From assembly GCF_023023025.1 (NCBI RefSeq), contig NZ_CP095481.1:124001-188000 (forward strand): a DNA stretch of 64,000 bases, in the 5' to 3' direction. Under the pieces are notes generated by a model that was not told the origin of the DNA, ran no database searches, and saw nothing but the letters and a program-made list of their open reading frames with translations. Numbering within the stretch: the stretch's first letter is position 1; each line of letters starts with the position of its first letter. Both the position numbers and the translations under genes were made by a program. Below are positions 1-64,000 of this stretch, in pieces. This DNA comes from Amycolatopsis sp. WQ 127309 (GTDB lineage: Bacteria; Actinomycetota; Actinomycetes; Mycobacteriales; Pseudonocardiaceae).

Positions 1-341
1 GTCACGCCGGACGGCGCCGGTGCCGGGTCGGCACGAGTGGGCACGACGTACTCCCACTCGCGACGGCGGATCGAGAAGCCGGCGCGCAGCCAGTCGGTGG
101 TCAGGTCGAGGTCGGCCTCGTCGACCACGGTGTAGAGCGGCCGCGGCAGATCGCGCAGCACGGCCTCGGCGAGGTGGTCGAAGACGGCGCCGTGCCAGGC
201 GTCGACGCTGAGGAAGACCCGCCCGTCGGGCCGCCGGGACGCCTCGCCGCGGCCGACGACGAGGTCGTCTTCCAGCGCGTGCCAGTGCCGCTCCGCGACC
301 CGGGTGACGACCGTCTTCTCGTGCGTGTCCGGCGGGTTCAC
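1..341 (-). CDS. GNAT-like N-acetyltransferase, N-terminal part (cut by window edge)
   Basis: Reading leftwards from a GTG at 341, the frame is open to the window edge (113 codons) and begins MNPPDTHEKTVVTRVAERHW. The pattern VxRVAxRHWHALxDDxVVGRGEASRRPDGR, followed by a segment ending in REWEYVVPT, resembles an actinobacterial GNAT family whose acetyl-CoA-binding half would lie beyond the edge. Its GTG overlaps the TGA of the upstream hydrolase gene by 4 nt (GTGA), so the two genes are probably translationally coupled in one operon. The substrate is unknown. The family call rests on N-terminal pattern resemblance only. Confidence 0.6.
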   Translation of the reverse strand, partial: MNPPDTHEKTVVTRVAERHWHALEDDLVVGRGEASRRPDGRVFLSVDAWHGAVFDHLAEAVLRDLPRPLYTVVDEADLDLTTDWLRAGFSIRRREWEYVVPTRADPAPAPSGV

Positions 342-1072
342 CGGGCACCGCCGAGGTGCCGGGCGAAGAACCGGACGGCGCTGTCGGCCTCGAACCGCGG
401 CAGCTCCTTGTGCGCGCCGGCGTTGGCGTGCAACGACTTCTCCTTCGAACCGAAGGCGTCGAACAACGCGAGGCCGGCTTCGCGCGGGATGTGCTCGTCG
501 TCCCACTGGAGGGCGAACTCGATCGGGATCGTGATGCGTTTCGCCGTCTCCGCCAGGGGTTCGGGCCAGAAGAGCCCGAAGACCGCGGCGGCGATCCGGG
601 GTTCGGCCGCCGTCAACGGCACGCCGATCGCGGTACCCATGTTGAGGCCGAAGTAGCCGACCGGCCCGTCGACGCCGACGTCCTGGAGCGCGTCGAGCGC
701 CGCCCGCCACTCGGGGACGGCCTGCTCCGCCAGGTGCGCGTTGTACCGGACGACGATCGGTCCGACGGGCTCGCCCGCGGCCATCGCCGCCTGCATGACG
801 GCGATTTCCCGCTCATCGTGGTCCGTACGCGGCCGGTCGCCGTGCCCGGGCGCGTCGAGGACGGCGACGGCGAACCCGCAGCCGGCCACGATCCGCTCGG
901 CCCGGCCGGCCATGGCGGGGGCCTTCTTGTGCGTGCCGCCGCCGTGGCCCATCAGGACCAGGGGAAGGTGCTCGCCACCCGCGGCGGGTGACCAGAGGAC
1001 ACCGGGGACGTCGCCCACGGTGAAGTCGCGTTCGAGGACGCCGTTCGAAGAAGTTTCTGCGGTGAAGTGCAT
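338..1072 (-). CDS. alpha/beta hydrolase (dienelactone-hydrolase-like), catalytic Ser apparently replaced
   Basis: A 244-residue protein with an alpha/beta-hydrolase layout: an oxyanion-type loop LVLMGHGGGTHK near residues 38-50, a DAPGHGD segment near 73-79, a nucleophile elbow near 140-148, an acid-loop candidate QWDDEH and a late AHKELP His candidate. The elbow reads GYFGLNMGT, so the residue expected to be the nucleophilic Ser (GxSxG) is Asn144, encoded by AAC. The enzyme may be inactive or repurposed. The ATG at 1072 has an AAAGG-type ribosome binding site. It probably shares a transcript with the GNAT gene, and a short ORF with a strong ribosome binding site lies upstream. Substrate is unknown. 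Confidence 0.75.
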   Translation of the reverse strand: MHFTAETSSNGVLERDFTVGDVPGVLWSPAAGGEHLPLVLMGHGGGTHKKAPAMAGRAERIVAGCGFAVAVLDAPGHGDRPRTDHDEREIAVMQAAMAAGEPVGPIVVRYNAHLAEQAVPEWRAALDALQDVGVDGPVGYFGLNMGTAIGVPLTAAEPRIAAAVFGLFWPEPLAETAKRITIPIEFALQWDDEHIPREAGLALFDAFGSKEKSLHANAGAHKELPRFEADSAVRFFARHLGGAR

Positions 1073-1115
1073 GAGGTGCTGCCTTTCGGGAGAGTCAGGA
1101 CGCTCCCGGCGGCAC

Positions 1116-1172
1116 CTACGCCGACCACCCGGCCGTGACACGGGAAGGGAGCACCCACGGCAATACGGTCAC
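1116..1172 (-). CDS. candidate 18-residue leader peptide upstream of the hydrolase
   Basis: On the minus strand the sequence GAGGAGGTGAG is followed after 5 nt by a GTG and 18 codons ending in TAG. The peptide reads MTVLPWVLPSRVTAGWSA, with two Trp residues. It ends 43 nt before the hydrolase ATG. The ribosome binding site is much stronger than that of the hydrolase, which is why I list it. It may be a regulatory leader (attenuation or coupling) or a fortuitous ORF. I do not recognise it as a described leader. Confidence 0.4.
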   Translation of the reverse strand: MTVLPWVLPSRVTAGWSA

Positions 1173-1279
1173 GGGGCTCACCTCCTCAGGCAGTACACGG
1201 TCTTCGGTGAAGCTACCGGCCCGGCTTCAGCAGTCCAACTCATTTACCGGCGTGCCGCCGCGTCGTGCACCCGAGCCAC

Positions 1280-2131
1280 CTACTTCGTGATGGTCTCCTC
1301 CAGCACCGACCGCATCGACGTCGCCGGGTGGCCCAGCAGCCGCTCCAGCTCCGGGTCCACCGTCGCGAACTCGCCGCGGCGTGACGCGTGGAACATGCCC
1401 AGCAGCATCCGCGCCTGCGGTGCCGGGACGCCGTGGCCGGTCAGCGACTGCACCCACTCCTCGTCGTCCGCCACCACGCGCCGGATCGTGCGGCCCGTCA
1501 GCTCCGAGAGGATGCGCGCGACGTCCGTGAGGTCCAGCGCGACCGGGGCGGTCAACGGCGGCGTCGGGCCTTCGAAGGAGCCGCCGGACGCCAGGGTGAT
1601 CGCCGCCGCTTCGGCGAGGTCGGCGTGCGCGGTCCAGGACACCGGGCCGTCCGCCGGGGCGACCAGCTCGCCGGTGTCCAGTGCCGCGCCGAGCAGCTGG
1701 GGCACCGTGCTCGCGTAAAACCCGTTGCGCAGCACGGTGAACGGCGCCCCCGTCTTGGCCAGGTACGCCTCCGTCGCCGCGTGGTCGGGCATCGGCGCGA
1801 ACAGCGAATCGCCGGCCGCGCCCTGGTGGCTCGTGTAGAGGATGCGCTCCGCACCCGCGTCCCGGGCGGCCTCGATCGCCGTGACGTGGCTCTGGACGGC
1901 CTTCCCGCCCGTCTCGTTCGCCGAGACGATGAGCACCTGCGTGGCGCCCTCGAAAGCCTCCGCGAGGGACTGCGGGTCGCCGAAGTCGCCGCGCCGCACG
2001 CGCACGCCGAGGTCGCCGGCGCGGCCGACGTCGCGCACGCTGACGCCGATCCGCTCGGCCGGGACGCGCTCGCGCAGCCGCTCGACGATCCGGGAACCGA
2101 GCTTGCCGGTCCCACCGGTGATGACGATCAT
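1280..2131 (-). CDS. NmrA-like NAD(P)-binding SDR, quinone reductase QorB type
   Basis: A 283-residue Rossmann protein starting MIVITGGTGKLGSRIVERL. The GGTGKLG nucleotide-binding loop is at residues 6-12, and the segments ILYTSHQGA, VLRNGFYAS and a late HASRRGEFA are typical of atypical SDRs of the NmrA/QOR2 group, which bind NAD(P)H and often reduce quinones or act as redox sensors. It lies divergent from a TetR regulator with only about 75 bp between the start codons, and a palindrome sits in that gap. This suggests the TetR protein represses this gene in response to a small molecule. The substrate is inferred only at family level. Confidence 0.8.
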   Translation of the reverse strand: MIVITGGTGKLGSRIVERLRERVPAERIGVSVRDVGRAGDLGVRVRRGDFGDPQSLAEAFEGATQVLIVSANETGGKAVQSHVTAIEAARDAGAERILYTSHQGAAGDSLFAPMPDHAATEAYLAKTGAPFTVLRNGFYASTVPQLLGAALDTGELVAPADGPVSWTAHADLAEAAAITLASGGSFEGPTPPLTAPVALDLTDVARILSELTGRTIRRVVADDEEWVQSLTGHGVPAPQARMLLGMFHASRRGEFATVDPELERLLGHPATSMRSVLEETITK

Positions 2132-2143
2132 GGTCCACCTCTC

Positions 2144-2170
2144 GCTAACGTTGATAGTAACGACGTTAGC
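2144..2170. promoter_or_regulatory. palindromic operator between the SDR and tetR genes
   Basis: Inverted arms GCTAACG (2144-2150) and CGTTAGC (2164-2170) flank an AT-richer centre. The dyad lies just upstream of the SDR start codon and in the shared divergent promoter gap, where an autoregulating TetR dimer would be expected to bind. This is inference from position and symmetry. Confidence 0.55.
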
Positions 2171-2205
2171 ATCATGGATACCACAGATGCGTTATCATCG
2201 AAACC

Positions 2206-2847
2206 ATGAGGACGGTCCGGGGCGAGACGCGCACGAACATCGTCGAGGTCGCGGCGCGGCTCCTGCGCGAACAGGGCGTGGCCGCGGTCACGATCCGCGC
2301 CGTCGCGCAGGCGGCCGGCCTGCAGCCGCCGGCCATCTACCGGTTCTTCGCGGACAAGGACGCCCTGCTCGACGTCGTCGCCGAGCACGCCTTCAGCACC
2401 TACGTCACCGGGAAGGCCGTCGACGAGACGCTCGATCCCGTGGCCGACCTGCGCGCCGGCTGGGACGCGCACGTCGCCTTCGGCCTCGCCAACGCGGCGT
2501 TGTTCGGCCTGCTGATCGACCCGCGGCGCACCTCCGGCGGCGCCACGGCCGCCGGGCTGGCGGTCCTGCGCGCCCGCGTCCGGCGTGTCGCGGCGACCGG
2601 GCGCCTGCGGGTCACCGAACGCCGCGCCGTCGAGGTGATCCACGCGGCCGGCACCGGCGCCGTGCTCACGCTGCTGGCCGGGCCGCCGGACGACCGGGAG
2701 CCCGGGCTCGCCGACACGATGTACCAGGCCGTGCTGCACGCGATCCTCGCCGACGCGCCGGCGCCCGGCGCCGTCGTGCCGGGACTGTCGAAGCTGACCG
2801 CCGCCGAACGCACCCTGCTGAACGAGTGGCTCGGCCGGCCCGGCTGA
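2206..2847 (+). CDS. TetR family transcriptional regulator
   Basis: A 213-residue protein with an N-terminal TetR helix-turn-helix (about residues 8-55: TIRAVAQAAGLQPPAIYRFF, then DKDALL) and a divergent ligand-binding C-terminal domain. The ATG at 2206 directly follows the divergent promoter gap. It is divergent from the NmrA-like reductase and presumably controls it and itself through the 2144-2170 dyad. The inducer is unknown. The ORF ends 20 bp before the Fpg-family gene, so read-through into that gene is possible. Confidence 0.85.
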   Translation: MRTVRGETRTNIVEVAARLLREQGVAAVTIRAVAQAAGLQPPAIYRFFADKDALLDVVAEHAFSTYVTGKAVDETLDPVADLRAGWDAHVAFGLANAALFGLLIDPRRTSGGATAAGLAVLRARVRRVAATGRLRVTERRAVEVIHAAGTGAVLTLLAGPPDDREPGLADTMYQAVLHAILADAPAPGAVVPGLSKLTAAERTLLNEWLGRPG

Positions 2848-2867
2848 GCTGGGGCAGACTGGGCGGC

Positions 2868-3668
2868 GTGCCGGAACTCCCCGAAGTCGAGCTCGCCCGT
2901 CAGGTTCTCATCGGTGCGCTCGGCCGCAAGATCCGTGACGTCGACGACCACGACGACTGGGTCTGCCGGCCGCACCCGCCCGGCGAGATCGCCGCCGCGC
3001 TGACCGGCGGGCGGCTGACCGCCGCGCGCCGGCGTGGCAAGACGCTGTGGTGCGAAACCGAAGGCGGCGACGGGCAACCCGGCCCGAACCTCGGCCTGCA
3101 CCTGGGGATGGCCGGCCAGCTGCGGCTCGGCGACGAGCGCGGGCCGCTCGGCCCGGAGCAGCTCACCGGCCGCGTGGAGAAACCCGAGTGGTTCCGGTTC
3201 GGGATCACCTTCACCGACGGCGAACAGCTGCTCCTGTTCGACACGCGACGGCTGGGCCGGGTGCGCCTCGACCCCGATCTCGACGCGCTGGGCCCCGACG
3301 CCGGCGAGATCTCGCGGGCGGACTTCCGGGAACGCGTCGGCCGCGGCCGGGCGCCGCTGAAGGCGCGGCTGCTCGACCAGTCCGTGGTGGCCGGCATCGG
3401 CAACCTGCTGGCCGACGAGACCCTGTGGCAGGCCGCGCTGAGCCCGTCGCGGCCGGTGGACGGCCTGACCGGCGACGAGCTCACCGAGCTCCACAAGGCA
3501 CTGAAGAAGGCGTTGCGCGCCGCGATCAAGCACGGCGGCGTGCACACCGGCGAGATCATCGGGCACCGCCGCGCCGGCGACCACTGTCCCCGCTGCGGCG
3601 CGGAGATGGCGCACGGCACGGTCGGCGGCCGGTCGGCCTGGTGGTGTTCGAAGGAACAGCTGAACTAA
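2868..3668 (+). CDS. Fpg/Nei family DNA glycosylase-AP lyase
   Basis: A 266-residue base-excision-repair enzyme. After the GTG start comes PELPEVEL, giving the N-terminal Pro2 and Glu3 that carry out glycosylase and lyase chemistry in this family. The H2TH region is at DQSVVAGIGNLLADETLW. At the C-terminus there is a zinc-finger-like CPRC, then 16 residues, then WWC, but the position where the fourth Cys normally sits (C-x2-C) is occupied by Glu in CSKE. This could be a variant or degenerate zinc finger. The damaged base it removes cannot be told from sequence. Its TAA overlaps the stop codon of the convergent DinB gene. Confidence 0.85.
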   Translation: MPELPEVELARQVLIGALGRKIRDVDDHDDWVCRPHPPGEIAAALTGGRLTAARRRGKTLWCETEGGDGQPGPNLGLHLGMAGQLRLGDERGPLGPEQLTGRVEKPEWFRFGITFTDGEQLLLFDTRRLGRVRLDPDLDALGPDAGEISRADFRERVGRGRAPLKARLLDQSVVAGIGNLLADETLWQAALSPSRPVDGLTGDELTELHKALKKALRAAIKHGGVHTGEIIGHRRAGDHCPRCGAEMAHGTVGGRSAWWCSKEQLN

Positions 3669-4147
3669 CGGGGGCCCAGGCCGGTGCGGCCGTCGATCAG
3701 CTCGCGCACGACGTCCAGCTGGCCGGCGTGCCGGGCCGTCTCCTCGATCACGTGCAGCACGACCCCGCGCAGGTCGGCGATCTCCGCCTCGGGCAGGTCG
3801 GGAAACCGGCCTTTCGACGGCGTGTCGAGCGGCGTCGCGGCGAAGATCTCGTCGGACCGGCGGCATTGTTCGCGGTAGAAGGCGAAAACGACGTCCGGGG
3901 CGCGCGGGGTGGTCAGCGGCGCGTGGTCGTCGTCCGGCCAGGCGACCGGGCCGGCGGTGCCGGTGACGATCTCCTGGAACCAGAACCGCTCGGCGTACCC
4001 GAGGTGCTCCACCATGCCCAGCGGGGTCCAGCCGGACGGCAGGACCGGGGTCGTCAGCGCCGGCTCCCCCAGTCCGTCGAGGATCGCCAGGATGGCCGCC
4101 CGCTGGGCGTGCAGGTACCGCAGCAGCGTGCGCTTCTCGCCGTCCAC
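3665..4147 (-). CDS. DinB-family (DUF664) protein, putative thiol-dependent enzyme
   Basis: A 160-residue four-helix-bundle protein of the DinB/YfiT type: LLRYLHAQRAAILAIL at the N-terminus, GWTPLGMVEHLGYAERFW in the middle and VVLHVIEETARHAGQLDVVR at the end. The three His residues of the usual metal site (EHLGY, LHVIEETARH) are present. In actinobacteria such proteins are often mycothiol-dependent transferases. The GTG at 4147 starts the frame; no ATG is available. It is divergent from the PIG-L family deacetylase and shares its promoter gap, which fits a thiol-metabolism link. Substrate is unknown. Confidence 0.75.
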   Translation of the reverse strand: MDGEKRTLLRYLHAQRAAILAILDGLGEPALTTPVLPSGWTPLGMVEHLGYAERFWFQEIVTGTAGPVAWPDDDHAPLTTPRAPDVVFAFYREQCRRSDEIFAATPLDTPSKGRFPDLPEAEIADLRGVVLHVIEETARHAGQLDVVRELIDGRTGLGPR

Positions 4148-4150
4148 GAC

Positions 4151-4171
4151 CGCGGACCTTAGCGGTCCGCG
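4151..4171. promoter_or_regulatory. inverted repeat in the DinB / PIG-L divergent promoter gap
   Basis: Arms CGCGGACC (4151-4158) and GGTCCGCG (4164-4171) are separated by TTAGC. The dyad touches the DinB start codon region and lies 37 bp before the PIG-L ATG. It could be a shared operator. No regulator gene is adjacent. Confidence 0.4.
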
Positions 4172-4207
4172 CGGAATTTGTCGGGGGTTGCCGGTAGCGT
4201 CGGTTTC

Positions 4208-5002
4208 ATGGCAACACTGGTCACCTTCCACGCCCACCCCGACGACGAGTGCCTGCGCACCGCCGGCGTCATGCGCAAGGCCGTCGAGGAGGGCCACCGC
4301 GTCGTGCTGGTCGTCGCGACGCGCGGCGAGGTCGGCGAAGTACCCGACGGATTCCTCGCCGAGGGCGAAAAGCTCGAGGACCGCCGCGTCCAGGAGGCGC
4401 ACGCGGCCGCGAAGATCCTCGGCGTGGAACGCGTCGAGTTCCTCGGCTACCGCGACTCCGGGATGATGGGCGAGGCGACGAACGACGATCCGGCGTGCTT
4501 CTGGCAGGCCGACGTCGAAGCGGCCGCCGTCCAGCTCGCGGCGATCCTGCGCGAGGAGTCGGCGAGCGTGCTGACGGTCTACGACGACAACGGCGATTAC
4601 GGCCACCCCGACCACATCCAGGTCCACCGCGTCGGCGTCCGCGCGGCCGAGCTGGCCGGCACCCCCCGCGTCTTCCAGGCGACGTTCAACCGCGAGTTCA
4701 TGCAGCGCGGCTTCGACGCGGCGGTCGAGGAGGGCCTGATGCCGCCGGAGGCGAGGCCGAACCCACCGGAGAACGTCGAGTTCGGCAAGCCGGAAGCCGA
4801 GATCACGGCGGCGGTGGACGTCTCGAAGTACGTGGACGCCAAGCGCGCGGCGATGCGCGCCCACCCGAGCCAGATCAGCGAGGACACGTTCATGCTGGCC
4901 ATGCCGGACGAAGCGTTCGCCTTCGCCTTCGGCACGGAGTGGTACATCCGCGCGGGCCAGGGCCCGGGCATCACGGAGACGGACCTGATGGCCGGACTCT
5001 GA
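4208..5002 (+). CDS. PIG-L family (LmbE/Mca-like) zinc deacetylase
   Basis: A 264-residue protein beginning MATLVTFHAHPDDECLR, with zinc-binding AHPDDE at residues 9-14 and a second metal/catalytic motif GHPDHIQVH in the middle. These are the signatures of the PIG-L fold, which includes mycothiol-S-conjugate amidase (Mca) and the MshB deacetylase. The residues after AHPDDE (CLRTAG) differ from those I know in both Mca and MshB, so this may be a third paralogue rather than either enzyme. It is divergent from a DinB-family gene, supporting a role in thiol or conjugate metabolism. Start chosen at the ATG at 4208. Confidence 0.75.
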   Translation: MATLVTFHAHPDDECLRTAGVMRKAVEEGHRVVLVVATRGEVGEVPDGFLAEGEKLEDRRVQEAHAAAKILGVERVEFLGYRDSGMMGEATNDDPACFWQADVEAAAVQLAAILREESASVLTVYDDNGDYGHPDHIQVHRVGVRAAELAGTPRVFQATFNREFMQRGFDAAVEEGLMPPEARPNPPENVEFGKPEAEITAAVDVSKYVDAKRAAMRAHPSQISEDTFMLAMPDEAFAFAFGTEWYIRAGQGPGITETDLMAGL

Positions 5003-5040
5003 CCCCAGCAGGACTGGGAATCACGGGCCGGACGCAGGCG

Positions 5041-5076
5041 GGCGGGCCGGCCCGGGCGGGCGGGCCGGCCCGGGCG
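5041..5076. repeat. two tandem copies of an 18-bp all-GC unit
   Basis: GGCGGGCCGGCCCGGGCG occurs at 5041-5058 and again at 5059-5076, followed by a partial copy. The unit is nearly self-complementary and lies between the convergent PIG-L and RidA genes, so it could act as a strong structured terminator. Confidence 0.6.
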
Positions 5077-5128
5077 GGCGGGTGAACGCCATCCCGGCCG
5101 GCGCGCCAAGACCGAAGGCCGGGCGGGC

Positions 5129-5527
5129 TCAGGCGAGCGCCGCCGTGACGTCCAGTTCCACCAGCTGGTCCGGGTACCCGAGCTGTGCCACCCCCAGCAG
5201 CGTGCTCGCCGTGGTGAAGGCCGCGCCGAGTGGCGACTCCGTCAGGCGGTCCCAGACCGCCGACAGCGTCGCGCGGTCGTCGGTCACCACGTAGATCACC
5301 GTGCGGACCACGTCTTCCGGGGTCGCGCCCGCGAACGTCAGCGCGGCCAGGGTGTTGGCCACCACCTGGTCGGTCTGGGCCAGCACGTCTCCGTCGACGA
5401 CCTTGCCGTCCGCGGTCAGCGGGCACTGGCCCGCCAGGTACACCGTGCGGCCCGCCGCGGCCACCGTCACGTGGTGGTAGCCCGGCGTCGCGTGCAGGCC
5501 GGGCGGGTTCTGCCGTTGAATGGTCAC
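5129..5527 (-). CDS. RidA/YjgF family enamine deaminase-like protein
   Basis: A 132-residue small trimer-type protein: HHVTVAAAGRTVYLAGQCPL, then a central VANTLAALTFAGATPEDVVR segment, then YPDQLVELDVTAALA at the end. These match the RidA family, which hydrolyses reactive enamine/imine intermediates made by PLP enzymes. The GTG at 5527 has an AGAGGA ribosome binding site at good distance; an ATG nine bases upstream (5536) is an alternative. It is divergent from mtnA with about 45 bp between the start codons. The substrate is not predictable. Confidence 0.8.
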   Translation of the reverse strand: MTIQRQNPPGLHATPGYHHVTVAAAGRTVYLAGQCPLTADGKVVDGDVLAQTDQVVANTLAALTFAGATPEDVVRTVIYVVTDDRATLSAVWDRLTESPLGAAFTTASTLLGVAQLGYPDQLVELDVTAALA

Positions 5528-5572
5528 GACCCGCATCCTCTCCGGGCGGGCAACCGGATTTCGGGAGGGCGC

Positions 5573-6534
<962 letters not shown>

Positions 6535-6538
<4 letters not shown>

Positions 6539-6750
6539 GGACGCGGGCCGATCTCGCGGCCGCCGTCGGTCACCAGGATCGCCATCGCCGGGCACGAGTC
6601 GGCGGCGTCGAGCACCGTCTCGTCCGCGTCGACCTCGCTCGTGACCGTGCGCGCGACGGCACCGTCCAGCGCGAACACCTCGGGCATCAGGGACGCGCAC
6701 ATCCCCGACCCGATGCAGGTGTGTTCGTCGACCTCCACGTGCCAGCTCAT
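6535..6750 (-). CDS. small ferredoxin, P450 partner ([3Fe-4S] type)
   Basis: A 71-residue ferredoxin with cluster ligands Cys12 and Cys18 (CIGSGMC) and Cys53 in SCPAM. The usual second cysteine of a [4Fe-4S] motif is Ser15, which predicts a [3Fe-4S] cluster. It passes electrons to a cytochrome P450, almost certainly the one encoded 14 nt upstream on the same strand, and will need a ferredoxin reductase encoded elsewhere. The ATG is at 6750. Confidence 0.85.
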
Positions 6751-6764
6751 GGTCACCTTCCGAA

Positions 6765-7955
6765 TCACCAGCCGATCGGCATCGACCGCGGTCCGCGGAC
6801 GAGCATCTGCGTCTTCCACACGATATCGCCCGCGAGGTGCAGCCCGGGCAGCTCGGTGACCAACGCGCGGAGCGCCTCCTGCAGCTCGAGGCGGGCGAGC
6901 GGCGCACCGAGGCAGTGGTGGACGCCGTGGCCGAAGCCGAGGTGGTGGCTGTCCCCGCGGTCGAAGCGCAGCTGATCCGCGTCGTCGAACTGCAGGCGGT
7001 CGCGGTTGGCCGCGCCGACCGCCACCAGCACCGGCTCGCCCGCCCGTACGAGCACCCCGCCGACCTCGATGTCCTCGGTGGCGTAGCGCGCGAACCCGGC
7101 GCCGGCGCCCAGCGGCACGAACCGCAGCAGCTCCTCGACCGCGGCCGGGATCAAGCCGGGATCGGAGCGCAGCCGGTCCCACTGCCCGGGCTGGTCCAGC
7201 AGCGCGTAGACGAAGTTGGGGATCTGGCTCGCGGTGGTCTCGTGGCCGGCGACGAGGATGCCGACGCACAGGTCGACCAGCTCCAGCTCGGTCAGCCGGT
7301 CGCGGGTGTCGCGGGCCTCGATCAACGCCGTCATCAGGTCGTCTTGCGGCGCCGAGCGGTGTTCGGCGATCAGGCCGCGCATGTAGTCGCGCAGCTCCTC
7401 GCGGTTGCGCTCGAACTCCTCGGGCGTCAGCCCGCTGGTGGACAGCGCGGCGTCGCTCCAGACGCGGAACTTCGGCCGGTCCGCGACCGGGACGCCGAGC
7501 AGCTCGCAGATCACGGCGACCGGGATCGGCAGCGCGTAGGCGTCGACGAGGTCCGCGGTCGCCCCGGCGGCCTTCATGTCGGCGATCAGCTCGGCCGCGA
7601 GCCGGGCGACGCGCGGGCGGAGCAGCTCGACGCGGCGCATGGTGAACGCCTTCGCGACGAGCGTCCGCAGCCGCGTGTGGTCGGGCGGGTCCATCTGCAG
7701 GATCCCGCCGTCGCGCTGCACGGGCGAGCGTCGCGGCGCGTCCTTCTCCTTCTCCATCGCCCGCGAGAAGCGGCGGTCCCCCAGCACGAGCCGGGCGTCG
7801 GCGTAGCGCGTGGCCAGCCAAGCGGGCTCGCCGTAGGTCATCTTGACCCGCACCATGCCGTCCGCGTCGCGGGCGGCGGCGTAGGCCTCGTTCAGGTCGA
7901 GCCCGGCCTCCTCGTTGAACGGGTACGCGAGCGCCTCGGTGTGCGTGGTGGTCAT
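6765..7955 (-). CDS. cytochrome P450 monooxygenase (first of two)
   Basis: A 396-residue soluble bacterial P450. The I-helix oxygen-activation motif AGHETT is at residues 236-241, the K-helix ExxR at 275-278, and the heme-binding loop FGHGVHHCLG carries the thiolate ligand Cys348. It hydroxylates an unknown substrate. The ATG at 7955 is preceded by a G-rich ribosome binding site; an in-frame ATG at 7988 exists but overlaps the palindromic operator. It is followed 14 nt later by its ferredoxin. Regulation through the 7977-8000 palindrome is likely. The genes around it do not form a biosynthetic cluster. Confidence 0.9.
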   Translation of the reverse strand: MTTTHTEALAYPFNEEAGLDLNEAYAAARDADGMVRVKMTYGEPAWLATRYADARLVLGDRRFSRAMEKEKDAPRRSPVQRDGGILQMDPPDHTRLRTLVAKAFTMRRVELLRPRVARLAAELIADMKAAGATADLVDAYALPIPVAVICELLGVPVADRPKFRVWSDAALSTSGLTPEEFERNREELRDYMRGLIAEHRSAPQDDLMTALIEARDTRDRLTELELVDLCVGILVAGHETTASQIPNFVYALLDQPGQWDRLRSDPGLIPAAVEELLRFVPLGAGAGFARYATEDIEVGGVLVRAGEPVLVAVGAANRDRLQFDDADQLRFDRGDSHHLGFGHGVHHCLGAPLARLELQEALRALVTELPGLHLAGDIVWKTQMLVRGPRSMPIGW

Positions 7956-7976
7956 GCGGGAACCCCCCGTGGTCTC

Positions 7977-8000
7977 GTTTGTAAGCACCTGCTTGCAAAC
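7977..8000. promoter_or_regulatory. 24-bp palindromic operator upstream of the P450-ferredoxin pair
   Basis: Arms GTTTGTAAGCA (7977-7987) and TGCTTGCAAAC (7990-8000) are complementary at ten of eleven positions around a CC centre. The site sits just upstream of the P450 start, the size and symmetry expected of a TetR-family operator. The cognate regulator is not obvious; the nearest TetR gene is at 10492. Confidence 0.6.
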
Positions 8001-8064
8001 GCTACACAGCTTCGGGGTTCACGTCGAGCGTTCCGGCGACCACGCTGCGTGCACCGCGGGCGGC

Positions 8065-8421
8065 TCAGCCGGCGGGCTGCCAGAGTTCGACGCGGTTGCC
8101 CTCCGGGTCGGTGACCCAGCCGAACTTGCCGACGCCGTCGAACTCCTGGGCCTCGGCCGCGACGTCGGCGCCGAGGTCGCGCAGCTGCGCCAGCATGGCG
8201 TCGAGGTCGCGGACCCGGAAGTTGAGCATCGTCTGCTGGGAGCGCGCGCCGAAGTAGTCGGTGTCCGCCTCGAACGGCGCGAAGACCGTGGGGCCCGCCT
8301 CCTGCCGCCAGGCCCCGTGCTCGTCGGTGTCGAGGCCGAGTTTCTCCCGGTACCAGGCGCTGAGCGCCGCCGGATCCGCCGCGCGGAGAAAGTACCCACC
8401 GATGCCGGTCACACGTTCCAT
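8065..8421 (-). CDS. VOC (glyoxalase/bleomycin-resistance) superfamily protein
   Basis: A 118-residue protein: MERVTGIGGYFLRAADPAAL, then SAWYREKLGL, QTMLNFRVRDLDAMLAQL, and DPEGNRVELWQP at the end. The two beta-alpha-beta-beta-beta halves and the terminal NRVELW metal-ligand Glu are typical of the VOC fold. Such single-domain proteins may be dioxygenases, isomerases or binding proteins, and the function is not predictable. The ATG at 8421 has a CAGGA ribosome binding site. It is divergent from the PadR gene. Confidence 0.75.
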   Translation of the reverse strand: MERVTGIGGYFLRAADPAALSAWYREKLGLDTDEHGAWRQEAGPTVFAPFEADTDYFGARSQQTMLNFRVRDLDAMLAQLRDLGADVAAEAQEFDGVGKFGWVTDPEGNRVELWQPAG

Positions 8422-8509
8422 GCCGCGATCCTGCCAGGTCGTGGCGCCGCCCCGGACGACGGAAAGTTTCCGGCCGGTTGTCACCACGAGCCATTGCCGA
8501 GTCACGGAA

Positions 8510-8532
8510 ACCTAGGTTACGGTGACCTAGGT
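8510..8532. promoter_or_regulatory. paired ACCTAGGT palindromes overlapping the padR start
   Basis: The 8-bp palindrome ACCTAGGT occurs at 8510-8517 and 8525-8532, spaced 15 bp, and the second copy overlaps the GTG start of padR at 8531. With no ribosome binding site upstream, the transcript is probably leaderless and the pair is a good candidate for an autoregulatory PadR operator. Confidence 0.6.
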
Positions 8533-9043
8533 GTGGATCGAGATCCTGCTGCTGTCGAGACTGGCCCGCGAACCGATGCACGGTTACGAGCTCCGCAAGG
8601 CCGTGGAGGCCTCGACCGGCCACACCTTGTCGAACAACTCGCTGTACCCGACGCTGCGGCGCTTCGTCGACGCCGGCGCGGTGAGCCGCAGCGCGGAGGA
8701 ACAGGAGGCCAAACCGCCGCGGCACGTCTACACCGTCACCGACGTCGGGCGGGAACTGCTGCACGACATGCTCGCCGACTTCCCGGACGACCTCGCGCTC
8801 AACGAAGCCGAGTTCCTCGCCAGGGTGGGAAACTTCGGCTGGCTGCGCGAAGGCGAGCGGATACGCGTCATCGACGTCCGTGACCGCGGGCTCGCGGCCG
8901 AACACGAGCGGCTGACCCGGCTGCTCGCCGACCAGGCCGATCCGTGGAGCCGCGCCACCATGCGGCACGTCTGCGAGCAGTTCGACACCGAACGCGCCTG
9001 GCTCGCCGAACTGAAACGAGGAGCGGTTCATGACCACCACTGA
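8531..9043 (+). CDS. PadR family transcriptional regulator
   Basis: A 170-residue regulator. The N-terminal winged helix reads [20 protein letters not shown], then [20 protein letters not shown] and [14 protein letters not shown], the standard PadR pattern; the C-terminal part is helical (dimerisation). The GTG at 8531 lacks a ribosome binding site and overlaps an ACCTAGGT palindrome, so translation is probably leaderless. Its 3-prime end overlaps the start of the following P450 gene by 14 nt, so regulator, P450 and ferredoxin form one operon. Confidence 0.85.
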
Positions 9044-10244
9044 AGAAACCCCCCGGCTGCCCTTCGCCCGCGCCAACGCGCTCGCGATCGCGCCGGACTA
9101 CGAAGCGCTCCGGCAGCAGGCCCCGGTCAGCCGGGTGCTCACCCCCGCCGGCGACCCGGCGTGGCTGGTGACGTCGTTCGAGGAAGCCAAGGAAGTGTTC
9201 CGCGACAAGCGTTTCGGCCGGTCGCACCCGGCGCCCGAGCAGGCGTCGCGCATCTCCCACGCCGCGATCCAGGACGGCCCGAGCGGCGACTTCGACACCG
9301 AGGAGCAGGAGCACAAGCGGATGCGCCGGATGCTGGCGCCCGCATTCTCCGCGCCGCGGATGCGCGCCCTCGGCGACCGGATCGACGAGCTGACCACCCG
9401 CTGCCTCGACGACATGCGGGCGGCGCACGACGCCCACCCCGGCGAGCCGGTCAACCTGACCGAGCTGCTCGCCTTTCCCTTGCCGGTACTGGTGATCTGC
9501 GAGCTGCTCGGCGTCCCGTTCGAGGACCGCGAGCACTTCCGGAACCTGTCGGAGCGGATCGCCGTGATGGACGGCGGCGCCGACGCGCAGGCCGCGATGA
9601 CCGAGTTCAAGGCGTACATGACGGGCCTGGCCGACGCCAAGCGCGCGAACCCGCAGGCCGACGTCATCTCCGACATGGTCGCGGTCCAGGCCGACGACCC
9701 GACGTTCACCGACGACGACCTCGCGCGCATGGGCGCCGGGCTGCTGTTCGCCGGCCACGAGACGACGTCCACCCGGATCGCGATGGGCGTGCTGTTCCTG
9801 CTCACCGACACCGCCCGCCGCGACCGCTTCGCCGCCGATCCCGAAGGCGAGGTGAACCAGACCGTCGAGGAGATCCTGCGGATGACGGCCACCAGCGGCA
9901 CCGGCCTGCTGCGGTACGCGCACGAGGACGTCGAGGTCGCCGGGACCCGGATCATGCGCGGCGACGCCGTGCTCATCTCCAGCGACGCGGCCAACCGCGA
10001 CGCCGCGGCGTTCGCCGACCCGGACGAGTTCGACCCGGGCCGCACCCCGAACGTCCACCTCGCCTTCGGTACCGGCGCGCACGTCTGCATCGGCGCCAAC
10101 CTGGCCCGCACCGAGCTGCGGACGGTCTTCCCCGCCCTGTTCCGCGCCTTCCCGGACATGCGCCTGGCCGTCGGCCTCGACGACATCGCCGTCCGCGTGA
10201 ACCGCGTCGCGGGCGGCGTCGACCGCGTCCCCGTCACCTGGTGA
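9030..10244 (+). CDS. cytochrome P450 monooxygenase (second of two)
   Basis: A 404-residue P450 with AGHETT at 241-246, ExxR at 281-284 and the heme loop [10 protein letters not shown] with Cys353 as thiolate ligand. It begins [18 protein letters not shown] inside the 3-prime end of padR. The ferredoxin gene follows 10 nt after its stop. The pair is independent of the P450-ferredoxin pair on the other strand and differs from it in sequence. Expression is expected to follow PadR. Substrate is unknown. Confidence 0.9.
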
Positions 10245-10254
10245 GGAGCACCCT

Positions 10255-10449
10255 GTGAAGATCAGCGTCGACACCGGGAAGTGCGTCTCGTCGGGCCAGT
10301 GCGTGCTGCTGGCGCCGGAGACGTTCGACCAGAACGAAGACGACGGCACGGTGGTCCTCCTCGCTTCCGAGCCGAAGGGTGACGAAGAGGAGGTCCGCCA
10401 GGCGGAGCTGACCTGCCCGGCCGCGGCGATCCGGCTCGCCGAGGCCTGA
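10255..10449 (+). CDS. small ferredoxin, P450 partner ([3Fe-4S] type)
   Basis: A 64-residue ferredoxin, MKISVDTGKCVSSGQC at the N-terminus, with ligands Cys10, Cys16 and Cys54 (TCPAAAI). Position 13 is Ser instead of Cys, predicting a [3Fe-4S] cluster as in the other ferredoxin of this window. The GTG start has a GAGGAG ribosome binding site. Its position directly after the P450 gene makes it the electron donor of that enzyme. Confidence 0.88.
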   Translation: MKISVDTGKCVSSGQCVLLAPETFDQNEDDGTVVLLASEPKGDEEEVRQAELTCPAAAIRLAEA

Positions 10450-10491
10450 CCGCACCGCACCCGCGTCCGGTTTGCCGGTTAACCTTCAGCG

Positions 10492-11055
10492 GTGACCGAA
10501 CAGCCAGGCCGGAAGCGGGACGCCGCCGCGACGCGCCTGGCGCTGCTCGACGCCGCCGCGGACCTGTTCGCCGACCGCGGTTTCGACCGGACCACCGTGC
10601 GGGACATCGCGAAGGAAGCGGGCGCCAACCAGTCGCTGCTCTTCCGCTACTTCGGCAGCAAAGAGGCGTTGTTCGAGGCGGTCATCGCGCGGAACACGCG
10701 CGAGCAGATCGCCTCGAACGCGCCGGAACGGCTGTTCAGCGCGACGTTGCGCGCCATGCTGGAACCGGGCGGCGAGCGCAACCGCACGCTGGAGACGTAC
10801 CTGCGGTCACCCGGCAGTGACAGCGCCGCGGCCGCGATGCGGCAGGAGCTGGGCCGCGAGTACGCCGGCACACTGGCGGGCCTGACCGACGCACCGGACG
10901 CCGAGCTGCGCGCCGACCTCGCGCTGGCCTGGCTGCTGGGCATCGGCCTGGTCCGCGAGGTCACCGCCAAGGAACCCCTGGCCAGCGCGGACCCGGACGA
11001 CATCTGCCGCCTGGTGCTCGCCGCCACCCGGACCTTGCTGGAGCGCACCGAATAA
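10492..11055 (+). CDS. TetR/AcrR family transcriptional regulator
   Basis: A 187-residue regulator. The helix-turn-helix is at about residues 27-58 (DRTTVRDIAKEAGANQSLLF, then RYFGSKEALF), followed by a C-terminal ligand domain with LAWLLGIGLVREV. The GTG at 10492 has no clear ribosome binding site and may be leaderless. It stands alone after the PadR-P450 operon and before a bidirectional hairpin. Its target is not evident; it is the nearest TetR gene to the 7977-8000 palindrome. Confidence 0.82.
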   Translation: MTEQPGRKRDAAATRLALLDAAADLFADRGFDRTTVRDIAKEAGANQSLLFRYFGSKEALFEAVIARNTREQIASNAPERLFSATLRAMLEPGGERNRTLETYLRSPGSDSAAAAMRQELGREYAGTLAGLTDAPDAELRADLALAWLLGIGLVREVTAKEPLASADPDDICRLVLAATRTLLERTE

Positions 11056-11067
11056 CGCTCGATCAAA

Positions 11068-11093
11068 GCGGCACTTTCACGTGAAAGTGCCGC
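11068..11093. terminator. 26-bp perfect palindrome between convergent genes
   Basis: The left half GCGGCACTTTCAC (11068-11080) is followed directly by its exact complement GTGAAAGTGCCGC (11081-11093). It lies 12 bp after the tetR stop and 4 bp before the stop codon of the convergent dehydrogenase gene, so it would serve both strands as a terminator, though no T-tract follows. A related hairpin with a CACTTTC/GAAAGTG core is at 20323-20355. Confidence 0.6.
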
Positions 11094-11097
11094 CGCG

Positions 11098-13845
11098 TCA
11101 GGGCAACGCGCGCCGCAGCAGTTCCGCCAGGTGCACGGCCTGGCGGCCCGACTCCTGCGCGATCTGGGTCCGGCAGCTGAAGCCGTCGGAGACGACGACC
11201 GTGTCTTCCGAAGCCGCGCGGATCGCCGGGAGCATGCGGTCCTCCGCCACCGCCTTCGAGACGTCGTAGTGGCCGCGCTCGAAGCCGAAGTTGCCCGCCA
11301 GGCCACAACATCCCGAGTCGAGCGTCGTGTTGCGGACGCCCGCCGCCGCCATCGCCGACTCGTCGGCCGTGAAGCCGAGGACCGCGTGCTGGTGGCAGTG
11401 GACCTGGGTGATCGCGTCGACGTCCAGCGCCGCGAACGGGATCGGGGCGCGCTCCAGCAGCTCCGCGAAGGTGGCCGTGCGAGACGCCAGCAACGACGCG
11501 CGCTCGTCGTCCGGCAGGAGGGCCGGCAGGTCGCCGCGGAACAGCGCCGTGCAGCTCGGCTCCAGCCCGGCGACCTCGTACCCCGCGTCCAGGTAGGGCG
11601 CCAGCACGTCCAGGGTCCGGCGCAGCACCCGGCGGGCGACGTCGAGCTGACCGGTCGAGACCCACGTCAGTCCACAACAGACACCGCGGTCCGGCAGCAC
11701 GACGTCGTAGCCGGCCGCGGTCAGCACCTCGTGGGCCGCGTCGAGGACTGACGGCGTCAGGTAGTTGTTGAACGAATCCGGCCACAGCACGACTTTCCGG
11801 TCGCCGGAAGCGCGCCGCCGCAGGTCGGCCCGCGCCGTCGTGAACGGCTTCCGCGCGAACTCCGGCAGCGCGCGTTCCGGTGCGATCCCGCCCAGCCGTT
11901 TCAGCAGGCCGGACAGCCGCGGCGAGCGGCCGAGCGCGTTGGCCAGCCGCGGCGCCCGCGCGCCGGCCCGCAGCCACAGCGGCAGCCAGCCCATCGAGTA
12001 GTGCGCCGCCGGGCGCAGCCGCCGCCGGTAGTGCTGGTGCAGGAACTCCGCCTTGTACGTCGCCATGTCGACGTCCACCGGGCAGTCCGACAGGCATCCC
12101 TTGCAGGACAGGCACAAGTCGAGCGCGTCGTGGACCTCGGCGGAGCGCCAGCCGTCCGTGATGACCTCGCCGTTGAGCATCTCCGCGAGCAGGTGCGCGC
12201 GCCCGCGCGTCGAGTGCTGCTCCTCGCGGGTGGCGCGGTAACTGGGGCACATGACGCCGCCGCCGCTGGTGTTGCGGCACTTCCCGACGCCGACGCAGCG
12301 GCGCATCGCCTGCCCGAAACTCCCCCGGTCCTCGGGGTAGCCGAGCACGGTGACGTCCTCAAGGGACAGTGGGGCCGGGCGCACGCGCAGGTTCGCGTCG
12401 ACCTTGCGCGGCTCGACGATGATGCCGGGGTTCATCCGCCCCGCCGGGTCGAAGATCGCCTTGAACCGTGCGAAGACGGCCATCATCTCGGGGCTGTACA
12501 TCCGGGACAGCAGCTCCGAGCGGGCCTGGCCGTCGCCGTGTTCGCCGGACAGGGAGCCGCCGTGGGCCGCGACGAGGTCCGCGGCCTCCTCCAGGAACCG
12601 CCGGAACCCGGCGATCCCCTGCTGCGAAAGCAGATCGAAGTCCAGCCGCAGGTGCAGACAGCCCTCGCCGTAGTGCCCGTAGACGACGCTTTTGCGCCCG
12701 TGCGCGCGCATGAGGTCCTTGAACTCGCGCAGGTACGCGCCGAGCCGCTCCGGCGGGACAGCCGCGTCCTCCCAGCCCGGCCACGCCTCGGAGCCGTCCG
12801 CGAGCCGGGTCGCCAGGCCCGCGCCCTCCTCGCGGATCCGCCACAGCTCGCGCTGCGCGACCGGGTCGTCCAGCACGACGGACCCGGTCAGCTCCAGCGA
12901 CGCGGCCAGCGCGCGGGCGCGTCCGGCGGCCTCGGCCGGGTCCGCGCCGGCCAGCTCGACGAACAGCCACGCGCCGCCCGGCGGCAGGTCGTCGCCACGG
13001 CCGGGGAGCATCGCGACCAGCTCGGCGTCGACGCCTTCGACGGTCAGCGGCGACCACGGCAGGATCGACGGCACCGCGTCGGCCGCCGCGATGTCGGACG
13101 GGAAGCCCAGCACGGCCAGCACCCGGTGCCGCGGCAGCTCGGCCAGCGCGACCGTCGCCTCCAGCACCGTGACGCACGTGCCCTCCGAGCCGACCAGTGC
13201 CTTGGCGACGTCGAAGCCGTTCTCCGGCAGCAGGTGCTCCAGGCCGTAGCCGGAGACGCGCCGCGGCCACGTCGAAAGTTCCTTGCGCAGCAAGGCCAGG
13301 TTGTCCCGCACCAGCGCGCGCAGCTCGTCGAAGACCCGGCCTTCGGTCGGCTCGCCCGGGCCGAGCCGCAGCCGCGTGCCGTCGTAGAGCAGGACGTCCA
13401 GCGAGCGCACGACGTCGACCGTGCGGCCCCACGCCACCGAGTGCGAGCCGCACGCGTTGTTGCCGATCATCCCGCCGATCGTGCAGCGGCTGTGCGTCGA
13501 GGGGTCCGGGCCGAACCGCAGCCCGTGCGGCGCCGCGACGGCTTGGAGGTCGTCCAGCACGGTTCCGGGCAGCACCCGCGCGAGCCGCGTCTCCGGATCG
13601 AGCGAAAGCACCCCGCCGACGTGGCGCGAGGTGTCGATCACCAGCCCGGGCCCGCACGCGTTCCCGGCGACGCTGGTGCCACCACCGCGGGCGATCACCG
13701 GCAGGTCCCGGGCGCGGGCGGCGGCGACCGCGGCGACGACGTCGTCGACGGTCTCCGGCAGCACGACGCCCCGGGGCACGTGGCGGTAGTTGGAGGCGTC
13801 GGTCGTGTACAGCGCGAGCGTGGCGGTGTCGGTGAGGATCTCCAC
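11098..13845 (-). CDS. FAD-linked and Fe-S-containing oxidoreductase (D-lactate / glycolate dehydrogenase type)
   Basis: A 915-residue multidomain enzyme. First comes a PCMH-type FAD domain (VIARGGGTSVAGNACG, then TIGGMIGNNACGSHSVAWGR), then the FAD-oxidase C-terminal domain (YGHYGEGCLHLRLDFDLL, SGEHGDGQARSELL), then a ferredoxin-like segment with CVGVGKC, MCPSY and LCLSCKGCLSDCP for Fe-S clusters, and finally two cysteine-rich halves with CCGLTWVSTGQ and CCGLAGNFGFE. Such fused proteins oxidise D-2-hydroxyacids and pass electrons to the respiratory chain. The GTG at 13845 is preceded by GGGGG and gives a sensible N-terminus (VEILTDTATLALYTTDASNY). It is divergent from the PHP gene with 37 bp between start codons. 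The exact substrate is uncertain. Confidence 0.85.
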   Translation of the reverse strand: MEILTDTATLALYTTDASNYRHVPRGVVLPETVDDVVAAVAAARARDLPVIARGGGTSVAGNACGPGLVIDTSRHVGGVLSLDPETRLARVLPGTVLDDLQAVAAPHGLRFGPDPSTHSRCTIGGMIGNNACGSHSVAWGRTVDVVRSLDVLLYDGTRLRLGPGEPTEGRVFDELRALVRDNLALLRKELSTWPRRVSGYGLEHLLPENGFDVAKALVGSEGTCVTVLEATVALAELPRHRVLAVLGFPSDIAAADAVPSILPWSPLTVEGVDAELVAMLPGRGDDLPPGGAWLFVELAGADPAEAAGRARALAASLELTGSVVLDDPVAQRELWRIREEGAGLATRLADGSEAWPGWEDAAVPPERLGAYLREFKDLMRAHGRKSVVYGHYGEGCLHLRLDFDLLSQQGIAGFRRFLEEAADLVAAHGGSLSGEHGDGQARSELLSRMYSPEMMAVFARFKAIFDPAGRMNPGIIVEPRKVDANLRVRPAPLSLEDVTVLGYPEDRGSFGQAMRRCVGVGKCRNTSGGGVMCPSYRATREEQHSTRGRAHLLAEMLNGEVITDGWRSAEVHDALDLCLSCKGCLSDCPVDVDMATYKAEFLHQHYRRRLRPAAHYSMGWLPLWLRAGARAPRLANALGRSPRLSGLLKRLGGIAPERALPEFARKPFTTARADLRRRASGDRKVVLWPDSFNNYLTPSVLDAAHEVLTAAGYDVVLPDRGVCCGLTWVSTGQLDVARRVLRRTLDVLAPYLDAGYEVAGLEPSCTALFRGDLPALLPDDERASLLASRTATFAELLERAPIPFAALDVDAITQVHCHQHAVLGFTADESAMAAAGVRNTTLDSGCCGLAGNFGFERGHYDVSKAVAEDRMLPAIRAASEDTVVVSDGFSCRTQIAQESGRQAVHLAELLRRALP

Positions 13846-13882
13846 GCCCCCATTCAAGTCGATCGGTGGCACGATCCGCTGT

Positions 13883-14692
13883 GTGACGATCGACTTGCAC
13901 GCCCACAGCACGGCCTCGGACGGCACGACGCCGCCGGCGGACCTGCCCCGGCTGGCGGCCCGGGCGGGCCTGACCGTGGTCGCGCTGACCGACCACGACA
14001 CGTTCGCCGGCCTGGCTCTCGCGGCGCCCGCCGCCGCGGAAGCCGGGGTCGAGCTGGTGCCCGGCGTCGAGATCTCCTGCCGCCTCGACGAAGCCGAGGT
14101 GCACCTGCTCGGCTACTTCGCCGACCCGGCGGACGCGTCGCTGGCGGCCGAGCTGGAGCTGATCCGCACCGACCGCGCCCGCCGCGCGGTCCGGATGGTG
14201 GACCGCTGCCGCGAGCTGGGCGCGCCGATCACGCTGGCCCAGGTGGAGCCGATCGCCGCCGGCGCCCCGCTGGGCCGCCCCCACATCGCGGCGGCCCTGG
14301 TCGCGGCGGGCGTGGTGACGGACGCGTTCACCCCGGACTGGCTCGCCGACGGCGGCCGCGCGGACGTCCCGAAGCACGTCCTGCCCACGACGGCCGCGAT
14401 CGCCCTGATCCGCGCGGCCGGCGGCACGGCGGTGCTGGCCCACCCGCGCTCGTCGAAGCGCCGGGCGGAGGTGTCGGACGCCCAGCTGGCGACGTTGGCC
14501 GCGGCGGGCCTGGCCGGGCTGGAAGCGGACCACCCGGAGCAGCCACCGGAGGTCGGGCGGCGGCTGCGGGAGGTGGCGGCGGAGCTGGGCCTGCTGACGA
14601 TGGGCTCGAGCGACTTCCACGGCGACCGCAAGCCGGTCCGGCTGGGCGACTTCACCACGGCGCCCGAGGTGCTGGCCGCCCTGCGCCCCTGA
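13883..14692 (+). CDS. PHP-domain metal-dependent phosphoesterase
   Basis: A 269-residue single PHP domain. Metal-binding motifs appear in order: DLHAHSTASDGT, ALTDHDT, PGVEISC, RPHIAAAL, TAVLAHPR and GSSDFHGD. This pattern matches the family of 3-prime,5-prime-nucleotide or RNA/DNA phosphatases such as YciV (RNase AM). The GTG at 13883 starts the frame without a clear ribosome binding site. It is divergent from the FAD/Fe-S dehydrogenase. A long repeat array begins directly after the stop codon. Substrate is inferred only from family. Confidence 0.82.
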   Translation: MTIDLHAHSTASDGTTPPADLPRLAARAGLTVVALTDHDTFAGLALAAPAAAEAGVELVPGVEISCRLDEAEVHLLGYFADPADASLAAELELIRTDRARRAVRMVDRCRELGAPITLAQVEPIAAGAPLGRPHIAAALVAAGVVTDAFTPDWLADGGRADVPKHVLPTTAAIALIRAAGGTAVLAHPRSSKRRAEVSDAQLATLAAAGLAGLEADHPEQPPEVGRRLREVAAELGLLTMGSSDFHGDRKPVRLGDFTTAPEVLAALRP

Positions 14693-14696
14693 GCTC

Positions 14697-14845
14697 GAGC
14701 GCCCCAATGTGGCGTTGGGTGCATCCAACGCACCCAACGTGGCGTTGGGTGCATCCAGCGCACCCAACGTGGCGTTCGGTGCACCCAACGCACCCAACGT
14801 GGCGTTCGGTGCGTCCAACGCACCCAACGCCACATTGGGGCGCTC
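14697..14845. repeat. four 30-bp tandem units enclosed in a 26-bp perfect inverted repeat
   Basis: Units start at 14709, 14739, 14769 and 14799 with period exactly 30; each carries GTTGGGTGC or a variant and GCACCCAAC, so each can form its own hairpin. The whole array is bracketed by exactly complementary 26-nt ends at 14697-14722 and 14820-14845 (outer sequence GAGCGCCCCAATGTGGCG and its complement). It starts 4 bp after the PHP stop. It may work as a composite terminator or be an unstable repeat element. No gene was identified in it. Confidence 0.85.
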
Positions 14846-14887
14846 GGTGCCAGCCTGAGGTGAGCCGCGCGCCCCGGCCGACTCGCC

Positions 14888-14933
14888 GTGAGGGGCACCC
14901 CCAGGCGCTTACGGCCCTGGGGGTGCCCCTCAC
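14888..14933. terminator. long hairpin between PHP and amino-acid dehydrogenase genes
   Basis: Arms of 18 nt (14888-14905 and 14916-14933) are perfectly complementary, reading GTGAGGGGCACCCCCAGG on the left, around a 10-nt loop CGCTTACGGC. It lies 11 bp past the stop of the minus-strand dehydrogenase. The loop shares CTTACGGC with the otherwise different hairpin at 54760-54810. Confidence 0.65.
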
Positions 14934-14944
14934 GACCTTCGGCT

Positions 14945-15964
14945 TCAGCGGGCGCTGGGCGCGGTGAGGCGGCGCTCGGCCAGCGCGGCCGCCTCCCGCA
15001 ACGGCGTCGTCGAGTGCGCCCGCGCGGCCGTGAGGATGCCCTCCACCGTCCCTTCGATCGACTCGACGCGGGCCAGCGCGGCGTCGTGGTCCAGGCCCTC
15101 CGCCTCCCGCGAAAGCGTGTACAAGATCCCGCCCGCGCTCGCGACGTAGTCCGGCACCCACAGCACGCCCCGGGCGGCCAGCGCGTCCGCGACGGCGTCG
15201 TCGGTCAGCTGGTTGTTCGCCGGGCCCACCACCAGCGGCGTGTCGAGCCGGGCCACGCTCTCCGGGGTCAGCACGCCGCCCACCGCCGCCGGGATGACGA
15301 CGTCCGCCGGCAGGGTGAGCGCTTTCTCCGGCGGAGCCCACTCGAAGTCGCGAGCCTCGGCACGCTTCGCCGGGTCGACGTCCGAAACCACGACTGACGC
15401 ACCCGCGGCCTGCAGGCTCGCGGCCAGATGGGCCCCGACCGCGCCGTAGCCGCTGATCACCACCCGGCGACCGGCCATCGACCGCGTGCCCGACGCCGCC
15501 CGCAGCGCGGCGAGGACGCCGAGCGCCGTCGGGCCGCTGGACGAGCCCGTGCCGCCCGCGGACTCGGGTGTGCAGAACGCGTGCGGCGAGACCTCGCGCA
15601 GCACCAGCATGTCGGCCGGGCCGGTACCGACGTCCGGGCCCGCGAGGTACGCGCCGTCGAACGAGGCGATCAGCTCGGCGTGGTCCAGAAGGACGTCCCG
15701 CCGTTCCGCCGTTGAGAGCACCCGGCCCGGCTCCAGCGCGATGACGCTCTTCGCGCCGCCGAAATCGAGCCCGGCGACCGCGCACTTCGCGGTCATCGCC
15801 GCCGAGAGGCGCAGGACGTCGTCGACGGCGTCGGTCAGGCTCGGATAGGCCTTCAGGCGGCAGCCGCCGACGGCGGGGCCGAGGACGCTCGAATGGATCG
15901 CCACCATCGTGGTGACGCCGGATCGGCGGCCACGGCGGGCGATGAGCTGCTCATGTGCGGTCAT
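14945..15964 (-). CDS. Leu/Phe/Val-type amino-acid dehydrogenase
   Basis: A 339-residue NAD-dependent dehydrogenase of the Glu/Leu/Phe/Val family. The glycine-rich substrate region GPAVGGCRLKAYPSL is followed by the catalytic-Lys segments MTAKCAVAGLDFGGAKSVI, the Asp motif AGPDVGTG and the Rossmann motif VVISGYGAVGAHLAASL. It reversibly deaminates a branched-chain or aromatic amino acid to the 2-oxoacid. The start is ATG at 15964 (MTAHEQ); an in-frame ATG at 15970 is possible. It is divergent from an Lrp-family regulator, the classic arrangement for feedback by the amino acid. Confidence 0.85.
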   Translation of the reverse strand: MTAHEQLIARRGRRSGVTTMVAIHSSVLGPAVGGCRLKAYPSLTDAVDDVLRLSAAMTAKCAVAGLDFGGAKSVIALEPGRVLSTAERRDVLLDHAELIASFDGAYLAGPDVGTGPADMLVLREVSPHAFCTPESAGGTGSSSGPTALGVLAALRAASGTRSMAGRRVVISGYGAVGAHLAASLQAAGASVVVSDVDPAKRAEARDFEWAPPEKALTLPADVVIPAAVGGVLTPESVARLDTPLVVGPANNQLTDDAVADALAARGVLWVPDYVASAGGILYTLSREAEGLDHDAALARVESIEGTVEGILTAARAHSTTPLREAAALAERRLTAPSAR

Positions 15965-15988
15965 GGGCATTGAAGTTAGAGTGATCGT

Positions 15989-16010
15989 CGGCGATGTCGA
16001 CATGTCGCCG
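15989..16010. promoter_or_regulatory. dyad in the dehydrogenase / lrp promoter gap
   Basis: Arms CGGCGA (15989-15994) and TCGCCG (16005-16010) flank a 10-bp centre containing GTCGAC, between the divergent start codons at 15964 and 16042. This is a plausible binding site for the adjacent Lrp/AsnC regulator. Confidence 0.45.
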
Positions 16011-16041
16011 AACTAAATTCGGCAACCACGAGGAGCACCCG

Positions 16042-16500
16042 GTGCTGGACGAACTTGATTCGGCGATCGTGCGCCTGCTGCAGGAGGACGCCCGGCAGAC
16101 CAACCGCGAGATCGCCCGGAAGGTCGGCATCGCGCCGTCGACGTGCCTCGAACGGATCCGGCTGCTGCGGGAGCGCGGCGTCATCCGGGGTTACCACGCC
16201 GACATCGACCTCGCGAGCCTCAACCGCGGCGTCCGGGCCCTGGTCGCGGCGCAGGTGCGGCCGCTGAGCCGGGCCGTCATCGACGCCTTCCAGCGCTCGA
16301 TCGCCGAACTGCCGGAGGTGCTTTCGGTCTACGTGACCGCGGGCAGCGACGATTTCCTGATCGAAGTCACCGCCCCCGACATCGACGGGCTGCACGCCTT
16401 CCTCACCGACCGCCTCGCGATCCGCCGGGAGATCGTCGGCTTCCGCACTTCGATCATTTTCCGGCACCTGCGAAAGACGACGTTGGAACCACTGGCCTAA
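16042..16500 (+). CDS. Lrp/AsnC family transcriptional regulator
   Basis: A 152-residue regulator. The N-terminal helix-turn-helix reads LDELDSAIVRLLQEDARQTN, then REIARKVGIAPSTCLERI; the C-terminal RAM effector domain contains LSVYVTAGSDDFLIEVTAPD. The GTG at 16042 has a GAGGAG ribosome binding site 8 nt upstream. Divergent position next to an amino-acid dehydrogenase indicates that it senses an amino acid and controls that gene. Confidence 0.88.
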   Translation: MLDELDSAIVRLLQEDARQTNREIARKVGIAPSTCLERIRLLRERGVIRGYHADIDLASLNRGVRALVAAQVRPLSRAVIDAFQRSIAELPEVLSVYVTAGSDDFLIEVTAPDIDGLHAFLTDRLAIRREIVGFRTSIIFRHLRKTTLEPLA

Positions 16501-16626
16501 GGGGTACCCGGACGAAGACTGCGCATCACCCCTGAATACACCCCCTGAATACCCGGATTCGCACGCTGAGAGGGGAAACTGCCGGTGGTGAAGCGTCTAA
16601 TGATTGCGACGGAAGGAGGCACCGCC

Positions 16627-16884
16627 ATGATCACCACGTTGAACCATCGTGAGCGGGCCACACTGAGAGCCGTGGCCGAGGGTCACGCCGAAATCAGCTG
16701 CAGCTGCGAGCCCGACCTCTTCATCGACGGCCTGAGCTGCTGCGACCAGTCCACCGTGCACCGGCTGGCCCGCCTGGGCCTGATCGCGCCGGCCCGCCCG
16801 GGCAAGTGCGGCCAGCGCGTCCCGGCACTGCTCACCGAAGCCGGTTCGCAAGCACTGGGTGAGGTCTTCGCGACCGCCGCGTAA
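16627..16884 (+). CDS. small Cys-containing protein of unknown function, possible HTH
   Basis: An 85-residue protein beginning MITTLNHRERATLRAVAEGH. The ATG at 16627 sits 8 nt after a near-ideal GGAAGGAGG, which decides the start. The first half has a Cys-rich stretch (SCSCEPDLFIDGLSCCDQ), and the second half looks like a short winged-helix end: STVHRLARLGLIAPARPG, then PALLTEAGSQAL. It may be a small DNA-binding or metal-responsive protein. Upstream, CCCCTGAATAC occurs twice around 16527-16551. I do not recognise a characterised family. Confidence 0.65.
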   Translation: MITTLNHRERATLRAVAEGHAEISCSCEPDLFIDGLSCCDQSTVHRLARLGLIAPARPGKCGQRVPALLTEAGSQALGEVFATAA

Positions 16885-16925
16885 TAACGTTGCCGCGCAG
16901 TGGGAGCCCTGCCAGCATCGCCCGA

Positions 16926-17492
16926 ATGCACGTATTCCTCGAGACCGAGCGGCTGATCCTGCGCCGGTTCACCGAGAGCGACGCCGACGCGCTGTTCGAC
17001 CTCTACGACGACGCCGCGGTCATGAAGTACATCGACGGGGGCCGGCCCGCGGATCGCACGGAGATCGTCACCCTCGACCTCCCCGCGTTCCTTGGCTACT
17101 ACGAGCGGTTCCCCGGTTACGGGTTCTGGGCCGCGATCGAGAAGAGCACGGGCGATTTCCTGGGCTGGTTCCACTTCCGGCCGCGGCCGGCGGACCCGCC
17201 CGACGAGCCCGAACTGGGGTACCGGCTGCACCGAGCGGCCTGGGGCAAGGGCTACGGCACCGAAGGCTCGATGGCGTTGCTCGCGAAAGGCTTCGACGAC
17301 CTGGGGGTCAAGCGCGTCACGGCGTTCACCATGGCGGTGAACCAGCGCTCGCGACGCGTCATGGAAAAGCTGGGGATGACGTTCATCCGCACGTACTTCG
17401 AGGAGTTCCCGGAGCACAACCTCGCCCCGGGTGCGGAACACGGCGAAGTCGAGTACGCGATCACCCGCGAGCAGTGGGGGTCGCGGTCGTGA
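16926..17492 (+). CDS. GNAT N-acetyltransferase of the RimJ/RimL type
   Basis: A 188-residue protein, MHVFLETERLILRRFTESDA at the N-terminus, which is the standard RimJ/RimL-like beginning. The acetyl-CoA loop is WGKGYGTEGSMALL near residues 108-121, and AVNQRSRRVMEKLGM is the conserved late segment. Members acetylate ribosomal protein N-termini, other proteins or antibiotics, so the substrate is open. The ATG at 16926 was chosen over a TTG at 16890. The stop codon is part of the next hairpin. Confidence 0.82.
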   Translation: MHVFLETERLILRRFTESDADALFDLYDDAAVMKYIDGGRPADRTEIVTLDLPAFLGYYERFPGYGFWAAIEKSTGDFLGWFHFRPRPADPPDEPELGYRLHRAAWGKGYGTEGSMALLAKGFDDLGVKRVTAFTMAVNQRSRRVMEKLGMTFIRTYFEEFPEHNLAPGAEHGEVEYAITREQWGSRS

Positions 17493-17529
17493 GTGTTCAG
17501 GGCGGTTCTAACCGCCCTGAACACTCACG
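17488..17529. terminator. 20-bp perfect hairpin shared by convergent genes
   Basis: Arms at 17488-17507 and 17510-17529 are exact complements (core GTGTTCAGGGCGGTT) with a 2-nt centre. The left arm includes the TGA of the GNAT gene; the right arm ends 19 bp before the stop codon of the convergent GH92 gene. It is a strong bidirectional terminator candidate. Confidence 0.7.
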
Positions 17530-17548
17530 ACGAGCTGCGGCAGAGGAC

Positions 17549-20269
17549 TCAGCCGTGGACCTCGAACTCGTAGATCCGCGCCGCGCCGTTGCCGTCGTTG
17601 GCCGCGGTGGTGATGTTCAGCTTCACGTAGCGGGCCGACCTCGCGGTGATCGGGTGGTACGTGCGGCTGGCCCGGGAGCCGGTCACGGACGCGACCGTCG
17701 TCCAGTTCGTGCCGTCGGTCGACGTCTGGATCGTGAACGCCCCGGTGTTCCAGGCCGTGGTCTCACCGCCGAGGCCGGCGTGCTCGACCACGAACGACGA
17801 CACGTTCTGCGCCGACCCCAGGTCCACCTGGAGGAACTTCGTGGCGGCCGTGGTGCAGAACTTGCTGTTGTTCATCAGGCTGCCGTCGACGGCGTTGGCC
17901 GCGCCTTCGGACGAGGCGCACGCCGCCGAGCCCGTGGCGGCCTTGCCCTGCGCCAGGTTCGCGCCGAGGTTCGGCGCGGCGGCCGGCGGCGTGAAGCCGT
18001 CGTTGTACGACGGCGGGACGTCCGCCGCGTTCGTGCCCCACGCGCTCGGCGACGAGCCCATCGTGTAGTTCAGCGTCGACGCGCCCGCGATGTCGCCGTA
18101 GCGGATCCACGACTTCGTCGTCGCGGTCCCGTTGACGCTCAGGCTCTGCACGTACTGCGAGCCCTGGCCGGCGCCACTGCCGTTGATCTGGATCGTCCCG
18201 CTCGGGCGGATGATCGAGACCGCCGGGAACAGCGGGCCGTGCAGGGCCAGGACGTCCGCGCCCGGCGTCGCCGGGTACATCCCCAGCGCGGCGAAGACGT
18301 ACCACGCCGAGGTCGCGCCGAGGTCGTCGTTGCCGGGCTCGCCGCCCGCGCCGGTGGTGAACGACTCGTTCATCACGCGCCGCACCGCCGAGCTGGTGCC
18401 CTGCGGGTGGGCGGCGTAGTTGTACGCCCACGGCACGCCGTGCTCGGGCTCGTTGCCGATGTAGAAGTACGGCTGGGTGAGGCCGCCGTTGAGCTGCGTG
18501 AAGTGGTGGTCCAGCCGCTGGACGGCGGTCTTCGCGCCGCCCATCAGGTTGATCAGGCCCTGGTAGTTGTAGGGCACCATCCACGTGTACTGCGACGGGT
18601 TGCCTTCGGTGTAACCGCTGTTGCTCGACGGCACGACCGGCCAGGCGAACGTGCCGGTGCTGCCCCGCGGCTGGATGTAGCCGGAGTCGGTGCCGTACAC
18701 GTTCTGCCACCACTGGGCGCGCTGCATGTAGGTGGTGTACTTCGTCGTGTCACCGACGGCTTTCGCGAACTGAGCCACCGCGAAGTCCGACGCCGAGTAC
18801 TCGAGCGAGTCCGACGGGTCCTCGGTGACGTAGTGCCGGCTGACGTACCCGGACTGACGCCCGCGGATCGCCTGGCCCTGTGCGGTGCCGCCGTTGGAGC
18901 TCTTGTCCATCAGCGTCAGCGCGGCCGCCGTGTCGAAACCGCGGACGCCGAAGGCGTACATGCTGCCGACGACGATCGGCCCGGGGTCCCCGGTCATCAC
19001 GAAGTGCTCGTTGTTGTTGTGCGACCACTTGGGCAGCAACCCGCCCTGCTGGCCGTCCAGCACCATCGACTTCGCGATGTCGCTCGCTTCATTGGGCGCG
19101 ACCAGCCCGATCAACGCCGCCCACGACCGGTAGATGTCCCAGCCGGAGTAGTTCTGGTACACGGTGTGCGTGGCGGTGTGGATCGCCTGGTCGAACCCGC
19201 GGTACTGGCCGTTGGTGTCGCTGGCGATGTTCGGGTTCTGGAACACGTGGTACAGCGCCGTGTAGAACTTCTGCAGGTCCGCGGCCGCGCCCCCGGTCAC
19301 CTGGACGCGGTTGAGGATGGTGTTCCAGCTCGTGTCGGCCGCGGCGCGGACCCCGGCGAAGTCGAACCCGGGGTTCTCGGCCGCGAGGTTCGCCTGCGCG
19401 TTGGCCAGGCTGACGAACGAGATGCCGACCTTCGCCTGCACGGTCGTGTTGCTCGAGGTGTCGAAGGTGACGTAGCCGCCGGAGTTCGTGCCGCTGGTGC
19501 TCGCGGACCCGGCGCTCACCGTCCCGCCGAGCCAGGTGCCGAAGCCGCTGGGCGCGCGGTCGAACTGGACCACGTAGAAGATCTGGTAGGTCTTCGACGC
19601 CCCGCAGAAGCCGCCGCCGGTCACCGTGCCGGTGAGCTGGCTGCCGCTGATGGCGATCGACCCGTTGCGGTTGCCGGTCGCGCTGCGGCCGGTGTTGACG
19701 AGCAGCCGCGCGGTCGTCGTGTTCGGGTAGGTCAGCTTCATGGAGCCGGACCGCTGGGTGGCGGACAGTTCGACGGTGGTGTTGTAGTTGTCGAGCTTGT
19801 TCTTGTAGTAGCCGGGCGCGGCCGACTCGTTCGCCTTCGTGTAGCGCCCGGCGTACCCGGTCCAGCCCGTGCCCGGCGACGTCCCGATCGCGCCGGTGAT
19901 CGGCAGCAGGCCGAGGTCCTCGTTGTTGGGGCAGCCGGCGCCGTTGAAGTGGGTGAGGCTGAACTCTTCGATGCTGGTGTCGCTGTAGCGGTAGCCCGAC
20001 GGCGACCCGGTCGGGGTGTCCGGGCTGAACTGCGTCATCCCGAACGGCACGACGGCGCCCGGGTACGTGCTGCCGCCGGCGCCGCCGGGCACCGGGTTGG
20101 GCGAGTTGCTGTTGTCCGTGCCGATGAAGGGATTCACGTACTGCGTAAGGGCGAGCGTCGCGGCGCCGGCGGCCGGAGCGGGCAGCGCGGCGAGCCCCGC
20201 GCCCACGAGGACCGCGGCGAGCGCCGCTCCCCGAAGCCGTTTCCTGAACCTTGACAGTGGTCCGGACAT
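17549..20269 (-). CDS. secreted GH92 family alpha-mannosidase with C-terminal F5/8-type-C domain
   Basis: A 906-residue exported glycosidase. Residues 1-39 form a signal peptide (RFRKRLRGAALAAVLVGAGL, then an Ala/Pro-rich region to AGA). The GH92 start TQYVNPFIGTDN follows, with GGAGGSTYPGAVVPFGMTQ, SLTHFNGAGC, a central SGWDIYRSWAALIGLVAP and the catalytic-domain motif GNEPEHGVPWAYNY. From about residue 770 a galactose-binding-like domain follows (SACASSEGAANAVDGSL to RIYEFEVHG). GH92 enzymes are calcium-dependent exo-alpha-mannosidases acting on N-glycans or mannans. The ATG at 20269 has an AGGAGAGGAAGG ribosome binding site. It is probably controlled through the TGACAACGTTGTCA operator. 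Confidence 0.9.
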   Translation of the reverse strand: MSGPLSRFRKRLRGAALAAVLVGAGLAALPAPAAGAATLALTQYVNPFIGTDNSNSPNPVPGGAGGSTYPGAVVPFGMTQFSPDTPTGSPSGYRYSDTSIEEFSLTHFNGAGCPNNEDLGLLPITGAIGTSPGTGWTGYAGRYTKANESAAPGYYKNKLDNYNTTVELSATQRSGSMKLTYPNTTTARLLVNTGRSATGNRNGSIAISGSQLTGTVTGGGFCGASKTYQIFYVVQFDRAPSGFGTWLGGTVSAGSASTSGTNSGGYVTFDTSSNTTVQAKVGISFVSLANAQANLAAENPGFDFAGVRAAADTSWNTILNRVQVTGGAAADLQKFYTALYHVFQNPNIASDTNGQYRGFDQAIHTATHTVYQNYSGWDIYRSWAALIGLVAPNEASDIAKSMVLDGQQGGLLPKWSHNNNEHFVMTGDPGPIVVGSMYAFGVRGFDTAAALTLMDKSSNGGTAQGQAIRGRQSGYVSRHYVTEDPSDSLEYSASDFAVAQFAKAVGDTTKYTTYMQRAQWWQNVYGTDSGYIQPRGSTGTFAWPVVPSSNSGYTEGNPSQYTWMVPYNYQGLINLMGGAKTAVQRLDHHFTQLNGGLTQPYFYIGNEPEHGVPWAYNYAAHPQGTSSAVRRVMNESFTTGAGGEPGNDDLGATSAWYVFAALGMYPATPGADVLALHGPLFPAVSIIRPSGTIQINGSGAGQGSQYVQSLSVNGTATTKSWIRYGDIAGASTLNYTMGSSPSAWGTNAADVPPSYNDGFTPPAAAPNLGANLAQGKAATGSAACASSEGAANAVDGSLMNNSKFCTTAATKFLQVDLGSAQNVSSFVVEHAGLGGETTAWNTGAFTIQTSTDGTNWTTVASVTGSRASRTYHPITARSARYVKLNITTAANDGNGAARIYEFEVHG

Positions 20270-20299
20270 GGAACCTTCCTCTCCTCGGCACGCAGTGGC

Positions 20300-20313
20300 T
20301 GACAACGTTGTCA
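20300..20313. promoter_or_regulatory. LacI-type operator upstream of the GH92 gene
   Basis: TGACAACGTTGTCA is a perfect 14-bp palindrome with a central CG, the typical form of actinobacterial LacI/GalR operators. It lies 31 bp before the GH92 ATG, where it could block transcription. No LacI-family gene is in the window, so the repressor would act from elsewhere. Confidence 0.6.
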
Positions 20314-20322
20314 ATCGGCCCG

Positions 20323-20355
20323 AAAGCTGCACTTTCCCAGGGAAAGTGCAGCTTT
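20323..20355. terminator. 16-bp perfect hairpin followed by T residues
   Basis: AAAGCTGCACTTTCCC (20323-20338) pairs exactly with 20340-20355 around a single A, and two more T follow on the plus strand. It lies between the promoter region of GH92 and the 3-prime end of the YigZ gene. It shares the CACTTTC/GAAAGTG core with the palindrome at 11068-11093. The rest of 20356-20551 holds no gene that I can support. Confidence 0.6.
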
Positions 20356-20551
20356 TTGAGGCTCGTGAGGCTGATGTGGTGATCGAGGGTGGTGCGCGGC
20401 CCGGTTCGGGGCGGGCCGGGTGATCCGGTGGTCGGGGGAAGGACATGGTGCCACGGGCGAATACCTCCGCGGTAGCACCGAAAGTCCGAATCCCCCTTGT
20501 GCGCAACCGAATGCGCGTGTTGTCAGCCCACTACCCGGTGGTGGTCCGCAC

Positions 20552-21184
20552 TCACGCGCCCCCGGTGACCCACTGCTCGCCGAGCTCGACGGCCGTCGCT
20601 TCGCCGCCGGTGAGGTCGGCCAGCCGGCTCGCGAACACTTCGGACTCGCCGGGCGCCAGGCCGATCTCGAAGTGGGCCAGCTCGTCGAAGCGCGTCGCGC
20701 GCAGGACGTACCGCGACGCGCGCAGGACGTTCTCCAGCCGGCCCGCGCGGTCGTGGCTCACGGCGACCTCGACCACTTGGAGTCGACGGTGTTCTAGTAC
20801 GCCTACTACGTCGATCGCTTGTGCCACAGCCTGTCCGTACGCGCGGATGAGCCCGCCCGCGCCGAGCAGCACCCCGCCGAAGTGGCGCGTCACGACCGCG
20901 ACCGTGTCCGTCAACTCCCGGCGGCGCAGCACTTCCAGCATCGGCGTGCCCGCGGTGCCCGCCGGTTCCCCGTCGTCACTGGAACGCCGGGTCCGTCCAT
21001 CCGGGCCGAGAACGAAGGCGAGACAGTGGTGCCGCGCGCCCGGTTCGGCTCGCCGCCGGGCCGCGATGAACGCGCGCGCGGCCTCCTCCGACGTCACCGG
21101 AGCGAGCGCGCAGAGGAAGCGGGAGCGCTTGATCTCGACCTCGTGGCTGCCCTCTCGAGCCACGGAGAGATAACGATCAGTCAT
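20552..21184 (-). CDS. YigZ/IMPACT family protein
   Basis: A 210-residue protein starting MTDRYLSVAREGSHEVEIKR. The UPF0029/IMPACT signature is clear: RHHCLAFVLG, SDDGEPAGTAGTPMLEVL, VVTRHFGGVLLGAGGLIRAY. The C-terminal part is the ferredoxin-like DUF1949-type domain. Eukaryotic IMPACT affects translational control; the bacterial role is not settled. The gene is transcribed alone leftwards. The 548-bp region upstream separates it from gltB. Confidence 0.85.
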   Translation of the reverse strand: MTDRYLSVAREGSHEVEIKRSRFLCALAPVTSEEAARAFIAARRRAEPGARHHCLAFVLGPDGRTRRSSDDGEPAGTAGTPMLEVLRRRELTDTVAVVTRHFGGVLLGAGGLIRAYGQAVAQAIDVVGVLEHRRLQVVEVAVSHDRAGRLENVLRASRYVLRATRFDELAHFEIGLAPGESEVFASRLADLTGGEATAVELGEQWVTGGA

Positions 21185-21732
21185 CGGCCGGGTTCACCAT
21201 GTACCCAGCTTCTCACCCCGGAGCCGGGCAGCGGCACCCGCCTCGGACCACTTGGGACGGACGTTTCCGCAGGTCAAGGCGATCTTTCAGGCAGCAGAGG
21301 GAGATGCGGCCTGGCATATGGGACGACCCCCGTGCCCGTCAACGCAAGCGTGGCATTTCCCACCCGGGGGCGACGACGTATGTCGATAACAGCGAATTCA
21401 CACTATCGTCATAAGACCCGGCGAACCCGGGAGTAACACCGCGCGCTCCGACTGACCCCCACCACAGTGGTCTGCCTCTGCGCGCACGCAGTACCGAACA
21501 CGTTCGGCTGCCCAGTGTTGTGCGGCCTCCCAGATGACCCGCGTCCGGTTTCCGGGCTCCTTCGGTGACGCCGACCCAGCCCGGCCGATACCTCGCGGCA
21601 TCTTGCACCTCGACAACAGCAACTGTTCTCGACTGACCATCGCGGTACCGGACCACTTCGTTAACCGGTTCAGTTCGAACCACTCGATGAGGTGAGTACC
21701 GGTCACGCCAACGCCTTGGGAGGCGGCCAGCC
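21185..21732. other. 548-bp intergenic region upstream of gltB
   Basis: This is the longest gene-free stretch in the window and serves as the divergent promoter region of yigZ and gltB. Its second half is less GC-rich than the flanks. I see a dyad GGTTC-AGTTC-GAACC at 21667-21681 just upstream of gltB, but no convincing riboswitch, small gene or known regulator site. Short open frames inside it lack ribosome binding sites. Confidence 0.5.
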
Positions 21733-24700
21733 GTGACCCACCGTGCCAGTGCTCTCCCCCCGTCGGGGGAGCAGTTCAGCAACGCCGAGGCCAAGGGCCT
21801 CTACCGGAGCGAATACGAACACGACGCCTGCGGTGTCGCGTTCGTCGCCGATCTCACCGGACGCCGGGATCATGCGATCGTCGCGAAGGCCCTGGTCGCG
21901 TTGCGCAACCTGGAACACCGCGGGGCGCGGGGCGCCGAACCGGATACCGGGGACGGCGCCGGGCTCCTGATCCAGATCCCGGACGAGTTCTTCCGCGAAG
22001 TCGTCGATTTCGCCCTGCCCGAACCGGGCACCTACGCCGTGGGCACCGCTTTCCTGCCCCAGGACGAAAAACGCCGCGGCCGGGCCATGACGACCATCGA
22101 GCGCATCGCGGCCGAAGAGGACATGCGCGTGCTCGGCTGGCGCGAGCTGCCGGTCGACCCCGAGCACTGCGGGCCGACCGCGGCCGAGACGATGCCGCAC
22201 TTCACGCAGCTGTTCCTGGCCGCGCGCCGCCCGAAGCCGGAGCACGCCGACCCGCTGTCGATCGAGCGCAGCGCGTTCTGCGTCCGCAAGCGCGTGGAGC
22301 ACGAGCTGGCCGCGGAAGACGTCTACTTCCCCAGCCTGTCCTCGCGCACGATCGTCTACAAAGGAATGCTCACCGAGCCCCAGGTCGAGCGGTTCTTCGC
22401 CGACCTGACCGACGAGCGCGTCACCAGCGCCATCGGCCTGGTGCACTCCCGCTTCTCCACCAACACCTTCCCGTCGTGGCCGCTGGCGCACCCGTACCGG
22501 TACGTCGCGCACAACGGCGAGATCAACACCCTCCGCGGCAACCGCAACTGGATGGACGCCCGCGAGGCGCTGCTCGAGACCGACCTGATCCCGGGCGACC
22601 TCAAGCGCATCTACCCGGTGATCACCCGCGACGCCAGCGACTCGGCGAGCTTCGACGAGGTCCTGGAGCTGCTCCACCTCGGCGGCCGGTCGCTCCCCCA
22701 CGCGGTGCTGATGATGATCCCCGAGGCCTGGGAGAACCACCAGGAGATGGACCCGGCGCGCCGCGCCTTCTACGAGTTCCACTCGACGCTGATGGAGCCG
22801 TGGGACGGCCCGGCGCTGGTCGCCTTCACCGACGGCAGCCAGATCGGCGCCGTGCTCGACCGCAACGGCCTGCGTCCCGGGCGCTACTGGGTGACCGACG
22901 ACGGCCTCGTCGTGCTCGCCTCCGAGGTCGGCGTGCTCGACATCGACCCGGCGACGATCGTCCGCAAGGGACGGCTCGAGCCCGGCCGGATGTTCCTGGT
23001 GGACACCGAGGCCGGCCGGATCGTCGAGGACGAGGAGATCAAGGGCGAGCTGGCCACCGCGCACCCGTACGACGAGTGGGTCGAGGCCGGGCTGCTGCAC
23101 CTCGACGAGCTGCCCGAGCGCGACCGCGAGGTCCCGCTGCACGCCACGCTCGTGCGCCGGCAGCAGGCGTTCGGCTACACCGAGGAAGACCTCGAAACCA
23201 TCCTCGAACCGATGGCCCGCACCGCCGCGGAGCCGATCGGGTCGATGGGCAACGACTCGCCGCTGGCGTCGCTCTCCAGCCGGTCGCGGCTCATCTTCGA
23301 CTACTTCATCCAGCTGTTCGCCCAGGTCACGAACCCGCCACTGGACGCGATCCGCGAAGAGCTGGTGACGGCGCTGGGCGCGCAGATCGGCGCCGAGCCG
23401 AACCTGCTCGTCGGCAACTCGGCGTCGTGCCGCCGGATCGCGCTGCCGTTCCCGGTGCTCGACAACGACCAGCTCGCCAAGCTGGTGCACGTCAACGACG
23501 ACGGCGACCTGCCCGAGTTCCAGGCCGTCACCGTGCTCGGCCGGTACAACGTGCACGGTGGCGGTGAGGCCCTGGTCAAGCGGCTCGACGAGATCCGCAC
23601 CGAGGTGTCGGAGGCGATCGAGGACGGCGCGCGGGTGATCGTGCTGTCCGACCGCGGGACCGACGAGGACCACGCGCCGATCCCGTCGCTGCTGCTGACC
23701 GGCGCGGTGCACCACCACCTCGTCCGCGAGAAGACGCGCACGCAGGTCGGCCTCGTCGTCGAGGCCGGCGACGCGCGCGAGGTGCACCACATCGCGCTGC
23801 TCGTCGGCTACGGCGTCGCCGCGGTCAACCCGTACCTCGCGATGGCGACCGTCGAGGAGATGGCCCACCAGGGCCTGATCCCGGGCGTGACGCCGAAGGA
23901 GGCGACCCGGAACCTGATCAAGGCGCTGGGCAAGGGCGTCCGCAAGACGATGTCCAAGATGGGCGTATCGACCGTCGCGTCCTACACTGGCGCGCAGATC
24001 TTCGAGGCGATCGGGCTCGGCGAAGAGGTCATCGAGAACTGCTTCACCGGCACGACCTCGCGCCTCGGCGGCGTCGGCTTCGACACCCTGGCCGAAGAGG
24101 TCGCGAAGCGGCACCAGTACGCGTTCCCGGCCGACGGCGTCCGCGCCGCCCACCGCCAGCTGGAAACCGGCGCGGACTACCAGTGGCGCCGCGAGGGCGA
24201 GCCGCACCTGTTCAACCCGCAGACCGTGTTCAAGCTCCAGCACTCCACCCGGTCCGGGAAGTACGACGTCTTCAAGGAGTACACGAAGGCCGTCGACGAC
24301 CAGGCCGAGAAGCTGCTGACGCTGCGCGGGCTGTTCGGCTTCAAGTACGGCGAGCGGCCGCCGGTGCCGATCGACGAGGTCGAACCGGTCTCCTCGATCG
24401 TCAAGCGGTTCGCCACCGGCGCGATCTCCTACGGCTCGATCTCGATGGAGATGCACCAGACCCTCGCCATCGCGATGAACCGCCTCGGCGGGAAGTCCAA
24501 CACCGGCGAGGGCGGCGAAGACGCGGAGCGGCTGTACGACCCGGAGCGGCGAAGCGCCGTGAAGCAGGTCGCCAGCGGCCGCTTCGGCGTCACTAGCGAG
24601 TACCTCGTCAACGCCGACGACATCCAGATCAAGATGGCGCAGGGCGCGAAGCCCGGTGAAGGCGGGCAGCTGCCCGGCGCGAAGGTGTACCCGTGGATCG

Positions 24701-26304
24701 CGAAGACGCGGTACTCGACGCCGGGTGTCGGCCTCATTTCGCCGCCGCCGCACCACGACATCTACTCGATCGAGGACCTCGCCCAGCTGATCCACGACCT
24801 CAAGAACGCCAACCCGGCCGCGCGCATCCACGTGAAGCTCGTGTCCGAGGTCGGCGTCGGCACGGTCGCGGCGGGCGTCTCGAAGGCGCACGCGGACGTC
24901 GTGCTCATCTCGGGTCACGACGGCGGGACCGGCGCGTCACCGCTGTCGTCGATCAAGCACGCCGGCGGCCCGTGGGAGCTGGGCCTGGCCGAGACGCAGC
25001 AGACGCTGCTGGCCAACCGGCTGCGCGACCGGATCGTCGTGCAGACCGACGGCCAGCTCAAGACCGGCCGCGACGTCGTCATCGCGGCGCTGCTCGGCGC
25101 CGAGGAGTTCGGCTTCGCGACCGCGCCGCTGGTGGTGTCGGGCTGCATCATGATGCGCGTCTGCCACCTCGACACCTGCCCGGTGGGCGTCGCGACGCAG
25201 AACCCGAAGCTGCGCGAGAAGTTCAGCGGCAAGGCCGAGTACGTCGTCAACTTCTTCGAGTTCATCGCCCAGGAGGTGCGGGAGTACCTGGCGGAGCTGG
25301 GCTTCCGGACGATCGCCGAGGCCGTCGGGCACGCGGAGTTCCTCGACAAGCGCAAGGCGGTCGACCACTGGAAGGCGGCCGGGCTGGACCTGTCGCCGAT
25401 CTTCCACGTGCCGGACATGGCCCCGGCCGGCCTGCGGCTGCAGCAGACGCAGCAGGACCACGGGCTCGAGAAGGCGCTCGACAACACGCTGATCCAGCTC
25501 GCCGAAGGCGCCCTCAACTCGGGTGACAAGGTGCGGCTGGAACTGCCAGTGCGCAACGTGAACCGGACCGTCGGCACCATGCTCGGCTCGGAGCTGACCA
25601 AGCGGTGGGGCGGCGAAGGCCTGCCGGACGACACCATCGACGTCACCTTCACCGGGACCGCGGGCCAGTCGTTCGGCGCGTTCGTGCCGAAGGGCATCAC
25701 GCTGCGGCTCTACGGCGACGGCAACGACTACGTCGGCAAGGGCCTCTCCGGCGGCCGGCTGATCGTGCGCCCGTCGAAGGAGGCGCGCTACGCCGCCGAG
25801 GAGCACATCATCGCCGGCAACGTGATCGGCTACGGCGCGACGAGCGGCGAGATCTTCATCCGCGGCAAGGTCGGCGAGCGGTTCTGCGTGCGCAACTCGG
25901 GCGCGCTGGCCGTCGTCGAAGGCGTCGGCGACCACGGCGCGGAGTACATGACCGGCGGCCGGGTGGTCGTGCTCGGGTCGATCGGCCGCAACTTCGCGGC
26001 CGGCATGTCCGGCGGCGTCGCGTACGTGCTGGACCTGCCCGCGCACCGCGTCAACCCGGAGATGGTCGACCTCGACCCGCTCGACTCCGAGGACGCGGAC
26101 TTCCTGCGCGAGGCCCTCGAAAAGCACTACGACGAAACGGAGTCCGCGGTCGCGCGCGCCCTGCTCGCCGACTGGGACGCCGGCGTCGACCGGTTCGGCA
26201 AGGTCATGCCGAAGGACTACAAGCGCGTGCTCGCCGCCCAGGTGCAGGCCGAACGCGACGGGCGCGACGTGAACGAGGCGATCATGGAGGCCGCACATGG
26301 CTGA
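21733..26304 (+). CDS. gltB: glutamate synthase (NADPH) large subunit
   Basis: A 1,523-residue enzyme that transfers the amide nitrogen of glutamine to 2-oxoglutarate. The class-II amidotransferase nucleophile is Cys33 in [11 protein letters not shown], so a 32-residue propeptide should be removed. The FMN/synthase domain contains [19 protein letters not shown] and [19 protein letters not shown], the [3Fe-4S] ligands are Cys1138, Cys1144 and Cys1149 ([12 protein letters not shown]), and the GXGXG repeat domain is at the end ([19 protein letters not shown]). The GTG at 21733 follows TGGGAGG. gltD overlaps its end by 8 nt. Nitrogen regulation is likely, but no clear GlnR box was found. Confidence 0.96.
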
Positions 26305-27748
26305 CCCCAAGGGCTTTCTGACCACCACGCGCGAAGAGCCGACGCGCCGTCCGGTCGACCTGCGGCTGATGGACTGGCGCGAGGTCTACGAGGACTTCGC
26401 GTCCACGAAGCTGGAGAAGCAGGCCGGCCGCTGCATGGACTGCGGCATCCCGTTCTGCCACCAGGGCTGCCCGCTCGGGAACCTCATCCCGGAGTGGAAC
26501 ACGCTGGTGTGGCGGGAGGACTGGCAGCAGGCGGCCGACCGGCTGCACGCGACCAACAACTTCCCGGAGTTCACCGGCACGCTGTGCCCGGCACCGTGCG
26601 AAACCGCGTGCGTGCTGGGGATCAACGACGATCCGGTGACCATCAAGCGCGTCGAGATCTCGATCATCGACCGCGCCTTCGCCGAGGGCTGGGTGACGCC
26701 GGAGGTGCCGGCCGCGCGCACCGGAAAGAAGGTCGCGGTGGTCGGGTCCGGCCCGTCGGGTCTTGCCGCGGCGCAGCAGCTCACGCGCGCGGGCCACAGC
26801 GTCGTGGTCCTCGAGCGGGCCGACAGGATCGGCGGGCTGCTGCGCTACGGCATTCCCGAGTTCAAGATGGAGAAGCACCGCCTGGACCGCCGGCTCGCGC
26901 AGATGGAAGCCGAGGGCACGGAGTTCCGCACCTCGGTGAACGTCGGCGTGGACCTGTCGGTCGCCGAGCTGCGGTCGTCGTACGACGCGGTGGTGCTGGC
27001 CGGTGGCGCCACGGACTGGCGCGACCTGCCGATCCCCGGCCGCGAGCTCGACGGCATCCACCAGGCGATGGAGTTCCTCCCGCCGGCCAACCGGGTCGCG
27101 TCGGGTGACCTCGAGTCGTCGCCCTTCGACGCTGCGGGCCTCGACGTCGTCGTCATCGGCGGCGGCGACACGGGCGCGGACTGCGTCGGGACGTCCCACC
27201 GCCAGGGCGCGCGGTCGGTGACGCAGCTGGAGATCATGCCGCGGCCGCCGGAGGCCCGGTCGGACGCCCACCCGTGGCCGACCTACCCGATGATCTACCG
27301 GGTGTCCTCGGCGCACGAAGAGGGCGGCGAGCGGCTGTACTCGGTGAACACGCAGGAGTTCGCGGCTGACGCCGACGGCCGGGTGCGCGCGCTGAAGCTG
27401 GTCGAGGTGCGCAACGAGGGCGGCAAGTTCGTCCCGGTCCCCGGTTCCGAACGCGAGCTGCCGGCGCAGCTGGTGCTGCTGGCGATGGGCTTCCTCGGAC
27501 CGCAGAAGAAGGGTCTGATCGAGGACCTGGGCGTCGAGCTGGACGCGCGCGGCAACGTCGCACGCGACAAGACGTTCAAGACGAGCCTGGACAACGTGTT
27601 CGTCGCGGGCGACATGGGCCGAGGCCAGTCGCTGATCGTCTGGGCGATCGCGGAAGGCCGTTCCGCGGCGGCGGGCGTCGACGCGTTCCTGACGGGCCGC
27701 GGCATCCTGCCGGCCCCGATCGCCCCGACGGACCGCCCGCTGACGTGA
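26297..27748 (+). CDS. gltD: glutamate synthase (NADPH) small subunit
   Basis: A 483-residue electron-input subunit of glutamate synthase. N-terminal cysteines for two [4Fe-4S] clusters are in [17 protein letters not shown] and CPAPCETAC. The FAD site is [17 protein letters not shown], the NADPH site [17 protein letters not shown], and the C-terminal FAD motif [18 protein letters not shown]. It takes electrons from NADPH and passes them to GltB. The ATG lies inside the last codons of gltB, so the two are translationally coupled. A strong hairpin follows 3 bp after the stop. Confidence 0.96.
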
Positions 27749-27751
27749 GAC

Positions 27752-27785
27752 CCGGCGGCGGTGCCAGAGTCGTCACCGCCGCCGG
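27752..27785 (+). terminator. terminator of the gltBD operon
   Basis: CCGGCGGCGGTG (27752-27763) and CACCGCCGCCGG (27774-27785) form a perfect 12-bp stem with a 10-nt loop, 3 bp after the gltD stop. No T-tract follows, as is common in actinobacteria. Confidence 0.7.
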
Positions 27786-27924
27786 CGCCGTCCCTTTCCC
27801 GGGGTGGGTTCACAGCTCGTCGAACCCGGTGCTCAGCGCCCGCGTTCGACGGGACCGCCGGCACAGCCCGAAAGTCCGGCCAGAGCGGCCGGCGTCGAAT
27901 TCCCGGTGCCGGGCGGAACCGTTG

Positions 27925-28911
27925 TCAGCTGTCGAGCAGCGCGCTGCCCAGCGGGGTCAGCGAGTGCAGCACCGTGTTGCGCTCCCGGTGCGTGATGATC
28001 AGCCCCGCGCGGCGCAGGACCGTCGCGTGCTTGCTGACCGCCGACGGCGTGACGCCCAGCCGCGCCGCCAGTTCGGACGTGCTGCAGCCGACCGCCAGCA
28101 CCGTCAGCGCCGCCGCGCGGGTCGGGCCGAGCAGGTCCGCCAGCGCGTTGCCGCGCACGGGCCGGGCCGCGCGGTCGGGCCCCGACCCGTAGAAGGCCTG
28201 GCGGACGCACGGGTAGAGCAGCCGCGGGATCCCGCCCGGGGCGGGCGTGACGAGCGCCGGGCACACCGCGAAGTACGTCGGCACCAGCAGCAGCCCGGTG
28301 CCCTCCGACACGGGCCCGCCGGCGGTGCGGTCGTCGGTCTCCAGCACCGGGGGCGCCCAGCGGACCATCGGGCGCAGGCCGGTCAGCAGCGCGTCGACGC
28401 CGCCGTGGAGCAGCACCTGCGTGCGCATCCCGAGGTCCGCGTCCACCTGGGCGCCGACGAAGTCCCAGCTCGGCGCGAGGGCCAGTTCGTGGTAGTCCTG
28501 CATGGCCTGGACCAATCGCGGCAGGCCCGCGGTATCGCCGTCGGCGAGCGCCGTCGCCCAGCCCGGGAGCTCGTGGTCGGCCGGCGCGGTGCGCAAGCCG
28601 ATCTTCAGCGCCGTCGGGTCCGTCTTCAGCACCGCCGTGAGTCCCGACTCCAGGTCGTAGCGGCCCGCGGCCGGCAGCAGGAACTCCGGGAGCGGCGCGT
28701 CCGGGCGGCAGAGCCACATCAGCACGGCCGCCGAGTCCGGCAGGCCCTGCCACACCCGGTGCCGCCAGCGGTTGAACGCCGACGACGCCGCGTTGCGCCC
28801 GCCGTCACGCCGTTGCAGGACCTGCAGGCTCGCGGCGAGCTCGGCCATCGGGTCGGCCGCGGCGGCGAGCCCGACGCGGATCAGGTCGTGCAACGTCAGC
28901 TCGATGCGCAC
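27925..28911 (-). CDS. ArsR-like winged-helix transcriptional regulator, long form
   Basis: A 328-residue protein whose DNA-binding winged helix is at the C-terminus: LGPTRAAALTVLAVGCSTSE, then LAARLGVTPSAVSKHATVLR and THRERNTVLHSLTPLG. The first 240 residues form an uncharacterised N-terminal domain starting MRIELTLHDLIRVGLAAAAD. This architecture recurs in actinobacterial ArsR-family proteins annotated near resistance or metabolic genes. The ATG is at 28911. No obvious target gene adjoins it; the secreted lectin is divergent, 274 bp away, with nothing else recognised in that gap. Confidence 0.75.
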   Translation of the reverse strand: MRIELTLHDLIRVGLAAAADPMAELAASLQVLQRRDGGRNAASSAFNRWRHRVWQGLPDSAAVLMWLCRPDAPLPEFLLPAAGRYDLESGLTAVLKTDPTALKIGLRTAPADHELPGWATALADGDTAGLPRLVQAMQDYHELALAPSWDFVGAQVDADLGMRTQVLLHGGVDALLTGLRPMVRWAPPVLETDDRTAGGPVSEGTGLLLVPTYFAVCPALVTPAPGGIPRLLYPCVRQAFYGSGPDRAARPVRGNALADLLGPTRAAALTVLAVGCSTSELAARLGVTPSAVSKHATVLRRAGLIITHRERNTVLHSLTPLGSALLDS

Positions 28912-29185
28912 CGATGGCCCCCCGGGTGTCTGTCCCCCTCTATCGGCCGCCGTACCGTTCCGTTACACCGCTGACCAGCGTCTTTGCCGCTCCGGGAAAT
29001 CTGCTCGACGAGGCAGGAACTCCCCTGAATGATGGCTTTCAGAGGCCCGCTTTCGGGGGTTTGAGGGTCTCGACGAGGGGGATTCGCCGGTTTTGCCGCG
29101 CGCCGGGTCCATGGTGGCCCGGGGCTGGGTGGCGCCTGCCTTCTCCCCGTCTTCAGGTGCCATCCAGATGCCGAAAAGGGGAACG

Positions 29186-29821
29186 ATGACGAAGATCAAG
29201 CGACTGATGGTGACGGTCGCCGCGGCGGCGGGCCTGCTGGGCCTGGTCGCCGTACCGCAGGCCGGCGCGGCGCCGGCCGATGGCAAGGGGGATGTGAAGG
29301 TCTCTTCGCTGGCCGGGGTCACGCTCCGGCACTCGAAGGTGGCCGACGCGGCGAAGCAGCAGCGGTCCACCAACCGCGCGGCGGCCGACGTCGACCCGGG
29401 GCCGTGGCTGATCGTCTCCGCTCAGTCCGGCCGTTGCTGGGACGCGGATCTGAACACGATCGGCGCGAACGGCACGAAGGTGCAGCTCTGGGACTGCAAC
29501 GACACGGCGCCGAACCAGGCGTTCTGGCTGACTCAGAACCCGGAGGGCTTCTACCGCTTCCAGAACTACCAGAGCAACCGGTACCTCGACGCCGACCTGA
29601 ACTCGATCGGCAAGAACGGCACCAAGGTCCAGCTCTGGGACTTCATCGCCGGTGGCAAGAACCAGTGGTGGGCGGGCACCGTCAACCCGGAGGGCTACCT
29701 GCGGCTGCAGAGCGGCGCGAGCACGCGCTACCTGACCGCCGAGGGGTCGGCCGGGACGAACGGCACGCGCCTGCAGCTGTGGGACTTCATCGCGGGCGGC
29801 ACGTCCCAGTGGTGGTCCTGA
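29186..29821 (+). CDS. secreted ricin-type beta-trefoil lectin
   Basis: A 211-residue exported protein. A signal peptide (MTKIKRLMVTVAAAAGLLGL, ending near AGA) is followed by a linker of about 70 residues and one beta-trefoil of three repeats, marked by KVQLWDCND, KVQLWDFIAGG and RLQLWDFIAGG with the QxW-type motif and preceding DADLN/NG turns. Such domains bind carbohydrates; no catalytic domain is attached. The ATG at 29186 has an AAAAGGGG ribosome binding site. Extracellular polysaccharide binding is likely; the sugar is unknown. Confidence 0.82.
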   Translation: MTKIKRLMVTVAAAAGLLGLVAVPQAGAAPADGKGDVKVSSLAGVTLRHSKVADAAKQQRSTNRAAADVDPGPWLIVSAQSGRCWDADLNTIGANGTKVQLWDCNDTAPNQAFWLTQNPEGFYRFQNYQSNRYLDADLNSIGKNGTKVQLWDFIAGGKNQWWAGTVNPEGYLRLQSGASTRYLTAEGSAGTNGTRLQLWDFIAGGTSQWWS

Positions 29822-29849
29822 CCAGTTGATCGGCTAGTCGTTTGAACGG

Positions 29850-29877
29850 AACGCGGGTCCCGGCCGGGGCCCGCGTT
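29850..29877 (+). terminator. terminator after the lectin gene
   Basis: AACGCGGG (29850-29857) pairs with CCCGCGTT (29870-29877), and the enclosed CCCGG/CCGGG extends the stem past a mismatch. A T/C-rich stretch follows. It lies 29 bp after the lectin stop. Confidence 0.7.
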
Positions 29878-30048
29878 TCCGTTTCCGTAGCAATTACGCG
29901 TTCACCTTAATCTTTCGTGTGAAACCGCCGAGCGGGTGGCGCGAAGCCGCCCGTTCGTTGCATTCTGTGTTCAGGGGACCCGGCCGGCCGCAGGGGAGGA
30001 GCCGGCCGGGTACCGCCGCTAGGCGGTTTACTTGGGGAGGGGACCCTG

Positions 30049-31446
30049 ATGTCTGTCGATCTGTCCACCACACTGTCCTGGACCACGGCGAGCGGTGACG
30101 CCGCCACGATGCTCGGCGAGTTGCAGCCGAACATCCTCAAAGCGCACGTGCGCGACCACCTTTCCGCGTTGTTCCTGACGTTCGGCGAGCCGGCGGCGGC
30201 GCGGGCGTTCCTCGTCTCGGTCACCGGGAAGATGAAGTCCGCCAAGGAACACCTCGCCGAGGTCGGCGGGTTCAAGAGCGGCGGCGCCCCCGGGACGCCG
30301 TACGTCGGCGCCGGGCTCACCGCGGCGGGCTACCGCGCGCTCGGCGTCGAGAACGTCCCGCAGGACGAGGCGTTCCTGCGGGGCATGGCGGCGCCGGACA
30401 CGCGGCGGAAGCTGAGCGATCCGCCGCGCTCGACGTTCGATCCGGGCTACCACGGCGAAATCCACGCCGTCGTGCTCGTCGGCGACGCCACCGACAAGGC
30501 GATGACCGCGCGGCGCAACGAGATCCTCGACCTGCTGCCGGACTCCGTCGCCGTCGTGGCGGAGGAAACCGGGCTCGGCCGGGTCAACGCGCGCGGCGAA
30601 GGCATCGAGCACTTCGGCTACGTCGACGGCCGCAGCCAGCCGTTGTTCCTCACCGAAGACGTCGACGCGGAAAAGAACAACACCGACGGCATCAACGTCT
30701 GGAATCCGGCGGCGCCGCTTTCCCAGGTATTGGTGCCCGACACCGCGGCGCCGGATCCCGGCGTGCATTTCGGCAGTTACTTCGTTTTCCGCAAGCTGGA
30801 GCAGAACGTGCGCCGGTTCAAGCAGGCGGAAGCGGACCTGGCCGACACGCTGAGCCTCACCGGCGACGACCGCGAGCGCGCCGGCGCGATGATCATCGGC
30901 CGGTTCGAGGACGGCACGCCGCTGACCACCCAGCGGGAGGACGGCGCCGAGAGCCCGGTGTCGAACAACTTCACCTTCGACAGCGACCGCGACGCGCTCA
31001 AGTGCCCGTTCCAGGCGCACATCCGGAAGACGAACCCGCGCGGCTCGGGCGGCGCGGAAGCCGCGGCCGACGAACGCCTGCACCTGATGGCCCGCCGCGG
31101 CGTCACCTACGGCGAGCGTCCGGACGACCCGAACGCCGACCTGCCGCCCGGGGCGCGCCCGAGCGGCGGGGTCGGGCTGCTGTTCATGGCCTTCAACTCC
31201 GTGCTGGGCAACCAGTTCGAGTTCACCCAGGCGATCTGGGCGGACAACCCGGGCTTCCCGATCGTCGACGGCGTCACGCCGGGCCTGGACCCGGTGATCG
31301 GCCAGGGCGCGCGCGGGTCGTCGGACTACACGGTCGACTGGGGCGGCTCGGCGCAGCGCGCGGCGGAGCCGGTGCCGCAGTCGGTGACGCTCAAGGGCGG
31401 CGAATACTTCTTCATGCCGTCGCTCGCCTTCCTACGCTCGCTCTGA
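30049..31446 (+). CDS. DyP-type heme peroxidase
   Basis: A 465-residue dye-decolourising peroxidase. The family GxxDG motif is at Gly190-Gly194 (GYVDGRSQP) with catalytic Asp193; the heme-ligand His is His324 in FQAHIRKTNPRG and the distal Arg is Arg331. The length suggests one of the longer bacterial classes. No signal peptide, Tat motif or encapsulin-targeting partner is visible, so it is probably cytoplasmic. The ATG has a GGGGAGGGG ribosome binding site. It oxidises an unknown substrate with peroxide. It may be read through into the deoR gene 48 bp downstream. Confidence 0.9.
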   Translation: MSVDLSTTLSWTTASGDAATMLGELQPNILKAHVRDHLSALFLTFGEPAAARAFLVSVTGKMKSAKEHLAEVGGFKSGGAPGTPYVGAGLTAAGYRALGVENVPQDEAFLRGMAAPDTRRKLSDPPRSTFDPGYHGEIHAVVLVGDATDKAMTARRNEILDLLPDSVAVVAEETGLGRVNARGEGIEHFGYVDGRSQPLFLTEDVDAEKNNTDGINVWNPAAPLSQVLVPDTAAPDPGVHFGSYFVFRKLEQNVRRFKQAEADLADTLSLTGDDRERAGAMIIGRFEDGTPLTTQREDGAESPVSNNFTFDSDRDALKCPFQAHIRKTNPRGSGGAEAAADERLHLMARRGVTYGERPDDPNADLPPGARPSGGVGLLFMAFNSVLGNQFEFTQAIWADNPGFPIVDGVTPGLDPVIGQGARGSSDYTVDWGGSAQRAAEPVPQSVTLKGGEYFFMPSLAFLRSL

Positions 31447-31494
31447 TTACCCGGTACCTTTACCGCTCCTGGTGAAGCGGCGAAAGGGACGGGC

Positions 31495-32280
31495 TTGGAC
31501 CGGCACGAACGGCTCAGCGCACTGCTGGACATGGTGGGGCAGCGGGACAAGATCGACGTCGAGGCCTCCGCGGAGGAGCTCGACGTCTCCCCCGCCACGA
31601 TCCGGCGGGATCTGGACCACCTGGCCGGTCGCCAGCTGCTGACCCGCACGCGGGGCGGCGCGGTGGCGAGCAACGTCGCGTACGACCTGCCGTTGCGGCA
31701 CAAGGCCGCGCGCAATGCGCCGGAGAAGCAGCGCATCAGCGCGGCCGCCGCACGGCTGGTCGAGCGCGGGATGGTGCTGGGCCTCAACGGCGGCACCACG
31801 AGCACAGAGGTCGCCCGCGCGCTGGCGCTGCGCCCGGAGCTGGCCGAGCGCGACGGCTCGCCGGCGCTGACGGTGGTGACGAACGCGCTCAACATCGCCC
31901 ACGAGCTGGCGGTCCGCCCCAACATCAAGATCGTCGTGACGGGCGGCGTGGCCCGCCAGCACTCCTTCGAGCTGACGGGCCCGCTGGCCAGCCTGTTCCT
32001 CGACCAGATCACCCTGGACCTGGTGTTCCTGGGCGTGGACGCGTTCGACCCCGAGCGCGGCGCGTACGCCCACCACGAAGGCGAGGCGAGCATCAACCGC
32101 CTGCTGGCATCGCGAGCGCGTCAGGTGGTGGTGATAGCGGACAGCGGCAAACTGGGCGGCCACGCGTTCGCCCGCATCTGCGACACCACGGCGGTCCACC
32201 AGCTGATCACGGACTCGGGAGCGGACCCGGACCAGATAGCGGCCTTCGCAGCGGCGGGAGTCGAGGTCGTCACGGCCTGA
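31495..32280 (+). CDS. DeoR/GlpR family transcriptional regulator
   Basis: A 261-residue regulator starting at TTG (MDRHERLSALLDMVGQRDKI) with an AAAGGGA ribosome binding site. The DeoR helix-turn-helix is VEASAEELDVSPATIRRDLD followed by TRTRGGAV, and the sugar-phosphate sensing domain contains LGLNGGTTSTEVARAL, TNALNIAHEL and VIADSGKLG. These proteins usually repress carbohydrate genes and respond to a phosphorylated sugar. The convergent ROK kinase 360 bp downstream could produce such an effector, but the link is not shown. Confidence 0.85.
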   Translation: MDRHERLSALLDMVGQRDKIDVEASAEELDVSPATIRRDLDHLAGRQLLTRTRGGAVASNVAYDLPLRHKAARNAPEKQRISAAAARLVERGMVLGLNGGTTSTEVARALALRPELAERDGSPALTVVTNALNIAHELAVRPNIKIVVTGGVARQHSFELTGPLASLFLDQITLDLVFLGVDAFDPERGAYAHHEGEASINRLLASRARQVVVIADSGKLGGHAFARICDTTAVHQLITDSGADPDQIAAFAAAGVEVVTA

Positions 32281-32637
32281 CCAGCCGTCGGTGGTGACGT
32301 CGCCGGGCGGCCCGCGGCGAGGTGTCCGGCGATGACTACACCCCAGCGAGCGGCCCGAGGCCCCTTCCGCTCCGATCGGCGTCGCGCTCGGCCGGTGTGG
32401 AAACCCCCAGCCCCCCAGACCAGCCCCCACCACTCCCTGGGGGGCGTCCCACGTCCAGTCTATCGCCCCTGACCTGCAAAAACGGGCTCCGGCAAATCTG
32501 TGGACAACTGCCCGGCTGTGGACAAGCGACTTGACACAGCCGGGCAGATCCGTCAGAGACGTCAGAGACACAGCCGGGGCGGATCCGAAAGAGGCACAGC
32601 AGCTCCGTCAGCGCGCCGCCAGGGCACAGCAGCTCCG
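32281..32637. other. 357-bp gap between deoR and the ROK kinase gene
   Basis: No gene is supported here. It contains one copy of the interspersed 42-bp head sequence (32421-32462), a degenerate stretch of the 30-bp repeat motif with two GTGGACAA cores (32499-32525), and the outer copy of a 30-bp duplication of the ROK gene end (32593-32622). Confidence 0.7.
32421..32462 (+). repeat. interspersed 42-bp head sequence, copy A
   Basis: Begins CAGCCCCCACCACTCCCTGG and ends GTCCAGTCTA. It differs from copy B (39971-40012) at 2 of 42 positions. GCCCCC and GGGGGGC can pair to a short hairpin. It lies downstream of deoR in the same direction and is followed within about 30 bp by ATCTGTGGACAACT, the core of the 30-bp repeats. 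Confidence 0.85.
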
Positions 32638-32652
32638 TCAGTGCGCCGCCAG
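32593..32652. repeat. 30-bp tandem duplication at the 3-prime end of the ROK gene
   Basis: Copies at 32593-32622 and 32623-32652 differ at one position (GTCAGCGCG against GTCAGTGCG). The inner copy holds the stop codon and last residues of the ROK kinase; the outer copy lies past the stop, so the gene end has been duplicated. Confidence 0.85.
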
Positions 32653-33546
32653 CCGGTCCAAGGCCAGCAGCCCCGCCCCCAGCCGCCCGGCCTCGTCGCC
32701 CAGCTTCGCGATCCGCAGCTCCGGCATCCGCTGGAAAGTCAGGTGCGACGCCAGCCAGTCGCGCACCGGCTCGAGCACGTAGTCCGCCGCCGTGAACAGC
32801 CCGCCGCCCAGGACGATCACCTCCGGGCCGAGCAGCGTCAGCAGCGTCCGGATGCCGTGGCCGAGGCCGTCCAGCGCGTCCTGGACCACCTCCACCGCGA
32901 CCTCGTCGCCGTGGCGGGCCAGGTCGACGACCTCCCGCGCGCCGTCGGCGGGGCGGCCCGTGCGTTCGGTGTAGCGGCGGGCGATCGCCGCCGCCGAGGA
33001 AATCGCCTCCAGGCAGCCGGTCGCGCCGCAGCCGCACTTCAGCGAGTGGCCGACGTCGATGTGGCCGACCTCGCCCGCCTGCCCGCCCGCGCGGTGGATG
33101 CGGCCGTCGAGCAGCAGCGCGGCCGCGATCCCGGTGCCGACCGGGATGAACGCCGCGTTCCGCGCGCCCTGTCCGGCGCCGACGCGGAACTCGGCGATGC
33201 CGCCCGCGGTGACGTCGTGGCCGAACGCCACCGGCAGCCCCAGCCGGTCCTCCAGCAGCTCGCCGAAGTGGACCTCGCGCCAGTCGAGGTTGGCGGAGAA
33301 GTGGCAGATCCGGGTCTCCTCGTCGACGATCCCCGGCACCACCACGCCGACCGCGGCCGGTGTCACTGTGCCGGCCTGCCCGGCCAGCATGTCGACGATC
33401 TCCGCCACCTGCTCGGCCAGCGCCGTGCCGTCCGCGCTGCGCGCCGTCTCGGCCCGCAGCGTCGCCTTCGGCTGCAGCTGCTCGTCGAGCAGCGCCGCCT
33501 TGATCGTCGTACCGCCCACGTCGAGGGCCGCCACCATTCGAGTCAC
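32638..33546 (-). CDS. ROK family sugar kinase
   Basis: A 302-residue kinase. The phosphate loop is ALDVGGTTIKAALLD, the sugar-binding region contains VGVVVPGIVDEETR, NLDWR and HDVTAGGIAEF, and the ROK zinc motif is EVGHIDVGHSLKCGCGATGC followed by LE. Predicted to phosphorylate glucose or a related hexose; ROK proteins lacking an HTH, as here, are usually kinases. Start GTG at 33546 (VTRMVAALDVGG); an ATG nine bases inside (33537) is an alternative, and neither has a strong ribosome binding site. Its promoter gap is shared with the cbtBA riboswitch region. The stop codon lies within a 30-bp tandem duplication. Confidence 0.85.
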   Translation of the reverse strand: MTRMVAALDVGGTTIKAALLDEQLQPKATLRAETARSADGTALAEQVAEIVDMLAGQAGTVTPAAVGVVVPGIVDEETRICHFSANLDWREVHFGELLEDRLGLPVAFGHDVTAGGIAEFRVGAGQGARNAAFIPVGTGIAAALLLDGRIHRAGGQAGEVGHIDVGHSLKCGCGATGCLEAISSAAAIARRYTERTGRPADGAREVVDLARHGDEVAVEVVQDALDGLGHGIRTLLTLLGPEVIVLGGGLFTAADYVLEPVRDWLASHLTFQRMPELRIAKLGDEAGRLGAGLLALDRLAAH

Positions 33547-33602
33547 CGGCGCATTGTCACATTGACGGGCCCGGAAGTGCGGACCTACGCTCAACCGGCA
33601 AG

Positions 33603-33687
33603 ACGACGGAATCCGGAACGCGGTGCAAGTCCGCGCGGTCGCGCCACTGTGACCCCCGCCAGGGGGAAGCCAGACCCGGACCGTCGT
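33603..33687 (+). ncRNA. cobalamin riboswitch controlling cbtB-cbtA
   Basis: The conserved core is present in order: GGTGCAAGTCC (33622 onward), GCGCCACTGTGAC, and the B12-box-like GAAGCCAGACC. The outer helix pairs ACGACGG (33603-33609) with CCGTCGT (33681-33687). It is a compact version of the fold. It ends 43 nt before the cbtB ATG, so control probably works on access to the GAGGAGG ribosome binding site or on early elongation. Cobalamin should switch cobalt uptake off. Confidence 0.92.
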
Positions 33688-33730
33688 ATGAACCCCGATG
33701 AGGCCGCGAAAGCCCGAGGAGGCCCCCACC

Positions 33731-33940
33731 ATGTCGCAAGCGGCAGTCCCCGCCGTTCCGCTCCCGGTCCGGATCCCGATCCGTGAGATCGTCCCGTGGG
33801 CGGTGTTCGTGGTGCTCCTCGCCCTGATCGCGGTGTACTTCGTCAGCGCCGAGCAGGGCGCCACCTCGATCTTCGCGAACATGTACGTCCACGAGTTCGT
33901 GCACGACGGCCGGCACCTGCTGGCCTTCCCCTGCCACTGA
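33731..33940 (+). CDS. cbtB: cobalt transporter subunit CbtB
   Basis: A 69-residue protein with one membrane helix (IVPWAVFVVLLALIAVYFVS) and the C-terminal metal-binding signature VHEFVHDGRHLLAFPCH that defines CbtB. It works with CbtA in cobalt uptake for corrin synthesis. The ATG at 33731 follows GAGGAGG. The cobalamin riboswitch directly upstream supports both function and regulation. Confidence 0.93.
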   Translation: MSQAAVPAVPLPVRIPIREIVPWAVFVVLLALIAVYFVSAEQGATSIFANMYVHEFVHDGRHLLAFPCH

Positions 33941-33958
33941 TCGGCGGCACGTACTCCC

Positions 33959-34729
33959 ATGATGAAGTCCCTGCTGGTCCGCGGCATGCTCGCGGGCCTG
34001 ATCGCCGGCGTGCTCGCGTTCGGTTTCGCCTACGCCTTCGGCGAGCCGCCGGTCGACACGTCCATCGGGCTCGAAGAGACCCTTTCCCACGACCATGCCC
34101 ACGGGACGGACGCCGACGCCGGCGCCGGGCAGGCCGCCGAAGCGCCCGAAGAGGAGCTCGTCCCCCGCGACATCCAGAGCACCGTCGGGCTGCTGGCCGG
34201 CGTGCTGGTCTACGCCGTCGCGATCGGCGGGCTGCTCTCACTCGCCTTCGCGTTCGTCCAGGGCCGCCTCGGCAGCCTCCGCCCGCGGGTGACGGCGTTG
34301 CTGCTCACCGGCGGCGCGTTCGCCGTGGTGTTCCTGATCCCGTTCCTCAAGTACCCGGCCAACCCGCCCGCGGTGGGCCAGCCGGGCACGATCGGCTCGC
34401 GCACCGAGCTGTACTTCGGGTTCGTCGCCGTCTCCCTGCTCGCGGGCATCCTCGCGACGGTGTTCGGCCGCAAGCTCGCGGACCGGTTCGGCGCGCTCAA
34501 CGGCTTCCTCCTCGCCGCGGCGGGCTACCTCGTGGTGGTCGCCCTGGTGGCGTGGCTGATGCCGGTGGTCGACGAGGTCCCCGCGGCTTTCCCGGCGTCG
34601 ACGCTCTGGCGTTTCCGGACGGCGTCGATCGGCACCCAGGCCACGCTCTGGCTCGCCCTGGGCCTGTCTTTCGGGGCCCTCGCGGAGAAGTCGCTGACCA
34701 AGAAGACCCCGGCCGCCGTTATTTCGTGA
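33959..34729 (+). CDS. cbtA: cobalt transporter subunit CbtA
   Basis: A 256-residue membrane protein with about five to six predicted helices: KSLLVRGMLAGLIAGVLAFG at the N-terminus, then a His-rich loop (SHDHAHGTDAD), IQSTVGLLAGVLVYAVAIGG, and further hydrophobic segments to residue 245. The position 18 bp after cbtB, behind the riboswitch, identifies it as CbtA. Start at the first of two adjacent ATG codons (33959 or 33962). The His-rich loop probably binds cobalt ions. Confidence 0.9.
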   Translation: MMKSLLVRGMLAGLIAGVLAFGFAYAFGEPPVDTSIGLEETLSHDHAHGTDADAGAGQAAEAPEEELVPRDIQSTVGLLAGVLVYAVAIGGLLSLAFAFVQGRLGSLRPRVTALLLTGGAFAVVFLIPFLKYPANPPAVGQPGTIGSRTELYFGFVAVSLLAGILATVFGRKLADRFGALNGFLLAAAGYLVVVALVAWLMPVVDEVPAAFPASTLWRFRTASIGTQATLWLALGLSFGALAEKSLTKKTPAAVIS

Positions 34730-34792
34730 TCAAGAACCAGGCGTCGCTCCTCTAGGGTTCCCCGCCGGGTCGGGGGACTCCGGAGGGGAATC

Positions 34793-35428
34793 TTGTTCGA
34801 CGAAACACGCTCCACGCTGTCCAGCCACGACCAGACGACCGTCCGCGGGCTCGTCGATCCCGCCGGGACCGACGGGTTCGCGATCGCGTCGCTCGTCTGC
34901 GGGCTGCTCGGGCTCGTCCCGCTCGGCGTGGTGTTCGGCTGGCGCGCGCTCGTCCGGATCGGCGGCAGCGGCCGGTCCGGACGTGGGCTCGCGATCGCCG
35001 GGCTGACGGTCAGCGTGGTCTGGCTGGGCTTGGGCGTCAGCCTGATCACGACCGGGCCGAAACACGTCACGCAGGCGGCGCCCGGCCCGGACCACATCCA
35101 GGGCTTGGCGATCGGCGACTGCCTGGACGCGGACGGCGAGCAGGTGATCCGGGCCGCCTGCGACGCGCCGCACGACGAGCAGATCGCCGACCGGGTCGAC
35201 GTCAGCGGCGGGTACGCGACCTACCCGGGGCTCACCACGCTGCGGGAGCTGGCGCAGCCGTTGTGCCGGATCGCGGGGGCGGCGTACTTCACCCACGGCA
35301 CCCCGCCGCCCGACCTGGAGTTCCTGGCGCACGTCCCGACCGAGTCGTCCTGGAACGCCGGGGCCCGGGAGGCGACCTGCACCTTCGGAAAGCCGGACGG
35401 CAAGCTCGCCGGGCCGCTCCAGCCCTGA
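34793..35428 (+). CDS. DUF4190-type membrane protein with extracytoplasmic domain
   Basis: A 211-residue protein beginning LFDETRSTLSSHDQTTVRGL from a TTG start with a GGAGGGG ribosome binding site. Residues 25-85 carry two hydrophobic helices (GFAIASLVCGLLGLVPLGVV and GLAIAGLTVSVVWLGLGVSL) with the RIGGSGRSGRG turn typical of DUF4190. The rest is an exported domain with four Cys (GDCLD, AACDAP, PLCRIAG, TCTFGKP), resembling the septum-formation type domain. The function is unknown. It is convergent with cobQ, 3 bp between the stop codons. Confidence 0.65.
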   Translation: MFDETRSTLSSHDQTTVRGLVDPAGTDGFAIASLVCGLLGLVPLGVVFGWRALVRIGGSGRSGRGLAIAGLTVSVVWLGLGVSLITTGPKHVTQAAPGPDHIQGLAIGDCLDADGEQVIRAACDAPHDEQIADRVDVSGGYATYPGLTTLRELAQPLCRIAGAAYFTHGTPPPDLEFLAHVPTESSWNAGAREATCTFGKPDGKLAGPLQP

Positions 35429-35431
35429 CCG

Positions 35432-36913
35432 TCAGGGCGCTCCGGGCGGCACGAACGGCAGGCCCGCCGGCGCGCCCAGTTCCAGCAACGTCAGCAGCGC
35501 CGCCGTGTCGAGGTGCTCGCCGACGGCGTCCGCCAGCCGGTCCAGCATGTCCTCGCGCAGGTCGGCGAAGCCCGGCGCGTCCGGGGACGGCGTCCACGAG
35601 ACGCCCGCCTGCGCCGTCGCTTCGGTGAGCCATGCGCGGCGGAAGGCGTCGTTCTCGAAGGCGCCGTGCCAGAGCGTGCCCCAGACGGCGCCGGCGCGGT
35701 GACCGTCCAGAAAGGACTCCAGGGGCGCGGACGCCGTCACCGAACCGTGGTGGATCTCATAGGCGTCTACACGGGTGCCGCGCCACTCGCCCGACGGGCG
35801 AGCGAGCACCTTCTCCTCGGCGAACGTCACCCGGGCCGGCAGCAGGCCCAGGCCCGGTACCTCGCCGGCGCCGGACTCGACGTCGTCCACAATGGAGTCC
35901 GCGAGCATCTGGTAGCCGCCGCAGATGCCGAGGACCGGCTTCCCGGCCGCGGCGCGGGCCGCCAGCGCCGTGTCGAGACCGCGGGCACGCAGCCAGGCCA
36001 GGTCGTCGACTGTGGCGCGAGAACCGGGCAGCACGACCACGTCCGCCGCGGCGACCGTGTCCGGGTCGGCGGTCAGCGACACCGTGACGCCGGGTTCGGC
36101 GGCGAGGGCGTCGACGTCGGTGGCGTTGGACGCGCGCGGGAACCGGACGACGGCCACGCTCAAGCCGCCGCGGTGGGCCTCCCGGCGCCAGCCGGCCGCG
36201 GCCAGGGCGTCCTCCGAGTCGATCCACACCCGGTGGAGCCAGGGCAGCACGCCCAGCACCGGCCGGCCGGTGACCTTCTCCAGGCTGTCCAGGCCCGGGC
36301 GCAGCAGCCCGACGTCACCGCGGAACTTGTTGACGACCCAGCCCGCGACCAGCGCCTGGTCCTCGGCCGAGAGCAGCGCGAGGGTGCCGAACATCGCGGC
36401 GAGCACGCCACCGCGGTCGATGTCGCCGACGACGAGCACCGGCAGCCCGAACCGCCGCGCCAGCCCCAGGTTGACGTAGTCGCCGCCGCGCAGGTTGATC
36501 TCGGCGGGGCTGCCCGCGCCTTCGCAGACGACGACGTCGCAGCGCGCGCTGAGGTCTTCGTAGGCGGCGAAGGCGATCTCGGCGAGCCCGGCGCGGCCGG
36601 TCGCGTACTCCCCCGCTTCGAGGGTGCCGAACGGTTTCCCGAGCGCGACGACGTGACTGCGCCGGTCATTCCCGGGCTTGAGCAGCACGGGATTCATCGC
36701 GGCCTCGGGCTCGACGCGCGCCGCCCGCGCCTGCAGCCACTGGGCGCGCCCGATCTCGGCGCCGTCGGCGCAGACCATGGAGTTGTTGGACATGTTCTGT
36801 GCTTTGAAGGGTGCGACGCGCACCCCACGCCGGGCGAGCCACCGGCAGATCCCGGCGGTGACCAGGCTCTTCCCGGCATCGGACGTCGTCCCGGCGACGA
36901 GCAGGCCGCTCAT
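35432..36913 (-). CDS. cobQ: cobyric acid synthase
   Basis: A 493-residue glutamine amidotransferase that amidates side chains b, d, e and g of adenosylcobyrinic acid a,c-diamide. The N-terminal dethiobiotin-synthetase-like ATP domain has GTTSDAGKSLVTAG and APFKAQNMSNNS; the GATase domain has the nucleophile Cys in GICGGYQML and the late YEIHHGSVT His segment. The ATG at 36913 has a strong GGAAAGGGAGG ribosome binding site. cobD lies upstream on the same strand, separated by 419 bp of repeat-bearing DNA. Confidence 0.95.
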   Translation of the reverse strand: MSGLLVAGTTSDAGKSLVTAGICRWLARRGVRVAPFKAQNMSNNSMVCADGAEIGRAQWLQARAARVEPEAAMNPVLLKPGNDRRSHVVALGKPFGTLEAGEYATGRAGLAEIAFAAYEDLSARCDVVVCEGAGSPAEINLRGGDYVNLGLARRFGLPVLVVGDIDRGGVLAAMFGTLALLSAEDQALVAGWVVNKFRGDVGLLRPGLDSLEKVTGRPVLGVLPWLHRVWIDSEDALAAAGWRREAHRGGLSVAVVRFPRASNATDVDALAAEPGVTVSLTADPDTVAAADVVVLPGSRATVDDLAWLRARGLDTALAARAAAGKPVLGICGGYQMLADSIVDDVESGAGEVPGLGLLPARVTFAEEKVLARPSGEWRGTRVDAYEIHHGSVTASAPLESFLDGHRAGAVWGTLWHGAFENDAFRRAWLTEATAQAGVSWTPSPDAPGFADLREDMLDRLADAVGEHLDTAALLTLLELGAPAGLPFVPPGAP

Positions 36914-36948
36914 AGTTCCTCCCTTTCCACCGGCCGCGCGGTAGCCAC

Positions 36949-37180
36949 GGATTTGTCCGCAGCTCGCGCAGTACTCGCTGAGTTGTCCGCAGGTCGCGCA
37001 CCAGTCGCAGGGTTGTCCGCAGGTCGCCCGGCACCCGCGGATTGTCCACAGCTCGTGCACTACTCGCGGAGTTGTCCGCTCATCGCCCAGTATCCGCAGA
37101 GTTGCCCATGGATCGTGTGACACCCGCGGAGTTGTCCACAGATCGCGCGGTACCCGCCGAGTTGTCCACAGATCGCCGAA
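36949..37180 (-). repeat. eight-unit 30-bp tandem array upstream of cobQ
   Basis: The TTGTCC core recurs at 36953, 36983, 37013, 37042, 37072, 37102 (as TTGCCC), 37132 and 37162, giving steps of 30, 30, 29, 30, 30, 30 and 30. On the minus strand the consensus is GTGGACAACTCCGCG followed by a variable half. The single 29-bp step breaks the reading frame shared by the other units. The motif is the same as in the 40046-40195 array. Confidence 0.85.
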
Positions 37181-37346
37181 CGGGGCTTGTGACCGGCCAC
37201 CGGCCGATAGACTGGACAGGGGCCGCCCCCCAGGGAGTGGTGGGGGCTGCCATCGCGAGCCCGAGGCCGATCCTGGACCTGACAGCCGCAGCCGCCGCTC
37301 GGCGACCAGCGCGGCCACGGCCGATCCCGGCGCTAATCGCGGCCAC
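37080..37346 (-). pseudogene. decayed linker ORF between cobD and cobQ
   Basis: A GTG at 37346 overlaps the last 14 nt of cobD and opens an 88-codon frame. Its second part reads MAAPTTPWGAAPVQSIGRWP and then repeats RSVDNSAG units before a TGA at 37080-37082. The peptide is close to that of the linker ORF at 39964-40218 (APTTPWGASPVQSTG, SPVRRSVDNSAG). Unlike that one it stops 166 bp before the downstream gene, and a 29-bp unit further on also shifts the frame, so I read it as decayed. Function is unknown. Confidence 0.4.
37208..37249 (-). repeat. interspersed 42-bp head sequence, copy C
   Basis: The minus strand reads CAGCCCCCACCACTCCCTGG and ends GTCCAGTCTA; it differs from copy B at 1 of 42 positions, and similarity to B continues for roughly another 50 bp into the first GTGGACAACT unit. 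It is oriented with cobD, about 84 bp past its stop. Confidence 0.88.
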
Positions 37347-37366
37347 GGCCGATCCCGACGCTGCCC
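37311..37366. repeat. 28-bp tandem duplication at the 3-prime end of cobD
   Basis: GCGGCCACGGCCGATCCCG occurs at 37311-37329 and 37339-37357 with period 28. The inner copy encodes the last residues of CobD (GIGRGRD); the outer copy lies beyond the stop. It parallels the duplication at the ROK gene end. Confidence 0.8.
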
Positions 37367-38301
37367 ACCACAGCCGCAGCCACAGTCAGCGCGGCCGCAC
37401 CCACCAGCCGGGACAACCGCACCGCCCGGCGCAGGTCGACCGGCTCCGGGTCACGTCCCTCGCCCAGCCGCGCCCGGCGCTCGACCTCGCCGCCGTAGCT
37501 GTTCGTGCCGCCCAGCCGGATGCCCAGCGCGCCCGCGAACGCCGCCTCCACCTGGCCCGCGTTGGGGCTCGGGTGGTGCCCGCCGTCGCGGCGCCAGATC
37601 CGCCAGGCCGTGTGCGCCCGGCCGCCGACGAGGGGCGCGCATACAGCCGTTAGCGCGGCTCCGAGGCGGGACGGGGCCAGGTTCACCAGGTCGTCGGCGC
37701 GCGCCGCCGCCCAGCCGAACTCCTGGTAGTGCGGTGAGCGGTAGCCGACCATCGCGTCGAGTGTGTTGAGCGCGCGGTAGCCGAGCAGGCCCGGCAGCCC
37801 GGCGACGGCGCCCCAGAACAGCGGCGCGACCACGGCGTCCGACGTGTTCTCGGCGATCGACTCGGTCGCCGCGCGGGTCAGCCCGGCGGAGTCGAGCGTC
37901 GTCGCGTCGCGCGCGCAGAGGTGCGAGAGCCGCATACGCGCCGAAGGGACTTCGCCCGCTTCGAGCAGCTTCGCCATCTCCGCGCCTTCGTCGGCGAGAC
38001 CACGTCCACCAAGCACCACCCACGTACAGACGGCAGTCGCCGCGAAGCGCGCGAAGGGACTTCGCCGCGTCACAGTCTGAAGCGCGGCGCCGAGGCCGAC
38101 AGCTGTGAAGGCGCTCAAACCCGCGTAGGCGGCTCCGCGCCGCTTCGAGTCGGCCCACACGCGGCGTTCGAGAGCCGCCGCGGCGGTACCGAAGATCGCC
38201 ACCGGATGCCCCCGACGGGGGTCGCCGAACAGGGTGTCGGCGACATATCCGGTAACGAGTCCGGCCGCGGTTGTCCCTAGACGGAGTGGCACGTGGCGCA
38301 C
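37333..38301 (-). CDS. cobD: adenosylcobinamide-phosphate synthase (CobD/CbiB)
   Basis: A 322-residue integral membrane enzyme that attaches the aminopropanol arm to adenosylcobyric acid. Recognisable segments are GYVADTLFGDPRRGHPVAIF, ARDATTLDSAGLTRAATESI, AENTSDAVVAPLFWGAVAGL, GYRALNTLDAMVGYRSPHY, FGWAAARADDLVNLAPSRLG and HPSPNAGQVEAAFAGALGIR, followed by GGTNSYGG. The GTG at 38301 (VRHVPLRLG) was chosen; a GTG at 38292 is possible. It is divergent from cobU with only about 18 bp between start codons, so transcripts are probably leaderless or promoters lie inside the coding regions. Confidence 0.93.
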   Translation of the reverse strand: MRHVPLRLGTTAAGLVTGYVADTLFGDPRRGHPVAIFGTAAAALERRVWADSKRRGAAYAGLSAFTAVGLGAALQTVTRRSPFARFAATAVCTWVVLGGRGLADEGAEMAKLLEAGEVPSARMRLSHLCARDATTLDSAGLTRAATESIAENTSDAVVAPLFWGAVAGLPGLLGYRALNTLDAMVGYRSPHYQEFGWAAARADDLVNLAPSRLGAALTAVCAPLVGGRAHTAWRIWRRDGGHHPSPNAGQVEAAFAGALGIRLGGTNSYGGEVERRARLGEGRDPEPVDLRRAVRLSRLVGAAALTVAAAVVGSVGIGRGRD

Positions 38302-38319
38302 GTTAGCGCGTGCACCACA

Positions 38320-38931
38320 ATGCCCGGTATGACCAAGCTGACGCACCGGCTAGCCGGGTATCTCGAAAACCTGGCCCGCGCCCTCCGCCGGTACGGACGC
38401 GACGAAGGAAAGGTGCTCGTCCTCGGCGGGGTCCGCTCGGGGAAGTCGCGGCACGCCGAGCGGCTCGTCGCCCGCCACCCGCACCTCGTCTACGTCGCGC
38501 CCGGCCTGCTCCCGAGCGACGACGACCCCGAATGGGCCGCGCGGGTGGCCGCGCACCAGGCGCGGCGGCCGTCGAACTGGAAGACCGTCGAGACCACGGA
38601 CCTCGCGGGCACGCTCAGGAAGGCGACCGAGCCGCTCCTCATCGACTGCCTCGGCACCTGGCTCTCGCGGGTGCTCGACGAGGTCGGCGCGTGGGAGCAG
38701 GAGCGGGGCTGGGAGCACCGGCTCGACGACCGGCTCGAGGACTTCCTGGCCGCGTGGGCCGCTGCGCGGGTGCCGGTGGTCGCGGTCAGCAACGAGGTCG
38801 GCAGCGGTGTGGTGCCCGCAACGTCGTCCGGACGGCTGTTCCGTGATGTGCTGGGCGCACTCAACAACCGGGTGTCCGCCGACGCCGACCGGGTCCAGCT
38901 GGTCGTCGCGGGGCGGGTGCTCGACCTGTAG
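38320..38931 (+). CDS. cobU: adenosylcobinamide kinase / guanylyltransferase
   Basis: A 203-residue bifunctional enzyme that phosphorylates adenosylcobinamide and transfers GMP to it. The P-loop is VLVLGGVRSGKSRHAERLVA; further CobU motifs are IDCLGTWLSRVL, VPVVAVSNEVGSGVVP and RLFRDVLGALNNRVSADADR, followed by VQLVVAGRVLDL. About 30 extra residues precede the P-loop. Start codons at 38320 or 38329 (ATG), or a GTG at 38412 next to the P-loop, are all possible; no good ribosome binding site decides. cobT follows after 22 bp. Confidence 0.9.
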   Translation: MPGMTKLTHRLAGYLENLARALRRYGRDEGKVLVLGGVRSGKSRHAERLVARHPHLVYVAPGLLPSDDDPEWAARVAAHQARRPSNWKTVETTDLAGTLRKATEPLLIDCLGTWLSRVLDEVGAWEQERGWEHRLDDRLEDFLAAWAAARVPVVAVSNEVGSGVVPATSSGRLFRDVLGALNNRVSADADRVQLVVAGRVLDL

Positions 38932-38953
38932 GACCCGTACCCCGGAGGCGCTC

Positions 38954-39967
38954 GTGTTCGACGTACCCGTGCCTGATGCCACCGTCCGCGCCGCCGCGCA
39001 GGAGCGGCTCGACGGCCTGGTCAAGCCGCTCGGCTCGCTGGGCAGGCTCGAGGAGATCGCCGCCTGGCTGGCCGCGGCGCACGGCAGCGTGCCGCCGCGC
39101 CCCCTGGACGACGTCCGCGTCGTCGTCTTCGCGGGCGACCACGGCGTGTCCGCGCTGTCGGCGTACCCGCGCGAGGTGACCGCGGCGATGGTGCGGGTGT
39201 TCCTGGCCGGCAAGAGCGGCGTCAACGTGCTGGCCGCGCAGGTCGGCGCGCGGGTCCGGGTCGCCGACCTCGGCGTCGACTGGGACGGTTCGGACGTCCC
39301 GGCGGACGTGACGGCCCACAAGATCCGCCGCGGCTCGGGCTCGATCGACGTCGAGGACGCCTTGGAGCCGGGCGAAGCGCGGGCGGCTTTCGAGGCGGGC
39401 CGCGCGATCGCGGACGAAGAGCGCGAAGCGGACGTGCTCATCCCGGGTGACATGGGCATCGGCAACACGGCGATGTGCGCGGCCCTGGTCGCGGCGTCGC
39501 TGGGGTTGCCGGCGTCCGAGGTGGTCGGCACCGGAACCGGCGTCGACGCGGATGGCTTGGAGCGCAAGACGGCGGCGGTCTCGGCGGCGTTGACGCGGAC
39601 CGCGGGCCGGGTGGATGACCCGTTCGAGCGGCTGACGGCCCTGGGCAGCGCCTGCGTCGCGGCGACGGCGGGCTTCCTGGTCCAAGCGGCGGTCCGCGGT
39701 ATCCCGGTGGTCCTGGACGGCGTGTTCTCGGGCGCGGCGGCCCTGGTGGCGCGGGACATCGCGCCGGGGGCGGAGCAGTGGTGGCTGGCCGGGCACCGCT
39801 CGACGGAACCGTCGCAGGCGTTCGCGCTGAAGGCGCTGGGCTTGGAACCGATCCTGGACTTCGGGCTTCGCCTGGGCGAAGGCAGCGGCGCGGTGCAGGC
39901 GATCCCGACGCTGCGCGCGGCCCGCGCGATCATCGCGGACATGGGCCTGCTGGCGGACTTGGCGTGA
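38954..39967 (+). CDS. cobT: nicotinate-nucleotide-dimethylbenzimidazole phosphoribosyltransferase
   Basis: A 337-residue enzyme that makes alpha-ribazole phosphate from dimethylbenzimidazole and nicotinate mononucleotide. Family motifs are RLDGLVKPLGSLGRLEEIAA, VVFAGDHGVSALSAYPREVT, LIPGDMGIGNTAMCAALVAA, EVVGTGTGVDADGLERK and LDGVFSGAAALVA, with the late LGLEPILDFGLRLGEGSGA. The GTG at 38954 has GGAGG at good distance. Its TGA overlaps the GTG of a repeat-bearing small ORF that bridges to cobS. Confidence 0.95.
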   Translation: MFDVPVPDATVRAAAQERLDGLVKPLGSLGRLEEIAAWLAAAHGSVPPRPLDDVRVVVFAGDHGVSALSAYPREVTAAMVRVFLAGKSGVNVLAAQVGARVRVADLGVDWDGSDVPADVTAHKIRRGSGSIDVEDALEPGEARAAFEAGRAIADEEREADVLIPGDMGIGNTAMCAALVAASLGLPASEVVGTGTGVDADGLERKTAAVSAALTRTAGRVDDPFERLTALGSACVAATAGFLVQAAVRGIPVVLDGVFSGAAALVARDIAPGAEQWWLAGHRSTEPSQAFALKALGLEPILDFGLRLGEGSGAVQAIPTLRAARAIIADMGLLADLA

Positions 39968-40218
39968 ACGCAGCCCCCACCACTCCCTGGGGGGCGTCCC
40001 CTGTCCAGTCTACCGGCGGGTGGCCGGTCGGAAGCCCCGTTCGGCGATCTGTGGACAACTCCGCCGGTGCCGACGCACCTGTGGACAACTCTGCCGGTTC
40101 CGGCCGAGCGGATGGCAACTCCGCCGATCTGGGCCGAGCGGACCGCAACTCCGCCAACGCGGACCGAGCCCAGGACAACCCCACCGGCCGCGGCCGGACC
40201 GCGGGCGAGCCGACGTGA
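39964..40218 (+). CDS. repeat-bearing linker ORF bridging cobT and cobS
   Basis: An 84-codon frame whose GTG overlaps the cobT stop (GTGA at 39964-39967) and whose TGA overlaps the cobS GTG (GTGA at 40215-40218). It begins VNAAPTTPWGASPVQSTGGW and then runs through five 10-residue repeats: VDNSAGADAP, VDNSAGSGRA, DGNSADLGRA, DRNSANADRA, QDNPTGRGRT. There is no ribosome binding site of its own other than coupling. Third-position GC looks lower than in the neighbours. Whether the peptide matters, or only ribosome passage to cobS, is unknown. A non-coding reading is possible. Confidence 0.45.
   Translation: MNAAPTTPWGASPVQSTGGWPVGSPVRRSVDNSAGADAPVDNSAGSGRADGNSADLGRADRNSANADRAQDNPTGRGRTAGEPT
39971..40012 (+). 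repeat. interspersed 42-bp head sequence, copy B
   Basis: Begins CAGCCCCCACCACTCCCTGG and ends GTCCAGTCTA, starting 4 bp after the cobT stop. It differs from copy C at 1 and copy A at 2 positions. It encodes the APTTPWGASPVQS part of the linker ORF and is followed by the 30-bp array. Confidence 0.88.
40046..40195 (+). repeat. five-unit 30-bp tandem array between cobT and cobS
   Basis: GTGGACAACTC or degenerate forms start at 40051, 40081, 40111, 40141 and 40171, exactly 30 bp apart. The second half of each unit varies. It is the plus-strand version of the array upstream of cobQ. Confidence 0.88.
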
Positions 40219-40964
40219 GCCGCTGGGGTGATGCCGCGCGGATGGCCGTCGGGACGCTGACCACCGTGCCCGTCCCGGCGCCGCGCGTCATCGACCGGCG
40301 TGTGGCCGGCGGCGCCATGGTGCTCGCGCCGCTGGCCGCTGTCCCGCTGGCCGCGGCGGCCGGGCTGATCGTGTGGGCCGGGCACGCGCTCCCCGCGGTC
40401 GCCGTCGCGGCGCTCGCGCTCGGGGCGGTCGCGCTCGGCAGCCGTGGCCTGCACCTGGACGGGCTCGCCGACACCGCCGACGGCCTCGGTGCCTCCTACG
40501 ACCGCGCCAAGGCCCTCGACGTCATGCGCCGCGGCGACTCCGGGCCGACCGGGGTCGCGACGCTGGTCTTCGTCCTGCTCGTCCAGGTCGGCGCGCTGGC
40601 CGGGGCAATCGCGGCGGACCACGGCGTCGCCGCCTGCGCCGCGATCCTGATCGGCCGCTGCACGCTGTCGATGTCCTGCGCGAAAGGCGTCCCGTCGGCG
40701 CGTCCGGAGGGCTTGGGCGCGACGGTCGCGGGCTCGGTGCCGCGGTCGGCGGCGGCAGCCTTGGCCGCAGCAGCGGCCGCCGGCTCCGCGTTCCTTCCCG
40801 GCTTGCCGTGGTGGCGCGGACCGCTGGCCGTCCTGCTGGCCTACGCCGTCGCCGCGGCGCTGCTCCGGCGCTGCACCACCCGGCTCGGCGGCGTCACCGG
40901 CGACGTCCTCGGCGCGGGCGTCGAAGCCGGGGTCGCGGCCGCGTTGCTCGCGCTGTCAACCTGA
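40215..40964 (+). CDS. cobS: adenosylcobinamide-GDP ribazoletransferase (cobalamin synthase)
   Basis: A 249-residue membrane enzyme that joins adenosylcobinamide-GDP and alpha-ribazole. The signature SRGLHLDGLADTADGLGASY carries the DxxAD-type metal site, followed by DRAKALDVMRRGDSGPTGV; several hydrophobic helices make up the rest. The GTG at 40215 begins MSRWGDAARMAVGTLTTVPV and overlaps the stop of the repeat linker ORF. Upstream of it the same frame is open back to 40020 through the repeats, but without a better start signal. Confidence 0.93.
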   Translation: MSRWGDAARMAVGTLTTVPVPAPRVIDRRVAGGAMVLAPLAAVPLAAAAGLIVWAGHALPAVAVAALALGAVALGSRGLHLDGLADTADGLGASYDRAKALDVMRRGDSGPTGVATLVFVLLVQVGALAGAIAADHGVAACAAILIGRCTLSMSCAKGVPSARPEGLGATVAGSVPRSAAAALAAAAAAGSAFLPGLPWWRGPLAVLLAYAVAAALLRRCTTRLGGVTGDVLGAGVEAGVAAALLALST

Positions 40965-40978
40965 GGCCTCCGCCCGGC

Positions 40979-41503
40979 GTGTACCAGGTAAACGCCGAGG
41001 AGGACGCCCTGAGCACCGACATCGCCGTGGACCTGGCGGAACTCTTCCGTGCCCACCGCCCCGGCCTCGTCCGGCTCGCCGTGCTGCTGCTCGGCGACCG
41101 CGGGCTCGCCGAGGACGTCGTGCAGGACGCCTTCGTCGCGCTCTTCAAGCGATGGCCGCTCGACGACCCCGCCCGCGCCGGCGGCTACCTGCGCGTCTCC
41201 GTCGTCAACGGCGCCCGCTCCGCCCAGCGGCGCGCGGCCCTGCGGCTGCGGCACCGCAAAGCCGAGCAAGCCGAACGCGACGACGGCCCGCCCGCCGACG
41301 CCGAAGCCCTGCTCGACGAGGAACACCGCGAGGTCATCGCCGCCGTGCGGCAGCTGCCGCGACGGCAACGGGAGGTGCTCGTGCTGCGGTACTGGTCCGG
41401 CCTCTCCGAGGCCGAGATCGCCGACACGCTCGGCGTCTCCCGCGGCACGGTCAAGACCTGCGCGTCCCGCGCGCTCGCGAAACTGGAAGGACAGCTCCGA
41501 TGA
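40979..41503 (+). CDS. ECF RNA polymerase sigma factor, SigE-like
   Basis: A sigma factor of about 165-174 residues. Region 2 reads FRAHRPGLVRLAVLLLGDRG, then LAEDVVQDAFVALFKRW; region 4 reads AVRQLPRRQREVLVLRYWSG, then LSEAEIADTLGVSRGTVKT. The start is uncertain: the GTG at 40979 has no ribosome binding site, while GAGGAGG at 40997-41003 points to a CTG at 41009 (LSTDIAVDLAELF). It overlaps the next gene by 4 nt (ATGA), a small membrane protein that may be its regulator. It is not a known cobalamin regulator. Confidence 0.88.
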   Translation: MYQVNAEEDALSTDIAVDLAELFRAHRPGLVRLAVLLLGDRGLAEDVVQDAFVALFKRWPLDDPARAGGYLRVSVVNGARSAQRRAALRLRHRKAEQAERDDGPPADAEALLDEEHREVIAAVRQLPRRQREVLVLRYWSGLSEAEIADTLGVSRGTVKTCASRALAKLEGQLR

Positions 41504-41973
41504 CCGACGTCGAAACGCGGCTGCGCGCCGCCTTCGCAGCCCTCGCCGATCACGTCGACGTCCGGGAAACCGCACCGGCACCGCGACGGCGGGTGCTCGT
41601 CCCGGCCCTGGTCGCGGCCGTCACGATCCTGGCCGCCGGCGGGATCATCCTCGCGAGCCGCCCGGCACCGGCGCCCGTGCCGGTCGTCCCGGCGGTGCCG
41701 CTGCCCCGCCAGACTCACGGCTTCCTGCCGAACTTCGCGCTGCTCACCCACTGCGGCGTCGACGAGACGCGCAGCGGCCTGACCTACTTCGAGGCGGAAA
41801 CGCCGCTGTACGGCCCGAACGGCGGCGCGCCGGCGGGCTGGGGCAACCCCTACCAGGAGGGCACGATGTTCTTCACCGACTCCGGGGACATGATCTTCCG
41901 CGACGACCAGGGCCACGAGGTGCGGTTCCTGGTCCGGCGCGGCGCGACGGCGTTCAAGCACCTCTGCGAATAG
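41500..41973 (+). CDS. membrane protein, putative anti-sigma factor or accessory of the ECF sigma factor
   Basis: A 157-residue protein, MTDVETRLRAAFAALADHVD at the N-terminus, with one transmembrane helix (RVLVPALVAAVTILAAGGII, about residues 30-50) and an exported C-terminal domain containing HCGVDETRSGLTYFEAETPL. The N-terminal cytoplasmic part is short and lacks a zinc-binding anti-sigma motif, so anti-sigma activity is inferred only from coupling to the sigma gene. Its last 20 nt overlap the convergent cobC gene. Confidence 0.6.
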   Translation: MTDVETRLRAAFAALADHVDVRETAPAPRRRVLVPALVAAVTILAAGGIILASRPAPAPVPVVPAVPLPRQTHGFLPNFALLTHCGVDETRSGLTYFEAETPLYGPNGGAPAGWGNPYQEGTMFFTDSGDMIFRDDQGHEVRFLVRRGATAFKHLCE

Positions 41974-42970
41974 CCGTCAGGAACGCGTCCGTCGTTTCAC
42001 GATCCCGCACCGCCAGGCGCAGGTGGTCCGGCCCCAACCCGGGGAACGTGTCGCCGCGGCGGACCGCGTAACCCGCTTCGCGCAGCCGCAGGCGGACATC
42101 GACGCCGCCGGGGACGCGCACCAGCACGAACGGGCCGCGCGGCTCGCCGAGCACGCGAACGCCTGCCGCGGTCAGGCCCGACACCAGGTACTCGCGGTCC
42201 GATTCCGCCGCCGCAGCAAGCTTTTCGGCTTCCTCCACAGCGGACGGACGGCAGCACGCCACCGTCGCCACACCGGCCAAAGTGGACACCGACCACGGCA
42301 CCTGGACCGCACGCAGCCGCTCGATCACGGAAGGTTCGGCGAGCACGTACCCGGCCCGCAACCCGGCCAAGCCCCAGGTTTTTGTGAGGCTGCGCAGCAC
42401 AACGACGCCGGGAACGCCGTGAGCCAGGCTCTCGGCCTCCCCGGGAACCGCGTCCAGGAAGGCCTCGTCGACGACCAGCAGCCGCCCGGGCCGGGCCAAC
42501 GCACGCAGCGAAGACGCCGGGTGCAGCACCGAAGTCGGATTCGTCGGGTTGCCGACGAACACCAGATCCGCGTCGCCGGGCACCGCGGCCGGATCGAGCA
42601 CGAATCCGTCCACTTCGGACAGGATCACGCGCGAAACCCCGTGACCCGCCGCTCGCAGCGCGGCCTCCGGCTCGGTGAACTGCGGGTGTACGACCACCGC
42701 ACGACGCGGCCGCAGCGCCGACGCCAGGAGCGTGAACGCCTCCGCGGCGCCGGCCGTGACCAGCACTTCCGCGGGAGAACGGCCGTGCCGCGCCGCGACG
42801 GCAGCAGTTGCTTCAACGGCGGAAGGATAAGCCGCGAGAGTGTCCAAAGCGGACGCCAGCTCGGCCCGCAGCCACGCCGGCGGCCGCGGCAACCGGACGT
42901 TCACCGCGAGATCCACCAGCCCCGGCCCGACCTCGCGGTCGCCGTGGTGGTGCAGGTCGTACTCAGCCAT
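41954..42970 (-). CDS. cobC: PLP-dependent aminotransferase, threonine-phosphate decarboxylase-like (CobC)
   Basis: A 338-residue class-I/II aminotransferase fold. The PLP-lysine motif is VVLRSLTKTWGLAGLRAGYV, with LVFVGNPTNPTSVLHP and LLVVDEAFLDAVPGE upstream. In corrin clusters this protein supplies aminopropanol phosphate for the nucleotide loop. It begins MAEYDLHHHGDREVGPGLVD at 42970. The ATG lies within the last codons of cobB (8-nt overlap), so cobO, cobB and cobC are coupled. A histidinol-phosphate aminotransferase role is less likely in this context. Confidence 0.85.
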   Translation of the reverse strand: MAEYDLHHHGDREVGPGLVDLAVNVRLPRPPAWLRAELASALDTLAAYPSAVEATAAVAARHGRSPAEVLVTAGAAEAFTLLASALRPRRAVVVHPQFTEPEAALRAAGHGVSRVILSEVDGFVLDPAAVPGDADLVFVGNPTNPTSVLHPASSLRALARPGRLLVVDEAFLDAVPGEAESLAHGVPGVVVLRSLTKTWGLAGLRAGYVLAEPSVIERLRAVQVPWSVSTLAGVATVACCRPSAVEEAEKLAAAAESDREYLVSGLTAAGVRVLGEPRGPFVLVRVPGGVDVRLRLREAGYAVRRGDTFPGLGPDHLRLAVRDRETTDAFLTAIRRGA

Positions 42971-44300
42971 GGGCGAAAGCCCGGACGCGGCCGGCAAAAC
43001 GCTGCGCCAGCTCGGGATACCCGGCCCAGTGGACGTGCAGGTAGGACGCGTGCAGCGTCGGCGACGCGAAGCCGTCCAGCTGCCGATCCCAGCCCCAGGC
43101 CGCCGACGCGCCGTGCGACGGCGTGACTTCGGTGCGGTGGAACTCGTGCCCGGTGACGCGCTGACCGGCCGCGGCCAGCACGTTGTCCTCGACGGCGACC
43201 GCGCGCCGGTAGCCGAGCTTGCCCCGCGCGGTCATCTTGGCGTCCGCCGGCACCGCGCCGACCATCGGCACGCCGTCCAGCGACTGGCACAGGTACAACA
43301 GCCCGGCGCATTCCGCGCTGACCGGCATCCCGCGGTCGACGGCCTTCGCCACTTCGGCACGCAACGCCGTGTTCGCCGACAGCTCGGCCGCGTGCACCTC
43401 GGGGAACCCGCCGCCGAAGTACAACCCGGCGCACCCGTCGGGCAACGTCTTTTCCCGCAACGGATCGACGTCCACGACGTCGATACCGCACGCCGCGAGC
43501 AGCTCGATGTTCTCGGTGTAGCGGAAGGTGAACGCCGGCCCGCCCGCGGCCGCGACCGTCGCGCGTGGACCGTCCACACCGGACGGTGTCCACATCGGAG
43601 CCGAAAGCCGGGACGCCCCCGAAGCGATCCGGACGATCGCCGCCAGGTCGACGCCCTCGGTGACCCACGCGGCGAGCGACGGCAGCACGCGCTCGGCTTC
43701 CGCGGACCGTTCCGCGGCGGGCACCAGGCCGAGGTGCCGGCTCGGCGCGTGGATCTCTTCGTTGCGGTACAACGCACCCAGCAGCGGGACGCCGGTCGCT
43801 TCCAGCGCGGACGCGATCTCGTCGGAGTGCCGTTGCGAGCCCAGCTTGTTCAGGATGACGCCGGCGAGCCGCACCCGCGTGTCGTAGGAGGCGAACCCGA
43901 GCACCGTCGCCGCGACGCTGCGCGAGGCCGCCGACGCGTCCACCACCAGGACCACCGGCGCGTCGATCAGCCGGGCGACGTGCGCGGTCGAGGCGTACCC
44001 CTCGGTACCCAGTGCGCCGTCGAACAGGCCCATCACGCCCTCGATCACGGCGATGTCCGCATCGCGAGAACCGTGGCGCAGCAACGGGATCAGCGTGTCC
44101 TCACCCTGCAGGAACGGGTCGAGGTTGCGCGCCGGCCGGCCGGTCGCCAGCGCGTGGTAGCTCGGGTCGATGAAGTCCGGGCCGATCTTGTGCCCCGACA
44201 CCCGGTGCCCGGCCGCGCGCAGGGCCGCCATCAGCCCGGCGGCGATGGTCGTCTTGCCGTGCCCGGAGCCGGGCGCCGCGATGACCACGCGCGCTACCAC
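42963..44300 (-). CDS. cobB: hydrogenobyrinic acid / cobyrinate a,c-diamide synthase
   Basis: A 445-residue amidotransferase that amidates acetate side chains a and c of the corrin ring. The P-loop domain reads VVIAAPGSGHGKTTIAAGLM, with HKIGPDFIDPSYHALATGRP and EGVMGLFDG; the GATase domain has the nucleophile Cys in SAECAGLLYLCQSLDG and the late TGHEFHRTEV motif. The GTG at 44300 overlaps the cobO end by 7 nt. In the aerobic route the substrate is hydrogenobyrinic acid, consistent with CobG in this window. Confidence 0.94.
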   Translation of the reverse strand: MVARVVIAAPGSGHGKTTIAAGLMAALRAAGHRVSGHKIGPDFIDPSYHALATGRPARNLDPFLQGEDTLIPLLRHGSRDADIAVIEGVMGLFDGALGTEGYASTAHVARLIDAPVVLVVDASAASRSVAATVLGFASYDTRVRLAGVILNKLGSQRHSDEIASALEATGVPLLGALYRNEEIHAPSRHLGLVPAAERSAEAERVLPSLAAWVTEGVDLAAIVRIASGASRLSAPMWTPSGVDGPRATVAAAGGPAFTFRYTENIELLAACGIDVVDVDPLREKTLPDGCAGLYFGGGFPEVHAAELSANTALRAEVAKAVDRGMPVSAECAGLLYLCQSLDGVPMVGAVPADAKMTARGKLGYRRAVAVEDNVLAAAGQRVTGHEFHRTEVTPSHGASAAWGWDRQLDGFASPTLHASYLHVHWAGYPELAQRFAGRVRAFAHG

Positions 44301-44908
44301 TCGATCCCCCGCTGACCCTTCTGGCCGGCGTCCATCGGGTGCTTGACCTTGGTCATCTCGGCGACGAGGTCGGCGGCGTCGAGCAGTTCGGGCGGCGCGT
44401 ACCGGCCGGTGATGACGACGTGCTGGTGCCCTGGCCGATCGACCAAAGTGGACACGACGTCGTCGACTTCGAGCCAGCCCCACTTGAGCAGGTACGAGAA
44501 CTCGTCGAGGACGTAGAAGTCGTGCGTCTCGGCGGCGAGCCGGCGCTTGATCTCCGCCCAGCCCTCACGGGCGTTCGACGCGTGGTCCTCGTCGGTGCCG
44601 GACTTGCGCGCCCAGCTCCAGCCCTCACCCATCTTGTGCCACTCGACCGGCCCGCCTTCGCCGGTGTCGTCGTGCAGCTTGCCCAGCGCGCGGAACGCGG
44701 CTTCCTCGCCGACGCGCCACTTCGCCGACTTGACGAACTGGAACACGCCGATCGACCAGCCCTGGTTCCAGGCGCGCAGGGCCATCCCGAAGGCCGCGGT
44801 CGACTTGCCCTTCATCTCGCCGGTGTGCACGGCGAGCAGCGGCCGGTTGCGGCGCTGGCGCGTGGTCAGCCCGTCCTTCGGGACGACTTCCGGTTTCCCC
44901 TGCGGCAT
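44294..44908 (-). CDS. cobO: corrinoid adenosyltransferase
   Basis: A 204-residue ATP:cob(I)alamin adenosyltransferase of the CobO/CobA type. The modified P-loop is HTGEMKGKSTAAFGMALRAW; other conserved parts are QFVKSAKWRVGEEAAFRALG, FYVLDEFSYLLKWGWLEV and HVVITGRYAPPELLDAADLV. The ATG shares one base with the stop of the chelatase gene (TGATG), and its own end overlaps cobB, so it sits in a tightly coupled four-gene run. Confidence 0.95.
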   Translation of the reverse strand: MPQGKPEVVPKDGLTTRQRRNRPLLAVHTGEMKGKSTAAFGMALRAWNQGWSIGVFQFVKSAKWRVGEEAAFRALGKLHDDTGEGGPVEWHKMGEGWSWARKSGTDEDHASNAREGWAEIKRRLAAETHDFYVLDEFSYLLKWGWLEVDDVVSTLVDRPGHQHVVITGRYAPPELLDAADLVAEMTKVKHPMDAGQKGQRGIEW

Positions 44909-46878
44909 CAGGCGGCCCGCCCCGCGGTGCGCGCGCGGACGGCGTCGGCGAGCGACTCCGCGGCGACGTCGGACAGCGGCACGTGCTCGCCGCCGAGGCG
45001 GACGGCCAGATCCGCGGCGAGACCGAGCCGCATCTTGCCGCTTTCGCAGTCCATCACCACGGTCGTGACGCCGGTGAGCAGCCCGGCCGCGGCCTGGGCG
45101 CGCGCGACGGCGTTCGCGCCGCTGGTGGCGCGGCCGTCGGTGACGACGACCAGCAGCGGACGGCGTCGCGGATCGCGGATCTCTTCGACGCGCAGCACTC
45201 GCGCGGCTTCCAGGAGGCCCTCGGCCAGCGGCGTCCGGCCACCGGTCGGCAGGCCTTCGAGGCGGGACGCGGCCGCGTCGACGCTGATCGTCGGCGGCAG
45301 CGCGAGTTTCGCGCTGTCACCGCGAAAAGTGACGAGCCCGACCTTGTCGCGGCGCTGGTAGGCGTCGAGCAGCAGGGACAGCACCGCGGACTTGACCTCG
45401 CGCATGCGGGCCTTCGCGCCCATCGAGCCCGACGCGTCGACGCAGAACAGTACGAGGTTGCCTTCACGGCCTTCGCGCAGCGCGAACCGCAGGTCCTGGC
45501 GCCGCATCTTCAGGCCGGCACCCTCGCGACCACGGGTTTTCTGGTGCGGCGCCGCGGCTTTGACGGTCGCGACCAGGTGCGGCCGCCCGTCCCGGACGCT
45601 CGGGGGCTGGACGCCGATGGTGCGGCCGCTGTCGGTGATCGCGCGCGACCGGCGGCCTCGCTCGCCCTCGCCCATGCCCTTGACGCGGAACACGCGGGCC
45701 TTGAACGTCTCGCCGGCGCCGACGGTCTTCTGCTGCCCGCCCTGCTGCTGGGGCTGCCCCTGCGGCGCGTCTCCTCCCTGAGGAACGTCCGGCGGAACGT
45801 CTTGCGGCGCGTCCTCCGGCGTCGAACCGCTGCCCGGGCCGTCGTCCTCGGGGCCGGGCTCCGGCGGCTGGGCGTCCTGAAGGGCCTGCTCCAGCTGCTC
45901 TTCCGAGATCCCCGGCGCGTCGAACGGGTTGCGGCGGCGCCGGTGCGGCAGCGCGAGCCGGGCGGCGACGCGGACGTCTTCGGTGGTCACCTCGTCGCGC
46001 CCGGCCCAGGCCGCGTGCGCGACCGCGGCGCGCGCGGTGACGATGTCCGCGCGCATGCCGTCGACCTCGAAGGACGCGCAGATCTCGGCGATCTGCCGCA
46101 GCGCGTCGTCGGGCAGCTTGACCGCGGGCAGAAGCCGTTGCGCCGACTCGATCTCCTCGGCGAGGCGGGTGTCTTCGTCGGCGTACCCGGCGGCGAAGGC
46201 GTCGGGATCGGCTTCGTAGGCCAGGCGACGGCGGACGACCTCGACGCGCTGCCCGGGATCGCGGCTGGAGGCGACCTCGACGGTCAGGCCGAACCGGTCC
46301 AGCAGCTGCGGGCGCAGCTCGCCTTCCTCGGGGTTCATGGTGCCGATCAGCACGAACCGCGCCGCGTGCGACACGGAGACGCCCTCGCGCTCGACGGTCG
46401 CGCGGCCCATCGCGGCGGCGTCGAGCAGCGTGTCGACGAGGTGGTCGTGCAGCAGGTTGACCTCATCGACGTACAGCAGCCCGCGGTGCGCGGCGGCGAG
46501 CAGGCCGGGCTGGTAGTCCGTGACGCCCTCGGCGAGCGCACGCTCCAGGTTCAACGAGCCGACGACGCGGTCTTCGGCCGCGCCGACGGGCAGCTCGACC
46601 AGCCGCGCGGGCCGCCGGTGGCCGCTCGCGCCGTCGTGGGGGCCGTCCGGGCAGACCGGGTCGGGAGCCGCGGGATCGCACGAAAAGCGGCAGCCGTCGA
46701 CGACGTCCACGCCGGGCAGCAGGCCCGCGAGCGCGCGGACCATGGTCGACTTCGCGGTGCCCTTCTCACCCCGCACCAGCACCCCGCCCACGGCGGGCGA
46801 GATCGAGGACAGGATCAGCGCCAGGCGCAGGTCCGGCATCCCGACGACGGCGGTGAACGGGTACGGCTTCAACAGCAC
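44908..46878 (-). CDS. fused ChlI-ChlD-type chelatase subunit for cobalt insertion
   Basis: A protein of about 656 residues. The AAA+ half (ChlI type) has the Walker A GEKGTAKSTMVRAL and LLYVDEVNLLHDHLVDTLLD; an acidic, Pro/Gln-rich linker (about residues 345-400) joins it to a ChlD-type von Willebrand A domain with the MIDAS motif VDASGSMGAK. In actinobacteria this fusion works with CobN as cobaltochelatase. GTG at 46878 overlaps the GAAGGAG ribosome binding site, so the TTG at 46872 is an equally likely start. It leads the cobO-cobB-cobC run. Confidence 0.88.
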   Translation of the reverse strand: MLLKPYPFTAVVGMPDLRLALILSSISPAVGGVLVRGEKGTAKSTMVRALAGLLPGVDVVDGCRFSCDPAAPDPVCPDGPHDGASGHRRPARLVELPVGAAEDRVVGSLNLERALAEGVTDYQPGLLAAAHRGLLYVDEVNLLHDHLVDTLLDAAAMGRATVEREGVSVSHAARFVLIGTMNPEEGELRPQLLDRFGLTVEVASSRDPGQRVEVVRRRLAYEADPDAFAAGYADEDTRLAEEIESAQRLLPAVKLPDDALRQIAEICASFEVDGMRADIVTARAAVAHAAWAGRDEVTTEDVRVAARLALPHRRRRNPFDAPGISEEQLEQALQDAQPPEPGPEDDGPGSGSTPEDAPQDVPPDVPQGGDAPQGQPQQQGGQQKTVGAGETFKARVFRVKGMGEGERGRRSRAITDSGRTIGVQPPSVRDGRPHLVATVKAAAPHQKTRGREGAGLKMRRQDLRFALREGREGNLVLFCVDASGSMGAKARMREVKSAVLSLLLDAYQRRDKVGLVTFRGDSAKLALPPTISVDAAASRLEGLPTGGRTPLAEGLLEAARVLRVEEIRDPRRRPLLVVVTDGRATSGANAVARAQAAAGLLTGVTTVVMDCESGKMRLGLAADLAVRLGGEHVPLSDVAAESLADAVRARTAGRAA

Positions 46879-46949
46879 TCCTTCGGGCGGCGGAGGTCGG
46901 CGACCGGCCGATCATCGCACAGCGCCCGCCTCGCTTAGGGTGGGAAATC

Positions 46950-48158
46950 GTGCGCGAAAAATCACGTCGACCTGCAACGGGACCCGGGGATTCCGACGAC
47001 GTCCCACCGCGGAGCCCACGACGCCTGACGGTGGTCGGGATCGGCGCCGACGGCTGGCCCGGGCTCTCGGAACAAGCCCAGGCCCTCGTCCTCGGCGCCG
47101 ACGTCGTCGTCGGCGCGCCGCGGCAGCTGGGGTACCTGCCCGCGGAGGTGCCGGCGGTGCCGTGGCCTTCGCCGTTGCTGCCCGGTCTGGACGCGCTGCT
47201 CGCCGAGCACGACGGCCACCGCGTGTGCGTCCTGGCCAGCGGAGATCCGTTTTTGTCGGGGGTGGGTTCTACTCTGGTGGCTCATGGATACGAGGTCGAG
47301 GCGCTGCCCGCGCTCTCGTCGGTGACACTGGCCCGGGCCCGGCTGGGCTGGTCCGCCGAGGAGACCGAGGTGGTGACCCTCGTCGGCCGATCGTCGGCGC
47401 GCGCGGCCCGGGTGCTCGCGCCGCGCCGGCGGGTGCTCGTCCTGGGTGCCGACGCGGCGGCTCTGCGCTCCCTGCTCACCGTGCGGGGTTATGGCGAGAG
47501 CGAGCTGTTCGCGCTGGAGAACCTGGGCGGGCCCGAAGAGCGCATCTTCGACGGCTGGACCGGCGATCCCGGTCCGCTGACGGTGTTCGCGCTGGAGTGC
47601 ACCGGCCCGGCGCTGCCCCTGATCGGCATCCCGGACGACGTGTACGCCCACGACGGCCAGCTGACGAAGCGCGACCTGCGGGTCTCGGCGCTGGCCCGCC
47701 TCGCCCCGAGCCCCGGCGACCTGCTGTGGGACGTCGGGGCGGGCGCGGGCAGCGTCGGCATCGAATGGTCGCGGATGCACGCGATGAACCGCTCGATCGC
47801 GATCGAGCGAGATCCCGAACGCGCCGAGCGGATCGGCCGCAACGCGGTCGACCTGGGAGTACCGGAACTGGAGGTGGTGACCGGAGAAGCACCCGACGCG
47901 CTGAGCGCGCTGCCCGCGCCGGACGCCGTCTTCATCGGAGGCGGCGTCACGGTGCCGGGTGTACTGGACGCGTGCCTGACCACGGGCGCGCGAGTGGTGG
48001 CGCACGGAGTCACCCTGGAGGCCGAGCAGGTCCTGGCCCGGGCGTACGAGCAGCACGGGGGTGAGCTGCTGCGGATCGCGGTCGAGCGGGCCGCCCCGCT
48101 GGGCGGCTTCACCGGCTGGACGCCGGCGCGGACCGTGACGCAATGGAGCAGCCGATGA
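46950..48158 (+). CDS. cobL: precorrin-6Y C5,15-methyltransferase, decarboxylating (CbiE-CbiT fusion)
   Basis: A 402-residue fusion. The N-terminal half is a canonical SAM-binding CbiE methyltransferase (LTVVGIGADGWPGLSEQAQA, CVLASGDPFLSGVGSTLV); the C-terminal half is a CbiT class-I methyltransferase (LLWDVGAGAGSVGIEWSRM, AVFIGGGVTVPGVLDACL). It methylates C5 and C15 and decarboxylates the C12 acetate. The GTG at 46950 begins VREKSRRPATGPG, with a poorly conserved 25-residue leader. Its TGA overlaps the ATG of a repeat-bearing linker ORF. Confidence 0.94.
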   Translation: MREKSRRPATGPGDSDDVPPRSPRRLTVVGIGADGWPGLSEQAQALVLGADVVVGAPRQLGYLPAEVPAVPWPSPLLPGLDALLAEHDGHRVCVLASGDPFLSGVGSTLVAHGYEVEALPALSSVTLARARLGWSAEETEVVTLVGRSSARAARVLAPRRRVLVLGADAAALRSLLTVRGYGESELFALENLGGPEERIFDGWTGDPGPLTVFALECTGPALPLIGIPDDVYAHDGQLTKRDLRVSALARLAPSPGDLLWDVGAGAGSVGIEWSRMHAMNRSIAIERDPERAERIGRNAVDLGVPELEVVTGEAPDALSALPAPDAVFIGGGVTVPGVLDACLTTGARVVAHGVTLEAEQVLARAYEQHGGELLRIAVERAAPLGGFTGWTPARTVTQWSSR

Positions 48159-48490
48159 CCGGCCGTGCCACGGCGGCAGCCACGGCCGCGGCCCGCACCC
48201 GCGGCGCACGGCGAATGTCTGGCCGCGCCACCGCGGCTCGTGCCCACGGCGCACGGCGAACGACCGGTTGCACCACAGCAGCCCGCGGCTGCGGGCGAGG
48301 GCCATCGACCGGCCACGCCATCTCGGTCCGTGCCCGCGTCGCGCGGCGGCCGTCGTGCCACGCCGCCTCGGTCGGTGCCTACAGCGCACCGCGACCGTCC
48401 GGCCGCGCCGCCTCGGTCCGCACCCACGACGCACGACGAACGTCCGGCCGCGCCACTGCGGCCCGCACCCTGGGGAGCAGCCGATGACCG
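48145..48490 (+). repeat. 45-bp tandem array flanked by a 17-bp direct repeat, between cobL and cobM
   Basis: Units start at 48217, 48262, 48307, 48352, 48397 and 48442 (last one partial) with period exactly 45, preceded by a 60-bp unit at 48157-48216 (45 plus 15). GGAGCAGCCGATGACCG, which spans ribosome binding site and start codon, occurs at 48145-48161 and again at 48474-48490. Without the array, cobL and cobM would overlap by 4 nt. Confidence 0.88.
48155..48487 (+). CDS. repeat-bearing linker ORF bridging cobL and cobM
   Basis: A 110-codon frame whose ATG overlaps the cobL stop (ATGA) and whose TGA overlaps the cobM ATG (ATGA). It consists of 15-residue repeats rich in Arg, Ala and Thr, for example SGRATAARAHGARRT and GRAASVRTHDARRTS. 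GGAGCAG precedes the ATG. It is in a different frame from cobM, so it is not an extension of it. No family is recognised. It may serve only to carry ribosomes across an expanded repeat, or may not be translated at all. Confidence 0.45.
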   Translation: MTGRATAAATAAARTRGARRMSGRATAARAHGARRTTGCTTAARGCGRGPSTGHAISVRARVARRPSCHAASVGAYSAPRPSGRAASVRTHDARRTSGRATAARTLGSSR

Positions 48491-49245
48491 TGTACTTCGT
48501 CGGTGCCGGCCCCGGGGCCGCGGACCTGATCACCGTGCGCGGGCGTGACCTGCTGGCTCGCTGCGGCGGCTGCCTCTACCCCGGCAGCATGACGCCCACC
48601 GACCTGCTCGCGTACTGCCCGCCGTCCGCGGAGCTGGTGGACACGGCGAACCTCAGCCTGGTGGAGATCGTCGAGAAGCTGGTCCACGGGCACCGGGCCG
48701 GGCACGATGTCGTCCGGTTGTGCTCTGGCGACCCGTCGCTCTACAGCGCCGTCGCCGAGCAAGCGCGGCGCCTCGACGCCGCCGGCGTGCCGTACGAGGT
48801 CGTGCCCGGCGTGCCCGCCTTCGCGGCGTCGGCCGCGGTGCTCGGGCGGGAGCTGACCGTGCCGGCGGTCGGGCAGAGCCTGATCATCACGCGCGTGCAG
48901 GCCCGCTCGACCGCGATGCCGCCGGGCGAGACGCTGGCCGCGTTCGCCGCCACCGGGGCGACCCTCGCGCTGCACCTGGCGATCAACCACGTCGAACGGG
49001 TCACCGGCGAGCTCGCCCCGCACTACGGCGCCGACTGCCCGGTCGCCGTCGTGGCGCTCGCGAGCCAGCCCGGCGAAACCGTCGTGCGCGGGGTGCTCGG
49101 CGAACTCCCGCAGCTGGTCCGCGCGGCCGGGATGACGCGGGCGGCGACCATCTTCGTCGGCCGGGTGCTCGCCGCGGCCGGGTTTCCGGACAGCTTCCTC
49201 TATTCCAGTGCCCGCGACCGGGCGAACCAACCGGAGTCGTTGTGA
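48484..49245 (+). CDS. cobM: precorrin-4 C11-methyltransferase
   Basis: A 253-residue SAM-dependent methyltransferase, MTVYFVGAGPGAADLITVRG at the N-terminus, with CLYPGSMTPTDLLAYCP, VRLCSGDPSLYSAVAEQA, VVPGVPAFAASAAVLGRELT and ATLALHLAINHVERV, all typical of CobM/CbiF. It methylates C11 of precorrin-4. The ATG at 48484 follows GGAGCAG, part of the 17-bp direct repeat. Its stop overlaps the next GTG by 4 nt. Confidence 0.95.
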   Translation: MTVYFVGAGPGAADLITVRGRDLLARCGGCLYPGSMTPTDLLAYCPPSAELVDTANLSLVEIVEKLVHGHRAGHDVVRLCSGDPSLYSAVAEQARRLDAAGVPYEVVPGVPAFAASAAVLGRELTVPAVGQSLIITRVQARSTAMPPGETLAAFAATGATLALHLAINHVERVTGELAPHYGADCPVAVVALASQPGETVVRGVLGELPQLVRAAGMTRAATIFVGRVLAAAGFPDSFLYSSARDRANQPESL

Positions 49246-50267
49246 CGCACCTGCGCTGGGGCCTGCTGGCCGCCGGGACCATCGCCGCCGAGTTCGCCGC
49301 GGGCGTCGACGAGAGCAAGCACGGCGTGCTGACCGCCGTCGCCGCGCGGTCCGCCGACCGGGCGCGCGAGTTCGCGACGCGCTTCGAGATCCCGAAGGCC
49401 TACGGCAGCTACGAAGACCTCCTCGCCGATCCGGAGGTCGACGCGGTGTACGTCTCGACGCCGCACCCGATGCACCGGGAATGGGCGATCGCGGCGGCCG
49501 AAGCGGGCAAGCACGTGCTGTGCGAGAAGCCGCTGACCGTCACCGCCGCCGACGCCGAGGAGGTCATCGCCGCGGCCCGCACACACGACGTCTTCCTGAT
49601 GGAGGCGTTCATGTACCGGCTGCACCCGCAGACGCGGCGGCTGGCCGAGCTGATCTCGTCCGGCGCGATCGGCGAGGTGCGCGCGGTCGACGTCACCTTC
49701 AGCTACGCCGGCGAAGACGGTGAAGACGGCGAGGTGGCCCGGCTCGGCGACCTCGCGCTCGGCGGCGGCGGGATCCTCGACGTCGGCTGTTACTGCACGT
49801 CGCTGGCGCGCCTGGTCGCGCAGGCGGCGCTCGGCGTCGACGTCGTGGAGCCGGAAGAGGTGACGGGGATGGCGAAGCTGTCCGCGACCGGTGTCGACGA
49901 GTACGCGACCGGCCTGCTGCGACTGCCCGGCGACATCCTCGCGCGGCTCTCGTGCGGGTTCCGGCTCGCGCAGGAGGACGGCATCCACGTCTACGGCAGC
50001 CGAGGACAGCTGCACGTGCCGCGGCCGGCGTGGATCCACGCGCTGCGCAAGCCGGTGACGTCGCAGATCGTCCTCACCCCGCTCGACGGAGAACCCCAGG
50101 TCATCGAGATCGAAGCGAGCCAGGGGCTCTTCGCGCGCGAAGCGGATCACGTCGCCGCGCACGTCGGTGACCGGCAGGCGCCCGAGCTGACCTGGGCGGA
50201 GACGCTGGCCAACATGCGAACGCTCGACCGCTGGCGGGAAGCCGTCGGCTACGGACGTCCTTCGTGA
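49242..50267 (+). CDS. Gfo/Idh/MocA family oxidoreductase within the cob operon
   Basis: A 341-residue NAD(P)-dependent dehydrogenase-like protein. The Rossmann part reads LRWGLLAAGTIAAEFAAGVD and VDAVYVSTPHPMHREWAIAA, followed by GKHVLCEKPLTVTAADAEEV with the conserved EKP; the C-terminal substrate domain includes GGGGILDVGCYCTSLARLV. Family members act on sugars, inositols or biliverdin. GTGA overlaps on both sides (cobM stop, cobK start) place it firmly in the corrin operon, yet no such enzyme belongs to the known cobalamin pathway. Substrate is unknown. Confidence 0.85.
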   Translation: MTHLRWGLLAAGTIAAEFAAGVDESKHGVLTAVAARSADRAREFATRFEIPKAYGSYEDLLADPEVDAVYVSTPHPMHREWAIAAAEAGKHVLCEKPLTVTAADAEEVIAAARTHDVFLMEAFMYRLHPQTRRLAELISSGAIGEVRAVDVTFSYAGEDGEDGEVARLGDLALGGGGILDVGCYCTSLARLVAQAALGVDVVEPEEVTGMAKLSATGVDEYATGLLRLPGDILARLSCGFRLAQEDGIHVYGSRGQLHVPRPAWIHALRKPVTSQIVLTPLDGEPQVIEIEASQGLFAREADHVAAHVGDRQAPELTWAETLANMRTLDRWREAVGYGRPS

Positions 50268-50983
50268 TCCTCATCCTCGGCGGCACGGGCGAAGCGCGGC
50301 AGCTCGCCTCGGACCTGACCAACCGCGGAGTGCGCGTCGTGTCTTCCCTGGCGGGACGCGTCGCGCGGCCACGGCTCCCGGTCGGCGAAGTGCGCGTAGG
50401 CGGCTTCGGCGGCGCGGAAGGCCTCGCGGCCTGGCTGCGCGAGAACGACGTACGCGCCGTCGTGGACGCGACGCACCCGTTCGCCGAGCGCATCGGCGCC
50501 AACGCGGCGAAGGCGGCCGAACTCACGAAGATCCCGCTGCTGCGGCTCGCCCGGCCCGGCTGGGAAGCCGGTGAAAACGACGTCTGGCACTGGGCGGACG
50601 ACCTCCCCGACGCCGCCAGGAAACTCCCCGGCCTGGGCAAACGCGTCTTCCTCACCAGCGGCCGCCAAGGGCTGCCCGCCTTCGCGCACCTCGACGACCT
50701 CTGGTTCCTGATCCGCTGCGTCGACCCGCCCGAACCGCCACTGCCCCGGCACCACGAACTGCTCCTCGCGCGCGGACCGTACGAAGTGGACAGCGAGCGC
50801 GAACTGCTCGCCCGGGTTGACGTCCTCGTCACGAAGGATTCCGGCGGCGACCTGACCAGTGCCAAACTCACAGCCGCCCGCGAGCTGGGCGTGCCCGTGC
50901 TGCTGGTCCGGCGACCGCCGAGGCCGGTGACCGAGACCGCCGCGACCGGGCCCGAGGCCGTCGAATGGGTGCTGAACCGATGA
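50264..50983 (+). CDS. cobK: precorrin-6A reductase
   Basis: A 239-residue NADPH-dependent reductase, MILILGGTGEARQLASDLTN at the N-terminus, with VVDATHPFAERIGANAAKAA, RVFLTSGRQGL, LLARGPYEVDSERELL and VLVTKDSGGDLTSAKLTAAR, followed by LGVPVLLVRRP. These match CobK/CbiJ, which reduces precorrin-6A at C18-C19. GTG start overlapping the oxidoreductase stop; its own stop overlaps the bluB ATG. Confidence 0.94.
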   Translation: MILILGGTGEARQLASDLTNRGVRVVSSLAGRVARPRLPVGEVRVGGFGGAEGLAAWLRENDVRAVVDATHPFAERIGANAAKAAELTKIPLLRLARPGWEAGENDVWHWADDLPDAARKLPGLGKRVFLTSGRQGLPAFAHLDDLWFLIRCVDPPEPPLPRHHELLLARGPYEVDSERELLARVDVLVTKDSGGDLTSAKLTAARELGVPVLLVRRPPRPVTETAATGPEAVEWVLNR

Positions 50984-51624
50984 TCGAAGAGTTCTACGAA
51001 GTCCTGCGCAAGCGCCGCGACGTCCGCGGCGAGTTCACCGGCGAGCCGATTCCCGAGGCGACGCTGATGCGGATCCTCGAAGCCGCGCACGCCGCGCCGA
51101 GCGTCGGGCTCAGCCAGCCGTGGGACTTCGTGCTGGTCGACGACCACGCGACCCGCGAGCGGTTCGCGAAGCACGTCCACGAGGAGCGGGACGTCTTCGC
51201 CGGACAGCTCGGCGAAGAGCGCGCCGGCACCTTCGCGAACATCAAGATCGAGGGCATCCTCGAGTCGAGCCTCGGCATCGTCGTCACCTACGACCCCGCG
51301 CGCGGCGCGCCCGACGTGCTCGGCCGGCACGCCATCGCCGACGCCGGCCTGTACTCGGTCTGCCTGGCCATCCAGAACCTCTGGCTGGCCGCGACCGCCG
51401 AGGGTCTCGGCGTCGGCTGGGTGAGCTTCTACCGCGAGCCGTTCCTGCGCGAACTGCTCGGCATCCCGGCCGGCGTGCGGCCCGTCGCGTGGCTGTGCAC
51501 CGGCCCGGTCAGCCGGCTCGAAACCGTGCCCGACCTGGAACGCCACGGGTGGCGCAGCCGCCGTCCCCTGGCCGGGGCGATACACCACGGGCGGTTCACG
51601 CCGCGTGACCCGGGGTCTGGGTGA
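50980..51624 (+). CDS. bluB: 5,6-dimethylbenzimidazole synthase
   Basis: A 214-residue flavin-destructase of the nitroreductase fold that makes the lower ligand of cobalamin from FMNH2 and oxygen. Recognisable segments are FYEVLRKRRDVRGEFTGEPI, ILEAAHAAPSVGLSQPWDFV and LWLAATAEGLGVGWVSFYRE, followed by PAGVRPVAWLCTGPV. The ATG at 50980 overlaps the cobK stop (ATGA). It is the last gene of the cobL-cobM-cobK run and fits an aerobic route, since BluB needs molecular oxygen. Confidence 0.94.
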   Translation: MIEEFYEVLRKRRDVRGEFTGEPIPEATLMRILEAAHAAPSVGLSQPWDFVLVDDHATRERFAKHVHEERDVFAGQLGEERAGTFANIKIEGILESSLGIVVTYDPARGAPDVLGRHAIADAGLYSVCLAIQNLWLAATAEGLGVGWVSFYREPFLRELLGIPAGVRPVAWLCTGPVSRLETVPDLERHGWRSRRPLAGAIHHGRFTPRDPGSG

Positions 51625-51657
51625 ACCGCCTCGGTCTGACCCGTTAGCGTTGCGCCG

Positions 51658-54600
51658 ATGCGTCTGATTGCCGTAGCGCTGGGGTTGCTCTCGGCCCTGT
51701 GCGCGCTGGCTTTCCCCTTCCTGCCGGTGGTGCAGGACACGGCGGAGGTCGTCTGGCCGACCGGCAGCGACACCCGCTCCGTCAACGCGCCCTTGACCGG
51801 GTACTGGGCCCAGGATCTGCGCGCCGAACTGCCGTGCGCGGCCGTCCGTTCGGTCGACGCCCGCACGAACGGCCCCGGCCTCCTGTTCGCCACCGTGCCC
51901 GACGGCCGCACCGACCCGAAGTCCGGCAAGGGCGTCGGGATGCAGCTGCGCGTCGACAACGGGGTGCTGATCGCCTCCAGCCAGGGCCAGCAGATCGCCC
52001 AGCAGCCGCTGCCGGCCGAGAAGTGCGACGTCGAGCTGGACGTCGACGCGAAGCAGATGACCCTGGCCGTCGCCGGGACGCCGGTGTTCCACGCCGACGG
52101 TGACGTCCGCCCGCGCGTGGTCGGCATCTACTCCTCGATCAACTCGAGCAAGGACCCGATCGCCGGGCTGCACGTCTCGGTCGTGCCGGACACGCGGTAC
52201 CAGACGTCGCCGACCGCGCTGAAGATCACCGTCGGCGTGCTGGCCGTGCTGTCGCTGATCGGCTGCATGATCGCGGTCTGGCGCCGCGACTCCGGCTTCG
52301 CCCGCCGCGCCCCGCGCTGGGCGCCGGTCGGCTGGTGGCGGCTGACGATGCGGGACGCCACGGTGATCGCCGCGCTCGGCGCGTGGGTCTTCATCGGGCC
52401 TGTGACCTCGGACGACGGCTACATCCTGACCATGGCGCGGGTCACCGAGCAGACCGGGTTCCTGACGAACTACCACCGCTGGTTCGGCGTCGCCGAGGCG
52501 CCGTTCGGCTGGTTTTACCACGTGTTCGAGCTGATGGCGCACGTCAGCGTGGTGCCGCCGTGGATCCGGCTGCCGTCGTTCCTGCTCGGCGTCCTGTGCT
52601 GGCTGCTGATCAGCCGCGAGGTCATGCCGCGCCTGGGCGCCCAGGTCCGCACCAGCCGCCCGGCCAGCTGGGCCGCGGCGACGGTGTTCCTGGTCTGGTG
52701 GATGCCCTACAACAACGGCGTCCGGCCGGAACCGGTCGCCGCGCTCGGCTCGCTGCTGGCGATCTGCGCCGTCGAACGCACCCTGGTGACGCGGCGGCTG
52801 CTGCCGCTGTGCCTCGGCCTGACCGCGGCCGGGTTCACCCTGGCCGCGACGCCGACCGGGCTGATCGCGGTGGCGCCGTACCTGGTCGCCGCGCGTCCGC
52901 TGTTCAAGCTGATCCGCCAGCGCGCCAACGAGAACGGCTGGCTGCCGGTGCTCGCGCCGGTCGCCGCGGCCGGGCTGCTCGTGCTGGTCGTGGTGTTCGC
53001 CGACCAGACGTTCGCGACGGTCCAGGAGGCGACCCGGATCCGCACCCAGGTCGGCCCGAACCTGTCGTGGTTCCAGGAGCTCGCGCGCTACCAGCTGCTG
53101 TTCGCCGACCTGCCGGACGGCTCGGCGCCACGCCGGTTCCCGGTGCTGCTGATCGTGCTGTGCACCGCCACCTGCCTGGTGATGCTGCTGCGCCGCGGCC
53201 GCATCCAGGGCGCGTCGCTCGGCCCCGCGCGCCGCCTGATCGGCACGACGGCGTTGTTCTTCCTGCTCCTGGCCCTGACGCCGACGAAGTGGACCCACCA
53301 CTTCGGCGCGTTCGCGGCGGTCGGGGCGTCGATGGCGGCGTTGACGGCCCTCGCGACCAGTTCGACGGTGCTGCGGTCCAAACGCAACCGCGCCGCGTTC
53401 CTGGCCGGGCTGCTGGTCGTCGGCGCGCTGGCCGCGACCGGGCCGAACACGTACTGGTTCGTCTCGCGCCTCGGCGTCCAGTGGACGAACGTGGCGCCGT
53501 CGATCGGCGGCATCCCGCTGTCCACGATCCTGCTGGTGGCGGCCGCGATCGCGGGGGTATACGCGTTCGTCGAGAACGTCCGCGCGCACCGGCCCACCGC
53601 CGCGCCACCGGTGCAGGAAGGCCGGTTGCGCGCGCTGCGGCTCGGCTCGCTGTCGCTGGTGGTGGTCTGCGGCCTGGTGGCGGGCGGCGAGTTCGTCACG
53701 ATGGCGTGGGCGATCCACAACCAGGCCGGCAGCTACAGCCTGGGCGCGGCGAACGTCGGGCACCTGTTCGGCAAGAGCTGCAACCTCTCCGACCACGTCA
53801 TGGTGGAGCGCGACGCGGCGACGAGCATCCTGCACCCGCAGTCCGAGCAGCGGACCGTCCCCGACGAGACCAAGCCGCCGGAGAACTCGCCGCTGCCCAA
53901 CCCCGACCGCGACAACGGCCGCGTCCAGACCGGCTTCCACACCCGCTCGGTCGACGACAAGGACCCCCTGGCGGAGCCGCCGCACGGGTTCACGCCGGAG
54001 AACGTGCCGATGTGGTCGAGCTACCTCGACCCCGAGACGCGCGCGGGCCGCCTGCGCAGCGACTGGTACGCGCTGACGGAGAAGCCCGCGGACGGCCAGG
54101 TCGTGGTGGCGACGGCGGGCGCGTCCCGCCGGCCGACGTCGGTCAGCCTCGACTACGGCGTCAACACCCCCGAGGGCGTGAAGATCCTGCGCAGCCAGTT
54201 CGTGCTCCCGCCGGGCGGGGGCACGGGTGGCTGGAACGACACCCGCATCAACCTGCGCGACCTCCCGCCGGAGACGAACGCGCTGCGCATCAACATCGTC
54301 GACAACGACCTCACGGAGGACGGCTGGATCGCGGCGTCGGCGCCGCGCGTCCCGACGTTCACGACGTTGACCGACAAGATCGGCTCGAAGCCGGTGTACA
54401 TCGACTGGCCGGCGTCGTTCGTGTACCCGTGCGCCCAGCCGGTGATGTCCCACGACGGGATCTCGCAGGTCCCGGAGTACCGCATCACGGCGGGCGGCCT
54501 GGCGGACGAGGCGGAGTGGGCGTCCTCGACCAACGGCGGCCCGATCGGCTGGCTCGAAGAGCTGGCTGAGGAGCCCGAGGTCCCGAGCTACCTGATCGGC

Positions 54601-54753
54601 CAGCCGAGCCAGTCGTGGGGCCAGCTGCTGCAGATCGAGCCGTTCACCGAAGGCATCGCCCCGACGGTGATCCACGGCGAGAAGACGGTCCCCGGCTGGT
54701 GGTCCCCGGGCCCAGGCCCGAGCCAGCCGAACGGCAAGGACCCCACCCGCTGA
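51658..54753 (+). CDS. Emb-family arabinosyltransferase
   Basis: A 1,031-residue polytopic glycosyltransferase of the GT-C class. It has an N-terminal signal/anchor helix, a lectin-like periplasmic domain (to about residue 185), then about a dozen membrane helices; the catalytic acidic pair is Asp252-Asp253 in GPVTSDDGYILTMARVTEQT. From about residue 690 there is a large periplasmic C-terminal domain with carbohydrate-binding character, ending PGWWSPGPGPSQPN. It adds arabinofuranosyl units to arabinogalactan or lipoarabinomannan. It lies 33 bp after bluB; no pathway link to corrin synthesis is apparent. Confidence 0.93.
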   Translation: MRLIAVALGLLSALCALAFPFLPVVQDTAEVVWPTGSDTRSVNAPLTGYWAQDLRAELPCAAVRSVDARTNGPGLLFATVPDGRTDPKSGKGVGMQLRVDNGVLIASSQGQQIAQQPLPAEKCDVELDVDAKQMTLAVAGTPVFHADGDVRPRVVGIYSSINSSKDPIAGLHVSVVPDTRYQTSPTALKITVGVLAVLSLIGCMIAVWRRDSGFARRAPRWAPVGWWRLTMRDATVIAALGAWVFIGPVTSDDGYILTMARVTEQTGFLTNYHRWFGVAEAPFGWFYHVFELMAHVSVVPPWIRLPSFLLGVLCWLLISREVMPRLGAQVRTSRPASWAAATVFLVWWMPYNNGVRPEPVAALGSLLAICAVERTLVTRRLLPLCLGLTAAGFTLAATPTGLIAVAPYLVAARPLFKLIRQRANENGWLPVLAPVAAAGLLVLVVVFADQTFATVQEATRIRTQVGPNLSWFQELARYQLLFADLPDGSAPRRFPVLLIVLCTATCLVMLLRRGRIQGASLGPARRLIGTTALFFLLLALTPTKWTHHFGAFAAVGASMAALTALATSSTVLRSKRNRAAFLAGLLVVGALAATGPNTYWFVSRLGVQWTNVAPSIGGIPLSTILLVAAAIAGVYAFVENVRAHRPTAAPPVQEGRLRALRLGSLSLVVVCGLVAGGEFVTMAWAIHNQAGSYSLGAANVGHLFGKSCNLSDHVMVERDAATSILHPQSEQRTVPDETKPPENSPLPNPDRDNGRVQTGFHTRSVDDKDPLAEPPHGFTPENVPMWSSYLDPETRAGRLRSDWYALTEKPADGQVVVATAGASRRPTSVSLDYGVNTPEGVKILRSQFVLPPGGGTGGWNDTRINLRDLPPETNALRINIVDNDLTEDGWIAASAPRVPTFTTLTDKIGSKPVYIDWPASFVYPCAQPVMSHDGISQVPEYRITAGGLADEAEWASSTNGGPIGWLEELAEEPEVPSYLIGQPSQSWGQLLQIEPFTEGIAPTVIHGEKTVPGWWSPGPGPSQPNGKDPTR

Positions 54754-54759
54754 CGTTGT

Positions 54760-54810
54760 CCGTGAAGGACTCCTTCCCGGCTCTTACGGCCGGTAAGGAG
54801 TCCTTCACGG
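54760..54810. terminator. long hairpin between the arabinosyltransferase and cobIJ genes
   Basis: CCGTGAAGGACTCCTT (54760-54775) pairs perfectly with 54795-54810; the 19-nt loop holds a second small stem around CTCTTACGGCC. It lies 6 bp after one stop codon and 3 bp before the convergent one, so it serves both. The CTTACGGC of the loop recurs in the hairpin at 14888-14933. Confidence 0.7.
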
Positions 54811-54813
54811 CTT

Positions 54814-56301
54814 TCAGTAGCTGCGGGGCGTCCAGACGATGCCGTTCTCCGCGCGGGTGCGGGACGAGCCCACGATCAGCAGGCAGCGCATGTCCACAGT
54901 GGACGGGTCCAGCTCGCCCAGCGTCGTGATCCGGACGTCCTCCTCCGGGCCGCCGACGTCCCGCGCCACCACGACCGGAGTCGACGGCGAGCGGTGCCGC
55001 AGCAAGACAGAGCGGGCGTCCGCGAGCTGGGTCGTACGAGTCCGCGAAGCCGGGTTGTACAGCGCCAGCACCAGATCCGCCGCGCCGGCCGCGTCCAAGC
55101 GCTTCTCGATGATCTCCCACGGCTTCAACCGATCCGACAGCGAGAGCACGCAGTAGTCGTGCCCCAGCGGCGCGCCGACCCGGGACGCCGCCGCCTGGGC
55201 CGCCGTCACGCCCGGGACGATCCGGACCCGGACGCCCGCGCCGTGACCCGAAGACACCTGCTCCAGCACCGCCGACGCCATCGCGAACACCCCCGGATCG
55301 CCCGAGGAGACCACGGCCACGCGAGCGCCGGAAGCGGCCAGCGACAACGCCTCCACCGCGCGGTCCGCCTCGACCCGGTTGCCCGACGCGTGCCGCTGCT
55401 GCCCGGCCTTCTGCGGCACCCGCGCGACGTACGGGCCGTACCCGACGATGTGTTCCGCCGCCTCCAGTTCGGCCGAGGCCTCCGGCGTCAGCCACTCCGG
55501 ACCGGCGGGCCCCAGCCCGACCACGACGACCTCGCCGGTGGCCGTCGAAGGAACCGGAGCGACCGCGGTAGCCTGACGAGACGCGTAAGCCGGCGAAGGC
55601 AGCAACGCCAGCGAGAAGTACGGCACCGAAGCGGGATCCACCGAAGCCAACGGCGAAATCCGCTGCTCCCCCCACGTCGCGCGCTCGATGTAGAACGCGT
55701 CGTCGAGCTTCCCGGCCTCCGCCAGCGCCTCCCGCACCGAACCGAACGTGCGTCCCAGCTTCACCACCGCCGCCGCGTCGGTGTCCGCGAGACGCCGGGC
55801 CAGTTCCGGCGCGGGCAGGGTGCCCGGCAGGATCGTCAGGACCTCGTCGCGCTGGACCAGCGGGCGGCCGAGCACCGACGACGCCGCGCTCACCGACGTC
55901 ACCCCCGGCACGACCACGGCGGCGAACCGGCCGGAAAGCCGTTCGTGCATGTACATGTACGAGCCGTAGAAGAACGGATCGCCTTCGCAGAGCACCACGA
56001 CGTCGCGGCCCGCGTCCAGGTGCTCGGCGAGCCGTTTCGCGCTCAGCTCGTAGAAGTCCGCGATCGCGCCCTCGTAGCCGCCGGGGTGGTCGGTCGTCTC
56101 GGTCGTGACCGGGTAGACGAGCTTCTCCTCGATCTGCCCCGCACGCAGGTACGGCTCGGCCACCGACCGCGCGATGCTCCGGCCGTGCCGCGCGCTGTGG
56201 TACGCGATCACCGCGGCTTCCGAGATCAGCCGCGCGGCCTTGACCGTCATGAGTTCCGGGTCGCCGGGGCCGAGCCCGACGCCGTACAGCGTGCCGGTCA
56301 T
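54814..56301 (-). CDS. cobIJ: fused precorrin-2 C20- and precorrin-3B C17-methyltransferase
   Basis: A 495-residue fusion of two SAM-dependent methyltransferases. The N-terminal half is CobI-like ([59 protein letters not shown]); from about residue 260 the CobJ half follows ([60 protein letters not shown]). This order matches the CobIJ fusion known from mycobacteria. It makes precorrin-3A and precorrin-4. The ATG overlaps the cobH stop (ATGA). Confidence 0.95.
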
Positions 56302-56921
56302 TCTTCGGTGCTCGCCAACGCGTTGATCGCGGCGACGGCCATCGCGCTGCCGCCACGACGTCCGTGCACCACCAGGTACGGCGCGGGTGCCCGCTTCGCC
56401 AGCTCTACTTTGGACTCCGCCGCGCCGACGAACCCGACCGGCACGCCGATGATCGCCGCCGGCGCTCCGGCGCCTTCGTCCAGGATCTCCAGCAAGCGGA
56501 ACAGCGCGGTCGGCGCGTTGCCGATCGCCACGACCGAGCCGGGCAGCTTGTCACGCCACAGTTCCAAGGCCGCCGCCGAACGCGTCGTGCCCATCCGCTC
56601 GGCGAGGCCGGGCACGCTGGGGTCCGACAGCGTGCAGACGACTTCGTTGCCCGCGGGCAGGCGACGCCGGGTGACGCCGCTGGCGATCATCTGCGCGTCG
56701 CACAGGATCGGCGCGCCCGCCTCCAGCGCGGCACGGCCGGACTCGACGACGTCGAGGGTGTACCGCACGTCGTCGACCAGATCGACCATGCCGCAGGCGT
56801 GGATCATCCGGACCGCCAGGCCGGCCACGTCGTCGGGCAGGATCGCCAGGTCCGCTTCCTCGCGGATCGTGGCGAACGAGTGCCGGTAGATCTCGGCACC
56901 GTCCCGCAGGTAGTCGATCAC
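56298..56921 (-). CDS. cobH: precorrin-8X methylmutase
   Basis: A 207-residue enzyme that moves the C11 methyl group to C12, giving hydrogenobyrinic acid. The catalytic His is His41 in [20 protein letters not shown]; also typical are [29 protein letters not shown] and [20 protein letters not shown]. The GTG at 56921 overlaps the cobG stop (GTGA) and has AAAGGA before it. It sits in the cobG-cobH-cobIJ operon. Confidence 0.95.
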
Positions 56922-57982
56922 AGCGTTCCTTTCAGCTCTTCGAACGGCACCCACCGGCCGTCGACCCGGTAGCCGCCCGCTTCGGCGACAACGTCCACAG
57001 TGGACTGCGACGGCTTCCCGCACCGCCGCTCACAGCCCGAGAAGTGCGCGCGCAGCCCGGACCGGAACACGGCGTCGGCGCGGACGTCGGCGCGCGACTT
57101 CGCGCAGCCCGGACGGCCGATGCACGCGCTGGTCCCCAGGGGCTCGCCACCGAAGCCGAGCCGCTCGAAGACATCGGCGGGCGCGTCCGGCAGCACCACG
57201 GACTTCCACGGCGTGACCACCGCCGGCCCGCAGGAGGCCAGCGCGCGGGCCTGCGCGGCCGAGAGCTGCCCGAACCGCGGGATCACCCCCGCGGCGGACG
57301 CGGACAGCATCCCGACCGGGACCTGAACGTCGACCCGCGGCACCGGCGCCCCGCGCCACGCCGGGTCGTCCAGCTCGGCGACGCGCCAAGCGGACCCGCG
57401 CACCCGGAGGAACTCCAGCGCGACGTCGATCAGCGTCGAGACGGCGTCAGCCAGAGCCACGCGACGTCCGGTGTCACCGCCCGCGAGCAGCAGGGTTCCT
57501 TCGGAGGGACCGGTCGCGCGCCAGCAGACGTCGGCGCCTTCGCCGGCCACGTCACCACGTCCGTCGTCGAACGCGAAGAGGAACCGCCCGGGCAGCGACG
57601 CCAGCTCCGGCGTCGCGCACAGGACGGCGTCGAGCGCGGCCGCCAGCCCGCGGACGTCGGCGAGCCCGCCGGTCAGGCCGCTCAGCGGCGAGGCGAGGAC
57701 GTTCCGGACCCGCTCGTGCGACGGCGACGGCAGCAGGCCCGCGTCGGCCAGCCGGCCCGCGAGGCCGGGCCGGGTCACCCCGCGCAGCTGGACGTTGCCG
57801 CGCGAGGTCAGGTGGAGGTCGCCGTCGCCGCACGCCTCGGCGCAGTCGGCCAGCGCCCGCAGCTGCACGGCGGAAACCGCACCCCCGGGCAGCCGCACCC
57901 GCGCCAACGGGCCGTCCGCGGCGTCGTGGGTGGCGAAAACACCGGGGCACGCGTCGGCTCGCACACGCGCGGGGGTCGGCAT
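56918..57982 (-). CDS. cobG: precorrin-3B synthase
   Basis: A 354-residue Fe-S protein of the nitrite/sulfite reductase superfamily. The ferredoxin-like half-domain contains [20 protein letters not shown]; the [4Fe-4S] ligands are in [14 protein letters not shown] and [12 protein letters not shown]. It introduces the C20 hydroxyl and lactone with molecular oxygen, defining the aerobic pathway. ATG at 57982 gives [20 protein letters not shown]; no ribosome binding site is visible, so the mRNA may be leaderless. First gene of cobG-cobH-cobIJ. Confidence 0.93.
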
Positions 57983-57986
57983 GAGG

Positions 57987-58301
57987 TCACTGTAACTCGC
58001 GGTTCCCGGGCTCCCTCGCGGCCGGACGCGGGCGCAGCACGGCCGTTCCGGCGTCCAGGTCCACGTCACGCCGGGGAGGCGCGCCGTCGGCGTCCTGCTC
58101 GACGAGCATGGACATCGTTTCCCGGTGTTCCAGCTCACGCCGCTTGGTGCCGTAGAGGAACGCGGTGGTCTCTTCGACGTAGGTCGCGGACAGCCGCGCC
58201 TTGAACCGCGAGCCGTTCTTGCGCGGCCGCAGCTCGATCGCGGCCATGACCAGCAGGATCACCACGCCGCCCGGAAGGGCCAGCCCCAGCCAAGTTCCCA
58301 T
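57987..58301 (-). CDS. small membrane protein, DUF6191-like
   Basis: A 104-residue protein with one N-terminal membrane helix (LGLALPGGVVILLVMAAIEL) and a basic, then acidic, cytoplasmic tail containing RPRKNGSRFKARLSATYVEE and FLYGTKRRELEHRETMSML. This resembles the DUF6191 family of actinobacteria; the function is unknown. The ATG at 58301 has no strong ribosome binding site. It lies 4 bp upstream of cobG in the same direction, so the two may be transcribed together, and it is divergent from the ABC transporter. Confidence 0.65.
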   Translation of the reverse strand: MGTWLGLALPGGVVILLVMAAIELRPRKNGSRFKARLSATYVEETTAFLYGTKRRELEHRETMSMLVEQDADGAPPRRDVDLDAGTAVLRPRPAAREPGNRELQ

Positions 58302-58358
58302 GCACCGCGAACCGGATGACCGCCGGTCAAGTTCCGGGTACCCCACAAGTCCGACCGA

Positions 58359-58378
58359 ATGTAGCAGGTGTGCTACAT
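58359..58378. promoter_or_regulatory. palindromic operator of the ABC transporter operon
   Basis: ATGTAGCA (58359-58366) and TGCTACAT (58371-58378) are exact complements around GGTG. The site is 31 bp upstream of the ABC gene ATG, in the gap to the divergent DUF6191 gene. The XRE regulator encoded as the last gene of the operon is a natural candidate to bind it. Confidence 0.55.
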
Positions 58379-58409
58379 TCGATCGCATCAGTCGGATGGG
58401 GGTCAGGTC

Positions 58410-59336
58410 ATGAGAGATCCAGCGGATCCCGTGGTCCGCGTGAGCGGGCTGCGGATGCGCTACGGCGCGAACGACGTCCTGCACGGCGTCGGGTTCGAGG
58501 CGTACCGGGGTGAGGTCGTGTGCCTGCTCGGGCCGAACGGCGCGGGCAAGACCACGACGATCGAGATCCTCGAGGGCTTCCGGATGCGGTCGGCCGGCGA
58601 GGTGAGCGTGCTGGGCGTCGACCCGGCCCACGGCGGCGAGGACTGGCGGGCCCGCCTGGGGGTCGTGCTCCAGTCCTGGCGCGACCACGGGAAGTGGCGC
58701 GTCCGCGAACTGCTCGCCCACCTCGGCCGGTACTACGCGCCGTACTCGACACCGGCGTGCACGCGGCCGTGGGACGCCGACGAGCTGATCGCGGCGGTCG
58801 GGCTCACCGACCACGCGCACAAGAAGATCAAGACCCTTTCGGGTGGCCAGCGCCGGCGGCTGGACGTCGCGATCGGCATCGTCGGCCGGCCGGAGCTGCT
58901 CTTCCTCGACGAGCCCACCGCGGGCTTCGACCCGGAGGCCCGGCGCGAGTTCCACGACCTGGTGCACCGGCTGTCCGACGAGCTGGACACCACGATCCTG
59001 CTGACCACGCACGACCTCGACGAAGCCGAGAAGCTGGCCGACCGGATCCTCATCCTCAACGGCGGCCGGATCATCGCCGACGGCTCGGCCGACGCGCTGA
59101 GCCGGCAGATCGCCGGCGAGGCCGAGGTCCGCTGGACGATCGACGGCCGGCACTTCGTCCACTCGACGACCGAGGCCACGAAGTACGTCCACGACCTGTT
59201 CAAGCAGCACGGCGAGGCGGTGGCGGATCTCGAAGTCCGCCGCGCGTCGCTGGAGGACACCTACATGACACTCGTCCACCGCGCCGAAACCGACGGCGAG
59301 ACGGAACTCGGCCTCCAGGAAGCGGGTGCGCGATGA
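58410..59336 (+). CDS. ABC transporter ATP-binding protein, drug-export (DrrA) type
   Basis: A 308-residue ATPase. Walker A is LLGPNGAGKTTTIEILEGF, the signature motif LSGGQRRRLDVAIGIVGRPE, Walker B ELLFLDEPTAGFDPEARREF and the H-loop LLTTHDLDEAEKLA. The C-terminal 70 residues resemble the regulatory tail of DrrA-like exporters. The ATG at 58410 has GGGGGTCAGG in front. Its stop overlaps the permease ATG (ATGA). It powers export of an unknown compound with that permease. Confidence 0.92.
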   Translation: MRDPADPVVRVSGLRMRYGANDVLHGVGFEAYRGEVVCLLGPNGAGKTTTIEILEGFRMRSAGEVSVLGVDPAHGGEDWRARLGVVLQSWRDHGKWRVRELLAHLGRYYAPYSTPACTRPWDADELIAAVGLTDHAHKKIKTLSGGQRRRLDVAIGIVGRPELLFLDEPTAGFDPEARREFHDLVHRLSDELDTTILLTTHDLDEAEKLADRILILNGGRIIADGSADALSRQIAGEAEVRWTIDGRHFVHSTTEATKYVHDLFKQHGEAVADLEVRRASLEDTYMTLVHRAETDGETELGLQEAGAR

Positions 59337-60178
59337 ACACCGTCGCGGTGCGGGCCGGGCTGGCCCGCGGCTGGATCGAGTTCAAGCAGACCTGGACCAA
59401 CCGCGAGGACCTGGTCGGCCAGATCGTCTTCGCCGCGCTCTTCCTCGGCGTGGTGTTCTTCATGCGCGACGCGACGGTGCCCGGCACCGGGTTCTCCCTC
59501 GGCGCGGCGACCGTGCCCGGCGTGCTCGGCGCCGGGATCGTGTTCACCGGGCTCACCGGCGCGGCGAGCTACCTGGTCATCGACCGCGAGGACGGCACGC
59601 TGCTGCGGGCGAAGGCGACGCCGAACGGCATGCTCGGCTACCTGGTCGGGAAGACCACGACGCTGTCGCTCGGGCAGGGGGCGTCGCTGCTGGTGGTCCT
59701 GATCCCGTGCCTGTTCCTGTACCCGTCGCTGGGGCCCGACGGCCTCTGGTCCTACCTGCACCTGCTGGGCGTGCTGGTACTGGGGCTGTTCGCGACCCTG
59801 CCGATCGGGGCCGCGCTGGGTTCGCTGATCAGCAGCCCGCGGTCGACGGGGCTGATCGTGCTGCCGGTCATGGGGCTGGGCGCGATCTCCGGGATCTTCT
59901 ACCCGGTGATCGCGCTGCCGGTCTGGGTCCAGGGCATCGCGCAGGTGTTCCCGATGTACTGGCTGGGCCTCGGCATGCGCTCGGCGCTGCTGCCGGACAG
60001 CGCGGTCGTCGCCGAGATCGGCCATTCGTGGCGGCCGTTGCCGACCCTCGCCGTGCTCGTCGCGTGGTCCGTGATCGGATTGGCCCTGGCCCCGGTCCTG
60101 CTCCGCCGCATGGCGCGGCGCGAGTCGGGTTCGTCGGTGGCCGAACGGCGGGAGAAGGCCATGCAGCGTGTGGGGTGA
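59333..60178 (+). CDS. ABC-2 type transporter permease
   Basis: A 281-residue membrane protein with six predicted helices, starting MNTVAVRAGLARGWIEFKQT. Recognisable are ELVxGQIVF-like DLVGQIVFAALFLGVVFFMR, YLVIDREDGTLLRAKATPNG typical of DrrB-like permeases, and GLIVLPVMGLGAISGIFYPV near the fifth helix. It pairs with the ATPase encoded just upstream, coupled by a 4-nt overlap, and precedes the XRE gene by 3 bp. Confidence 0.9.
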   Translation: MNTVAVRAGLARGWIEFKQTWTNREDLVGQIVFAALFLGVVFFMRDATVPGTGFSLGAATVPGVLGAGIVFTGLTGAASYLVIDREDGTLLRAKATPNGMLGYLVGKTTTLSLGQGASLLVVLIPCLFLYPSLGPDGLWSYLHLLGVLVLGLFATLPIGAALGSLISSPRSTGLIVLPVMGLGAISGIFYPVIALPVWVQGIAQVFPMYWLGLGMRSALLPDSAVVAEIGHSWRPLPTLAVLVAWSVIGLALAPVLLRRMARRESGSSVAERREKAMQRVG

Positions 60179-60181
60179 GTC

Positions 60182-60415
60182 ATGAGCGAGGTCGTCTACA
60201 ACCGGATCGCGATGCTGCGCGCGGAGCGGTCGATCTCCCGCCGCGAGCTGGCCGACGCGCTGGGCGTGCACTACCAGACGATCGGCTACCTCGAGCGCGG
60301 CGAGTACAGCCCGAGCCTCTACCTGGCCCTGCGGATCGCGGACTTCTTCGAGGTCAACGTCGAGGTCCTGTTCTCGATGAAGCCGTTCCCGCGGCTGGGA
60401 GAGCGGTCCGCTTAG
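60182..60415 (+). CDS. XRE-family small transcriptional regulator
   Basis: A 77-residue protein consisting almost only of a helix-turn-helix: YNRIAMLRAERSISRRELAD, then ALGVHYQTIGYLERGEYSPS and LYLALRIADFFEVNVEVLFS. It ends the ABC transporter operon 3 bp after the permease, typical of a local repressor. The palindrome at 58359-58378 is the likely target. Its stop codon overlaps that of the convergent gene. Confidence 0.85.
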   Translation: MSEVVYNRIAMLRAERSISRRELADALGVHYQTIGYLERGEYSPSLYLALRIADFFEVNVEVLFSMKPFPRLGERSA

Positions 60416-61140
60416 GGCTTGCGAAGGTCGGCGTCCACCAGCGCGCGGACGACGTCGGCGCGGCGGGTCTCGCGGACCGTGCGGCTGAGCTCGACGTGCA
60501 GGAACGGCGTGCCCGCGGCGGCCTGGCTCTGCACGTTCGTGGTGCCAGCCAGGCCCCGGCAGGGCTCGGCCCAGGCCCGGCAGACGCGGAAGCCGTCGGC
60601 GGTGAGCCGGTCCGCCGCCCGGCGGGCCGCGTCGCCGGCCTCGGCCGCGCCGGCCGAGAGCACGACGTCGGCCGAGGTCAGGGTGGCGTCGCCGAAGCCG
60701 TGGAGCTGCACCTGCGGCAGGCCGCGCCGGGCGAGCAGCGTCGTCACGACGTGGAAGACGCTGCGGGTCTCGTGCGCGGGGTCCTCCCGCCGGCGGTGCG
60801 CGCCCCCGACCACGAGCACGGCCCCGGGTGTCTCGCGGAAGAGGGCCAGGCCGAGCCGTTCGGTCCGCAGGTCGGAGGAGGCGTGCGGCACCTCGACGAC
60901 CAGCGAGGGCGGCGCGGACCGGTCGACGACGTAGAGCCCCCACGCGCGTTCGGTGCCGGGCTCCTGCACGACCAGGGTGTCGTCCTCGACGGAAAACCCC
61001 AGCTCGGCGAGGTCGTGCGGCCGCCGGTCGAGGAACGCGGCGAACCCCGTTTCGGCGATCCGGAGTTCCGCCGCGGTCGGCACGCGGTACGGGTGGCGGC
61101 TCGACTGCGCGTCGGTGAAGTCGTGGAGGAAGGAATCCAC
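60412..61140 (-). CDS. conserved protein of unknown function
   Basis: A 242-residue soluble protein I do not recognise. The N-terminus reads VDSFLHDFTDAQSSRHPYRV, and there is a middle segment SLVVEVPHASSDLRTERLGL, then LVVGGAHRRREDPAHETRSV and VFHVVTTLLARRGLPQVQLH. The EVPHASSD and AHRRREDPAHE stretches could bind a metal, in a way distantly reminiscent of N-formylglutamate amidohydrolase-like enzymes, but this is weak. The GTG at 61140 was chosen; another GTG about 36 bp upstream is possible. It is divergent from the cobN riboswitch region and convergent with the XRE gene. Confidence 0.6.
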   Translation of the reverse strand: MDSFLHDFTDAQSSRHPYRVPTAAELRIAETGFAAFLDRRPHDLAELGFSVEDDTLVVQEPGTERAWGLYVVDRSAPPSLVVEVPHASSDLRTERLGLALFRETPGAVLVVGGAHRRREDPAHETRSVFHVVTTLLARRGLPQVQLHGFGDATLTSADVVLSAGAAEAGDAARRAADRLTADGFRVCRAWAEPCRGLAGTTNVQSQAAAGTPFLHVELSRTVRETRRADVVRALVDADLRKP

Positions 61141-61251
61141 CGTGGCCCTACCCCGATCCTGTAGCCCGGCCACCAGGCTACCGACCCGGGAGCCGTGCAC
61201 GTCACCTTGACGCCACGCCCGGGCGCACCGGAGAGTGAGTCCGATACCCAC

Positions 61252-61349
61252 GCGTCGGCAGGTGGAGGAACCCGGTGAGAGTCCGGGGCGGTCCCGCCAC
61301 TGTCACCGGAGAGCCCGCTCTCCGGGAAGCCAGGAACTCCGGCCGGCGC
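61252..61349 (+). ncRNA. cobalamin riboswitch controlling cobN
   Basis: The core elements appear in order: GGTGAGAGTCC (61274 onward), CCGCCACTGTCACC, an extended hairpin GGAGAGC/GCTCTCC, and GGGAAGCCAGGAACTCC. The outer helix can pair GCGTCGG (61252-61258) with CCGGCGC (61343-61349) with one G-U pair. About 40 nt separate it from the cobN GTG, and that stretch contains further stems. Cobalamin should lower cobN expression. Confidence 0.93.
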
Positions 61350-61373
61350 GCCCGTCTACCCGGGGCGCGGACC

Positions 61374-61391
61374 CCGAGGAGGAACCTCGTG
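61374..61391 (+). promoter_or_regulatory. ribosome-binding-site hairpin of cobN
   Basis: CGAGG (61375-61379) and CCTCG (61385-61389) can form a 5-bp stem with AGGAA of the ribosome binding site in the loop, directly against the GTG. With the upstream riboswitch this would place translation initiation under structural control. The pairing is deduced from sequence only. Confidence 0.4.
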
Positions 61392-64000
61392 ATCCTGCTT
61401 CTGTCCACTTCGGACACCGACCTGCTCAGCGCGCGTTCGTGCGACGGCGAGTTCCGGCTGGCGAACCCCTCGCGGCTCGACGTCGCCGAGCTGCCGGGCC
61501 TGCTCGACGGCGTGCGCATCGTGGTCGTCCGCATCCTCGGCACCCCGCGGAGCTGGCAGGAGGGCCTCGACACGCTGCTCTCCTCGGGCGCGCACGTCGT
61601 CGTCCTGGGCGGGGAGCAGACGCCGGACGCCGAGCTGATGAAGCTCTCGAACGTCCCGGCGGGCATCGCCGCCGAGGCCCATGCCTACCTCGCGCAGGGC
61701 GGGCCGGCGAACCTCACGCAGCTGCACCGGTTCCTGTCCGACACGCTCCTGCTCACCGGCGACGGCTTCGAGCCGCCCGCCGTGCAGCCCGGCTGGGGCA
61801 TCCTCGAGCGGCCTCCTTCGCACACGGACGGCCCGGTCATCGGGATCCTCTACTACCGCGCGCACCACCTGTCCGGGAACACGGCGTTCGTGCACACGCT
61901 CGCCGATCGGATCGAGGCCGCGGGCGGGCGCGCGCTGCCGGTCTACACGGCGTCGCTGCGGACGCGCGAGCCGGAGATGATGGCCGAGCTGGGCAAGGTC
62001 GACGCGCTGCTGGTCACGGTGCTCGCGGCGGGTGGCACGAAGCCGTCCGAGGTGGGCGCCGGGGGCGACGACGAGGCGTGGGACGTCGCCGAGATGGCCG
62101 CGCTGGACGTCCCGATCCTGCAGGCGCTGTGCCTGACCAGCGACCGCGAGACGTGGGCGGCGAGCGACGAGGGCCTCTCCCCGCTGGACGCCGGCAACCA
62201 GATGGCCGTCCCGGAGTTCGACGGCCGGCTCATCACCGTGCCGTTCTCGTTCAAGGAGCTCGACGAAGACGGGTTGCCGCGGTACATCCCGGACGCCGAG
62301 CGCGCGTCCCGCGTCGCGAAGATCGCCCTGGCGCACGCGCGTCTCCGGCACACGCCCGCTCCGGAGCGGCGCATCGCGCTGATGCTGTCCGCGTACCCGA
62401 CGAAGCACTCCCGCGTCGGCAACGCGGTCGGGCTGGACACGCCCGCGTCGGTCATCGAGCTGCTGCGGCGGATGCGGGATCTGGGCTACGACCTGGGCGC
62501 GGACGCGTTCCCGGGCGTCGAGCCGACCGGCACCGACCAGCCCGACGGTGACGCCCTGATCCACGCGCTGATCGCCGCCGGCGGCCAGGACCCGGAGTGG
62601 CTCACCGAGGAGCAGCTGGCCGGCAACCCGATCCGGGTGCCCGCCGCGCGCTACCAGGAGTGGTTCGACGCGCTGCCCGCGGAGCTGCGCGAAGGCGTCG
62701 AAGGGCACTGGGGTCCGGCGCCCGGCGAGCTGTACGTCGACAACGGCGACATCGTGCTGGCGTCGCTGCAGAGCGGCAACGTCATCATCATGATCCAGCC
62801 GCCGCGCGGGTTCGGCGAGAACCCCGTCGCGATCTACCACAACCCGGACCTGCCGCCGAGCCACCACTACCTGGCCGCCTACCGCTGGCTGGAGGAGGAG
62901 TTCGGCGCGCACGCCGTCGTCCACCTGGGCAAGCACGGGTCCCTCGAATGGCTGCCGGGCAAGACGGCCGGGCTCTCGGCGTCGTGCGCGCCGGACGCCG
63001 TGCTCGGGAACCTGCCGCTGATCTACCCGTTCCTGATCAACGACCCCGGCGAGGGCGCGCAGGCGAAACGGCGGGCGCACGCGACGATCGTCGACCACCT
63101 GATCCCGCCGATGGCGCGCGCCGAGTCGTACGGCGACATGGCGCGGCTGGAGCAGCTGCTCGACGAGCACGCGAACATCGCGGCGATGGACCCGGCCAAG
63201 CTGCCCGCCGTGCGCGCACAGATCTGGACGCTCATCCAGGCCGCGAAGCTCGACCACGACCTCGGCGTCGAGCAGCGCCCGCACGACGCCGAGTTCGACG
63301 ACTTCCTGCTGCACATCGACGGCTGGCTGTGCGAGGTCAAGGACGCCCAGATCCGCGACGGCCTGCACATCCTCGGCGCCGCGCCCACCGGCGAGGCGCG
63401 CGTCAACCTCGTGCTCGCGATGCTGCGCGCCCAGCAGATCTGGGGCGGCAAGCAAGGCGCGATCCCCGGGCTGCGGTCGGCGTTGGGGCTCAAGGAGAAC
63501 TCCGACGCGCCGACGTCCGAAGTGGACAAGATCGAGAAGACGGCGCGCTCGCTGATCGAAGCGATGGAGTGGCGCTCCTGGGACGTCACGGCGGTGCGCG
63601 GGATCATCGACGACAAGCTGGGCGGCCCGGACGAGCAGGTCCGGCTGATCCTGGAGTTCGCGGCGAACGAGATCGTGCCGCGGCTGGCGGCGACCGCGGG
63701 CGAGCTCGACGCGATCCTGCACGCGCTGGACGGCGGCTACATCCCGGCCGGGCCGAGCGGGTCGCCGTTGCGCGGGCTGGTCAACGTGCTGCCGACCGGC
63801 CGGAACTTCTACACGGTCGACCCGAAGGCCATCCCGAGCCGGCTGGCCTGGGAGACCGGCCAGGCGCTCGCGGACTCGCTGCTGCGCCGCTACCGCGAGG
63901 ACACCGGCGACTGGCCGCGTTCGGTCGGGCTGTCGGTGTGGGGCACGTCGGCGATGCGGACGTCCGGCGACGACGCCGCGGAGGTCCTGGCGCTGCTGGG
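61389..64000 (+). CDS. cobN: cobaltochelatase subunit CobN, N-terminal about 870 residues (cut by window end)
   Basis: From the GTG at 61389 (VILLLSTSDTDLLSARSCDG) the frame stays open to the window end. Typical CobN/BchH segments are GILYYRAHHLSGNTAFVHTL, QPPRGFGENPVAIYHNPDLP, HHYLAAYRWLEEEFGAHAVV, HLGKHGSLEWLPGKTAGLS and NLPLIYPFLINDPGEGAQAK, followed by RRAHATIVDHLIPP. It is the large ATP-dependent subunit that inserts cobalt into hydrogenobyrinic acid a,c-diamide, working with the ChlI-ChlD fusion at 44908. Family members have about 1,200 residues, so roughly the last quarter is missing. A cobalamin riboswitch precedes it. Confidence 0.95.
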   Translation, partial: MILLLSTSDTDLLSARSCDGEFRLANPSRLDVAELPGLLDGVRIVVVRILGTPRSWQEGLDTLLSSGAHVVVLGGEQTPDAELMKLSNVPAGIAAEAHAYLAQGGPANLTQLHRFLSDTLLLTGDGFEPPAVQPGWGILERPPSHTDGPVIGILYYRAHHLSGNTAFVHTLADRIEAAGGRALPVYTASLRTREPEMMAELGKVDALLVTVLAAGGTKPSEVGAGGDDEAWDVAEMAALDVPILQALCLTSDRETWAASDEGLSPLDAGNQMAVPEFDGRLITVPFSFKELDEDGLPRYIPDAERASRVAKIALAHARLRHTPAPERRIALMLSAYPTKHSRVGNAVGLDTPASVIELLRRMRDLGYDLGADAFPGVEPTGTDQPDGDALIHALIAAGGQDPEWLTEEQLAGNPIRVPAARYQEWFDALPAELREGVEGHWGPAPGELYVDNGDIVLASLQSGNVIIMIQPPRGFGENPVAIYHNPDLPPSHHYLAAYRWLEEEFGAHAVVHLGKHGSLEWLPGKTAGLSASCAPDAVLGNLPLIYPFLINDPGEGAQAKRRAHATIVDHLIPPMARAESYGDMARLEQLLDEHANIAAMDPAKLPAVRAQIWTLIQAAKLDHDLGVEQRPHDAEFDDFLLHIDGWLCEVKDAQIRDGLHILGAAPTGEARVNLVLAMLRAQQIWGGKQGAIPGLRSALGLKENSDAPTSEVDKIEKTARSLIEAMEWRSWDVTAVRGIIDDKLGGPDEQVRLILEFAANEIVPRLAATAGELDAILHALDGGYIPAGPSGSPLRGLVNVLPTGRNFYTVDPKAIPSRLAWETGQALADSLLRRYREDTGDWPRSVGLSVWGTSAMRTSGDDAAEVLALL

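Follow-up and report, generated by a model that had tools for sequence, protein, structure and literature searches.

Why should cobL and cobM, two vitamin B12 genes of the soil dweller Amycolatopsis sp. WQ 127309, be held apart by an array of short repeats that forms a single open reading frame (ORF), beginning on the stop codon of the first gene and ending on the start codon of the second? The host genome is a single contig of 11.13 Mb, and the window analysed here is a 64,000-nucleotide stretch of it, in which the junction is organised as follows.

46950..48158, plus strand: cobL, the upstream gene, with CbiE and CbiT domains; stop codon TGA at 48156-48158
48145..48161, plus strand: left copy of the 17-bp junction repeat, GGAGCAGCCGATGACCG, with an SD-like GGAG and the start/stop overlap ATGA
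48155..48487, plus strand: bridging (linker) ORF of 110 codons, starting on the cobL stop and stopping on the cobM start
48155..48214, plus strand: first unit, 60 bp (20 codons)
48215..48484, plus strand: six 45-bp (15-codon) units, the last ended by the right junction copy
48474..48490, plus strand: right copy of the 17-bp junction repeat, with an SD-like GGAG and the cobM start
48484..49245, plus strand: cobM, the downstream gene

The cobL-cobM junction

The linker between cobL and cobM is 330 nt long. At its left end the ATGA at 48155-48158 superimposes an ATG (48155-48157) on the TGA of cobL, opening a frame of 110 codons, and at its right end the ATGA at 48484-48487 superimposes the cobM ATG (48484-48486) on the linker TGA (48485-48487). 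Both ends thus carry the stop/start overlap of termination-reinitiation pairs, and both have the ATGA of the MIRU type of coupling, at -4 nt to the downstream gene. An upstream ATG in this frame lies at 48143, within cobL. The initial annotation, made from this DNA alone, had described both overlaps, the 60-bp unit, the exact 45-bp units and the terminal 17-bp repeats, all of which are confirmed to the base; its count of about 5.5 units of 45 bp fell short, because the sixth unit ends in the junction copy, but the period stands. Tandem Repeats Finder (TRF) gives a period of 45, 6.3 copies, 70% matches and a score of 211, and the self-identity of the linker reaches 0.632 at lag 45, whereas 500 single-base shuffles gave at most 0.466 over lags 5-169.

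In cobL the CbiE and CbiT domains score above the curated cut-offs, and the Pfam model TP_methylase is above its cut-off in both genes; cobM scores 259.2 bits against cobM_cbiF, slightly below the cut-off of 259.65. The sole Rfam match in the window at gathering score is a cobalamin riboswitch at 61265-61339 (plus strand), which is not upstream of cobL.

Conservation of the path in Amycolatopsis

Among 80 genomes of the genus, cobM was found in 78 at E<=1e-80, and each of these 78 gave a readable junction. The 4-nt overlap of cobL and cobM is still present in 56 of them, bearing out the proposal that an ancestral overlap of this kind had been opened. The other 22 have a spacer, with offsets from 16 to 401 nt. 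We call a spacer bridged when a start overlaps the upstream stop and the path from it ends in a stop that overlaps the downstream start; 21 of the 22 are bridged, 19 of them by one ORF and the remaining two, in L063 and L072, by a series of two ORFs. The sole unbridged case (L108) has an offset of 16 behind a TAG stop and belongs to the most distant genome, 64% identical in CobM. In the nearest relative (G098, 95% identical in CobM) the offset is 401 nt, compared with 329 in the window, and the ends of the spacer resemble the window's. The comparison of frames in relatives that had been suggested as a check thus shows length and content to vary while a path from stop to start is nearly always kept.

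A tree of cobL and cobM requires at least nine changes between overlap and spacer, five of which are demanded by branches with good support, and does not separate spacer gain from spacer loss. The window's clade comprises 28 species, 17 of which have spacers, and many of the right ends are alike. A single old insertion, followed by rapid internal turnover and by clean losses between the direct repeats on repeated occasions, is therefore as possible as many gains, and since the species of this clade are related and similar at their right ends, there have been fewer independent insertions than there are spacers. On either history, many changes of length have kept the path.

Outside the genus, five of nine cobL-cobM spacers longer than 30 nt are bridged (L157, L177, L179 and L182, and L186 with three ORFs); those of L141, L156, L172 and L183 are unbridged. 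In two Phytoactinopolyspora species (L141 and L146) CobM is 73-75% identical to that of the window, as close as in many Amycolatopsis, perhaps through transfer.

A second bridged junction, cobT-cobS

Nineteen families of overlapping gene pairs were searched in the fetched loci, two families that resemble shadow ORFs being omitted and four left out for another gene order, short gaps or misplaced starts; one path (L131), which ends on GTAG, was excluded from the bridge count. The pair cobT-cobS behaves like cobL-cobM, and the window has its own example.

39964..40218, plus strand: second bridging ORF, 84 codons, between cobT and cobS, with GTGA at 39964-39967 and at 40215-40218

The spacer here has an offset of 251 and 30-bp repeats. 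For cobS we used whichever start codon was closest to the aligned N-terminus, chosen blind to bridging, and on this basis the 78 genus genomes with cobS divide into 34 with the overlap, 33 with a bridged spacer and 11 others. Offsets of the bridged spacers run from 56 to 1002 nt, and four are chains (L230, L236, L241 and L255), the longest of all being L255 (genome G071), where 1002 nt are covered by a relay of 315, 7 and 13 codons. The 11 others are eight junctions with offsets of -8 to 14 nt and three unbridged spacers (L270, L298 and L300).

The repeats themselves are not peculiar to the junction. The first ~50 bp of the window's cobT-cobS spacer are found again at about 30 sites across the genome, and an intergenic 30-bp array of 4.2 copies at 14703-14829 of the window has a unit closely like the cobT-cobS linker units of L225, L241 and L263, implying that the period of 30 belongs to a repeat family and not to the reading frame.

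What is conserved at the two junctions

Taking both junctions together, 53 of 56 spacers longer than 30 nt are bridged (47 by one ORF, five by two and one by three), which strongly supports the core of the initial suggestion, that a readable path to the downstream gene had been kept. The number expected is 21.8 if lengths alone are jittered, by deletion of 0-2 random bases, and 12.8 if the sequence is shuffled as well. The single-ORF spacers contain no stop in the bridging frame, compared with 44 and 34 in the other two (3582 codons per frame). Reading from register +2 reaches the start in only 7 of the 56; register +1 is degenerate, landing on the stop itself, and hence provides no control. 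When the spacers are clustered by sequence at a loose threshold they form 15 cobL-cobM and 18 cobT-cobS clusters, and as the three unbridged spacers are singletons, 30 of the 33 clusters are bridged (P about 7e-10 at 0.39 per cluster).

Could the array be open and in frame simply by chance? For the window's cobL-cobM spacer alone the two nulls give 0.22 and 0.28, and arbitrary genomic spacers pass at 10-16%, so that a single locus could still be due to chance. As a general account chance is refuted by the 53 spacers and 30 clusters that pass at the two junctions, and as an explanation of the array it can practically be dismissed.

The form that the constraint takes differs from the one first proposed, in which only expansions in steps of 15 nt would have kept a single frame. 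Only 14 of the 56 spacers have an offset that, with one added, is a multiple of 15, and repeat periods of 12, 24, 36, 42 and 48 also occur in them, so that 15-nt steps are rejected as a rule. Nor is a single frame required, since six bridged spacers (two at cobL-cobM and four at cobT-cobS) are chains of two or three ORFs. All seven internal hand-overs in these six relays are NTGA, so that what is kept is the hand-over, with no need for a length that three divides. All of the bridged cases are fitted by an unbroken relay with NTGA at its joints.

Spacer content

In content, low-complexity, GC-rich arrays stand at one extreme of the spacers and repeat families found elsewhere in the genus at the other, and the linker peptides differ from species to species. 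A functional repeat peptide might be expected from 110 open codons that encode 15-residue repeats, and would be a quite different reason for keeping the frame. We regard this as very improbable, and reject it as a candidate. At E<=0.001 neither NCBIfam nor Pfam has a model that matches the linker, and no protein homolog was found at E<=1e-5. Its composition by codon position is not gene-like, with G+C of 0.71/0.87/0.79 compared with 0.75/0.53/0.95 in cobM. Substitutions in aligned spacer pairs are without third-position bias, although the alignments are unreliable in the more diverged pairs, including that of the window with G098, and for this reason indel lengths were left out as evidence.

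An origin of the linker from a dispersed element was likewise rejected. No further copy was found in its own genome at E<=1e-3 (the best match has E 0.0017 over 49 bp), and the only match in the genus at E<=1e-8, with nine first-look candidates scored per genome, is the spacer of G098. A special RNA structure was also considered; the fold predicted for the linker RNA, -194 kcal/mol for 362 nt, is no stronger than that of shuffles (z 0.91), and this candidate too was rejected.

Limits of bridging

Bridging is local to certain junctions. We scanned 1.26 Mb of the host genome with a rough, purpose-made gene finder for co-directional spacers of 35-600 nt, and found bridges after 12 of 75 NTGA stops (two of them the window's own), 16 of 107 CTGA stops and 6 of 57 TAA or TAG stops. 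In this single-genome scan there is no excess after NTGA compared with stops that are unable to couple, and a genome-wide bridging rule was rejected. When the window's genome was compared with that of G098, 44 of 211 co-directional pairs could be located, nine of which differ in spacing. Both genomes have a bridge at cobT-cobS and at cobL-cobM, and the other seven pairs are not bridged; one of these seven, a non-cob pair, has an overlap in the window's genome and an unbridged gap of 53 nt in G098.

A third cob junction, cobD-cobQ, has the overlap in 9 of 14 contigs, and two of its five spacers are bridged. The three unbridged spacers, the window's included, follow a TAG stop. The window's spacer (36914-37368, minus strand) is unbridged behind the TAG of cobD even though it contains, besides a 30-bp array, 185 bp that are an 83% copy of the cobT-cobS spacer and have the same orientation with respect to the genes.

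A dispersed 38-bp unit with its own relay

The pair trpB-trpA was read as a control in the 30 best-scoring loci. The genes overlap in 28 of these; of the other two loci, L397 lacks an aligned overlap and L404, from genome G022, has a spacer of 114 nt that is built of a different kind of repeat.

L404:2257-2370, minus strand: trpB-trpA relay of three 38-bp units
L203, near 5825-5863: relay site of the 38-bp unit

In L404 an ATGA opens each unit and a GGAGG closes it, a few bases ahead of the following unit, so that the spacer reads as a relay of three ORFs of 13 codons. The unit has four more matching places in G022, and at E<=1e-5 it is matched in 58 of the 80 genus genomes, many of the matches being short; it is not found in the window's linkers, where the best alignment has 18 of 38 matches. 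Of eight sites that were read, four (trpB-trpA, L428, L430 and cobH-cobI of G005) carry a relay that leads from an upstream stop into a long open frame downstream, with ORFs of 13-14 codons at operon junctions. At cobH-cobI of G005, where cobH was assigned by homology to window 56301-56921, one unit lies exactly at the overlap, and the window and two relatives have the empty site. The four sites without a relay are matches in L193, L200 and L205 and a form in L429 (near 1493-1640) that lies inside a long open frame, has a period of 39 and carries ATCA in place of ATGA, as if adapted to stay in frame. In its logic, this unit looks like a MIRU analogue in Amycolatopsis.

Proposed mechanism

Comparison of these sequences makes it probable that the array is a spacer tolerated by virtue of carrying its own bridge. 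Ribosomes that end cobL at the first ATGA would restart on the overlapping ATG, read the 110 repeat codons and stop at the second ATGA, where a second restart would place them on cobM; two hand-overs would thus replace the one of the ancestral 4-nt overlap. The spacer probably originated as DNA captured with a duplication of the junction, which then grew and changed through tandem duplication and loss, with bridged states alone surviving. Translation of the linker, reinitiation as the route and selection against broken paths are all inferred here from the sequence patterns. Termination-reinitiation itself has been tested for overlapping gene pairs in Haloferax and E. coli, according to Huber et al. 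(2019, PMC6728339).

The two downstream genes may differ in how far they depend on this delivery. An SD-like sequence is scarce before cobS (3 of 36 genomes with a spacer and 1 of 34 with the overlap), which therefore seems to depend on a delivered ribosome, even at distances of up to 1 kb from cobT. In front of cobM it is kept in 19 of 20 spacer genomes and in all 56 overlap genomes, and cobM might start independently.

The main rival to a self-bridging spacer is that the linker is translated merely to cover GC-rich RNA, either against Rho polarity or against a hairpin over the cobM ribosome site, so that an exact hand-over would be unneeded. Rho-dependent polarity on untranslated RNA is established (PMC12548453), and the linker RNA, whose predicted fold is given above, is strongly paired in absolute terms. 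This explanation accounts for the open frame but less well for the exact landing. A frame running past the cobM start would cover the RNA equally, yet 53 of the 56 spacers end exactly on the start; the ORF relays end on NTGA at every step; and the pairing is not above that of shuffles. We consider it unlikely.

A further proposal made for this locus is that the number of units adjusts how strongly cobM and the genes that follow are expressed, as a VNTR rheostat. Spacer length and repeat content do vary between species, as the difference between G098 and the window illustrates, but many species manage without any spacer, and tuning would add to bridging and not replace it. We consider such a role improbable.

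Implications

We suggest, as a view we hold about evenly balanced between right and wrong, that the 4-nt overlap at certain actinobacterial operon junctions is an evolvable slot. It could take up DNA of nearly any content and length, which would last only as an NTGA-joined relay of ORFs and would otherwise be free to grow, be lost or be replaced; the 38-bp unit would be a dispersed cassette of Amycolatopsis' own that is suited to this slot. The junctions cobL-cobM and cobT-cobS provide a natural experiment on translational coupling, in which dozens of dissimilar spacers reveal what is required of an inserted sequence if it is to be kept, and in which the relays of two or three ORFs tell ribosome hand-over at NTGA apart from a length that is a multiple of three. 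Both offer a comparative test of whether coupling is important, in nature, in GC-rich operons. They also carry a warning, that short repeat ORFs within operons may be relays and not protein genes.

Comparison with known systems

No description of such bridged spacers was found for Amycolatopsis or Streptomyces in the open-licence literature searched. The initial annotation knew of no described system of this kind, but the MIRUs of mycobacteria are a precedent. As described in PMC12548453, citing Supply et al. 1997, these are mobile repeats that insert at start codons and carry an ORF coupled at -4 nt, which is thought to soften what the insertion does to expression. Copy number varies at some MIRU loci (VNTR; PMC4128351). 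The cobL-cobM linker is like a MIRU, so described, in being a repeat at a gene junction with an ORF coupled downstream at -4 nt. It differs in that its contents change between species and that it is not dispersed, and for the latter reason we do not file it as a MIRU. In logic, the 38-bp unit comes closer to a MIRU than the window's linker does.

Two other systems share parts of the arrangement. The ATGA gene pairs that use termination-reinitiation (PMC6728339) have the same hand-over, which in the linker occurs twice in series; these pairs couple two genes directly, whereas cobL-cobM has an extra, fast-changing ORF between. Short upstream ORFs, in the account of PMC12548453, deliver ribosomes to the gene to which they are coupled, and resemble the linker in that their role is ascribed to being translated and not to the peptide. 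Unlike them, the linker is fed by an upstream gene within the operon.
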